Positions 1-40,196 of a stretch of 40,196 nucleotides of DNA are shown here, piece by piece. Source of the DNA: a virus. The translations under genes were made by a program, and so were the position numbers. The first letter of the stretch is position 1. Every line of letters starts with the position of its first letter. Where the stretch lies: positions 1-40,196 of the IMG/VR virus record IMGVR_UViG_3300023180_000137. One strand, given 5' to 3'. The notes beneath the pieces are model-generated. The model did no database searches and was not told the origin of the DNA. It saw nothing but the letters and a program-made list of their open reading frames with translations.

Positions 1-1
1 C

Positions 2-202
2 ACTGCTAAAGACTGGTTAAGTAAAGCAAGAAGAAAAGCAGCTAATCCAGACATGCAAGAAGGTAGTCTGGATGATTTTATGAATAAGATGGGATTAGGT
101 GATCCTGATCCATCAAATCACCGAACTGGATTTTCATCAGCAGATGAGATTGCAGATTGGTTTAAACAAGATAAACCTGATGATTGGAGACAACGTGACT
201 GA
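2..202 (+). CDS. C-terminal fragment of an unknown protein (5' end outside window)
   Basis: An open frame enters from the left edge and ends at the TGA at 200-202, giving 66 residues of a C-terminus. It is charged and hydrophilic, with DWLSKARRKAANPD near the start and a tail rich in Asp, Lys and Trp (ADEIADWFKQDKPDDW). I do not recognise the family. The next gene starts at GTG 195, inside this stop region, so the two are probably co-transcribed and translationally coupled. The real start lies outside the window. Confidence 0.6.
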   Translation, partial: TAKDWLSKARRKAANPDMQEGSLDDFMNKMGLGDPDPSNHRTGFSSADEIADWFKQDKPDDWRQRD

Positions 203-404
203 CATTATTACTGAAATGAACATTATGCTTTCTAAAGAAGAAGCAGAGCTTTTATTGAACCTGATGTCTTCTTCAGAGATGGATGATAAAGATGATACTC
301 TACTTGAATATAAGTGTTCTAAAAAATTGATGGGAAAACTTTTTGATGTTTACAAGAAGTGTAATTTTGAAGAAGTGGATTGTAATTTTGAGGAAGTAAA
401 GTGA
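195..404 (+). CDS. Small acidic hypothetical protein
   Basis: The product is 69 residues from GTG 195. The upstream in-frame extension is rejected because it overlaps the preceding gene, while GGAGA at 186-190 is a good ribosome binding site 4 nt before GTG. An alternative start is ATG 216. The protein is rich in Glu, Asp and Lys, probably helical (LSKEEAELLLNLM), and ends in a short internal repeat (CNFEEVDCNFEEVK). There is no recognised domain. It overlaps the genes on both sides by a few bases, as expected in a compact phage operon. Confidence 0.6.
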   Translation: MTDIITEMNIMLSKEEAELLLNLMSSSEMDDKDDTLLEYKCSKKLMGKLFDVYKKCNFEEVDCNFEEVK

Positions 405-580
405 ATAAAACTTATATTAAAACTGGATTGCTAGTACTTGCTGGTATTACCATATCTGTTGTTGGATTTATTTCTGGTCGCAGTGATATGAAAGCAGAAT
501 TTTCTAAAAGTATTACTGAAGGAGAATTATTTTGTGTATCACCAAAAATGCTTGAAGAATATTCTAAAAATTTTCTATGA
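401..580 (+). CDS. Small single-pass membrane protein, hypothetical
   Basis: The product is 59 residues, starting with GTG 401 that overlaps the previous stop (402-404). AGGAAG at 391-396 provides a ribosome binding site. After NKTYIK there is one hydrophobic segment of about 20 residues (TGLLVLAGITISVVGFI) and then a hydrophilic tail, so it probably anchors in the host membrane with the C-terminus on one face. No family is recognised. The stop overlaps the ATG of the next gene by 4 nt. Confidence 0.6.
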   Translation: MNKTYIKTGLLVLAGITISVVGFISGRSDMKAEFSKSITEGELFCVSPKMLEEYSKNFL

Positions 581-795
581 CAATTCCATTTTATATTGAG
601 CAAAACTACAATAAAATAGAAGTACCACAAGAAATTTTATATTATTGTGATTATCTTACACTGGATAGTAATCGTGAAGACCTTAGGTATCTTGATTGTG
701 TTTACATGAACATGGGTTATTATGGTAATGATTTAGATGCTCTCAAAAAAATGAGAGATGAATTCTTTTCTAAACCTCTTCCAGTATTTGAATGA
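577..795 (+). CDS. Hypothetical small phage protein
   Basis: The product is 72 residues and begins with ATG overlapping the upstream stop. It is rich in Tyr, Asp and Asn (YYCDYLTLDSNRED, YMNMGYYGNDLDALKKM), with no transmembrane segment or signal peptide. I cannot assign a function. It overlaps the glutaredoxin-like gene by 4 nt, so the two are probably translated together. Confidence 0.65.
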   Translation: MTIPFYIEQNYNKIEVPQEILYYCDYLTLDSNREDLRYLDCVYMNMGYYGNDLDALKKMRDEFFSKPLPVFE

Positions 796-1121
796 GTTAT
801 TATAGTGTAATTCACAAAGATGGAACAGAATCTCACTTTGTTTGGTGCCAAAAAAGTAGACAGTTTATTTTAAGTAAAATGTTAGAGACAGCAGTAATCT
901 ATAGTAATGGTAGTCAAGAGTGTCAGCGTATGTCAATGCTCTTAAAATCTTTAGGTGGTGAATTCCATGAATACGTACTAGAAAAAGATTTTACTATCAA
1001 GCAATTTGTTTCTGAGTTTGGTCTTGATGCAGAGTTTCCTCAAGTTGCAATAGGCAATAGGCATATTGGTAGTATGAAAGATACTTTACAGTACATGAGT
1101 GACAGAGGAATGTTTTTGTAA
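792..1121 (+). CDS. Glutaredoxin-like protein with S-x-x-C active site
   Basis: A 109-residue protein. Residues 33-105 fit the glutaredoxin/thioredoxin fold: a first strand (ETAVIYSNG), the active-site turn S41-Q-E-C44, a helix ending LLKSLGG, the cis-proline region FPQV (Pro83) and a C-terminal helix starting GSMKD. In T4-type phages such proteins (NrdC) supply electrons to ribonucleotide reductase. When the helix after the motif is aligned with a CPYC glutaredoxin, the retained Cys falls on the second position and Ser on the first. Dithiol chemistry is therefore not expected in the usual way. About 30 extra residues precede the fold. The fold assignment is fairly secure; the redox partner is unknown. 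Confidence 0.75.
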   Translation: MSYYSVIHKDGTESHFVWCQKSRQFILSKMLETAVIYSNGSQECQRMSMLLKSLGGEFHEYVLEKDFTIKQFVSEFGLDAEFPQVAIGNRHIGSMKDTLQYMSDRGMFL

Positions 1122-1147
1122 AATTGTATAGTATTATACAAAACTGG

Positions 1148-1176
1148 TTGTCTATATAGATAGTACATGTTATAAT
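1148..1176 (+). promoter_or_regulatory. Sigma70-like promoter
   Basis: TTGTCT (1148-1153), a 17-nt spacer and a perfect TATAAT (1171-1176). It lies in the 115-nt gap after the glutaredoxin-like gene and would start transcription near 1183, giving a 50-nt leader before ATG 1237. Confidence 0.7.
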
Positions 1177-1182
1177 GCATTT

Positions 1183-1236
1183 ATACGTTCAACCCTTCTG
1201 GGTCGCAAGTAAGTCGCGGAACGGAGCGTTCATCCT
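1183..1236 (+). promoter_or_regulatory. Structured, GC-richer 5' leader
   Basis: The predicted leader of the next gene contains two short hairpins: ACCC (1192-1195)/GGGT (1200-1203) with a TTCT loop, and GAACG (1219-1223)/CGTTC (1227-1231) with a GAG loop ending 5 nt before ATG 1237. There is no normal Shine-Dalgarno sequence, so the second hairpin may affect translation. The heptamer GGAACGG (1218-1224) recurs at 1442-1448. Confidence 0.4.
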
Positions 1237-1425
1237 ATGTTTTTACTCTCCTTGCTTTTAGCAACACATGTCCCTCAATCGAATTATCTTCGATGTGAAG
1301 ATTTTGAGTTTTTAAGTCAGGGATTGTTAGAATCTGAGCTTTTTAGTGTATCTGAAAAGGTTAGTCTAGTCTTCAAATGGATGGATCATACAGATCCTGT
1401 ATGTTTTCAACTAGAAGACTCATAG
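1237..1425 (+). CDS. Small conserved-type cyanophage protein with hydrophobic N-terminus
   Basis: The product is 62 residues. The N-terminus MFLLSLLLATHVP is hydrophobic and short, like a signal or membrane anchor. The rest is soluble and acidic (CEDFEFLSQGLLESELF, VFKWMDHTDP). I recall similar small proteins in cyanophages but know no function. It follows a strong promoter and a structured leader. A second leader-like stretch separates it from the next gene. The minus strand and other frames here show nothing better. Confidence 0.6.
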   Translation: MFLLSLLLATHVPQSNYLRCEDFEFLSQGLLESELFSVSEKVSLVFKWMDHTDPVCFQLEDS

Positions 1426-1505
1426 GACGCACACGACTGAAGGAACGGGAAAACGGATCCTGCTTAGCAGAGAAGGTTAAATCTCATTTCTTTAGGAGTA
1501 AAACA
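1426..1505 (+). promoter_or_regulatory. Intergenic leader with small hairpin and shared GGAACGG
   Basis: An 80-nt gap. It holds GGAACGG (1442-1448), also found in the leader at 1218-1224, a hairpin CTGC (1460-1463)/GCAG (1467-1470), and a good ribosome binding site AGGAG (1494-1498) before ATG 1506. No clear promoter is seen. Confidence 0.35.
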
Positions 1506-1649
1506 ATGCTTAATCTTTACAGCACAAAAACAACATATCGCGGTGTCGATTATGACATCGAACAACCTCAAAATAATACTGAAGTAAAAGAATTTACTTT
1601 AACTTACCGTGGAATGAAGTTCACTAAAAAAGTAGAGGTTGCAAAATGA
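1506..1649 (+). CDS. DUF4278-like small protein
   Basis: The product is 47 residues from ATG 1506, chosen because AGGAG lies 7 nt upstream; the longer open frame from 1377 overlaps the previous gene and has no ribosome binding site. Two copies of a Y-R-G motif (TTYRGVDYD and LTYRGMKFT) match my memory of the DUF4278 pattern found in cyanobacteria and their phages, whose function is unknown. It overlaps the next gene by 4 nt. Confidence 0.65.
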   Translation: MLNLYSTKTTYRGVDYDIEQPQNNTEVKEFTLTYRGMKFTKKVEVAK

Positions 1650-1765
1650 AAACAAATCAAACTTCCAATTGGCTCTCTGTCATTAAGGCAAAGCAAGTCA
1701 AAGATCAAAAACTTAAAGATGCACAAATGTGTATGGCAGGTCACTGCCAGGTAGCAAAAAAATGA
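1646..1765 (+). CDS. Very small basic hypothetical protein
   Basis: The product is 39 residues starting with ATG 1646, overlapping the upstream stop. It is Lys- and Gln-rich (AKQVKDQKLKDAQ) with two Cys near the end (MCMAGHCQ). No domain is recognised. Both ends overlap neighbours by 4 nt (ATGA), and this tight spacing is the main reason to believe it is a real gene. Confidence 0.5.
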   Translation: MKTNQTSNWLSVIKAKQVKDQKLKDAQMCMAGHCQVAKK

Positions 1766-1851
1766 TTGTAGTTGCAGCTATTACTGCAGCATCAATGATT
1801 TTTATACTCTTAATTTATTTGGAAGTCATGCTGTTAAACAGGAAGGGTTGA
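1762..1851 (+). CDS. Very small membrane peptide
   Basis: The product is 29 residues from ATG 1762, overlapping the previous stop. It is almost wholly one hydrophobic helix (VVAAITAASMIFILLIYLEV) followed by LLNRKG, so a single-pass inner-membrane peptide is likely. Its stop lies inside the loop region of the terminator at 1840-1866. Function unknown. Confidence 0.5.
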   Translation: MIVVAAITAASMIFILLIYLEVMLLNRKG

Positions 1852-1866
1852 TCCCTTCCTTTTTTT
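1840..1866 (+). terminator. Strong intrinsic terminator
   Basis: An 8-bp perfect stem, AGGAAGGG (1840-1847)/CCCTTCCT (1853-1860), with a 5-nt loop (TTGAT) followed directly by a T run to 1866. It closes the cluster of tiny genes. The last codons of the 29-residue peptide form its left arm. Confidence 0.9.
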
Positions 1867-1898
1867 ATGCTAAAATTGTGGAGAAGCAGACATGTTTT

Positions 1899-2075
1899 AT
1901 GGAAGAAGAAAAATTAAAAAGTCTACTCTCTAAATTGAAAGAAGTAGTTAATGAATTAGAATGTGAAATTTATTCTAATGTTGATAACTATTATATTTCT
2001 AATTATGAACAAACTCATAGCAAAATAACTGACTATGATGAGATTTGGGAAGATGATGATGGTTATTGTGACTAG
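1899..2075 (+). CDS. Small acidic hypothetical protein
   Basis: The product is 58 residues from ATG 1899; the longer frame begins inside the terminator and is not credible. The N-terminal half is a charged helix (EEEKLKSLLSKLKEVVNELE) that could form a coiled coil. The C-terminal half is Tyr/Asp-rich and ends DDDGYCD. No family is recognised. It stands alone between the terminator and thyX. Confidence 0.5.
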   Translation: MEEEKLKSLLSKLKEVVNELECEIYSNVDNYYISNYEQTHSKITDYDEIWEDDDGYCD

Positions 2076-2109
2076 TTAAATTAAAATTAAAAGGAATTAA
2101 TTATAAAAT

Positions 2110-2862
2110 ATGAAACCAATCAAAGCAAAAGATCTTCTTGCTCTAGATAAACATCTTAGTGTTGTAAAATTAAATGCTTACGAAAATCCAGAACAAGTTA
2201 TTTGGCAAGCAGGAAAGTGTGATTACTCTGAAGTTCCAATTCACACCGTAGAATTACCTGATCCTCAAAAATGTGGTGAGTGGATTGTTGATCAACTCTT
2301 GGGTAATGATCGCGGTCATTGGGGTCCAATTGAACATCCTTCAATTACATTATCTTGTTCTGGATATGTTCATAATGTGATTGTTCAAGCAAGAACTCAT
2401 CGAGTTGGAGTCACCTTCGATGTTCAATCTCAGAGGTATACTGGAAAAAGAGTACGTCAAGTTGCAAAAATGGAACTTGATCCTGAAGAAGTTTTTTATG
2501 TTCGCCCAGCTGGATTTTATACAAATCGAAAGGGTAAAAAGTACGAGTGGACTGAAGAACATAGGCAACAAAAACTTGCTCGTATTCTGATTGAATGTAA
2601 AGAATATGAGCATTATTATAAAATGGGAATGTGTGAAGAGCATCTAAGAGATTATCTTCCACAAGCAATTAGACAAAATTTTGTTGTTTCTTTTAATCTT
2701 CGTTCGGCTCTTCATCTTTTAGACCTTCGATCAAAACTTGATGCACAACTAGAAATTCAATGTTTGTGTGAACAGATTACCGACCACATTAAAGATTGGG
2801 CACCTAACGTTTGGAGTTACTATGAACAAAAACGTTTGTATCGTGCTAGGTTAGCGCCTTAA
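2110..2862 (+). CDS. thyX: Flavin-dependent thymidylate synthase ThyX
   Basis: A 250-residue protein, the usual ThyX length. ThyX methylates dUMP to dTMP using methylene-tetrahydrofolate and FAD with NADPH as reductant. The signature is at residues 95-110: R95-T-H97-R98, then S107-Q-R109-Y110, in the cyanobacterial style RTHRVG...QSQRY. Other family features are H-W-G-P near residue 70 (GHWGPIEHPS) and the C-terminal NLRSALHLLDLR helix, which carries the conserved Arg/His that bind the nucleotide. AAGGAA upstream of ATG 2110 serves as ribosome binding site. It is a common cyanophage gene that supports phage DNA synthesis. Confidence is high. Confidence 0.95.
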   Translation: MKPIKAKDLLALDKHLSVVKLNAYENPEQVIWQAGKCDYSEVPIHTVELPDPQKCGEWIVDQLLGNDRGHWGPIEHPSITLSCSGYVHNVIVQARTHRVGVTFDVQSQRYTGKRVRQVAKMELDPEEVFYVRPAGFYTNRKGKKYEWTEEHRQQKLARILIECKEYEHYYKMGMCEEHLRDYLPQAIRQNFVVSFNLRSALHLLDLRSKLDAQLEIQCLCEQITDHIKDWAPNVWSYYEQKRLYRARLAP

Positions 2863-2863
2863 T

Positions 2864-2871
2864 TATAAATA
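2864..2871 (+). promoter_or_regulatory. T4-type late promoter box TATAAATA
   Basis: A perfect TATAAATA directly after the thyX stop and 23 nt before ATG 2894. T4-like late promoters consist mainly of this -10 box read by gp55 with gp33 and the sliding clamp. It would serve the small gene at 2894 and phoH. Confidence 0.6.
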
Positions 2872-2893
2872 AATCATTAGATCATTAAATAGC

Positions 2894-3136
2894 ATGGCAC
2901 AGTATCCAATAGTTAATAAAGTTACAGGTGAAAAAAAGGTTATTGAAATGAGTGTGCATGATATCACTCAGTGGTATCAAGACAATCCAGAATGGCATAG
3001 AGACTGGTCTGAAGGTTGCGCTTCTTTGGGAGAGTTGGGTGAGTGGAAAGACCAATTAATTAAAAAGCATCCTGGATGGAATGATGTATTAGAAAAAGCA
3101 TCAAAAGCTCCCAAATCAAAAGTTACCAAAATTTAA
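2894..3136 (+). CDS. Conserved-type hypothetical protein next to phoH
   Basis: The product is 80 residues. It begins with a short beta-like segment (QYPIVNKVTGEKKVI), then a Trp-rich region (QWYQDNPEWHRDWSEGC) and a helical basic C-terminus (KASKAPKSKVTKI). The GCASLGELGEWKD loop resembles small proteins found beside phoH in cyanophages, but I know no function. There is only one Cys, so no zinc site. phoH starts 6 nt downstream and is probably co-transcribed. Confidence 0.7.
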   Translation: MAQYPIVNKVTGEKKVIEMSVHDITQWYQDNPEWHRDWSEGCASLGELGEWKDQLIKKHPGWNDVLEKASKAPKSKVTKI

Positions 3137-3141
3137 AGCAC

Positions 3142-3900
3142 ATGCCAAGAAAAAAAAGAGGATCTGAGTTACAACCAATTGGTGTTGGAATGACTGCAAA
3201 GCAAATGAAAAGAAGGAAACCAATTAATTCAGATTATCTTCTTAATGTTGAACCATTAACTGATAACCAAGAAAGATTGTTTGATAGTTTTGATGATGAT
3301 AAAAATCTAGTTGCTTATGGTGCAGCAGGTACAGGTAAAACTTTTATCACTCTTTTTAATGCATTGAAGGATGTTCTTGATGAACATACTCCATATGAAA
3401 AAATTTATATTGTTAGGTCTTTAGTTGCTACTAGAGAGATTGGATTTTTACCTGGAACCCATGAAGATAAGGCTGATATCTATCAGATTCCTTACAAAAA
3501 TATGGTTAAATATATGTTCCAAATGGCAACTGACTCTGAGTTTGAAATGTTGTATGGAAATTTAAAAACTCAGGGAACTATTAGTTTTTGGTCAACTTCT
3601 TTTCTCAGAGGCACTACTTTAGATAAGTCTATTATCATCGTTGATGAGTTTCAAAATTTGAATTTTCATGAACTTGATAGTATAATTACTAGGGCAGGTG
3701 AGCATACTAAAATTTGTTTTTGTGGAGATGCTACTCAATCTGATTTACAAAAAACAAATGAAAGGAATGGTATCATCGATTTTATGAAGATTCTTAGAGC
3801 AATGCCGTCGTTTGATATTATTGAGTTTGGTCTTGAAGATATTGTACGTTCTGGATTGTGTAAAGAATACCTTATTGCAAAAAATGAATTAGGATTTTAA
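3142..3900 (+). CDS. phoH: PhoH-like P-loop ATPase
   Basis: A 252-residue protein with a Walker A motif GAAGTGKT (residues 60-67), Walker B IIIVDEFQ (164-171) and a CGDATQSD sensor motif (194-201), the order expected in PhoH proteins related to superfamily 1 helicase cores. PhoH is very common in marine phages and is used as a marker gene; its role is not firmly known, with proposals of phosphate-stress response or RNA metabolism. The N-terminal 40 residues are basic. The stop shares its last base with the ATG of the exonuclease, so coupling is likely. Confidence 0.93.
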   Translation: MPRKKRGSELQPIGVGMTAKQMKRRKPINSDYLLNVEPLTDNQERLFDSFDDDKNLVAYGAAGTGKTFITLFNALKDVLDEHTPYEKIYIVRSLVATREIGFLPGTHEDKADIYQIPYKNMVKYMFQMATDSEFEMLYGNLKTQGTISFWSTSFLRGTTLDKSIIIVDEFQNLNFHELDSIITRAGEHTKICFCGDATQSDLQKTNERNGIIDFMKILRAMPSFDIIEFGLEDIVRSGLCKEYLIAKNELGF

Positions 3901-4577
3901 TGTTTAATCATGTTGAATTGGACCTCCCTCGTCTTGAGAGGGAGACTATTGATGGAGTTAGGTACTATAAAGTACCTACAGAAGAAGAACTAATTAAATT
4001 AGTTTCTATTACCTCAGTAACCAGTCATAAAAATCGCCAGTTTTTTGCAAACTGGCGTAAAAAAATAGGTGAAGAAAAAGCAGACAAAATTACAAGAGCA
4101 GCAACAAGTCGTGGAACTGATATGCACACTCTTGTTGAGTATCATCTTAAGAATGAGGAATTACCAAAAGTTCAACCTTTGTCAGAGTATCTATTCAAAA
4201 TAGCAAAGTATGAATTAGGTAAGATAAATAATATTCATGCTCTTGAAGGATCTTTGTATAGTAAAGTTCTTGGTGTAGCTGGAACAGTAGATTGTATTGC
4301 TGAGTACAACGGAGAATTAGCAATAATAGACTTCAAAACTTCAAAAAAACCAAAACCAAAAGAATGGATTGAACATTATTTTGTACAGTGTATGGCTTAT
4401 GGTTGTATGTTGTATGAATTAACAGGAATATCTGTAAAAAAACTAGTAATTATCATGTCTTGTGAAAATGGAGAGTGTGTTGTTTATGAAGAATACGATA
4501 AAGAAAAGTATATTAGATTACTTACAGAGTACATCAGAGAGTTCGTCAACTTTAGACTTGAATCCTATGTCAGTTAA
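3900..4577 (+). CDS. PD-(D/E)XK family exonuclease
   Basis: A 225-residue protein. The nuclease core is readable: RGTDMH (71-76), Glu116 in ALEGSLYSK, G-T-V-D131, and I-D144-F-K146-T-S-K-K, followed by Gln163 in FVQCMAYG. These are the acidic and Lys residues that hold the metal in the PD-(D/E)XK fold, as in RecB-type and mitochondrial genome maintenance exonuclease-like proteins. In cyanophages such a gene is usual between phoH and the late-transcription genes. Likely roles are recombination or breakdown of host DNA. It overlaps phoH by one base and gp33 by 11 nt. Confidence 0.85.
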   Translation: MFNHVELDLPRLERETIDGVRYYKVPTEEELIKLVSITSVTSHKNRQFFANWRKKIGEEKADKITRAATSRGTDMHTLVEYHLKNEELPKVQPLSEYLFKIAKYELGKINNIHALEGSLYSKVLGVAGTVDCIAEYNGELAIIDFKTSKKPKPKEWIEHYFVQCMAYGCMLYELTGISVKKLVIIMSCENGECVVYEEYDKEKYIRLLTEYIREFVNFRLESYVS

Positions 4578-4836
4578 AATAGAAGAAGAATTACAAAAAG
4601 CATTGGATAAAAAATTTTTTTGTCCTTCAAAATTTTCAACAGAAATTGAAATATTGGTAAGAGATAACAAAGATATGAATTATATTGATGCAATAATTCA
4701 TTTTTGTAGTAAAAATAATATTGATATTGAATCTGTACCAAAACTTATATCAAAACCATTAAAAGAAAAATTAAAGTACGATGCAATAGAATTAAACTTT
4801 TTAAAGAGAACATCCAGGGCGAAATTAGTTTTTTAA
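4567..4836 (+). CDS. gp33: Late promoter transcription co-activator gp33
   Basis: The product is 89 residues from ATG 4567. From residue 25 it follows T4 gp33 closely in pattern: I-E-x-LV...M-x-YIDA, NNIDIESVPKLI and a C-terminus KYDAIELNFLKR...LVF that in T4 holds the clamp-binding tail. T4 gp33 (112 residues) binds the RNA polymerase beta flap and connects it to the sliding clamp for late transcription. No good ribosome binding site precedes 4567. An in-frame ATG at 4486 with GGAG upstream would give 116 residues, closer to T4 length but overlapping the exonuclease by 92 nt. The start is uncertain; the identity is fairly secure. Confidence 0.8.
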   Translation: MSVKIEEELQKALDKKFFCPSKFSTEIEILVRDNKDMNYIDAIIHFCSKNNIDIESVPKLISKPLKEKLKYDAIELNFLKRTSRAKLVF

Positions 4837-4838
4837 TT

Positions 4839-4875
4839 CGAAAAAGGTCGGAAAATTTATCCCGACAATTTTTCG
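4839..4875 (+). terminator. Two-part hairpin between gp33 and gp59 (possible terminator)
   Basis: CGAAAAA (4839-4845) pairs with TTTTTCG (4869-4875), and inside it GTCGG (4847-4851) pairs with CCGAC (4862-4866), giving a 12-bp interrupted stem. The T run lies inside the outer stem, so it could act as a weak terminator through the inner stem or as a processing site. A second run ACCCCTTTTT follows at 4881-4890. Confidence 0.45.
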
Positions 4876-4896
4876 CAAAAACCCCTTTTTATAATT

Positions 4897-5487
4897 ATGA
4901 CACCCTTTGAAGTATACAAGACATATCTTTCAATAAAAAATCATTTTACGAAAGATAAATATGACTACCACAAATACTGTGGTAAAACAAATGCATCAAT
5001 ACAGTCTTTTTATAAAAGAAAGGATAGATATTGGTTTGAAAAACTAAGTAGACAAAAAAATGAAAAAGAGGTAATAAATTTCTTTGTCTCAAATTTTGTC
5101 CAATCCCAGGATCCAAATTCTCTTTGGATTGGTGATATTATAAGAAATGGTGAATCTGTGTATTCTTCTTGGAAAATGAGAAATCAGTCACTATCTTATG
5201 TTTTTTCTAATGAAGTAGAAACTCTTCTTAGTCAGTTTAATATAGAATCTTTATTTGATTGTTCTTCAGGTCATCCCCCTATACTAAAAAAATATCTAGA
5301 TGGTAGTATTTGTCTAGAAACTGTTGTTATAATTGATAAAATTTTATATTTTACAAAAGATTTTAATAAAAAAATGCCAGATGATCCAGTTTGGGGATTA
5401 ATATCTAAAATTATTAAAAAATATGATCCTTTCATAAATATTGATATCTTTAAGTACCGAAAAATGATAAAGGATTGTGTGCTATGA
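4897..5487 (+). CDS. gp59: Helicase loader gp59
   Basis: A 196-residue protein (T4 gp59 has 217). Features shared with T4 gp59 are the N-terminal YKTYLSIKNHF and KYDYHKYCGK segment, the RKDRYWFEKLS helix, FFVSNFVQSQD...WIGDI, and a C-terminal helix ending YRKMIKDC. In T4, gp59 binds forked DNA and gp32, loads the gp41 helicase and blocks premature polymerase activity. Its position two genes before gp32 fits this partnership. It overlaps the DUF1825 gene by 4 nt. Confidence 0.88.
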   Translation: MTPFEVYKTYLSIKNHFTKDKYDYHKYCGKTNASIQSFYKRKDRYWFEKLSRQKNEKEVINFFVSNFVQSQDPNSLWIGDIIRNGESVYSSWKMRNQSLSYVFSNEVETLLSQFNIESLFDCSSGHPPILKKYLDGSICLETVVIIDKILYFTKDFNKKMPDDPVWGLISKIIKKYDPFINIDIFKYRKMIKDCVL

Positions 5488-5819
5488 GTTTTTTTGAATC
5501 TGATATAATAAAAGGAGAAATTGATAGTATTAATAACCTTCAAGAAAGGCTTTATGCTAGTATGTTTAATTTTTATACCATGAACAAAGATCAAAAGTTA
5601 GAACATGTTGGCATTTTAGAATCTTTGTTAGAAAAACAAAAAATTCTCTATACTAGAATTAAACTCTCTGATGATCCCAAAGCTGTGGAAATGAAAAATA
5701 ATATAAGGACTTCTGCTGCTAGTATGGGACTTCCAGAAAATGTTGATATGACAGTTCTTTTTGCTAATATGGAAAAAATGGTAGAAAAAATGAAGGACAG
5801 GATTCAAAGCGAGGGTTGA
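5484..5819 (+). CDS. DUF1825-like protein
   Basis: The product is 111 residues from ATG 5484, which overlaps the gp59 stop (ATGA); the three-codon longer frame is rejected. It begins MSFFESDIIKGEI, like cyanobacterial DUF1825 proteins that start MxFFDSxIVxxE, and continues as helices (LLEKQKILYTRIKLSDDP, NMEKMVEKMKDRI). The function of DUF1825 is unknown. A copy between gp59 and gp32 is typical of T4-like cyanophages. Its stop TGA (5817-5819) sits inside the -35 box of the gp32 promoter. Confidence 0.78.
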   Translation: MSFFESDIIKGEIDSINNLQERLYASMFNFYTMNKDQKLEHVGILESLLEKQKILYTRIKLSDDPKAVEMKNNIRTSAASMGLPENVDMTVLFANMEKMVEKMKDRIQSEG

Positions 5820-5844
5820 CACCTGCGGGCACTTGCTCTATTAT
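5816..5844 (+). promoter_or_regulatory. Sigma70-like promoter for gp32
   Basis: A perfect TTGACA (5816-5821), 17-nt spacer, and TATTAT (5839-5844). Transcription would start near 5851, leaving a leader of about 68 nt before the gp32 ATG. The -35 box overlaps the stop of the preceding gene. Confidence 0.85.
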
Positions 5845-5869
5845 AGGTCTGTACTCGCCGCAAGTGCCC
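5827..5869. repeat. 10-bp inverted repeat straddling the gp32 promoter
   Basis: GGGCACTTGC (5827-5836) and its exact reverse complement GCAAGTGCCC (5860-5869), centres 33 bp apart (about three helical turns). The left arm lies in the promoter spacer and the right arm just past the expected start site, with the -10 box between. It could be a two-site operator, or a hairpin in RNA coming from upstream. Confidence 0.85.
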
Positions 5870-5918
5870 TAAGAGTACACAAAAGCCAAATACGTACAAA
5901 AAAATCTGAGGTTTATCA

Positions 5919-6878
5919 ATGTCTTTTTCTGATCTCAAAAAACAATCTTCTCTCGGTTCTTTGACCCAAAAACTGGTCAAAGAAGTCGAAAAAATGAGTA
6001 ATAGTTCTGGTGGTGCTGATGATCGCCTTTGGAAACCAGAACTCGATAAAACTGGTAATGGTTATGCAGTAATCCGCTTCCTTCCTGCTCCTAATCAGGA
6101 AGATCTTCCCTGGGCAAAACTTTGGACCCATGCATTCCAAGGCCCTGGTGGATGGTATATTGAAAATTCTCTCACAACTCTGGGTCAAAAAGATCCTGTC
6201 TCAGAACTGAATCGCGAACTCTGGAACAGTGGGGAGCAATCTAAAAAGGACATTGTAAGTCAAAAGCAAAAGCGTAAACTGTCTTACTATAGCAATATTT
6301 ACGTTGTTCAAGATAAGGCGCATCCAGAAAACGAAGGTCGTGTCTTCCTCTTTAAATACGGTAAGAAGATCTTTGATAAGATTATGGAAGCAATGCAACC
6401 TGAATTTGAAGATGAAACTCCAATCAATCCCTTTGACTTCTGGCAAGGTGCCAACTTTAAACTGAAGATCAAAAAAGTTGCAGGTTACTGGAACTATGAT
6501 TCTTCTGAATTTGATCGTCCTGGCGCTCTTCTGGATGATGATGATGCTCTTGAAGCAATTTGGAAGAAGCAGTATTCTCTCACTGAACTTGTAGATCCTA
6601 AGCAATTCAAGAGTTACGAAGAACTCCAAACACGTTTGGATTATGTTCTTGGTAAGAAAGGAACTCCCCGCCTTCAAAACATTGATGAAGAACTTGAAGG
6701 TGAAGATGTTGATCGCGGATCCTTCACTCCAAGTTTTGAATCTCGTAAAGAATCAAAACCAGCACCTTCTATGCCACAATCTATGAAAGATGAGTTGGAT
6801 TCAATGTCTTCAACTTCTTCGGTTGATTCTGAAGATGATGATGCTATGAGTTTCTTCCAACGCCTTGCTAACAGTTAA
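5919..6878 (+). CDS. gp32: Single-stranded DNA-binding protein gp32
   Basis: A 319-residue protein, close to T4 gp32 (301). It has the basic N-terminal cooperativity region, the OB-fold core (GNGYAVIRFLPAP, YYSNIYVVQDKAHPENEGRVF, KYGKKIFDKI, FWQGANFKLKIKKVAGYWNYDSS) and an acidic, Ser-rich C-terminal tail (DSEDDDAMSFF) that in T4 recruits partner proteins. It coats single-stranded DNA during replication and recombination. The whole protein has no Cys: the place of the T4 zinc module (residues 75-95 here) reads ENSLTTLGQKDPVSELN. It has its own promoter and overlaps the convergent gp53 stop by 3 nt. Confidence 0.95.
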   Translation: MSFSDLKKQSSLGSLTQKLVKEVEKMSNSSGGADDRLWKPELDKTGNGYAVIRFLPAPNQEDLPWAKLWTHAFQGPGGWYIENSLTTLGQKDPVSELNRELWNSGEQSKKDIVSQKQKRKLSYYSNIYVVQDKAHPENEGRVFLFKYGKKIFDKIMEAMQPEFEDETPINPFDFWQGANFKLKIKKVAGYWNYDSSEFDRPGALLDDDDALEAIWKKQYSLTELVDPKQFKSYEELQTRLDYVLGKKGTPRLQNIDEELEGEDVDRGSFTPSFESRKESKPAPSMPQSMKDELDSMSSTSSVDSEDDDAMSFFQRLANS

Positions 6879-9235
6879 TTAAAGAAGAAAGGATTATATC
6901 CTCTTTTAAGGGTTCTGGACACATATTGTTCAGAACCCTTTTTATATTCCATTATAGATTCAATGTCATCTAGGACTAAGTTTAAATATTCTCTCTTTAA
7001 TATAAAGATTGATCTTTTTTTAGTCTCTAATCTTTCTTCATACATAAAGTTTGTTACTGGAATAGAAGATTTATTACCAGGAACCTCTATTCTTGAATTT
7101 AGGAAAGTATCTGTATATAAAGTTCCATAAGATAATCTTCTAGTCCAATCAAATCCATCATATTTCCACTCCTGACCATTGGAGATAAAAATTTCATCTT
7201 TTTCTGGTTGATATAGTGGTCCTGGATCTGATAATGTTACTGTTGGATTAGTTGTATAACCAAAACCTGGATTTGTCAATGCAATTTGTACAATTTTTCC
7301 AGATTGTACGGTTGCGTATCCTTTTGCAGTAATTCTTGGAAGAGGTTCATCAATTACTGCAGTTGGTGGAGATTTATAGTTATAACCAGGATCAGTAATA
7401 ATAATATCCTTTACTTGGTTATTATCAATTAGAACAAAACCAACTGCTCTTCTTGCTCTTACTGGTGGTTGTATAGTTACAGATGGGGGATTTTCTTGAC
7501 TGTAACCTGATCCCTGTTTTGTTACTATTATGTCTGTAACTTGCTCTGAAGTAGTTCCTATTCCCAAAACAGCAGTAGCAGTTGCTCTGATATCTGTATC
7601 ATAAGCATAAAATTTATTTGTATTTGAACCACCAGTTATAATTACAGTTTCTGTGGGATCCATGTAAGCATCCAATGGAATACTATCTTCTGAGGATGTA
7701 TTTTTGCTTCCTATTAAAGTTAACGTACCTAAATCCCAGTTAGTGCTTAATTCTAGTATATGAACAGAGTTTGTATCCGTTCCAGACACAAACATTTTTG
7801 AACCATCATCTTTGAAGGAAAATCCTCTTACTGAAGATTCTCCAGTAATGTCATTAATATCTACAGTTCTTACTGGGTTGGCAAATGTTGCATTAATATT
7901 CCAATCATCATAAAGTTCATACTCTTTGATAGTATCTGGGTTTGCTAAATCAACTACAAAAAAACTTGATCCAGTATCTCTAAATCTAATTCCTGCACAC
8001 TCCGAAATCGCAAATGTTCCAGAAAGTGTAGCTGTTGTTATATTCCATCTTGCAGACAGATTATATTGATGAATAAAGAATCCACTTGAAGTCAATCCCG
8101 TCACATAGAATCTTGAACCATCAGGTCTAAATTCTATTCCAGTTAAGTACTCAAAACTTGATGATAAGTCTAGTTCTGATATTTTTGTTCCATTTGAAAT
8201 ATCAAAAGATGAATTGAATGTATAATATTCTACTATTCCTTCAGTGTATGAATTATTACCATGACATGTGTATGCTCTAGTTCCTGAAGGATCAAGGTAA
8301 AATCCTTCCCAACCACTTGCCTCTACGGTAAGAGTTGATGTTGTATCTAAGATTGCATTTGAGAATATGTCACTTGGAGTATCAATAGTAATTGTGGGTA
8401 AAAAAGTATATCCTTCTCCAGGATTTAATATATTAATAGAAGTTAAAGCTCCAGAACCATCAATTACAGCTTCTAGTTGGCATGGTATTGTTTCCTCTGG
8501 ATCACTAAATGTTATTGCTGGTTGGACAGTATATCCAGATCCTGAATCAATTATTGTAAAATCTCCAACTTCCCTATTTGCTGGAGGATCATTTAATTCA
8601 AACTCTACTAATGCTTGAACTGGATCATTTGGTGGAGATATGAAAACCTCTACAGATCCTGTGTATCCTAAACCTGTAGATACTAGAGTTAAATTTGTTA
8701 ATCTTCCATTAGATGCTTGTGCAGATATTTGTGCAGGTATTCCTGGAACTGTAATTGGTAGATTAATTGATTTATCTGTTTCTACAATAAATTCTGGAGC
8801 ATTATAATATGATTCAGTTACTGTAACACCTTTTTCTATAATTAACTTACCTAAGTAATCTGTCACATTTATAGTTTCATAATGATGTATTCCATTATAT
8901 AGATTGTCATAACTTCCATATTTTTCTAGTAAATATTCATTTTGGCATGATTGTGACTTTGGCCATTCGTCATAGAGATTTTGTATATTGTTTGCAAGTA
9001 AAATTACCCAGTCAAGTGTTGGGTCATCATAGAATTTATACGCTACATCATCTGGACGCTCTTCACCGACAATTGTATATTTTTCAAAATAACTTAAATT
9101 TTGAAAAATATCATCTCTTATTTTTGCTCTTTTAAATAAGTTTTTTACTTCGGTATAGTCTGACAGTGGAGAGTTATTCGAATCTCTACTGATATATTCG
9201 AAATTTGGTACTTTTTTAAAATATTCTTGGGTCAT
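6875..9235 (-). CDS. gp53: Baseplate wedge protein gp53, strongly enlarged
   Basis: A 786-residue protein, against 196 in T4. Residues 1-150 (YISRDSNNSPLSDYTEVKNL, PDDVAYKFYDDPTLDWVILLANN) and 685-786 (GQEWKYDGFDWTRR to GYNPFFFN) have the pattern of gp53, which joins neighbouring baseplate wedges. Between them lie three G-x-G-Y/P-x-x-T units (about 187, 232, 273), four to five beta-propeller-like repeats of about 50 residues (301-548; GIEFRPDGSRFYV, GFSFKDDGSKMFV, alternating with LSxxWDI/WNI), then three more G-x-G-Y units (575, 617, 658). The insertion is probably surface-exposed on the baseplate. It is the last gene of a four-gene minus-strand operon and ends over the gp32 terminator. Confidence 0.82.
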   Translation of the reverse strand: MTQEYFKKVPNFEYISRDSNNSPLSDYTEVKNLFKRAKIRDDIFQNLSYFEKYTIVGEERPDDVAYKFYDDPTLDWVILLANNIQNLYDEWPKSQSCQNEYLLEKYGSYDNLYNGIHHYETINVTDYLGKLIIEKGVTVTESYYNAPEFIVETDKSINLPITVPGIPAQISAQASNGRLTNLTLVSTGLGYTGSVEVFISPPNDPVQALVEFELNDPPANREVGDFTIIDSGSGYTVQPAITFSDPEETIPCQLEAVIDGSGALTSINILNPGEGYTFLPTITIDTPSDIFSNAILDTTSTLTVEASGWEGFYLDPSGTRAYTCHGNNSYTEGIVEYYTFNSSFDISNGTKISELDLSSSFEYLTGIEFRPDGSRFYVTGLTSSGFFIHQYNLSARWNITTATLSGTFAISECAGIRFRDTGSSFFVVDLANPDTIKEYELYDDWNINATFANPVRTVDINDITGESSVRGFSFKDDGSKMFVSGTDTNSVHILELSTNWDLGTLTLIGSKNTSSEDSIPLDAYMDPTETVIITGGSNTNKFYAYDTDIRATATAVLGIGTTSEQVTDIIVTKQGSGYSQENPPSVTIQPPVRARRAVGFVLIDNNQVKDIIITDPGYNYKSPPTAVIDEPLPRITAKGYATVQSGKIVQIALTNPGFGYTTNPTVTLSDPGPLYQPEKDEIFISNGQEWKYDGFDWTRRLSYGTLYTDTFLNSRIEVPGNKSSIPVTNFMYEERLETKKRSIFILKREYLNLVLDDIESIMEYKKGSEQYVSRTLKRGYNPFFFN
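6908..6943 (+). terminator. Intrinsic terminator of gp32 inside the 3' end of gp53
   Basis: AAGGGTTCTG (6908-6917) pairs with CAGAACCCTT (6931-6940), with three further inner pairs (ACA/TGT), and T residues run to 6943. It lies 30 nt after the gp32 stop. The same bases encode the end of gp53 on the other strand. In the minus direction the stem is followed by TTAAAAG, a poor T run. Confidence 0.85.
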
Positions 9236-9236
9236 T

Positions 9237-10613
9237 TTAGTATCCTATTAGATGGTTTGCTGCTCTATCATCATCATAATCTTTGGAGTATACTGGTTCT
9301 AACTCCATGAACTGTAATGATATGTCATATGATGCCATTCCACCATCTTTATATGCCATATAACTTCCTTGTGGAGTGTAATTTACTACACATGATTGCA
9401 AAGCACAATCTTTAATTAAATTAATTCCAGGATGATCTTCTTGTCCATTTAAATAATATCTTATTCCAAATACATTTGGTGCTTTTAAGTATAGTTGAGA
9501 GTTACTGGTTTTTGCTGCCATATTACGCTTAAAAAATCCTATTATTTTCTTAACTCTTTCTGATTCCGTATCTGATCTTGGTGTCAGTTTAAATGTAAAA
9601 TTAAAAGGTCTTAATTGTGGACCTTGGAATAACAATTCGGTATTTGGATTAAATACTGCTCCACCAAGTTTGGGTAATATTTGAGCACCAGTTGCTTGTT
9701 GTGTAAAGTATGCGATAATAGCAGCTTCTACATCTGTAGATGCACCTTGACCAGCTGCAATTTTATTTGATAGTGAATTTATAAAACCCTCTGCTCCACC
9801 AGTTATCCCACCTATAGCAAGATCAGCCCCTGCTATTTGTGCTGGATTCATTGTTTGTTCATTCCATCCAACACTATTTCCATCAGATATTGATGGTTGT
9901 ATTGGTAATTTTATAGATTCACCTATAGATTCGTTTGTTCTTGATCCGAATCCGAATGTAGATGAATCAAATGTTTTTGTTCCATAAGATTTGGATTCAA
10001 ATATTATGTAATCCATGTTTTCTGGAAAATTTTCTGGATAGGATAATCTATCTAAAGATCTTACTGATGCAGATTCTGCTTTAATTTGTTCTGATAACGC
10101 AGAAAAAGCATCGGTTACATCAGTTAAACCAGATACTCCATCATTTATAGTTGCTGGTTCTTGTTGATCAGGATCTTGGTTGTCTTTAGAATCTTTTTCA
10201 TCTGCATTTACTACCCCCTTTCCTTTTGATATTAATGTTATTTGATTTGGGGTCGGTAGTTTACCATCATTTTTTTCTGCATACACTGTTTTTATAGTGC
10301 TTTCTACCGAAGAATTTAATGCGCTAGTATAATTTGAATCTTCTTCTAAATCTTTTTTTACACCCAAATAATCGTTTGCTGCATTTGGTCCTGGTTCCCA
10401 TGTATCATCCTTTTTTTCGGCAAGAGTTTTGTTAAGATCTACATCCAACAACCCACCAAAAGCCGCGTAGGTTCTTTGTACCAATACTGTTCTTCCAGTA
10501 TCTGGAAAAAATACCGTTGATACTTTTGCACCAGTATTTTTTAATGGTCTTGGTTTTGATACCCAAGCCTTTTTTCCGTCTATAGTTACTTCTTTTGCTG
10601 CTGGTTCAGCCAT
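9237..10613 (-). CDS. gp48: Baseplate tail tube cap gp48
   Basis: A 458-residue protein (T4 gp48 has 364). The C-terminal part carries the pattern I associate with this family: FNPNTELLFQGPQLRPFNFTF-like text, KLTPRSDTESERVKKIIGFFKRNMA, and a C-terminal strand region SYDISLQFMELEPVY. gp48 caps the baseplate hub and is the platform on which the tail tube starts, with gp54. The N-terminal 170 residues are low in hydrophobics and rich in Asp, Lys and Asn. Gly/Ala-rich residues 260-300 could form a membrane-like or packing helix. It is 1 nt from gp53 and 2 nt from the upstream gene. Confidence 0.75.
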   Translation of the reverse strand: MAEPAAKEVTIDGKKAWVSKPRPLKNTGAKVSTVFFPDTGRTVLVQRTYAAFGGLLDVDLNKTLAEKKDDTWEPGPNAANDYLGVKKDLEEDSNYTSALNSSVESTIKTVYAEKNDGKLPTPNQITLISKGKGVVNADEKDSKDNQDPDQQEPATINDGVSGLTDVTDAFSALSEQIKAESASVRSLDRLSYPENFPENMDYIIFESKSYGTKTFDSSTFGFGSRTNESIGESIKLPIQPSISDGNSVGWNEQTMNPAQIAGADLAIGGITGGAEGFINSLSNKIAAGQGASTDVEAAIIAYFTQQATGAQILPKLGGAVFNPNTELLFQGPQLRPFNFTFKLTPRSDTESERVKKIIGFFKRNMAAKTSNSQLYLKAPNVFGIRYYLNGQEDHPGINLIKDCALQSCVVNYTPQGSYMAYKDGGMASYDISLQFMELEPVYSKDYDDDRAANHLIGY

Positions 10614-10615
10614 TT

Positions 10616-11257
10616 TTAATTGCCTTTAAAGTTTTGTTCTTTTGATCCATAAGATTTATAGATCCTAGTTCCAACTAACATTTTTCTAAATGTTTTGTTT
10701 TTTTCTTTCCAAACATCAAATAAAGGAAGATCTCTTCTTTTACCATCTTTTATAGAGATCAAATTTTCTATAGGTAAATTTGATGCAACTTCCCACTCAT
10801 CAAATGCAATATCCAATAATAAACCATCAACTTGTGATATTATATATTTAGATATTGTATTATACGGTAAAGTAATTTTATCGTTTTTTAAATTATCTAT
10901 TACATATTTTCTTTTATTTGGATGTATTAGGTGTAAATTGCATCCTGTAAATTCTTTACTATTAAACTTGATTACATATACTAAAGGAAAGGGGTCAAAT
11001 ATACTTACATTTTTTTCTTCTGTTTTGTATTCAAATAAGTATATGTGACCAGTTCTTGGATATCTTCTTAATACATTTTTATCTTGATTTTCTTCTTCTT
11101 CTGTAGAGTCTAATTTTTCTTCAAGTATTAGTTTATTTTCTCTACCAATATATTTTTGAGTTAATCTTTTAAATGCTCTCCTATAAAAGAAAGGAGACCT
11201 TCCTTCTTCATACTGCACTTCTTCTCTTAGATCTTCGAAAAGAGTATTTTTTGGCAT
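10616..11257 (-). CDS. Putative DNA end protector-like (gp2-like) packaging protein
   Basis: A 213-residue basic protein. It begins with TLFEDLREEV, then IYLFEYKTEEKN, DPFPLVYVI, GCNLHLIHPNKR and DEWEVASNLPIENL. This order resembles what I recall of phage DNA end protector-type proteins (a short TLFEDLRxxV start, xYxFxYxP, FPLVxPF, GxNxHYLPP, DEWxIAxFLPVERF). In T4 the end protector gene 2 sits beside gene 4, and here gp4 is directly adjacent (0 nt gap), which supports the idea. The assignment rests on memory of motifs and synteny, so it is tentative; otherwise it is a conserved unknown. Confidence 0.5.
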   Translation of the reverse strand: MPKNTLFEDLREEVQYEEGRSPFFYRRAFKRLTQKYIGRENKLILEEKLDSTEEEENQDKNVLRRYPRTGHIYLFEYKTEEKNVSIFDPFPLVYVIKFNSKEFTGCNLHLIHPNKRKYVIDNLKNDKITLPYNTISKYIISQVDGLLLDIAFDEWEVASNLPIENLISIKDGKRRDLPLFDVWKEKNKTFRKMLVGTRIYKSYGSKEQNFKGN

Positions 11258-11701
11258 TTACTTTATACCTAGGTTATCTTCTGTTATTATTTTAAATTCC
11301 AACAATCTATCCTTACACCATTCATCTGCTGCTTTCCATTTTGCTTGATTTATGGCATAAGTTTTGCATTCATGTATAAAAGATTTTGTGACTCTTGATT
11401 TTTTTACTGGTGCAATAGTTTGCCTTTTGGGTTTTATTTCGACAACATAGGTTTTTATTGAACCTTTACTCTCTTTAACTTTTATAATAAAATCTGGAAA
11501 ATATCTATGGACTTTGTTGTCTATTGGAGAGACGTAAGGAATAAAGAATTCTTCACTTGCCCATTCTATTATATTTTCATTTAAGTCACAGTAAGAACAA
11601 AATTTTCTCTCCCAACTACTCCTACAAATAATATTGTTGGGATTTCCCTTATATTTTTTGGGATATGAAGGTTTATACTTACTTTTAATACTTTCGTTCA
11701 T
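11258..11701 (-). CDS. gp4: Head completion protein gp4 (nuclease-like fold)
   Basis: A 147-residue protein (T4 gp4, also called gp50/65, has about 150). It has YPKKYKGNPNNIICRSSWE, then SEEFFIPYVSP, HRYFPDF (P69-D70-F) and YVVEIKPKRQ (E88-I-K90), the residues of a TnsA-like PD-(D/E)XK nuclease fold. In T4, gp4 completes the filled head, possibly trimming or handling the DNA end before tail joining. It is the first gene of the minus-strand operon. Confidence in the identity is high; whether it cuts DNA is not shown. Confidence 0.88.
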   Translation of the reverse strand: MNESIKSKYKPSYPKKYKGNPNNIICRSSWERKFCSYCDLNENIIEWASEEFFIPYVSPIDNKVHRYFPDFIIKVKESKGSIKTYVVEIKPKRQTIAPVKKSRVTKSFIHECKTYAINQAKWKAADEWCKDRLLEFKIITEDNLGIK

Positions 11702-11735
11702 TAAGTTGTCTACATATAATATAACGTATACACTT

Positions 11736-11743
11736 GTATTTAG
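11736..11743 (-). promoter_or_regulatory. Candidate late promoter box CTAAATAC for the minus-strand operon
   Basis: On the minus strand, CTAAATAC lies 34 nt upstream of the gp4 ATG, in the 42-nt gap between divergent gp4 and gp54. It resembles the T4 late box and the box at 35761. On the plus strand, TTGTCT (11706-11711), 17 nt and TACACT (11729-11734) form a weak candidate for gp54. Confidence 0.4.
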
Positions 11744-12583
11744 ATGTCAAATATACCAGTAAATCCTGGTGTTAATATGAGCACTCTTAAGAGCAGGATA
11801 TTGAATCCAGCTCTTACATCTTTTTATAGTGTTGATATTGTACCTCCATCAAATTTATTAAGTCAGATAAATTCTGAATTGGGGTTAGACTATGATAAAG
11901 AACTATTTGAATTGACTTGTATAGAAGCTTCTTTACCAGGATCTCAACTAGCGACAATAGATATTGATAATGATTATATGGGAGTTTCCCAAAAAAACAT
12001 TTATAGAAGAATGTATGATAATTCTATAGATCTTACTTTTTTAGTTACTAAAGATAGTAACTACCAACAAATTAGATTTTTTGAAATGTGGATGAAGTAT
12101 GCTTCTGGTGAAGATATTATTGGTAGAATGGATGGTCCAGATTTTTATACTAGGATAAGATATCCTACAGACTATAAATCTGAGATTAGAATTGCAAAAT
12201 ATGAAAGAGATTTGGGATCAAAAGTAACTTCGGGATCTAAAGAGTTTTTAGGATATTATTTTACAGAAGCATTTCCATTATCAATATCATCTATGCCAAT
12301 TAGTTATGATGCATCTGATACCTTAAAAGCTACTGTTAGTATTAGTTATAGTAGATATTATATTAAAAGAGAAGTTTATAGTACTGAGTTATCTCAACCA
12401 CAAACTGATAGACCTTCAACTCCAGGAGTAGATGGAGAAGAACAGAGCAATTCTTGGAGATATAGTCAGCAACAACTTGAAGATGCTAGAAAACAAGCAA
12501 GAGAGAACTCTTTAAGACAATCTGCTCAAAATAGGGATGCTGCTAGCGCACCTAGGGGTTCAATTAGACCAAGTGGTAGATAA
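11744..12583 (+). CDS. gp54: Probable baseplate tail tube initiator gp54
   Basis: A 279-residue protein. It reads like a tail-tube fold protein: NPALTSFYSVDIVPPSNL at 20-38, LTCIEASLPGSQL, a central IDLTFLVTKDSNYQQIRFFEMWMKY segment, and an end strand ATVSISYSRYY, followed by a polar Gln/Arg-rich tail of about 60 residues. This is the pattern of gp54/gp19-type proteins. Its place opposite the gp48 operon and before gp26, with no sheath gene nearby, favours gp54 (tube initiator, T4 320 residues) over the main tube protein gp19. It is followed by a hairpin terminator. Confidence 0.65.
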   Translation: MSNIPVNPGVNMSTLKSRILNPALTSFYSVDIVPPSNLLSQINSELGLDYDKELFELTCIEASLPGSQLATIDIDNDYMGVSQKNIYRRMYDNSIDLTFLVTKDSNYQQIRFFEMWMKYASGEDIIGRMDGPDFYTRIRYPTDYKSEIRIAKYERDLGSKVTSGSKEFLGYYFTEAFPLSISSMPISYDASDTLKATVSISYSRYYIKREVYSTELSQPQTDRPSTPGVDGEEQSNSWRYSQQQLEDARKQARENSLRQSAQNRDAASAPRGSIRPSGR

Positions 12584-12587
12584 TTTA

Positions 12588-12627
12588 AAAAATCAGTTAT
12601 AAATAAATATAACCTGATTTTTATTTT
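12588..12627 (+). terminator. Hairpin terminator after gp54, with late promoter box in it
   Basis: AAATCA-GTTATA (12590-12601) pairs with TATAAC-C-TGATTT (12608-12620) with one bulged C and a 6-nt loop; A residues precede it and T residues follow, so it is a weak AT-rich terminator that may work in both directions. TATAAATA (12598-12605) spans the left arm and loop. Confidence 0.6.
12598..12605 (+). promoter_or_regulatory. T4-type late promoter box TATAAATA for gp26 operon
   Basis: A perfect TATAAATA, overlapped by AATAAATA three to four bases later, 30 nt before the gp26 ATG. It would drive the tail hub and tape-measure operon. Confidence 0.65.
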
Positions 12628-12634
12628 GAAAATT

Positions 12635-13354
12635 ATGCCATTGCCTACAATATCTACTCCAACATATGAGCTTGAAATTCCTTCTACTGGAGATTTGATT
12701 GAATACAGACCTTTTTTGGTAAAAGAGGAAAAACTCTTAGTAATTGCATTGGAAAGTGAAGATACCAAACAAATCACTTCTGCAATTAAAAATGTTATAA
12801 GAAATTGTGTTCTTACTAAAAACGTAAAGGTTGAAAAACTTCCAACTTTTGATATTGAATATTTATTTTTGAATATTAGAGGTAAGTCAGTTGGTGAAGA
12901 GTTGGATGTAAATATTATATGTCCAGATGATAATGAAACTGTAGTACCAGTTAAAATCAATATTGACGATATTTCAGTGAAAAAATTGGATGAACACACA
13001 AATCAAATTAAAATAGATGATACCATTGCAATGGAGATGAAGTATCCTTCACTGGATCAATTCATTAAAAATAATTTTGATTTTAATGCAAAAAATAGTA
13101 TCGAGCAATCTTTTGATTTGATTGCTTCGTGTATAGATCAAATTTACACAGAAGAAGAAAGTTGGGCTGCATCAGATACAACTAAAAAAGAACTTATTTC
13201 TTTTTTGGAACAAATGAATTCTGAACAGTTTAAAAAAATTGAGTTATTTTTTGAGACAATGCCAAAACTAACTCACGAGATTGAAATTACTAATCCAAAT
13301 ACAAGCGTTAAAAGCAAAGTAGTATTGGAGGGTCTATCTGATTTTTTCGCATAG
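12635..13354 (+). CDS. gp26: gp26-like baseplate hub/tail chaperone protein
   Basis: A 239-residue protein (T4 gp26 208) from ATG 12635; a TTG three codons upstream is possible. It has the gp26 family pattern: LPTISTPTYELEIPSTGDLIEYRPFLVKEEK-type start (read as separate blocks), ESEDTKQI, VIRNCV, LPTFDIEYLFLNIRGKSVG, then IDDTIAMEMKYPS and a helical end with SFLEQMNSEQF. In T4 it is needed for hub assembly. Its last codons include the slippery heptamer T-TTT-TTC, and the -1 frame runs on into the 13366-13533 gene. This makes it a likely tape-measure chaperone of the lambda gpG/gpGT type. Confidence 0.82.
   Translation: MPLPTISTPTYELEIPSTGDLIEYRPFLVKEEKLLVIALESEDTKQITSAIKNVIRNCVLTKNVKVEKLPTFDIEYLFLNIRGKSVGEELDVNIICPDDNETVVPVKINIDDISVKKLDEHTNQIKIDDTIAMEMKYPSLDQFIKNNFDFNAKNSIEQSFDLIASCIDQIYTEEESWAASDTTKKELISFLEQMNSEQFKKIELFFETMPKLTHEIEITNPNTSVKSKVVLEGLSDFFA
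13342..13348 (+). promoter_or_regulatory. Probable -1 ribosomal frameshift site (T TTT TTC)
   Basis: The heptamer T-TTT-TTC fits X-XXY-YYZ in the gp26 frame (GAT TTT TTC GCA TAG), one sense codon before the stop. A -1 slip continues through CGC ATA GCT CTC GCT CAC into ATG 13366 without a stop and would give a 299-residue fusion (238 + 61). Confidence 0.7.
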
Positions 13355-13365
13355 CTCTCGCTCAC

Positions 13366-13533
13366 ATGGATTTGGAGAATTATTATAAATTAAATTTTGC
13401 TCTCTTACAATACCATAAATACTCATTAACTGAAATTGAAAATCTGATTCCATGGGAGAGAGATGTTTATGTTGCTCTATTAGCGGCTCATCTTGAAGAA
13501 GAAAAATTAAAGCAGCAGCAGAATGGATCTTAA
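13366..13533 (+). CDS. -1 frame extension of gp26 (tail chaperone-like)
   Basis: The stand-alone frame from ATG 13366 is 55 residues, but no ribosome binding site precedes it, and the frame is open back to the TGA at 13339-13341, across the slippery site. It is therefore more likely made as a gp26 fusion. It has LQYHKYSLTEIENLIPWERDVY (read as HKYSLTEIENL and PWERDVYVALL) and a C-terminal EEEK/Gln helix. A short helical piece with W-E-x-x-x-Y-x-x-LL and acidic residues is usual in the second part of tail assembly chaperones. It overlaps the tape-measure-like gene by 11 nt. Confidence 0.65.
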   Translation: MDLENYYKLNFALLQYHKYSLTEIENLIPWERDVYVALLAAHLEEEKLKQQQNGS

Positions 13534-16156
13534 ACCAGACTATATTGAAGAGTATATACCATACGCCACCATTAGTAGGCGTATGGGAATGTGGAGAGCT
13601 ATAATATTATCTAAACTTGAATATTCAAAATACTTACTTGAAAATACATTCAATATAGATGCTGATAGAGTAGTTGATATATTCATGTCTTCTTGGGATA
13701 AGTCTGAAAAAGATTATCCTTCTCCAAAATTTTCAAGACCATCTTCTCCAGAAGAGTATGAGTCATATAATAAGTACATAATTTATCTTTGGGAATATTA
13801 TGTAAATGATAATGATAAAATAGAACTGCCAGAAGAACCAACTGAATCTACAGAAAAGATAGATTCTTCTACAATCGTTCCTGTAAATAAATCTCCAGAT
13901 GAAGGAGAAGACAGGATGTATGATGGTGTTCGTGAGGAAGATTTAGTTAATGAGGAAATTGATGAAAGAATTTTGAGAATTCTTGGACTAGAAGATACCT
14001 TTGATATTGACTATGCAACTTACAGAACTCTTTTAAAGGAGTATCTGGTTAGAGTTAATATGGGGACTGATTCTCTTCCTAGAGAAGAGCAGATGTTATT
14101 GAGGGATGAATATGTTAGAGTTAAAGGACTTGTTGGTAGATTTAAAATCAATAAAAAATATAGGGATCAATTTGGAAGTCCTATAACACTTGCATCAAGT
14201 GCAATTATAAATCCAGAATCTGTAAAAACTCCAGATTTAGAGCAGCAAAATCAAAACCAAACTGGTTTTTCTAAATTTGCAGAAGATATTGCAGCAATCA
14301 GAGATTCTGTTGCTAACATACTTGAATTGATGCAAAAACAGAGTGATTTATTTAAAAAACAGATAGATAATGTTCGCAAATCTTCAGAGAGGGGTAAAAG
14401 GCAGAAAAATGAATCTAGATTAGAGTCTATTGGTAAGGGAGCATTAAAATTAGCTAATAAGGTTCTTGGACCAGTAAAAAATATATTTGAGAAATTGCTG
14501 AAGTTTATAACTACAGTAATTCTTGGAAGAATTGTATTAAAATTATTCAGATGGATGAGTGACCCTAAAAATAAGGGAAAAGTTGATGCTATTCTTAGAT
14601 TTTTAAAAGATTGGGGACCTGCTTTAATTGCAGGATATTTGTTATTTGGAACTACAATAGGAAAACTTGTAAGAACTGTTATTGGAACTTTGGTTAAACT
14701 AACCTTCACAATATTGCGGAAGGGAATACCTGCTGCTATGAATTTGATTAAGAAGAATCCAAAAGCAGCAGCAGCGGTTGGATTATTTACAGCAGGAGCA
14801 ACTATACCAATGTTGTTCCCAGGTACTGTTGATTCCGAAGAGAGAAAAACAGAATCTGCTCCTGGCACTAAAGAAGAAAAAATAGAAGCATTAAAAAAAC
14901 AGAAAGAAAATCTGAATCCAATGCAAAAAATGCAAGGAGTTGGATCAGAAATTGATGAGCAGATTTATAGATTGGAGACGGGAGAGACTAAAAAATATTC
15001 TGGTGGTGGAGAGATACCAAAATCACCACAAGAAACAATTTCGAAATTCCCTGGCGGGAAAGTTACTAATCAAACTGGTGTAAGGATAAAGGGTGCAGGA
15101 AAAGATACCCAACTTACTGCACTGGAACCAGGAGAGATTGTAATATCAAATTCTGCTGTTAATAAGTATGGTTCTGATTTCTTCTTATCTTTAAATAAAT
15201 CTGGTGGCGGAACAAATGCTCCTAAAATCGCAAGTGGAATACAACTAGCTTCTGGTGGAGGAATGATAGGTCCTTCTACAAATAATAGAAGTATAATTGA
15301 AAATGTAAATAATAATATTTCCAATATTAGTAAAATTAGACCAACTCAAATGGGATTTGATTCACAAAATAATAATATTTCAAAATATTTTGTGAATAAT
15401 ATTCAAAACATATCTTCAAATAATCCTTCATATTTGTCTGATCTAAATTTAACTACTAATAAAAAAGTTGATAATTTTAATGCAGATGTAAATAATACTT
15501 TTGAATCGGATCAAGTATCAAATGTAAAAAATATTAGGAATAGTAATTTTATTGGTGGGGATATCTTTAATAATTTATCTACCAATATCAATAATAGAGA
15601 AGTGAATAATAGGATAGATACTAATAAATTTGTAAGTTCGGATTATAAAAGTGCTTTAAATAAATCAACATCAGTAATCAATAATATCAATAATCAAGAT
15701 ACTACGACATTATCTGGTAAAGAATCTCTTGGAGGGATTGAGAAATCTTTATCTGCAGATAAGTACATACAACCATTTACAAAAATGGTTTCTGTTGACA
15801 ATAGCAAACAAGAACAAAATCAAAATATAGTGCAAAGTACAGAATCAAATAGAATTGATTCTGGTAAAGTATCACTTCAAAATAAAAATCAATTTACTTC
15901 TTCTACCATAAATCAAACTGCTAATAAAGTTTTACCAGCAACTATCAGTAAAGAAAAGAGTGTGGCAACTCAAACCATTCCTCCCCCACCAAAACCCAAA
16001 GTAAATGTGGTACATATTGCAAATGAAGAAATTCAAAAATTAAGATCACAAAAGAGTGTTGGTAAGAGAGATCTTGATACAAGTTTCCCTGCAGTATATC
16101 CAAGTAATACTAGATCCATGCTTATACAAACCTATGGAATTTATGGTGTAAGGTAA
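13523..16156 (+). CDS. Tape-measure-like tail protein 1
   Basis: An 877-residue protein. Residues 1-230 are soluble and acidic. Residues 250-300 form a charged helix (KFAEDIAAIRDSVANILELMQ). Hydrophobic segments follow at about 325-345, 365-398 and 413-433. Residues 534-550 read LEPGEIVISNSAVNKYG, the TPGExVxxxxAVxxYG-type motif frequent in tail tape measure proteins. Residues 585-720 are very Asn-rich and the end is YPSNTRSMLIQTYGIYGVR. Position right after the chaperone-like pair supports a tape-measure role; an internal virion protein of the hub is the alternative. The next gene shares its last base and is a partial paralogue. Confidence 0.6.
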   Translation: MDLKPDYIEEYIPYATISRRMGMWRAIILSKLEYSKYLLENTFNIDADRVVDIFMSSWDKSEKDYPSPKFSRPSSPEEYESYNKYIIYLWEYYVNDNDKIELPEEPTESTEKIDSSTIVPVNKSPDEGEDRMYDGVREEDLVNEEIDERILRILGLEDTFDIDYATYRTLLKEYLVRVNMGTDSLPREEQMLLRDEYVRVKGLVGRFKINKKYRDQFGSPITLASSAIINPESVKTPDLEQQNQNQTGFSKFAEDIAAIRDSVANILELMQKQSDLFKKQIDNVRKSSERGKRQKNESRLESIGKGALKLANKVLGPVKNIFEKLLKFITTVILGRIVLKLFRWMSDPKNKGKVDAILRFLKDWGPALIAGYLLFGTTIGKLVRTVIGTLVKLTFTILRKGIPAAMNLIKKNPKAAAAVGLFTAGATIPMLFPGTVDSEERKTESAPGTKEEKIEALKKQKENLNPMQKMQGVGSEIDEQIYRLETGETKKYSGGGEIPKSPQETISKFPGGKVTNQTGVRIKGAGKDTQLTALEPGEIVISNSAVNKYGSDFFLSLNKSGGGTNAPKIASGIQLASGGGMIGPSTNNRSIIENVNNNISNISKIRPTQMGFDSQNNNISKYFVNNIQNISSNNPSYLSDLNLTTNKKVDNFNADVNNTFESDQVSNVKNIRNSNFIGGDIFNNLSTNINNREVNNRIDTNKFVSSDYKSALNKSTSVINNINNQDTTTLSGKESLGGIEKSLSADKYIQPFTKMVSVDNSKQEQNQNIVQSTESNRIDSGKVSLQNKNQFTSSTINQTANKVLPATISKEKSVATQTIPPPPKPKVNVVHIANEEIQKLRSQKSVGKRDLDTSFPAVYPSNTRSMLIQTYGIYGVR

Positions 16157-18600
16157 TGGCAGTTATAGATCCCAAAAAATTATTAAATCCATCTAAAGAT
16201 CCTTCTGCTTCTAGTGGATCTAATACTTTTTATTCTTCTGGTTTTTTTAAAGTTGCTGAAGATATATCCAACATAAAGGAAAATGTAGTAAAAATTGAAG
16301 ATGTACTTAAAAAAAGTATAAAAATAAATGTAAGACAATTGGAGTTGTCTAGAAGAGATCTTGAAAGAACGCGAAGGAATACTAGAGAAGACAAAAAGGA
16401 AAGTAGAAAAAAAGTTAATAAATTTGATAAATTTAGAAAGTTTATTCCTGGTTTGAGTTTAATTGATAGAGCAAAACAATTTTTGGGTTCTATATTAGCT
16501 GGATTTTTGGTTCTTAGGTTGGTAAAATTATTACCAAAATTACTTGGAATAATTAAGTTTTTGAAACCAGTAGGTCAATTTATATTTGATTTTGCTGCTG
16601 GAATTCTTGATAAAGTAGCAACAGGAATAGAATTTGCTTATAATACTATTGATACAATATCAAACACAGTTAAAAATGTTTTTGGTGAAGATGCTCAGAA
16701 AAAATTAAATAACTTTTTAAGTGCTTTTACAAAATTTGCTAACATTGCTATAATTGCAATGATGGTCTCTTCTGGGGGAAGTAATCCTCTCAATAGAAGA
16801 TTTAACGGACCAGAAAGGAAGGGTTTTGATAGAAGTGGTAGGAGAGTAAACACTAGAACTCAGCAAAGATATAGGCAAAGATATGGTGATAGGGCATTTA
16901 GGGAAAGATTTGGTGGAAGGAATTTAGATAGATTAAACAGACCGTCCAGAACACCAACACCAACTGGAGGAGCACCAACACCAACTGGAGGAGCACCTGG
17001 AAGAGTACCTCAGAGCGGTGTTCAAAAAGCTGTTCAAAAAGGAGTTACTAAAGTTGCTGGAAAGACTGCTGGTAAAATCGCTGGCAAGATTCCAATTGTT
17101 GGTCCACTTATTGATTTTGGTATAAGAACTCTTATATTTAAGGAACCACTTGGTAAAGCAGCTGCAGGTGCAGTTGGAGCTGCTGCTGGACAAGCACTTG
17201 GTGCCTGGATAGGAGGTACTATAGGTGGTGTTGCTGGTAGTGTTGTTCCTTTTATTGGCAATATAATTGCTGGTTCTGCTGGAGTAGCTATTGGTTCATT
17301 GCTTGGTGGATTGATTGGTGATCAGATAGGCGTAAGTCTTTATAATGTCCTTGTTGGATCTGATTCTAAAGAAGTTCAATCAAAGTCTGGTGGAGGAAGT
17401 ACAAATAAAAAAGTCAAAGATAATAAGACTAAGACTAAGAAAACAATAAAAGATTTTAAACCAGATGATACTATTCCAGGAAAGAGTATTGGTAGAAACA
17501 ATTTAAATGAACTTTATGATGACAATTATTCTTTAATAACTGGAATATCTAAAGCATCAAAAAGGTTAAAGAAAAAAGACAATACCTTCCTATCCAAAAT
17601 TGCGTCTATTGGTTTAGATTTGTCTCTGGGACAAAAACCATCTGATAGATCAATCTCTGATTTATCGGAATCTTTTGCATCAATTATAGATTTTTATAGA
17701 GATCCTCTCAATACTACACAAAAACTTTCATCTGGTGGATCTGTAGAGAGTATTGAAACGGAAAGAAAGAAGATAATATTTAAATCATTAAAGAGTAAGT
17801 TTAATGATGAAATAAACAATGCTTTTATGGATGTAAAAGTTTTTGGAAAAAAAGAATATGGAATCTCTGATGCATTTACTTCATTTTTTGAAAGATTGAC
17901 GGGGGTGAGATTTGATAGGGCAACTAGAGGAACTAGTGGAAGAAGAAGACCAGGATCGACACTTCCTTCTGCTGCACCACTGTCTGGAAGTGATAAATTT
18001 GCTAGAATATCTGGAACTAGTGGAACTGTAGCATATGGTGGAAGAGAAAATGCTCCATTGACAGTTTCATATAGTCCTTTTGGAAAGGGAGCCAATGCAA
18101 GTTTAATATCTGGAAAGGGTTATAGAAGAAGCACTAGGAGCAATCATAGAGGATATGATATTGCTGCACCTTCAGGAACACCTTTATATGCTTATTTACC
18201 AGGAAAAGTTACTAGGGCTGCATACGATCGTTCATATGGTTATTATATTGAGTGGAAAGATTCTGTGTATGGACAGACTCATTTTTATGGACACATGGTT
18301 GGACCATCCCCATTAAAAGTTGGGCAGGAATTTAAACAGGGAGATTCTCTTGGTAGAGTAGGTAGTACAGGAAAAAGTGAAGGTCCTCACGTCCATTGGG
18401 AGATTGGACCACAAGGATCTGAAATTGATCCTGGAAATTGGGTAAATACTCACCCACTTAAAAAAGATAACAAAGCAAATATAGAAACAGCAGATAAAAA
18501 ATCAACAGCAGATAAAGTTAGTTCCAATGCATCCTATGAACAACCATCAACAACTACTATAGCGGTTGTTGAAAAAACAAAGTATGTCACTATTGGATAA
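16156..18600 (+). CDS. Tape-measure-like tail protein 2 with C-terminal M23 peptidase
   Basis: An 814-residue protein. Residues 28-90 form a charged helix (FFKVAEDISNIKENVVKIEDVL) like that of the previous gene. Hydrophobic segments lie at 105-150 and 190-205, a basic linker with a duplicated TPTPTGGA is at 266-279, and a long Gly/Ala-rich hydrophobic stretch (305-395) looks like glycine-zipper helices. The C-terminus (660-760) is an M23 (lysostaphin-type) endopeptidase with H664-RGY-D668, HFYGH (709-713) and H745-V-H747, all metal and catalytic residues present. It probably travels in the tail tube or hub and cuts peptidoglycan cross-links on injection. gp5 here lacks a lysozyme, so this may be the tail's lytic enzyme. 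Confidence 0.75.
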   Translation: MAVIDPKKLLNPSKDPSASSGSNTFYSSGFFKVAEDISNIKENVVKIEDVLKKSIKINVRQLELSRRDLERTRRNTREDKKESRKKVNKFDKFRKFIPGLSLIDRAKQFLGSILAGFLVLRLVKLLPKLLGIIKFLKPVGQFIFDFAAGILDKVATGIEFAYNTIDTISNTVKNVFGEDAQKKLNNFLSAFTKFANIAIIAMMVSSGGSNPLNRRFNGPERKGFDRSGRRVNTRTQQRYRQRYGDRAFRERFGGRNLDRLNRPSRTPTPTGGAPTPTGGAPGRVPQSGVQKAVQKGVTKVAGKTAGKIAGKIPIVGPLIDFGIRTLIFKEPLGKAAAGAVGAAAGQALGAWIGGTIGGVAGSVVPFIGNIIAGSAGVAIGSLLGGLIGDQIGVSLYNVLVGSDSKEVQSKSGGGSTNKKVKDNKTKTKKTIKDFKPDDTIPGKSIGRNNLNELYDDNYSLITGISKASKRLKKKDNTFLSKIASIGLDLSLGQKPSDRSISDLSESFASIIDFYRDPLNTTQKLSSGGSVESIETERKKIIFKSLKSKFNDEINNAFMDVKVFGKKEYGISDAFTSFFERLTGVRFDRATRGTSGRRRPGSTLPSAAPLSGSDKFARISGTSGTVAYGGRENAPLTVSYSPFGKGANASLISGKGYRRSTRSNHRGYDIAAPSGTPLYAYLPGKVTRAAYDRSYGYYIEWKDSVYGQTHFYGHMVGPSPLKVGQEFKQGDSLGRVGSTGKSEGPHVHWEIGPQGSEIDPGNWVNTHPLKKDNKANIETADKKSTADKVSSNASYEQPSTTTIAVVEKTKYVTIG

Positions 18601-18633
18601 TTTGTTAAATACTAATTATAAAGGTAAATTATA

Positions 18634-19947
18634 ATGGCAGTAAATACTCCAAATCAAACTGCAGAATCATCTAATATAACAAAATGTTTAATTTATTCAA
18701 ACAGAGGTAGTGGATCTCAAGACGTATCTCCTGGAATAGTTGATTTTTCTTATTTTGAGAGTGTTTTAGATACAACTGTTAGATTTTCTATAGTTATAGT
18801 AGATACTGGAAATAGTACGGAATCTACAAACAGTGAGGCAGTTTTATATAAATTAAAATTATCTGGATTTGAGAAGGTTGATTTAAGTTTTACTGATAAT
18901 TTTGATAACAAACTGGATTTTAGTGGAAATAATGCATTATATATTAATAAAATAAGAAATATTATTAGTCACTCTGAGAAGACAATATTTACTATTGATT
19001 TGGTATCTAAAGAATATCTTGCTAATGAATTTTTAAAATCCGAAGTTTATCAAAGATTTGATGGTGAGATATCTACTTCAGTTAGATCTATACTTTCCGA
19101 TATATTAAACACTGAAAAAGATATTATATCAGACCCAACTTCTAATACTTTGAATTTTTATGGTTCTGGAAAAAAACCTTTCACTCTAATAAGTGAAATT
19201 GGAACAAAAGGAGTTCCTCAAGGAGGTGAATCTACCGCAGGATATTTTATATTTGAAAATTATAATGGTTTTAATTTTAGATCTATAGATGCATTGTTTA
19301 AAAGTCCAGTTGTAAAATCTTTTATATATAATTCTACTACTTTATTACCAAAAGAATATGATGCAAAAATAATATCATATAAGTCTAAAAAGACAATAGA
19401 TGTACAAGAAAATTTGAAATCTGGTGCTTATGGTGGTAGATTGGAGACTTTTAATCCATATACACACAAATTCAATCCTGTGAGTAAAAATGTTGAAAAT
19501 GAAGACCAAGAGACTAAAGGTGGATTAGAATTTTCAAAAATATCTCCAGATTTTTCTTTTTATGGTTCATTATCTAGAAGATATTATCATAGAATGGATG
19601 TTGGACAAGTTCCATCTGGCAATAAAACTGAACAATTGAAAAATAGAAAAAAGGAAAATCTAAATTCAAAAGATGTTATTGTTCAGTCTGCAATGAGTTA
19701 TAATAAGATATTCTCATTATCTGTTGACGTTACAATACCTGGAGATTTTTCTTTAAGATCTGGACAACTGGTTTATTGTGATTTTCCAGAACAATCATCA
19801 AAAAGGAATATTGAAACTGATAGGGAATTAAGTGGAATATATATGATATGTGATATATGTCACCATATTACCCCAGGTAGTAGTCTAACTAAAATGAATC
19901 TAATTAGAGATTCATTTGGAAGAAATCCAAGTAAAGGAGGAAGTTAA
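18634..19947 (+). CDS. gp27: Baseplate hub protein gp27
   Basis: A 437-residue protein (T4 gp27 391). The N-terminal third has FSYFESVLDTTVRFSIVIVDTG and a strand-rich tail-tube-like domain (LYKLKLSGFEKVDLSF). The second half has YEVYQRFDGEIS-type helices, ILNTEKDI, and an end domain with SVDVTIPGDFSLRSGQLVYCDFP and LSGIYMICDICHHI, the pattern of a hub protein forming a trimeric cylinder that carries gp5. AAGG lies upstream of ATG 18634. It is followed with no gap by the CP12-like gene and then gp5, its T4 partner. Confidence 0.8.
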   Translation: MAVNTPNQTAESSNITKCLIYSNRGSGSQDVSPGIVDFSYFESVLDTTVRFSIVIVDTGNSTESTNSEAVLYKLKLSGFEKVDLSFTDNFDNKLDFSGNNALYINKIRNIISHSEKTIFTIDLVSKEYLANEFLKSEVYQRFDGEISTSVRSILSDILNTEKDIISDPTSNTLNFYGSGKKPFTLISEIGTKGVPQGGESTAGYFIFENYNGFNFRSIDALFKSPVVKSFIYNSTTLLPKEYDAKIISYKSKKTIDVQENLKSGAYGGRLETFNPYTHKFNPVSKNVENEDQETKGGLEFSKISPDFSFYGSLSRRYYHRMDVGQVPSGNKTEQLKNRKKENLNSKDVIVQSAMSYNKIFSLSVDVTIPGDFSLRSGQLVYCDFPEQSSKRNIETDRELSGIYMICDICHHITPGSSLTKMNLIRDSFGRNPSKGGS

Positions 19948-20163
19948 ATGGAAAGATCAATTGAAGATCATATTGAAAAGGATAAAGAATTGCTTCAAGA
20001 CCCAACATTGTCTCCGCAAATGCGTCGTCATACTGCAGATGAGTTAAAGCATTTAGAGACTTATCATAAAAATCATCCAGAAGATCATCATGATCCAACA
20101 GCATTTGAAATGTATTGTGATGAAAATCCAGATGCTTCAGAATGCAAAATTTATGAAGACTGA
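19948..20163 (+). CDS. CP12-like small protein in the hub operon
   Basis: A 71-residue protein starting directly after the gp27 stop, with AGGAGG at 19936-19941 inside the gp27 end as a very good ribosome binding site. The C-terminus EMYCDENPDASECKIYED (C57-x8-C66) matches the CP12 C-terminal loop, which in cyanobacteria and plants binds GAPDH and PRK and inhibits the Calvin cycle in the dark. The N-terminal part (IEDHIEKDKELLQDP...MRRHT) is charged and helical. The N-terminal Cys pair of plant CP12 is absent. A structural or chaperone role cannot be excluded given the location. The similarity is clear; the function is not. Confidence 0.6.
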   Translation: MERSIEDHIEKDKELLQDPTLSPQMRRHTADELKHLETYHKNHPEDHHDPTAFEMYCDENPDASECKIYED

Positions 20164-20171
20164 TTAATCTA

Positions 20172-22751
20172 ATGGAATTATACGGATCAGAACTGTCACA
20201 ACCATTTAATATTTTAGAAAACACTTTTTGGTGGTGGGAGGGAATTGTTGCGCCAAGAAATTTTTGGTCAACAAATTCTCAGGAAGAAGGTTTATCTTCA
20301 GTTCAACAATTAGAAAATTGGGGAAAGAGAGTTAAGGTTAGAATTCAAGGAGTACACCCACCTAGTAAAAAAATACTCTCTGATGATAAACTTCCTTGGG
20401 CAGAAGTGAGAATGGGATCTGTTGGTAGTGGTCATAAGGGAACTGGATTAGCGATAGGTGTTACTCAAGGAACTAGGGTTTATGGAATATGGGAAAATCC
20501 TTTAACTAAAAGTGGACCAATAATTTTGGGAACCCTTGCAAACAATGAGGATACTCCACTTCCAAAAGAACAACCAATCTCTGATGGTTTTGCATCCTAT
20601 AGTGGATACAGACCAGAAGATACAGTTTCTGGTCGTGATATGCCTTTATCTCAAGGACAACCTAGAGAATCTATACTAAATCCAAATATTTGGGGATTAT
20701 CCGATAAATGGATGATGGATGAACCAGCTTTTGGTATTGCATCTCCAACTGATTGTGAAAAAATTCCTTTAGGTTCAATTACAAAGTCCATGCGGGCTTT
20801 AATTCAAAATATTGAGAAAGCACAGAACCAAATGCAACTTTGGGAAAATGCAGCTCAGGGGTGGGTTAGTCAAAAACAAGAGTGGATTAGATTAAAGGTA
20901 CAAAAAGCAACTGAATTTATTAGTAAGGGATTGAAATCTGTTTTTAAAGAAATTAGAAAAGCTACTGAAGAACAGATTAATAAGAAGGTAAAAAAAGTCT
21001 ATGAGTTAATAAATCCACCAGATAGAGATAAGGCTAAATTGGGGCATGATGCTCTAATGGAGCTTATTACTTGTTTGTTTAATAAAATAACAGGTAATTT
21101 AAAGTATTTGATTGGAAATTTTCTTGGAAAAATGCTTGATAGGTATATCAACGTACCTGCTTGTGCTGTTCAAAATTTTGTTGCTAGTTTAATTGGAAAT
21201 ACTTTAGGTGCAGTGTCTAAAACCATAGATAAAGCAATTTCTTCAGTATCTAGTTTGATTGGTGGTGCTTTTAGTCTTGCCGACAGCATTCTTAATCTAA
21301 TTAAGGCTATTGCTGGATTTTTTGCTTGTGAAGAAGATCAAGAATGTCCAGAGACAACTGAATGGAGTATTTTTGATGGTGCAAAACCAAAACTGTCATT
21401 TGACCTTGATAGTATATTAAATGGTGCAAAGCAAGTTGCAAACCAAGCAAAAGGTGTTATTGATGATGGTAGGGATTTGATCGATACTGCATCAGCAGCT
21501 GTTGATTTTTCCAATTTAATTAATACTGCCGTTAATTCTGCAAATTCTTGTAATATTGGACCTATATTCTGTGGACCACCAACAGTTACTTTCTGGGGTG
21601 GTGGTGGAAGTGGAGCAAAAGGTAATGCTATTATTAGTGCTTCTGGAGATTTGTTGGGTGTAGATCTTATTGCTGGAGGAACTGGTTATACTAAAGCACC
21701 TTTTGTTACTATTGAAGATTCTTGTGGTAAGGGTTCTGGTGCAAATGCCATAGCAATTATGAGAAAAGAACCTAGAGGTGGCACTGGTGGTACTGGTGCT
21801 GGTGGTGGTGCTGGTACTGGTGGTGGTGCTGGTACTGGTTCTGGTGGTGGTACTGGTGCTGGTGATTCTGGTATAACAACAACTACCAATTTATCTAATA
21901 ATAATATCGCAGATAATGTTATTAGTACTTCTGGAGTAAGTGGAGATTCTATTGGTGGTATAAACTATACTGGAGAAGAAACTTATACTGTTATTGCTGT
22001 TGTTATCGAAGATTCTGGAAGTGGATACTTAGCTTCTCCAAATGGTGATGTTGGTGGAGATGGAAGGGTTTGGGCACCTAAAGATAATACTATAATTAAA
22101 ACTGAAGATGGTAGATGGGAACAATATTTACCAGGAGCTGCTTTGCCCGAAAGAGATGGTGATTTAATTATTACTCCAGAAGATAAGTTAGTTTTAAATG
22201 GATCTGGATCTGAGAATTTAATTGGACCTGGAAATAATGTAGCATCAGGAACTGGTCAAGGTTATAATGATCTTCCAGACAATTTGACATATGATGAAGA
22301 AGTTGCTGCAATAAAGGGGATTACATCTATTCCTGGAACTGGTGTTAATGGATCAACAGACTTTAATTCTTTCCCAACCATAAATGTTGGTAGTTATCCA
22401 ACAAAATTATATCTTTGTGATGTTTATATAAAAAATAGAGGTATTAATTATTCTCCTGGAGATAAAGTAGTTATAGAACCAAATTTTGGAGCTGAGATTG
22501 AAGTTGAATATGGACCATTTGGTGTAGTAGATAGATTAAAAATTGTGAATTCTGGTAGTGGATTTACTGAAACTCCAATAATTTATATCCAGTCAGAAAC
22601 AGGATATAATGCTAAACTATATCCAATATTCTGTGTAAGTAGTGTTGGTGATGGTGACAGTGATGGATTGGGATCTGATCAAAGAGAATTGACTGATGAT
22701 GAAAAAGAAGGTTTAATTACGGTTGTAGATTGTGTGGGGAAGTTTAATTAA
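20172..22751 (+). CDS. gp5: Baseplate hub spike protein gp5, no lysozyme domain
   Basis: An 859-residue protein. Residues 15-130 fit the gp5 OB domain (WWWEGIVAPRNFW, GKRVKVRIQGVHPP, LPWAEVRMGS, GVTQGTRVYGIWENP, GPIILGTL). Residues 200-460 are helical, partly hydrophobic (335-385), and have no resemblance to T4 lysozyme. Residues 495-530, 608-625 and two places near the end have G-x-G-Y/F...P-x-V/I-x-I units, as in gp53. Residues 536-565 are almost only Gly, Thr and Ala. It forms the central hub with gp27. The needle seems to be supplied by the next gene, and lysis by the M23 protein upstream. Confidence 0.8.
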   Translation: MELYGSELSQPFNILENTFWWWEGIVAPRNFWSTNSQEEGLSSVQQLENWGKRVKVRIQGVHPPSKKILSDDKLPWAEVRMGSVGSGHKGTGLAIGVTQGTRVYGIWENPLTKSGPIILGTLANNEDTPLPKEQPISDGFASYSGYRPEDTVSGRDMPLSQGQPRESILNPNIWGLSDKWMMDEPAFGIASPTDCEKIPLGSITKSMRALIQNIEKAQNQMQLWENAAQGWVSQKQEWIRLKVQKATEFISKGLKSVFKEIRKATEEQINKKVKKVYELINPPDRDKAKLGHDALMELITCLFNKITGNLKYLIGNFLGKMLDRYINVPACAVQNFVASLIGNTLGAVSKTIDKAISSVSSLIGGAFSLADSILNLIKAIAGFFACEEDQECPETTEWSIFDGAKPKLSFDLDSILNGAKQVANQAKGVIDDGRDLIDTASAAVDFSNLINTAVNSANSCNIGPIFCGPPTVTFWGGGGSGAKGNAIISASGDLLGVDLIAGGTGYTKAPFVTIEDSCGKGSGANAIAIMRKEPRGGTGGTGAGGGAGTGGGAGTGSGGGTGAGDSGITTTTNLSNNNIADNVISTSGVSGDSIGGINYTGEETYTVIAVVIEDSGSGYLASPNGDVGGDGRVWAPKDNTIIKTEDGRWEQYLPGAALPERDGDLIITPEDKLVLNGSGSENLIGPGNNVASGTGQGYNDLPDNLTYDEEVAAIKGITSIPGTGVNGSTDFNSFPTINVGSYPTKLYLCDVYIKNRGINYSPGDKVVIEPNFGAEIEVEYGPFGVVDRLKIVNSGSGFTETPIIYIQSETGYNAKLYPIFCVSSVGDGDSDGLGSDQRELTDDEKEGLITVVDCVGKFN
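21776..21864 (+). repeat. Low-complexity GGT/ACT/GCT repeat in gp5
   Basis: About 90 bp of imperfect repeats of GGTGGTACTGGTGCT type, coding for a Gly/Thr/Ala linker. It is prone to length change by slippage. Confidence 0.85.
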
Positions 22752-23338
22752 TGGCAAAACCTAGAGTACATAATCCAGTAGAACTGGGTAACGATTTTGG
22801 TCATATAAAATTTGGTCACATAAATCCAAATAATACCCTTGCGGGGATGTTACTAAGAAATGGTGATCCAGGAAAACCATCAGAGCATTATTCAATGTTC
22901 ATGTCTAGTGGTATAATGAATGGTGGAACTATAAATCGTTGTCCTGGAGTATATCAAATACATTGTGGAGAAAGTCCAGTAAATAATACATCATTTGTTT
23001 TGAGAGCCTCAGATGGTGATATTATCTTACAGGCACCTCTTGGAAGAGTTAGAATAGAAGCAAGAGATATTGATTTAATTGCTACTGGATCCAATAATAA
23101 AACTGGATATATTAATATTGAATCTAATGAAAAAATTAATATTAGATCAAAAAATATAGAAGTTAATGGTGATTCTGTTGCTAAATTTATATCGTCTGGT
23201 GTATGTGAAATTGTTGGTAATGGAACATTGAATTTTTTTGGTGGATTAATCGATTGTGCAGATTCTTGCACAACATTAAAACCATCTAAAGGTGTATCTT
23301 TATTTGAGGGACAGCAAAAAACTGGAGGACTACTTTAA
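22751..23338 (+). CDS. Spike/needle-like beta-helical structural protein
   Basis: A 195-residue protein whose ATG shares a base with the gp5 stop. Residues 80-160 are short strand repeats rich in Asp, Ile and Asn (DGDIILQAPLGRVRIEA, RDIDLIATG, INIESNEKINIRSKNIEVNG), the pattern of triple-stranded beta-helix needles in gp5 C-termini and VgrG/spike proteins. It probably completes the cell-piercing spike. Four to five Cys and a His-rich N-terminal region could bind metal. There is no exact family match. Confidence 0.6.
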   Translation: MAKPRVHNPVELGNDFGHIKFGHINPNNTLAGMLLRNGDPGKPSEHYSMFMSSGIMNGGTINRCPGVYQIHCGESPVNNTSFVLRASDGDIILQAPLGRVRIEARDIDLIATGSNNKTGYINIESNEKINIRSKNIEVNGDSVAKFISSGVCEIVGNGTLNFFGGLIDCADSCTTLKPSKGVSLFEGQQKTGGLL

Positions 23339-24117
23339 TGAAAGTACCTGATTTGGAAGTTAAAAAAACATTATATGTTGGTATTGGAGATCCAACTCTT
23401 ACTTTGGGTAAGGGACCAACTCAAGTTAGAGGTGGAGCTTATCTAGAAGGTCCTGCTGTTTTTGGAGCACCACCACCATTTACGGTGGCAAATGTTGCTA
23501 TTGCAAAATTAAAAAATAGTGACGTTATTCAACCACCATTTATTCCTGGTGCAATTGCTGGATTCAATCATAGTCCATATTCTCTTGCTGTAGATGGTGA
23601 TGCATGTATATTTAATAATCTTACAGTTAATCGGCAGGTAGAAGTTGGATCTAATTTGATTGCTCAGGGAGAAGTTGTTGCCAGAGTATTGGGAAGACCA
23701 CATATTTTATCAATTAAGAAAGATTTTGATATTGCTCACCCAACAAAAGAAGGGTGGAGATTAACACATGCTTGTGTCGAAGGACCAGAAGCTGCAGTGT
23801 ACCATAGAGGATCTCTAATAAATAATAATCAAATACATCTTCCAGAATATTGGACAAAATTAGTTGATGAAGATAGTATTACAGTTAACATCACTCCCAA
23901 AAAGTATCATCAAAATATAATTGTTACCAAAATAGAAAATAATATAATTTATTTGAGTGAAAAAGAAGGTTTAGACATAAATTGTTATTATCATGTTTAT
24001 GCCGAAAGGATTGATACTGAAAAACTTATAGTTGAATATGAGGGAGATATTGAAGATTATCCTGGAGATAATAATCAAAGATCTATTGTTGGATGGAATT
24101 ACGACTTAAGAAATTAA
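23338..24117 (+). CDS. Virion appendage protein with EGPE module (paralogue 1)
   Basis: A 259-residue protein. The N-terminal half has strands and Gly/Pro-rich turns (LTLGKGPTQVRGGAYLEGP). The C-terminal half from about residue 125 (LSIKKDFDIAHPTKEGWRL, HACVEGPEAAVYHRG, LPEYWTKLVDEDSITV) is shared with the next gene, as is the ending VGWNYDLRN. I recall this HPT...EGPE...RG pattern in marine phage fibre-like proteins without a known function. A baseplate or fibre component is the most likely role. Confidence 0.6.
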   Translation: MKVPDLEVKKTLYVGIGDPTLTLGKGPTQVRGGAYLEGPAVFGAPPPFTVANVAIAKLKNSDVIQPPFIPGAIAGFNHSPYSLAVDGDACIFNNLTVNRQVEVGSNLIAQGEVVARVLGRPHILSIKKDFDIAHPTKEGWRLTHACVEGPEAAVYHRGSLINNNQIHLPEYWTKLVDEDSITVNITPKKYHQNIIVTKIENNIIYLSEKEGLDINCYYHVYAERIDTEKLIVEYEGDIEDYPGDNNQRSIVGWNYDLRN

Positions 24118-24121
24118 AATT

Positions 24122-24805
24122 ATGGCATACTCATTACAACCGAAAAGTAACGGTAAAATTGATTGCGCGGAAAAACCAGTATCTGGGGTAAATAACACTT
24201 TTTATGATTGGGTAGTTAAGTTTGAAAATCAGGATTCTGATCCTCTCCCAGCAGATATCCCATTTGTAAAGTGTGATCAGTATAAGTATTATTATATGAA
24301 AGTTGGTGATCTTCAGGTTCAGGAAAATGTAACTGCTTTAGGTAGGGTCTTGGCTTCTGAAGTATATTCTGGTGGTGGAGCCCATAGATTATCCGCTAAG
24401 AAAAATTTTGATATCCCGCACCCAACTAAAAAAGGTTGGAGACTTAGACATACTTGCTTAGAGGGTCCAGAAAATGGTGTTTATGTTAGAGGTAAAATAA
24501 AAGGAGAATCTTATATTACTCTTCCAGAATATTGGAGTGGTCTGGTTGATCCAGAATCAATAACTGTGCAACTAACTTCTATAGGACACTATCAAGAACT
24601 TTTTTATGAAGTTGTGGAGTGGGGAACAAAAATTAAAGTATCCAACAATGCTGGAAGCACTATTAACTGTAGTTACTTAGTTCAAGGTGAAAGAAAAGAT
24701 GGTGAAAAATTAATTGTTGAATATGAAGGTGAGTCTCCTGCAGATTATCCTGGAGACGATAGTCAATATTCTGTGGTTGGTTGGAATTATGATATAAGAT
24801 CTTAA
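24122..24805 (+). CDS. Virion appendage protein with EGPE module (paralogue 2)
   Basis: A 227-residue protein with a short, different N-terminal part (residues 1-90) and then the same module as the previous gene (LSAKKNFDIPHPTKKGWRL, HTCLEGPENGVYVRG, LPEYWSGLVDPESITV) ending VGWNYDIRS. The two copies are diverged (perhaps half identical in the module) but lie side by side, so an old tandem duplication with exchange of N-terminal attachment parts is likely. Confidence 0.6.
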   Translation: MAYSLQPKSNGKIDCAEKPVSGVNNTFYDWVVKFENQDSDPLPADIPFVKCDQYKYYYMKVGDLQVQENVTALGRVLASEVYSGGGAHRLSAKKNFDIPHPTKKGWRLRHTCLEGPENGVYVRGKIKGESYITLPEYWSGLVDPESITVQLTSIGHYQELFYEVVEWGTKIKVSNNAGSTINCSYLVQGERKDGEKLIVEYEGESPADYPGDDSQYSVVGWNYDIRS

Positions 24806-24816
24806 GGAGAATCTAA

Positions 24817-27330
24817 ATGCCACATACATTCCAGTATACTAAAAAATATTCTGTATCTAATGAATTAGAATTTGTATCAGTAGCGGATACAAATTTTGAT
24901 GTTGCCTATTCTGTACCAGAAGTTTTGATAGATCTTCAGGCAGATAATTTGAAGGCAATAGATAATCTCTTTGTTGATGCATATTTGACTGACCAGTTTG
25001 GTAGTGTTGGTAATCCTGGTGACGTACTCATTGCTGATGCCAACGGTGTATATTGGGGAAATGTTGGATCTGCATCTACTCCTATCCTTGCAATCGACAT
25101 TTATGATGAGGGAGTAGAGCAAGGACTGGCAAATAGACTTGATTTTTATGATGGTAATGATCAAAATAACTTAGTATCTGCAGCAGTATCTGAAACAAGT
25201 AGAGTTGCTACTATTACAATATCTGATAGATGGGCATTAAGTGGAAATAATATCTATAGAGATAGTAATGTTGGAATTAATACCCAATTTCCCCAAACTT
25301 CATTAGATGTTATTGGCAATGTTCGTATTAGTGAAGGTGCAGAGGTTATTGGATTATCAACATTTAAGGATGATCTGATAATAGAAAAGGATCTTGAAGT
25401 TCTTGGTATAGCTACACTTGCTAGTAATTTTACTGTTTCTGGTATATCGACTTTTTATGCTGAAGTTGGTATAAGTAGTAACTTTACAGTGAGTGGAATA
25501 TCCACTATAGGACCACTTAGAGTTATTGGTAGAGCCGATTTTGATAATGAAGTTGGGATTAATAGTGGATTAAGTGTTGGTGGAATATCTACTTTTAATG
25601 AAAGAATTGAAGTTAGGTCAACACTACAAGATATAAATGATAGTGTTGGACCAACTAATAAAGATTATAGATTGTCTTCTGTAGGAACTGGCGTATCATG
25701 GAGACCTGCAGGTGTAGAGACAGAAAACACTATCTGGGTCACTATGGATGGTGATGATGCCAATACTGGATTATTGGAAGGTGATGCTAAAAGAACTATA
25801 GGTGCAGCAGCAGAAATAGCACAACCTGGAGATACTATATTCATAAGGTCTGGAACTTACACTGAAAACAATCCAATTGGTCTTCGTAGTGATGTGTCAG
25901 TTACTGGACAAGATCTTAGATTGGTGAATTTAATTCCAGATAATAAAGGACTAGATTTTTTCCATGTAAGAAGAGGATGTCTAGTTGAGAATTTGTCTTT
26001 TACTTGTGAATCAGACGGTTTTGGTGGATTTGTTGATAATCAAGGAGGAGCTGCTGTAGCTTTTCCTCCAACTTCAGTTACTGAGCAAGCAAATAGTGGA
26101 TTTATTGGTCTTGGACCCACATTTGAGGGTGAAAGTGGTAGATGGAGAAGTCCATACATAAGAAATTGTACTAATTTTATGCCAAAAAGTATTGGTATGA
26201 AAATAAATGGTGATCATGCAAGTGCAACTATTCCAGGTTCGGGAGCAGACTTAAAATCCATGGTCTGTGATTCGTTTACACAATATAACGAAGCTGGAAT
26301 TGGAGTTTCTATTACCAATAATGGATACGCACAATTAGTTTCAATTTTTACAATTAATTCTAATATCGGAATATATTGTGATACTGGAGGTTCTTGTGAT
26401 TTAACAAACTCAAATACTTCTTTTGGTAATTTTGGTTTATATGCTGTTGGACTTGGAAGAACAGAATTTACTGCAACTGTAAGTCAAGCAACTACAGATC
26501 AAACTGATACGGTTATTCTTACAAACACCATAGATACTTTTGGTCAATATAAGAGACCTTATGATGGTCAAGCATTATTCTTTAAAATTAATACAGTTGC
26601 TGGTATATTGACAGCACCATTACAACTTGTTAGTAGTGTGACTATTCCTTCTGGTGCATTTGGCAGTATAAATCAGTTTAGTGTTACTGCTCCACCAAGT
26701 GTACTTATTGTAGATGCAAATACTGGAGGTACAAGTCCTTTAGGACCAGAAGGAATTACTGCGGAAGTTAGTCCGACTGTAGATCCAATCAGTGGAAGAC
26801 TAGTTGCTATTGATATTGTTAATAGTGGTAGAAATTATCTTCCAACTCAAGTTGAAAGTATGAGAGTTCAGATAAATGGGACCATTATTGATCCTTCTAT
26901 TATAAAAGTTAATATGGAACCAATATATTATACAGTGTCTGAAGCAACAGAACCAGATGGATCTGGAACTACTACTGTAACTTTTAACGAATTTGTTCCA
27001 TATTTGATTGATGCTGGAGTTGATGTTGATATAAAAAGAATTTCTAGAATTTTGACCAGTTCTCATTCATTTGAATATGTTGGTGCTGGTACTAGTATAA
27101 ATACAGTGACTCCTCTTCAAGGAGCTGTTCCTATCAAGGAGAATGAGATAGTTGCTCTTGCTGGAGCACAAATTCCTTTTACTAGTACAGACCAAAAAGG
27201 TAATTTTGATATTGGTGAAGGATTCCAAATTAATCAACCAACATCTACCATTCGTGGAAGGTCATTCAGTAAAGCAATTCAGGCAGAATTAACACCATTA
27301 ATCCTAGCATTAAGCAGTTCCGCAAGATAA
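24817..27330 (+). CDS. Large virion structural protein, DUF1565-like beta-helix
   Basis: An 837-residue protein after a good AGGAGA site. Residues 1-150 form a head domain. Residues 150-270 have repeats of the form V-S-GISTF (at 208, 226 and 255), as in cyanophage fibre proteins. Residues 306-353 (WVTMDGDDANTG, AKRTIGAAAEIAQPGDT, FIRSGTYTENNP) match DUF1565-type starts of right-handed beta-helices, which run to about 560. A G-x-N-Y unit (VNSGRNYLPTQ) recurs near 670. The end (STIRGRSFSKAIQ) is typical of these proteins. It is probably a tail fibre or baseplate appendage that touches host polysaccharide. Confidence 0.65.
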   Translation: MPHTFQYTKKYSVSNELEFVSVADTNFDVAYSVPEVLIDLQADNLKAIDNLFVDAYLTDQFGSVGNPGDVLIADANGVYWGNVGSASTPILAIDIYDEGVEQGLANRLDFYDGNDQNNLVSAAVSETSRVATITISDRWALSGNNIYRDSNVGINTQFPQTSLDVIGNVRISEGAEVIGLSTFKDDLIIEKDLEVLGIATLASNFTVSGISTFYAEVGISSNFTVSGISTIGPLRVIGRADFDNEVGINSGLSVGGISTFNERIEVRSTLQDINDSVGPTNKDYRLSSVGTGVSWRPAGVETENTIWVTMDGDDANTGLLEGDAKRTIGAAAEIAQPGDTIFIRSGTYTENNPIGLRSDVSVTGQDLRLVNLIPDNKGLDFFHVRRGCLVENLSFTCESDGFGGFVDNQGGAAVAFPPTSVTEQANSGFIGLGPTFEGESGRWRSPYIRNCTNFMPKSIGMKINGDHASATIPGSGADLKSMVCDSFTQYNEAGIGVSITNNGYAQLVSIFTINSNIGIYCDTGGSCDLTNSNTSFGNFGLYAVGLGRTEFTATVSQATTDQTDTVILTNTIDTFGQYKRPYDGQALFFKINTVAGILTAPLQLVSSVTIPSGAFGSINQFSVTAPPSVLIVDANTGGTSPLGPEGITAEVSPTVDPISGRLVAIDIVNSGRNYLPTQVESMRVQINGTIIDPSIIKVNMEPIYYTVSEATEPDGSGTTTVTFNEFVPYLIDAGVDVDIKRISRILTSSHSFEYVGAGTSINTVTPLQGAVPIKENEIVALAGAQIPFTSTDQKGNFDIGEGFQINQPTSTIRGRSFSKAIQAELTPLILALSSSAR

Positions 27331-27334
27331 TAAT

Positions 27335-27988
27335 ATGGCAGTAGCACCACTTAATAAGTTTCTTAACGTATCTGTTCCAGTTGCTCCTGGAGAACAAGTA
27401 GTTTATAGTACTCCAACTGGAGTTGCTTCTATTGTTTTGTATGCTCAGGTCTCAAACGTTGCAAAAGATGTTGCATATCCAAAAGTTACTGTCATACAAA
27501 GGAGAAAATCTAGATTTGGTAATATTAGGGACGTTAGAATTATTAAAGAAGCAGAAGTATTTCCCAATGATTCTTTAGTTGTTCTTGATGGTAGATTGAT
27601 TCTGGAGAGAACGGCATTATATTCTGATTCTCTTGTTGTTAAGAGTGATTCTAATCCTGGAGTAGTCACAGTAACAAATTGTGTTTATGATCATATTAGT
27701 GGAATTGCAACCGTTACGACTTTGCAAAATCATAATTTTGTTGCTGGTGATGAAATTACGATGAGTGGATTGGAATTTACTTGTGCTGGATACTCCTCTG
27801 GAATAACTACAACTATATTCCCAGCACCACAAAGCACTTTTACTGTTGAGCAAATAGATGCAGCAAATATTTTTATAACTAATACTGGTGTTGGCGCAGG
27901 CATTACCCATACATATGTTCAGGGAGGAAAAGTTTCTCCTGTAGAATTAGAATTTATTTGTAGCATCCTAGAAAATAGTATCGTATAA
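27335..27988 (+). CDS. Small virion structural protein
   Basis: A 217-residue protein, 4 nt after the previous gene and 2 nt before the giant fibre. Strand-rich throughout (VAPGEQVVYSTPTGVASIVLYAQ, VFPNDSLVVLDGRLIL), it reads like a small collar or fibre-attachment domain of phage appendages. A second part (GDEITMSGLEFTCAG) resembles strand repeats of fibres. The conserved location before the long fibre suggests an adaptor or joint. Function not established. Confidence 0.6.
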   Translation: MAVAPLNKFLNVSVPVAPGEQVVYSTPTGVASIVLYAQVSNVAKDVAYPKVTVIQRRKSRFGNIRDVRIIKEAEVFPNDSLVVLDGRLILERTALYSDSLVVKSDSNPGVVTVTNCVYDHISGIATVTTLQNHNFVAGDEITMSGLEFTCAGYSSGITTTIFPAPQSTFTVEQIDAANIFITNTGVGAGITHTYVQGGKVSPVELEFICSILENSIV

Positions 27989-27990
27989 TT

Positions 27991-30900
27991 ATGGCAAAGC
28001 ATATATCTGGAAGACAAAGAATCGCCAGATTCTCTGGTCTTAGTACTGGTAGATATAGACAGTTAAGAATTGAAGAAGCGGAACCAAATCTTGGGTTTCC
28101 TACAGAAAAAACTTTGCCATTAAAACCAAATTATTATCAATTGGTTACTTTTGATGATGGGGATATCTATGATAGATATTGGCAAGTTCCTCCCATCGGA
28201 TTTAACTCAATTGGTTTGAGTATATTTGATGAAGATTTTATTGTAGGTACTGGTAATAGTATTACTAGATTAAATTTTAAAGGAAATTCTATTGTAGCAA
28301 CAGCAGAGAATTTTAGTAATATATCTACAATTACAGTATCTCCCCCAGGTAATGATACTGAAGTTTTATTTAAAAATAATGGTGATTTTGCAACTTCTTC
28401 TAGATTTACTTTTGATCCATTAGATCCTCTTTTAACTGTAGAAGCAGAATTTCATGTTGGCGTTGGTGGTACTGTAATAACTGCTTTAGAAAATTCTAGA
28501 GTTGGCATAGCAACAACAAATCCAGAAAGGAATCTCCATGTTAATGGAGACATGAGACTTACTGGAGCATTATTTGACTATAATAATGATGATGGAAGAG
28601 CAGAACCTAGTCTTTTAGTATCAAATTCTACAGGTGGAGTTGAATGGCTACCAAATACAGAACTAAACTTCTTTAGTGTTGGACCAGTATATGGTGTACA
28701 ATACAAGAGTGACACTGGAGTTGTAGTTAGTGCTGATACGTTTTATTATATTCCAACAAGTGATAGGGTTGGTATAGGAACATCTACTCCAAGACAAACC
28801 TTTGATCTTAGAGGAGACGCTTTACTAGAAGGGAATATTTTTGTATCTGGTATTACAACATTTAATAATAATGTAGAATTTAGGTCTAATATACAAAGTA
28901 ATTTTATACCTTCAGTAGCATCCACATATGATTTGGGTTCTAGTATTAATACTTGGAATAATGTTTATGGTGTTAATGCTTTATTTACTGATGTAGATAC
29001 AAACACTTTAGATATTAATGGTATTGTCACTTTATCTGGAATTACTAGTATTCAAGGTGCATTAGTACCATCTCTTGATAATAATTACGATCTGGGAAAG
29101 GATAGTATTAGGTGGAATACAATCCATGCAACAAATGCGACATTTTATGGGGATGTTGGTTTTGGTACAGATAATAATAAAATAGTAGAGTTTAATTCCA
29201 AAATTAATAGTGATATAATTCCCAAATCTCCAGGTCAATTTGATCTTGGTAATGCTCTTTTAAAGTGGGATGTAGTCTATGCAAATACTATTGATGGAGT
29301 ATCTTTAAAAGCTGATACACTAAAAACAGTAACAGATATTACTAACGTTAATAGGTTTTTGACTTTTGTTGATAGTAATAATCCTACTACTGCACTAAAT
29401 CCATATGAATCATATTATACTAATAATGACCTATACTATAACCCAGGATCACAAACAATATTTTTACCAAATGCAATAATCACTGGTGTAACAACTTTTA
29501 GAGGAAATGTACTTATTGGTGATGATATAAATGATACCGTAAATATACTGTCAAAAATTGATACAAATTTAATTCCTACTGGTGATGCATCTAGAGATAT
29601 TGGAGCAACTGGATCTCAGTGGGCAACTGTTTATGGAATTTCTTTTACTGGAAATTCAAATACTGCAACTCAATTAGAAACTGCAAGAGAATTTAGCATT
29701 AGTGGTGATGCTGTTGCTTCTTCAGTATTATTTGATGGTACTGCTAATGTTGGATTAGCACTTACTTTAAATAATACTGGAGTTACTCCAAATACTTATG
29801 GTTCTTCTACCAATGTACCACAAATTACTGTTGATAGTAAGGGAAGAATTATTACAGCAGTAAACGTTGGTATTGATTTTGCAAATGCAACCGTAGCACA
29901 GGCAAATAGGGTATTAAGTCAATCTACATCAAATGCTGCTTATTTTTATCCTAGCTTTTTAGATTCTAATAATAATACACCAGATTTTGAGCAGTTATAT
30001 ACTAATGCTTTTCTGGCATATCAACCTAGCACTGGAAATTTTGGTATAGGTAAGTCAGAACCTGCAGCAAAATTACATGTATCTGGAGAACCAAGATTCG
30101 ATATTATGACAACCTTCCAGGATGAAGGTTCAATAAGATTTGATAGACAGGATACGACATCAAGACCTTTTTATATCAGAACATATAATGATTCCGCTCC
30201 AGGTGGTAATTATATGGGATTTGATGTTCATAATGGAACTACAAATCAGGCAAGTAGAGTATTAACTTTACGTGGAGATGGTAATGTTGGAATTAATAGC
30301 ATAGATCCTACTGATAGATTTTTTGTTGGTGGAACCTCAAGAATAACTGGTAATGCTACTTTTGAAGGTGACATATCTATTCGTGGTGCTTTTATTGATT
30401 CTAGTTTTGATTCTGGTGGTAATGGGCAAGTTTTATTATCGACAATAACTGGCACAAACTGGACGGATCAGGATCAACTTGCAGCAGGAACTGCAAATCA
30501 AATAAGAACGCAAAGAAGATCTGATAATGCCACACATTATATTACATTTGTTGATAGTGATAATAGTCCAGCTCAGTATGAAAATTTATATACCGCAAAT
30601 GGAGCATCTAATGGTGGTATAACATTTAATCCATCTTCTGGAGTAGTGAATATTATTTCTCCAGATAGTATTCCATTAGTCTTAGAAAGAAAAAATACTG
30701 GTGTATCGGCAATTGAATATAAAAACAGTTCTGGATCTATGTGGGCAGGACTTGTTAATTTTGCTGATTGGTGGGCAATTGATGGTGATTCTGATTTAAG
30801 TAATGATCCATATTTAATAGTCAATAGAACTGATGGTAAGGTTGGAATTGGAACAACAGTAATTGATGCATCTTCAATAATAACTATTGCTGGCACTGTA

Positions 30901-33900
30901 ACACCATCCATTACTGGAACTTATACTTTAGGAACTTCGGCGCTTAAATGGAATACTGTTTGGGCAGAAACTTTAGATGGTGATCTTGTTGGAAATGCTG
31001 ATTCTGCAACTAAATTAGAGACTGCAAGAGATTTTAGTCTTGCTAATGATTTAACATCTCCAACAGTATCTTTTGATGGAACTGCTAATGTCATATTAAA
31101 TGCTAATCTAGTTAATACTGGGGTTACATCTGCAACTTATGGTAATCCAATAACTATACCAATAATTACGGTTGATGCAAAAGGTAGAATAACAGATGTA
31201 TCTACTACAGAAGTATCCAGAGCAGATTCTTTAACAACATCAAGAAACTTTAGTCTTGCTAATGATCTTACTTCCCCATTAGTTGGATTTAATGGTACTG
31301 ATGATGTAATATTAAATGCTAATCTGGTTAATACTGGAGTTACATCATCTAGTTATGGAAATTCAACACAAATTCCTACTTTTTCTGTTGATGCAAAGGG
31401 AAGAATTACTAGTGCAGTAGACGTTGCTATTGATTTTAGTGAAGCAAATGTTGCAACTGCAGATTCATTAAAGAATGCAAGAGATTTTAGTCTTGCTAAT
31501 GATTTAACATCTCCAACAGTATCTTTTGATGGAACTGCTAATGTCATATTAAATGCTAATCTTGTTAATAGTGGAGTTACTTCTGCTAGTTATGGTTCTG
31601 CTACTATTGTTCCTGTATTCGATGTTGATGCAAAAGGTAGAATAACAAATGTAGTTAACACTAATATTAATTTTGGAGAATCTCAAGTTGCAAGAGCAGA
31701 TTCATTAACAACATCAAGAAACTTTAGTCTTGCTAATGATTTAACTTCTCCTATAGTATCATTTAATGGTACTGATGATGTTGTTTTGAATGGTAATTTA
31801 GTTACTACTGGCGTTACATCTGATACATATGGTACATCTACTGCAATACCACAATTTTCTGTTGATGCAAAGGGAAGAATTACTAGTGCAATAAATGTTG
31901 CAATTGATTTTGGAACCGCAAGTGTAGCAACTGCAAATTCTTTGAGTGTTGCTAGAAACTTCAGTATTATTGGTGATGTTGATGCTCCATCAGTATCTTT
32001 TGATGGAACTGATAATGTACAGTTAGTTGCAACTTTAGATAACACTGGTGTTACGTCTGCTACCTATGGATCAGAAACTGAAATACCAGTATTTGATGTC
32101 GATGCAAAAGGAAGAATTCTTAGTGTAACAAATACTTTAGTAAACTTTGCAGAATCTCAAGTTGCAAAAGCAGATTCTTTAACAACATCGAGAAACTTTA
32201 GTCTTGCTAATGATTTAACTTCTCCTATAGTATCATTTAATGGTACTGACGATGTTGTTTTGAATGGAAATCTTGTCAACACTGGAGTTACATCTGATAC
32301 CTATGGATCATCAACACAAATCCCTGTGTTTGATGTTGATGCAAAGGGAAGAATTACTGGAGTAACTGAAACTCTTCTTGATGTAACTCAAGCACAAGTT
32401 GCTTTTGCTGATGCGTTAACAACATCTAGAAGTTTTAGTCTTGGTAATGACTTAACATCTCCAATAGTATCCTTTAATGGAACTGGTGATGTTGTGTTGC
32501 AGGGTAATTTAGTTACTAGTGGAGTTACATCTGCAACTTATGGATCTTCTACACAAGTTCCCGTATTTGATGTTGATGCAAAAGGAAGAATAACTGGTGT
32601 AACTGATACTCTTATTGATTTTGGCACTGCTACTGTTAATAATGCAGATAATATAAGAACACAATCTATTGCAACAGATGCTAGTTTTAATATAACTTTT
32701 GTTGATGGTAATAATGCAGCTAGTCCTGCCGTTTATGAGGCTTTATATACTGATAGTGGGATTACATATAATCCATCTAAAGATACTTTAATACTTAGCA
32801 ATACAGATGCCAGACAAAAGGATGAAGCTGCTATCTGGTTAAATGGTATATCTGGAGCATTGTTGTTAGATAATGTTGGACAAAAAAGACTTTCTTGGAA
32901 TGATGGTGGTGGAAATTTAACACTTAGATCTGGATCTTATTATAATTCGGGAGGAGATAAATACGTTCTTGCCAATGATGGTGCGGCAAAAATTACTTTA
33001 ACCTCTGATGGAAGTAGTGGTTTAGTTGACATTCAAGTAGCTGGACAAGGTGCTAATGCTAATGATGCAGTAGCATACACTCAAGGAGTCAGATTAGATT
33101 CTAATAATGATGCTTTTAGACCGCTAAGTAATAATGCTTTAGATCTTGGAACTTCTAGTGCTAAGTGGGCAACTGTATATGCAACTACATTTAGTGGACA
33201 AATTACTGGAAATGCTGATACAGCAACAGCATTAGAAACTGCTAGGAACTTTAGTCTTGGTAATGATTTAACATCTCCAACAGTATCTTTTGATGGTACT
33301 GGTCCTGTTGTATTGCAGGGTAATTTAGTTACTACTGGTGTTACATCTGCAACTTATGGAACAACATCAAAAGTTGCTCAAATTTCCGTAGATGCTAAAG
33401 GAAGAATTACAAGTGCTCAAGAGTTAGATATTAATTTCTCTGCTGCTACAGTTGCTTTTGCTGATGCATTAACTAATGCTCAGAACTTTAGTCTTGGTAA
33501 TGATTTAACATCTCCAACAGTATCTTTTGATGGTACTGGTCCTGTTGTATTGAATGGAAGTTTAACAAATACTGGAGTTACTTCTGCTAGTTATGGATCT
33601 TCAACACAAATTCCTACTTTTTCTGTTGATGCAAAGGGAAGAATTACTGGAGTAACAGCTGTTGGTGTTAATTTTGGTACTGCTACTGTTGCTCAGGCAG
33701 ATAAAGTAAAGGTAACCACGGAAAGCACTGGAACAACAGAAAGATATCTTTGTTTTACGGATGGTGGTGGTGGAAATTATCAAGATATAAAAGTAGATAC
33801 TGGTCTCAGATGGAATCCCAGTGGAGATGACTTAATATGTTATGGTGATTTAGTTGCTGGAAGAAATAATCGTGGAGTTGCCCTTACAATTAATGATGGA

Positions 33901-34962
33901 TATGGTAATGCAAACATCACCTTTAATCATAAAGATGGTTTAGCTGAAGATCCTACTAATACTGGTCAGACTGGAAACTCTGCAAGAATAGTTTGTAATA
34001 CTGATGATTTGTCTAATCCAGTTTATTTGGACTTTTATCTAAAAACTGGTGCTTCTGCAGTTACCGCAGGACAACTCACTTCAATTATGAGGATCAATGA
34101 ATCTGGAGTTAGACCATCTGCAGATTCTACGTTTGACTTGGGAACAAATACAATAAGATGGAATCATATCTACGCTGATAATATAACAGCAACAAATATA
34201 TCAGCGCCAATTACTGGAAATGCTGATAGTGCAACAAAATTACAAACTGCTAGGAACTTCAGTGTTAGTGGTGACGTATCTACAGCAAGTCCAGTATCTT
34301 TTGATGGAACTGCCGATGTTAATTTGGCAGTGAGTCTTCCCACTTTTGCAGGATTAGCCGCTGGTAATTATGGTTCTGCAACGGAAATTCCAACAATTAC
34401 TGTTGATACAAAGGGAAGAGTTACTGCAGTATCTGTAAATACATTTACTCCATCTAATTCACAGACTTCAGATGCACTATTAACCCAACTAACTACAACA
34501 AATGCAACTTTTTATCCTACCTTTGTTAATAGTAATAATGCAGCACCAGGAACAGCGGAGTCTTACTTTACCAATGTAAATTATACAATTAATCCATCAA
34601 CTGGTAACTTAAATGTTGGTGGTAGTGTTACTGCAAACTCTGACGCTAGACTTAAGGATAATGTAAAACAAATTGACAATGCTCTTGATAAAGTTTTATC
34701 TTTAAGAGGTGTTGAATATGATAGAAATGATTTAGAAGATAATCCACACCAAATTGGTGTGATTGCACAGGAAGTTGAAAAAGTATTCCCTGAGTTAGTA
34801 AATGGGCAAGGTGATGAAATTAAATCTGTTGCATATGGTAATTTCGCTGGTGTTTTTATTGAAGCATTTAAAGAGCAACAGAAGACAATTGAAGAACAAA
34901 ATGCTAAAATAGATTTGTTGACCAAGCAAGTCGAGGCACTCATGGAAAAACTGGGTGGTTGA
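27991..34962 (+). CDS. Giant tail fibre with 79-residue repeats and S74 chaperone
   Basis: A 2323-residue protein. Residues 1-130 form a head domain for attachment. Residues 150-560 have repeats of the type DLGSxxxxWNxVY and V-x-G-I-TTF. Eleven copies of a 79-residue unit (NFSLANDLTSP, VSFDGT, GVTSxxYG, VDAKGRIT) lie at 1006-1550, 1745-1902 and singly near 559 and 2081. The C-terminus is the S74 intramolecular chaperone: N-S2217-D2218-A-R-L-K-D, HQIGVIAQEV, then a coiled coil (QQKTIEEQNAKIDLL). Cleavage before or after S2217 would free about 107 residues after trimer folding. It is probably the main receptor-binding fibre. Confidence 0.8.
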   Translation: MAKHISGRQRIARFSGLSTGRYRQLRIEEAEPNLGFPTEKTLPLKPNYYQLVTFDDGDIYDRYWQVPPIGFNSIGLSIFDEDFIVGTGNSITRLNFKGNSIVATAENFSNISTITVSPPGNDTEVLFKNNGDFATSSRFTFDPLDPLLTVEAEFHVGVGGTVITALENSRVGIATTNPERNLHVNGDMRLTGALFDYNNDDGRAEPSLLVSNSTGGVEWLPNTELNFFSVGPVYGVQYKSDTGVVVSADTFYYIPTSDRVGIGTSTPRQTFDLRGDALLEGNIFVSGITTFNNNVEFRSNIQSNFIPSVASTYDLGSSINTWNNVYGVNALFTDVDTNTLDINGIVTLSGITSIQGALVPSLDNNYDLGKDSIRWNTIHATNATFYGDVGFGTDNNKIVEFNSKINSDIIPKSPGQFDLGNALLKWDVVYANTIDGVSLKADTLKTVTDITNVNRFLTFVDSNNPTTALNPYESYYTNNDLYYNPGSQTIFLPNAIITGVTTFRGNVLIGDDINDTVNILSKIDTNLIPTGDASRDIGATGSQWATVYGISFTGNSNTATQLETAREFSISGDAVASSVLFDGTANVGLALTLNNTGVTPNTYGSSTNVPQITVDSKGRIITAVNVGIDFANATVAQANRVLSQSTSNAAYFYPSFLDSNNNTPDFEQLYTNAFLAYQPSTGNFGIGKSEPAAKLHVSGEPRFDIMTTFQDEGSIRFDRQDTTSRPFYIRTYNDSAPGGNYMGFDVHNGTTNQASRVLTLRGDGNVGINSIDPTDRFFVGGTSRITGNATFEGDISIRGAFIDSSFDSGGNGQVLLSTITGTNWTDQDQLAAGTANQIRTQRRSDNATHYITFVDSDNSPAQYENLYTANGASNGGITFNPSSGVVNIISPDSIPLVLERKNTGVSAIEYKNSSGSMWAGLVNFADWWAIDGDSDLSNDPYLIVNRTDGKVGIGTTVIDASSIITIAGTVTPSITGTYTLGTSALKWNTVWAETLDGDLVGNADSATKLETARDFSLANDLTSPTVSFDGTANVILNANLVNTGVTSATYGNPITIPIITVDAKGRITDVSTTEVSRADSLTTSRNFSLANDLTSPLVGFNGTDDVILNANLVNTGVTSSSYGNSTQIPTFSVDAKGRITSAVDVAIDFSEANVATADSLKNARDFSLANDLTSPTVSFDGTANVILNANLVNSGVTSASYGSATIVPVFDVDAKGRITNVVNTNINFGESQVARADSLTTSRNFSLANDLTSPIVSFNGTDDVVLNGNLVTTGVTSDTYGTSTAIPQFSVDAKGRITSAINVAIDFGTASVATANSLSVARNFSIIGDVDAPSVSFDGTDNVQLVATLDNTGVTSATYGSETEIPVFDVDAKGRILSVTNTLVNFAESQVAKADSLTTSRNFSLANDLTSPIVSFNGTDDVVLNGNLVNTGVTSDTYGSSTQIPVFDVDAKGRITGVTETLLDVTQAQVAFADALTTSRSFSLGNDLTSPIVSFNGTGDVVLQGNLVTSGVTSATYGSSTQVPVFDVDAKGRITGVTDTLIDFGTATVNNADNIRTQSIATDASFNITFVDGNNAASPAVYEALYTDSGITYNPSKDTLILSNTDARQKDEAAIWLNGISGALLLDNVGQKRLSWNDGGGNLTLRSGSYYNSGGDKYVLANDGAAKITLTSDGSSGLVDIQVAGQGANANDAVAYTQGVRLDSNNDAFRPLSNNALDLGTSSAKWATVYATTFSGQITGNADTATALETARNFSLGNDLTSPTVSFDGTGPVVLQGNLVTTGVTSATYGTTSKVAQISVDAKGRITSAQELDINFSAATVAFADALTNAQNFSLGNDLTSPTVSFDGTGPVVLNGSLTNTGVTSASYGSSTQIPTFSVDAKGRITGVTAVGVNFGTATVAQADKVKVTTESTGTTERYLCFTDGGGGNYQDIKVDTGLRWNPSGDDLICYGDLVAGRNNRGVALTINDGYGNANITFNHKDGLAEDPTNTGQTGNSARIVCNTDDLSNPVYLDFYLKTGASAVTAGQLTSIMRINESGVRPSADSTFDLGTNTIRWNHIYADNITATNISAPITGNADSATKLQTARNFSVSGDVSTASPVSFDGTADVNLAVSLPTFAGLAAGNYGSATEIPTITVDTKGRVTAVSVNTFTPSNSQTSDALLTQLTTTNATFYPTFVNSNNAAPGTAESYFTNVNYTINPSTGNLNVGGSVTANSDARLKDNVKQIDNALDKVLSLRGVEYDRNDLEDNPHQIGVIAQEVEKVFPELVNGQGDEIKSVAYGNFAGVFIEAFKEQQKTIEEQNAKIDLLTKQVEALMEKLGG
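31006..32643 (+). repeat. Seven tandem coding repeats (one 216 bp, then six of 237 bp)
   Basis: Unit starts (A-D-S/A-T-K) at 31006, 31222, 31459, 31696, 31933, 32170 and 32407; the first unit is 72 codons and the others exactly 79. Nucleotide identity between units is high: 31023-31109 equals 31476-31562 without a mismatch. Confidence 0.9.
33223..33696 (+). repeat. Two further 237-bp fibre repeats
   Basis: Unit starts at 33223 and 33460, each 79 codons, of the same family as the 31006-32643 array. Single, more diverged copies begin at 29665 and 34231. Confidence 0.85.
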
Positions 34963-34987
34963 CTACCACTCAAAGGTCTGCTACAAT
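34959..34987 (+). promoter_or_regulatory. Sigma70-like promoter after the fibre gene
   Basis: TTGACT (34959-34964), 17-nt spacer, TACAAT (34982-34987). The -35 box contains the TGA stop of the fibre gene. It would start transcription near 34994 for the two small genes and perhaps the tRNAs. Confidence 0.75.
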
Positions 34988-35016
34988 GACAGGGCATTCA
35001 ACGCAAAGCACTCCAA

Positions 35017-35196
35017 ATGCAAGATGAGTACCTGACACGATGTGTAGTAGATCCAACCCGCAAAACAATTTACATCTATTCTAATGAAGGTACAGAACAG
35101 GAACTTGTGTGTGAAACCACAGATCAGTTCATGAATGTCCTACAATTTGTTCGTGCTACAGTGGAAGAAGATGTCCTTGCCTATGCTCCACTATGA
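35017..35196 (+). CDS. Small conserved-type hypothetical protein
   Basis: A 59-residue protein, MQDEYLTRCVVDPTRKTIYIYS and so on to DVLAYAPL, with alternating strand pattern then a helix (FMNVLQFVRATVEED). It looks like a small mixed alpha/beta domain; I recall similar proteins in cyanophages without function. The gene follows the promoter at 34959 and overlaps the next gene by 4 nt (ATGATG). There is no strong ribosome binding site. Confidence 0.6.
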   Translation: MQDEYLTRCVVDPTRKTIYIYSNEGTEQELVCETTDQFMNVLQFVRATVEEDVLAYAPL

Positions 35197-35399
35197 TGTA
35201 TCAAAGAATTGACAAAAGTTCACTAATTGAACAAAAGGTAAAAACAACACCACAAAACGTTCAAGAGGCAAATGAGTCATTGTTCAACTGCACAATGACT
35301 TTACCTGCTGCCGCAAAACATTGTGGAATGACCCATAAGGAAATGAAGTTGACCTTCTGGGAATACTTGAAGTATCATCCACCCACATACGAGGAATGA
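35193..35399 (+). CDS. Small protein with possible helix-turn-helix
   Basis: A 68-residue protein. The centre (LPAAAKHCGMTHKEMKLTFWEYL) has the spacing of a helix-turn-helix (AAxHCGMTxKEMK), which would allow DNA binding; the N-terminal 30 residues are polar. The function is not known and the fold is a guess from pattern. Base 35193 starts it within the previous gene's last codons, so translation is probably coupled. The second Met (35196) is an equally good start. Confidence 0.55.
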   Translation: MMYQRIDKSSLIEQKVKTTPQNVQEANESLFNCTMTLPAAAKHCGMTHKEMKLTFWEYLKYHPPTYEE

Positions 35400-35408
35400 T
35401 ACAATGAC

Positions 35409-35437
35409 TTGACAATCGTAAGATCCTATCCTATGAT
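35409..35437 (+). promoter_or_regulatory. Sigma70-like promoter for the tRNA cluster
   Basis: A perfect TTGACA (35409-35414), 17-nt spacer and TATGAT (35432-35437), 18 nt before the first tRNA. The expected start at about 35444 gives an approximately 11-nt leader to the tRNA. Confidence 0.85.
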
Positions 35438-35454
35438 AGTCAAGTCAACTTCAC

Positions 35455-35542
35455 GGGAGTATGGTGGAATCGGTAGACACACCAGACTTAAAATCTGTTG
35501 GGCATTACGCCCGTGGGAGTTCAAGTCTCCCTACTCCTACCA
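35455..35542 (+). tRNA. tRNA-Leu (anticodon UAA), CCA encoded
   Basis: A complete class II tRNA: acceptor GGGAGTA/TACTCCT (G1-U72 wobble), D-stem GTG/CAC, anticodon loop CTTAAAA (UAA), long variable arm GGGC/GCCC, T-arm GGGAG-TTCAAGT-CTCCC, then A73 and encoded CCA. There is a C27-U43 mismatch at the base of the anticodon stem. No intron, unlike the usual cyanobacterial tRNA-Leu(UAA). Confidence 0.95.
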
Positions 35543-35545
35543 AAC

Positions 35546-35620
35546 GGGACTGTCGCCTATTGGTTAAGGCCCACTGCTTATAACGGTGTGAAGAGGGTTC
35601 AATTCCCTCCAGTCCTACCA
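35546..35620 (+). tRNA. tRNA-Ile (anticodon UAU), CCA encoded
   Basis: Acceptor GGGACTG/CAGTCCT (G1-U72), D-stem GCC/GGC, anticodon stem CACTG/CGGTG with loop CTTATAA (UAU, reads AUA), T-arm GAGGG-TTCAATT-CCCTC, then A73 and CCA. AUA is a frequent codon in this AT-rich phage and poorly served in many hosts. Confidence 0.95.
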
Positions 35621-35624
35621 AAAT

Positions 35625-35708
35625 GCGAGTATGGCGGAATCGGTAGACGCACCAGACTTAAAATCTGTTGGGAGTAATCCCGTGGGAGTTCAAGTCTCCC
35701 TACTCGCA
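35625..35708 (+). tRNA. Second tRNA-Leu (anticodon UAA), no CCA
   Basis: Same anticodon loop CTTAAAA and T-arm as the first tRNA-Leu. Acceptor is fully paired (GCGAGTA/TACTCGC) and D-stem is GCG/CGC; the variable arm is GGG/CCC. CTT follows A73 instead of CCA, so CCA must be added by the host. It keeps the C27-U43 mismatch, a sign of common origin with 35455-35542. Confidence 0.93.
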
Positions 35709-35760
35709 CTTGGGGGGAATATTAAAGGTCTTTCTTATATGGGAGCGCCCTCCTACAAAA

Positions 35761-35768
35761 CTAAATAT
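35761..35768 (+). promoter_or_regulatory. Candidate late promoter box CTAAATAT
   Basis: CTAAATAT 27 nt before ATG 35788, similar to the T4 late box and to the minus-strand box at 11736-11743. The rest of the 79-nt gap after the tRNA holds no other clear signal. Confidence 0.4.
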
Positions 35769-35787
35769 TAAAAACGGATTTAGTAGT

Positions 35788-36072
35788 ATGAAATACAAAC
35801 TCACAAAATCTTATTGTTGGTTAGAAGTTGAATCAATGAAAAGAGTTGTGAAGATGTATTTTATAAACAATGTTCCTTTTACATGGGATGATTTGACTGA
35901 TGATGAGGAAGATAATATAGCATACTTTCAGGCATGGGCAAATGATTATGGAAGAATCTTTGATAATGAATATATGTTTAGAGCATCTGGATATTTGGTA
36001 ATGGAAGAATGCCACCCCTGTTTTTTTGAGATGGAATTAGAAAACGAAGAACTTCTTGCTGAACTTGATTAA
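35788..36072 (+). CDS. Small acidic hypothetical protein
   Basis: A 94-residue protein from ATG 35788; the longer frame from 35668 runs back into the second tRNA-Leu and is rejected. It has an N-terminal YKLTKSYCWLEVES strand pair, FTWDDLTDDEED, and an acidic C-terminus (EMELENEELLAELD). No family recognised. It is 3 nt from the oxygenase fusion and is likely co-transcribed with it. Confidence 0.6.
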   Translation: MKYKLTKSYCWLEVESMKRVVKMYFINNVPFTWDDLTDDEEDNIAYFQAWANDYGRIFDNEYMFRASGYLVMEECHPCFFEMELENEELLAELD

Positions 36073-36075
36073 AGT

Positions 36076-37176
36076 ATGTTTGATGCAAATGTATACGATT
36101 ATGATATTAAGAAGTACAACTTAGATCATTATATTATAAGTTGTATCCAAAAGTACTACCCAACTGTTAAAGATCTTTCTGTTTTACATGAGGATGTTCA
36201 TCCCAAAAAAATAGGTGAACTTGTAAAACTTGTGGGTAAAGATCTTGCAGACACTAATTTTTATTCAATATTTGATGAATTGGTTGAAGAATGTATTCTC
36301 CCATCATTAAATACTGAAGTTCTTATACAAAAATTTGGTAATATTAGAATAACAATACCAGATCAAGATAAAACAGGAACTGTCTTACCATATCATCAAG
36401 GAAGATGGGTTGGTAATGGTCTTGGATTAAGAACTATTTGGGTTCCATTTACTGATGCATATTCTTCAAATTCTCTTCAAATAATTGGAATAGAAAAAAG
36501 TAGAGAAATTACAAAAAAATCTACAGAAGAGAATTGGAATTATGAAAGACTTCAAAATGTTTGTATTGATAACAGTTACCCAGTAAATATAAAGAAGGGT
36601 CAATATTTATTATTCACTCAAGAAAATATTCATGGTGGAGTTCCTAATAGAACTGGAAAAACTAGAATAAGTATAGATGTTAGGGTTTTGCTTAAAAATG
36701 GTCAACCTCATAGGAAGTGGCCTGGATCTTATTTTAGAATTTTGGGAGATAGTAAAATATCATCTAGAAAAATAAAGATAGAGGACTATGAAAATGTAGT
36801 TACTTATGCTGAATATGAAGGATTTAAAACTAAAAATATAGATCTCCATTTTCAGACGTTAACCGTTAAGGATTATTGTACTAGGATGGGGTATATATTC
36901 CCCCATCAAACTGGAGATAATGAAGGTAGAAATCACTCTTATCTTGAATATCTTTTAAAAGAAAAAAATTTAGATCATATTTTGATGTTTAGTATATACT
37001 CTTTACCTGATGATTATGATAGGCGTATGTATCTCTTAAAACTTGCTTTGAAAAATAATTGTAAATTGCATTTTGCAAATGAAGAGTTTGTTTTGTATGA
37101 TGAGAGTATACTACATAAGATAGAACATTTGAGAAGTTTCACGTCTGATTGGAGTAACCCATCTTATGAACATTAA
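36076..37176 (+). CDS. 2OG-oxygenase-like domain fused to sporadic carbohydrate cluster domain
   Basis: A 366-residue protein. Residues 70-205 fit a double-stranded beta-helix oxygenase: proximal LPYH107-Q-G109-RW, IWVPFTDAY, KKGQYLLFTQ, distal H186-G-G, and R197-I-S-I-D-V-R for 2-oxoglutarate. The usual acidic metal ligand two residues after the first His is Gly109. Residues 255-350 (VKDYCTRMGYIFP, SYLEYLLKEKNLDHI, FSIYSLPDDYDRRMYLL, LHFANEEFVLYDE) match the LIC12192-type sporadic carbohydrate cluster proteins. These two families are normally neighbouring genes in surface polysaccharide loci; here they are one chain. Probably acts on a sugar or its carrier. The HxG motif is also that of 2OG halogenases. 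Confidence 0.7.
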   Translation: MFDANVYDYDIKKYNLDHYIISCIQKYYPTVKDLSVLHEDVHPKKIGELVKLVGKDLADTNFYSIFDELVEECILPSLNTEVLIQKFGNIRITIPDQDKTGTVLPYHQGRWVGNGLGLRTIWVPFTDAYSSNSLQIIGIEKSREITKKSTEENWNYERLQNVCIDNSYPVNIKKGQYLLFTQENIHGGVPNRTGKTRISIDVRVLLKNGQPHRKWPGSYFRILGDSKISSRKIKIEDYENVVTYAEYEGFKTKNIDLHFQTLTVKDYCTRMGYIFPHQTGDNEGRNHSYLEYLLKEKNLDHILMFSIYSLPDDYDRRMYLLKLALKNNCKLHFANEEFVLYDESILHKIEHLRSFTSDWSNPSYEH

Positions 37177-37336
37177 ACTCTGGTATTGTAGTGGCATGAA
37201 AATGTGGCGTTGGACTCTTAGTGATGATAAGAGACCAATAAATCGCCAAGAATCTGGACAAAGACCAGATTTAAGAGATGCAATGAATGATATTGCAAAC
37301 ACTGTAGAATATATGTTAGAAAATAATAATCAGTAG
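37166..37336 (+). CDS. Small conserved-type hypothetical protein
   Basis: A 56-residue protein, ATG 37166 inside the end of the oxygenase gene (11-nt overlap). It reads MNIKLWYCSGMKMWRWTLSD, then QESGQRPDLRDAMNDIANTVEYM. I recall similar short W-R-W-x-L...QESGQ...LRDAMND proteins in cyanophages; function unknown. Stop TAG at 37334-37336. Confidence 0.65.
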   Translation: MNIKLWYCSGMKMWRWTLSDDKRPINRQESGQRPDLRDAMNDIANTVEYMLENNNQ

Positions 37337-37345
37337 TTTCTTATG

Positions 37346-37353
37346 AATAAATA
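37346..37353 (+). promoter_or_regulatory. T4-type late promoter box AATAAATA
   Basis: AATAAATA 31 nt before ATG 37384, followed by another AAATTATAATAA stretch. It would start the following structural gene. Confidence 0.5.
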
Positions 37354-37383
37354 AATTATAATAACAGCAACTAGTGTATAAAA

Positions 37384-40196
37384 ATGGGTCTTAGTCGCTT
37401 AGATAATTTTCTAAAGAATAGTAGAGGGGACATTCTTTACGTAGATCCCTCAAGTATTGATTCCACAGATAGTATTGAAAATCAAGGTAACTCTTTGGTT
37501 AGACCTTTTAAGACAATTCAAAGGGCATTAATTGAAGCTGCCAGATTTTCTTATCAAGTTGGTTTAGATAATGATAGGTTTAGTAGAACAACAATTATTG
37601 TTTACCCAGGTGAGCATTTAATTGATAATAGACCTGGATGGATACCCATTCATGATGCTCCTGTTAGTGGGAATAATTGGTTAACTAGAGGAGGATCTTA
37701 TTCAAATGCTCTTGAAGGATTTAATTTAGAAACTAATTTTGATGTAAATAGCGAGAATAATTCTCTCTATAAAATGAATTCTGTTTACGGTGGAGTAATT
37801 ATTCCTCGTGGAACATCTATTGTTGGATTGGATCTTCGTAAAACAAAAATCAGACCCAAATTTGTTCCCGATCCAGAGGATGATTCTGTTGATTCAACTT
37901 GTTTGTTTAGGGTAACAGGAACTTGTTACTTTAATCAATTTACTTTCTTTGATGCTGATCCAAATAGTGTAGTATATAAAAACTATGGATTGAATCTATC
38001 AGTACCAAATTATTCTCACCATAAGCTTACTTGTTTTGAATATGCTGATGGTGTTAATCCTGTAGGATTTGATAATGATGATTTAAATTATAATACAACA
38101 AAAACTGACCTAGATTTATATTATGAAAAAATTGCTCTAGTTTATGGTCCTTCTAGCGGAAGAGAAATTACACCAGTATTTCCAAGTGCTAATGTTGATA
38201 TTCAGTCAAAAATTGATGAATATCGTATTGTTGGTTCAACGGGACAAAATATCGGTATAACTAGCATTAAATCTGGTGATGGTGTTAACACATCAAATGT
38301 AATTACAGTAGATATTTTAGAACCTATTAATGGTCTTGATGTAGATACTCCAATAAGAATCGAAGGAATTCCAGCATCTGGGTATAATGGTTCTTTTGTT
38401 ATTAGAAGTGTTGAAGATCCAACAACAATTACATATAGGGTATCAAACCCACCAGTAGATCCTTTACCAACAATTATTTCTGGATCACCAACATTAAACA
38501 TTACTGTAGATACTGTAACTTCTGCTTCTCCATATATCTTTAACTGTTCATTGAGATCAGTTTATGGTATGAATGGTCTACATGCAGATGGATCTAAAGC
38601 TGATGGATTTAGATCCATGGTTGTTGCACAATTTACTGCAATTGGACTTCAAAAAGATGATAATGCCTTTGTAAAATATAATTCTATTTCTGGTGCATAT
38701 GAGGATTCTGTTAGTGTACCAAATTTACATACAAATTCCCTAGCAATATATAAACCATCTTATGATACTTTCCATATTAAGGCATCTAATAATGCATTCT
38801 TACAGTTAGTATCTGTATTCTCAATTGGTTTCGGTAATCATTATATTTCTGAGTCTGGTGGTGACCTATCAATTACAAACTCAAACTCAAACTTTGGTGC
38901 AAAAGCTTTAGTTTGTAAGGGTTTTAGAACTGAAGCATTCCCAAGGGACGATACTGGATATATTACCCATATTTTGCCCCCACAAACAATAGATTCTGAA
39001 GAAGTAACTGTTGAATATGGTGCAATTGATGTTGAGAGCACAGTAGGACAGGCAGATCCTACTAGGTTATACCTTTATAATGAGTTAAACCAAGATATAC
39101 CACCAAAATCTGTCATTGAGGGATATAGAATAGGATCTAAGTTTAATGATAAACTTAAAGTTGTAATTTCTAATCAGGAAAGATCTGCCAAAATAATAAT
39201 GCCAGATACTCAAGGATCTGGTATATTTGAGTCTAGTTCTATTAAAATATCAACGGTTGGAAGAACTAACATTGGTATTAATAGTATAAGTTCAAATATT
39301 CTTACTTTAACAGAACCTCATTTATTTGATACTGGAGAAACTATTCGTATTTTAAGTGATGATGGTGAACTTCCTGATGGAATCTCTAATAATAATGTAT
39401 ATTATGCTATTACATCTGGTATTAATACAGATCAAATTAAGTTAGCAAGAACACTTGATGATAGCACTAGTGAATCTTCTATAACTGTTAATAACAAAGG
39501 TGGAATTTTAAGAATAGAATCTAGAGTTTCTGATAAAAAATCTGGAGATATTGGTCATCCAATCCAATATGATGAATCTAGAGGTCAGTGGTATGTTACT
39601 GTAAGTTCTACTGAAAATGATATTTACAGCACTATTGTAGGACTAGGATTTCCTGCTCTAGGTAAAGCAACCTCAAAATCATATATTTCTAGAACACCAG
39701 ACAATAGATCTTTAGATAGTAAAATTTATAAGGTAAGATATGTAATACCTAAGGACAGTACTGTTACTGCTAGACCTCCTGAGGATTCTTTTGTTATTCA
39801 AGAGTCAAACACAACTACTGGGTTTAGTGATTCGGAAGTTGCAAAATTCATGAATATTGGATCAGTAACTTTGAGCAATACTTCAGAACTTAGGAATCCA
39901 AAATTTATTAGTAATGCAGTTCATGATTCTAGTGTTGGAGTTGCGACAGTATATACAGATATTCCTCACTCATTATCTATTGGATCTAAAGTAGAAATTC
40001 AAAATATTATTTCTACCGAAAATACTACTGGAATTGCTAATACTGGATATAATGGTGTTTATGAAGTATTAGATACACCAACAAGAAAGTCCTTTAGTAT
40101 TGGTATAACCACTAATACTGGATTGTTTAGATCTCCTATTAATATAAGAAATCTAGATTTACCTAATTTTAAAACAAAAGAATTAAATAAAACATT
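37384..40196 (+). CDS. Large virion structural protein (3' end outside window)
   Basis: The frame is open from ATG 37384 to the window edge, giving at least 937 residues. The start MGLSRLDNFLKNSRGDILYVDPS and then SLVRPFKTIQRALIEAARFSYQ, TIIVYPGEHLIDNRPGW and GGVIIPRGTSIVGLDLRKTKIRP match the DUF1565-like beta-helix start of cyanophage structural proteins, here at the N-terminus. Later parts are strand-rich with turns of D/N/G and repeated small domains (for example LTEPHLFDTGETIRIL and IPHSLSIGSKVEIQN, which look alike). Likely a long baseplate or tail appendage. The C-terminus cannot be judged. Confidence 0.7.
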   Translation, partial: MGLSRLDNFLKNSRGDILYVDPSSIDSTDSIENQGNSLVRPFKTIQRALIEAARFSYQVGLDNDRFSRTTIIVYPGEHLIDNRPGWIPIHDAPVSGNNWLTRGGSYSNALEGFNLETNFDVNSENNSLYKMNSVYGGVIIPRGTSIVGLDLRKTKIRPKFVPDPEDDSVDSTCLFRVTGTCYFNQFTFFDADPNSVVYKNYGLNLSVPNYSHHKLTCFEYADGVNPVGFDNDDLNYNTTKTDLDLYYEKIALVYGPSSGREITPVFPSANVDIQSKIDEYRIVGSTGQNIGITSIKSGDGVNTSNVITVDILEPINGLDVDTPIRIEGIPASGYNGSFVIRSVEDPTTITYRVSNPPVDPLPTIISGSPTLNITVDTVTSASPYIFNCSLRSVYGMNGLHADGSKADGFRSMVVAQFTAIGLQKDDNAFVKYNSISGAYEDSVSVPNLHTNSLAIYKPSYDTFHIKASNNAFLQLVSVFSIGFGNHYISESGGDLSITNSNSNFGAKALVCKGFRTEAFPRDDTGYITHILPPQTIDSEEVTVEYGAIDVESTVGQADPTRLYLYNELNQDIPPKSVIEGYRIGSKFNDKLKVVISNQERSAKIIMPDTQGSGIFESSSIKISTVGRTNIGINSISSNILTLTEPHLFDTGETIRILSDDGELPDGISNNNVYYAITSGINTDQIKLARTLDDSTSESSITVNNKGGILRIESRVSDKKSGDIGHPIQYDESRGQWYVTVSSTENDIYSTIVGLGFPALGKATSKSYISRTPDNRSLDSKIYKVRYVIPKDSTVTARPPEDSFVIQESNTTTGFSDSEVAKFMNIGSVTLSNTSELRNPKFISNAVHDSSVGVATVYTDIPHSLSIGSKVEIQNIISTENTTGIANTGYNGVYEVLDTPTRKSFSIGITTNTGLFRSPINIRNLDLPNFKTKELNKT

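Follow-up and report, generated by a model that had tools for sequence, protein, structure and literature searches.

A conserved slippery site at the end of gp26 points to a recoded tail assembly chaperone gene in T4-like cyanophages

Introduction

Why is the gp51 gene of T4-like cyanophages so short? A passage of a 2010 study presents as a puzzle that cyanophage gp51 has about 20% of the length of T4 gp51, the first 200 residues being absent, and that Aeh1 is without gp51 (PMC3037559). The question bears on a DNA of 40,196 nucleotides from a phage of marine cyanobacteria (IMG/VR record IMGVR_UViG_3300023180_000137), hereafter the window, in which the small frame usually annotated as gp51 lies behind gp26. 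A sequence-only reading of this DNA had proposed that a programmed -1 frameshift at the end of gp26 joins the two frames into a tail chaperone pair of the gpG/gpGT type. On the basis of sequence comparison and a predicted fold, we find it very probable that gp26 and the -1 frame that follows it constitute one recoded tail assembly chaperone gene of this G/GT type.

In phages lambda (gpG/gpGT) and HK97, a -1 slip late in the short frame, 5' of the tape measure gene, yields two chaperone forms, one short and one long, as Levin (1993) and Xu (2004) reportedly described; the layout proposed for gp26 is the same. The heptamer of lambda is G GGA AAG, whereas that of gp26 is T TTT TTC, and gp26 is the larger protein, with about 150 residues after its TAC-like part. 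For T4-like phages, Vladimirov, Gautam and Davidson reportedly described in 2022 frameshifting in several groups, T4 instead having 26 and 51 as two distinct genes, a system that concerns the same gene family as gp26 of the window. Poly-T slippery signals in the TAC-N genes of T4-like phages are presented as known in the relevant lines of a 2025 paper citing Vladimirov et al. 2022 (PMC12846349). The core idea of a recoded chaperone is already known for T4-like phages, and what the present work probably adds is the stimulators and the scale of the comparison. In the open-licence literature searched, no description was found of a Shine-Dalgarno-like (SD-like) element upstream of the slip site or of a covarying hairpin downstream, and among the matches listed for cyanophages and frameshifting, all of them open-licence papers, no title dealt with the gp26 slip site.

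Results and Discussion

Loci compared and gene map

The comparison set consisted of 219 loci, namely environmental contigs (80 + 80 + 39), 19 annotated phage records and the window. Removal of three loci that end before the junction (L075, L082 and L084) and of 13 junction duplicates left 203 non-redundant junctions. The 162 non-redundant loci closest to the window or to P-SSM4 form the cyanophage-like set; counts given for 161 anchored loci omit L188, the single member of this set without the heptamer. By megablast, no near relative of window positions 11700-16200 was detected among 50,697 phage records.

All features of the window described below lie on the plus strand. A tail tube-like gene (11744..12583; Pfam PF23849 Phage_TTP_2, E 1.3e-15; phrog_45 tail tube, E 3.9e-29) is found directly 5' of gp26 (12635..13354), whose unshifted product has 239 residues if translation starts at ATG 12635. 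This product belongs to family PF12322 (E 5.5e-73, 245.7 bits against a curated cut-off of 24.5) and matches phrog_150 'baseplate hub' in profile searches (E 3.9e-76). Together with the predicted fold, these matches suggest that it is the short, G-like (TAC-N) form of a chaperone.

The slippery site

In the window, gp26 ends in GAG GGT CTA TCT GAT TTT TTC GCA TAG, the last five codons occupying 13340-13354. The heptamer T TTT TTC (13342..13348) stands in the phase required for tandem -1 slippage, and the zero-frame stop TAG (13352..13354) follows one codon past it. The -1 frame is open from the slip point through 13530 and closes with a stop at 13531-13533, so that a slip would give a product of 238 + 61 = 299 residues. 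On all these points the sequence-only reading proved accurate, coordinates included, and the alignment of relatives that it had suggested as a check revealed conservation of both the heptamer and the downstream frame.

An in-phase T TTT TTY no more than six codons from the stop was present at 173 of the 203 non-redundant junctions and in 161 of the 162 cyanophage-like loci, in isolates and environmental contigs alike. The anchored loci invariably have TTT as the P-site codon (161/161) and T as the preceding base (161/161), and the A-site codon is TTC in 159 of them. The remainder of these genes favors TTT for Phe, with TTC at 469 out of 1812 Phe codons, and T TTT TTC occurs at a single one of their 164 other Phe-Phe pairs. 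The heptamer is real and far beyond chance. KVP40, Aeh1, LPCS28, Cr30, an Ochrobactrum phage and S-CREM2 also possess the heptamer and a T domain in the -1 frame.

The shifted frame

The -1 frame that would be read after the slip (13345..13533) encodes a T-like (TAC-C) domain. The frame matches phrog_634 (E 2.4e-28), the family named 'baseplate hub assembly catalyst'; a weak match (E 3.6e-5) links it to positions 232-280 of phrog_150, a profile which reaches beyond the end of gp26. Counted from the slip, it spans 61 codons (13348 to 13530), and it reaches 56-67 codons beyond the zero-frame stop in the 157 loci where the end of the frame is present. In public records the T domain is entered as a 'catalyst' or hypothetical gene standing alone, or is missing. 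Eight of the 18 non-T4 records carry no annotated gene in the T frame and none has a joined CDS; S-CAM1 and S-CAM4 have no gene annotated in the small frame, and in Syn1 the annotated start of the small gene lies 50 bases past the gp26 stop.

The first alternative to frameshifting is a separate gene: the small frame, in the window a 55-aa ORF with an ATG (13366..13533), would be a stand-alone gp51 gene translated from its own start, perhaps by coupling to termination, and no frameshift would be needed. Several records (e.g., S-SM2, P-SSM4, S-PM2) do annotate it as a separate CDS, an ATG precedes the core in 133 of 158 loci, and in KVP40, Cr30 and K452 an ATG overlaps the gp26 stop, so coupled translation could add a separate T domain there. 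Nevertheless, the stretch from the slip site to the conserved N-F of the T domain is devoid of ATG in 25 of the 158 loci, and of ATG, GTG and TTG alike in 19. A strong SD was found before the first small-frame ATG in none of the 133 loci, although this is a weak test since genuine starts are weak as well: mean SD strength was -2.5 kcal/mol at gp26 starts (152 loci) and -0.6 kcal/mol at the starts of the next gene (140 loci). The sequence-only reading had stressed that the small frame has no ribosome binding site of its own and had regarded homologues that have a good one but no slippery sequence as contrary evidence. The absence is genuine and none of the 133 loci was such a homologue, yet we dropped the missing site as evidence for frameshifting, because it says little when gp26 and the gene after it mostly have weak starts too. 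More importantly, a stand-alone gene leaves the T TTT TTY of 161 of 162 loci, the SD-like element and the hairpin described below unexplained, and the T4 homologue is one fused ORF. We thus consider a stand-alone gp51 very unlikely, and the 55-aa ORF is probably no separate gene.

An SD-like element upstream of the heptamer

The layout of the slip region resembles the -1 signal of Escherichia coli dnaX, in which the heptamer is preceded at about 10 nt by an internal SD and closely followed by a hairpin. The two systems differ in that dnaX uses A AAA AAG and its shifted product is the shorter one, whereas gp26 has T TTT TTC and its shifted form would be the longer; moreover, the register of the gp26 hairpin varies between lineages and the hairpin is weak in the window. 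The upstream part of such a signal is present in the window as GGAGG (13327..13331), an SD-like element within gp26 that ends 10 nt before the heptamer and is a putative stimulator. With 34 nt separating it from ATG 13366, it is too far from this codon to serve as its SD.

When the 161 anchored loci were scanned from gp26 into the T frame for pairing with the anti-SD of 16S RNA, the mean energy peaked at -7.14 kcal/mol, at position -19 relative to the A-site codon; the best site elsewhere reached -5.56 kcal/mol. The regional mean was -7.18 as observed against -5.42 +/- 0.12 in synonymous versions. Five-base SD motifs (a set of six, two of them imperfect complements) occurred in 153 of 161 loci against 64% expected, whereas four-base motifs showed no excess (158/161 against 98.7% expected) because Glu-Gly nearly always supplies one. 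Codon usage at the site is in keeping with this: Glu is encoded by GAG in 130 of 157 cases compared with 1185 of 3757 elsewhere in the genes, and GGG follows GAA in 19 of 27 cases but GAG in 20 of 130. The loci being related, the z of -14 obtained for the SD-like element is no probability, and both the SD and the folding statistics overstate independence.

A hairpin downstream of the heptamer

Folding was compared with that of synonymous versions in 53 of 157 loci. Counted from the first base of the A-site codon, the 39-nt segments that begin 2 and 11 nt further on had mean z values of -2.17 and -2.25, while the 20 other 39-nt segments had means between -0.77 and +0.38. Dinucleotide shuffles agree, with a mean z of about -2 over the first 40-60 nt (39-41 of 161 loci). 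The hairpin is supported in relatives but weak in the window (z -0.95 and -1.43).

Covariation was counted in 64 of the 65 anchored loci of L148-L216, taken regardless of structure (59 distinct rows; the remaining locus was too short). An earlier alignment of hairpin-bearing loci, whose rows had been chosen mostly by the hairpin, was not relied on. The 12-pair stem, whose site corresponds to 13353..13385 of the window, had 81.5% of its cells paired in these 64 loci, against 75.7% after shuffling and 28-43% when the stem was slid. Cells with both sides changed numbered 34, compared with 12.3 +/- 2.3 in shuffles and at most 16 in slid stems. Of these, 27 fall at one pair that varies between U-A, G-C and A-U and joins a mostly silent third base to the second base of a GAG, GCG or GTG codon. 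The number of stem pairs changed on both sides (3) and that of further pair types (9) showed no excess over shuffles. Stem registers, judged by eye, differ between lineages, and RNAalifold returned no structure common to 158 ungapped sequences.

These elements also bear on transcriptional slippage, whereby the polymerase would add or skip a T so that some mRNAs carry both parts in frame. The site is indeed a run of six T, but a run of six is short for such slippage, C occupies the seventh position in 159 of 161 loci even though these genes more often encode Phe by TTT, and an SD-like element and a hairpin suit a ribosomal event better; this explanation appears even less probable than a stand-alone gp51. 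That the stop between the frames merely reflects an assembly error or a recent mutation in a decayed gene is scarcely credible, for although L188 (1/162), two bases shorter at the site than its relatives, has a single continuous frame, stop and heptamer recur together in isolates and environmental contigs (161 of 162 loci) as well as in the distant KVP40, Aeh1 and LPCS28.

Relation to T4 gp26 and gp51

T4 contains two PF12322 proteins, gp26 (208 aa) and gp51 (249 aa), while 12 other records contain one each. T4 gp51 is a single in-frame ORF that fuses both parts, with the phrog_634 match at residues 147-246 (E 1.2e-23), whereas T4 gp26 is the short form alone and a divergent paralogue of gp51. 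None of the ten complete gp26 ends of T4-group loci contains the heptamer; seven have TTC TTT, the reverse order. Where cyanophages would have one recoded gene, the T4 group has two divergent genes of the same family without heptamer, the T domain being carried by gp51. Since gp51 is fused and gp26 is short and lacks the heptamer, the paralogous genes gp26 (short) and gp51 (long) seem, from their sequences, to stand in for the frameshift.

This relationship accounts for the 2010 puzzle. The 200 residues missing from cyanophage gp51 would be gp26, and the apparent lack of gp51 in Aeh1 is explained by the -1 frame T domain, which exists there unannotated. The proposal that gp26 owes its catalytic role in T4 hub assembly to being the chaperone did not hold in that form, the T4 'catalyst' being gp51, the 249-residue in-frame fusion. 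In the sections concerned, a review of T4 lists gp26 and gp51 both as hub assembly chaperones and describes gp51 as required yet absent from the particle (PMC3004832). Work cited in the same part of the review places gp26 in the hub itself (PMC3004832), which counts against the chaperone reading, as a chaperone is not expected there.

Predicted fold of gp26

An AlphaFold2 model of gp26 was obtained with a pLDDT of 88. Foldseek searches of the model against solved structures gave nothing below E 0.001, the match to 2ob9_B having a probability of 0.87 but an E of 0.74. When 999 solved chains were realigned to the model with low-confidence stretches left out, 2ob9 and 3fgx tied for first place (Z 8.0); with the whole model, no chain reached Z 8. 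The match to 2ob9, the HK97 tail assembly chaperone, covers gp26 residues 1-85 (83 residues aligned, rmsd 3.8). The next chains were 3klu (Z 7.3) and 5ir0 (Z 5.1), all of these lying within residues 1-95, and the following one had a Z of 4.2. A Z of 8 is at the edge of what the alignment tool calls meaningful, and this modest match counts because it is a named tail assembly chaperone that heads the list. The gp26 sequence profile gave one weak match among solved chains, a sliding clamp inhibitor, and for a model of the T4 gp51 type no tail chaperone was seen among the best 50 Foldseek matches.

The heptamer, the conserved -1 frame, the HK97-like fold and the in-frame fusion of T4 gp51 together point to a gpG/gpGT-type chaperone pair, in support of what had been proposed for gp26 of the window.

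Proposed mechanism

The analysis shows the conserved signals, the conserved frame, the homology of the two pieces and the predicted fold; the slip itself, how often it occurs, the part played by each stimulator and tape measure binding are inferred. Most ribosomes would stop at TAG 13352 and release the short, G-like form. A fraction would move back by one base at 13342-13348, exchanging TTT-TTC pairing for TTT-TTT, and so produce the 299-residue GT-like form, in which the extra 61 residues contain the domain annotated as gp51. Ending 10 nt upstream, the SD-like element would pair with the 16S RNA of the translating ribosome and probably helps the slip; in many relatives, a hairpin beginning about 4-6 nt downstream probably helps as well. 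If lambda and HK97 are a guide, the tape measure may be coated and delivered, as the tail tube grows, by many copies of the short form and few of the long one; this tape measure is probably the 877-aa product of the next gene. In the T4 group, gp26 as short form and gp51 as long form, products of two paralogous genes, would replace the frameshift.

With less assurance, though we favor it, we propose that the cyanophage gp26 signal is bipartite, comprising the hairpin and, 10 nt upstream of the slip site, an internal SD whose mean strength exceeds that of the SD at the gp26 start. Pairing would have shaped a T-domain codon in one set of relatives, where the second base of GAG, GTG or GCG tracks a mostly silent third base 15 bases earlier. 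The register of the hairpin would have been replaced repeatedly, and the T4 group would have traded the signal for a duplicated gene. The gp26 loci offer a natural test set in which SD and hairpin variants surround one fixed heptamer.

Relatives lacking the heptamer

The 30 junctions without the heptamer comprise 16 of the Magnus type, 11 of the T4 gp51 type, K452, IME-SM1 and L188. The Magnus type (L119-L136 and L092; Magnus belongs to the Ackermannviridae) has the heptamer in none of its 16 non-redundant loci, which read GAR ATT TTC ATY TAA, and the open stretch of its -1 frame begins no earlier than 10-22 nt upstream of the stop. In Magnus, the one representative tested, this frame matches phrog_9633 and, weakly, phrog_634. 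In one subgroup (L134-L136), the stop is closely followed by a Met codon.

In L188, a 236-kb environmental contig, gp26 and the T domain share one frame with no stop between them (near 2700), either as a natural permanent fusion or through an assembly error. In Stenotrophomonas phage IME-SM1 (L089 3720-3724), the T run lacks one base compared with the corresponding place in its relatives and gp26 continues in another frame, perhaps because of a sequencing error. Conversely, in Sinorhizobium phage Phosso (L220 3700-3990) a distant gp26 relative ends in CAT TTT TTC GAA TGA; the -1 frame is open there and matched no PHROG family.

The gene behind the chaperone

On its 3' side the chaperone gene is flanked by a gene for an 877-aa protein (13523..16156), whose start overlaps the end of the T frame. 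The suggestion that this gene is tape-measure-like stands as regards position and composition; no tape-measure profile matched the protein in Pfam and PHROG searches, PF25671 being absent. The profile of T4 gp29, phrog_1283, matched T4 only among 13 records. From its position, the 877-aa product is probably the tape measure protein.

The tail of S-CREM2 measures 418 nm according to part of its description (PMC10665884). The two genes directly behind its chaperone gene encode 1565 and 1456 aa (L114 3931-13002), and the S-PM2 counterparts are smaller, with 1167 and 749 aa. In the window, the 877-aa gene is followed by one for an 814-aa protein with a C-terminal M23 peptidase (16156..18600; PF01551, E 8.2e-22). 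Residues 227-365 of the 877-aa protein are related to residues 2-140 of the 814-aa protein (BLASTP E 2e-9), a pattern suggestive of duplication of a tape-measure-like gene, with the M23 peptidase at the end of the second copy.
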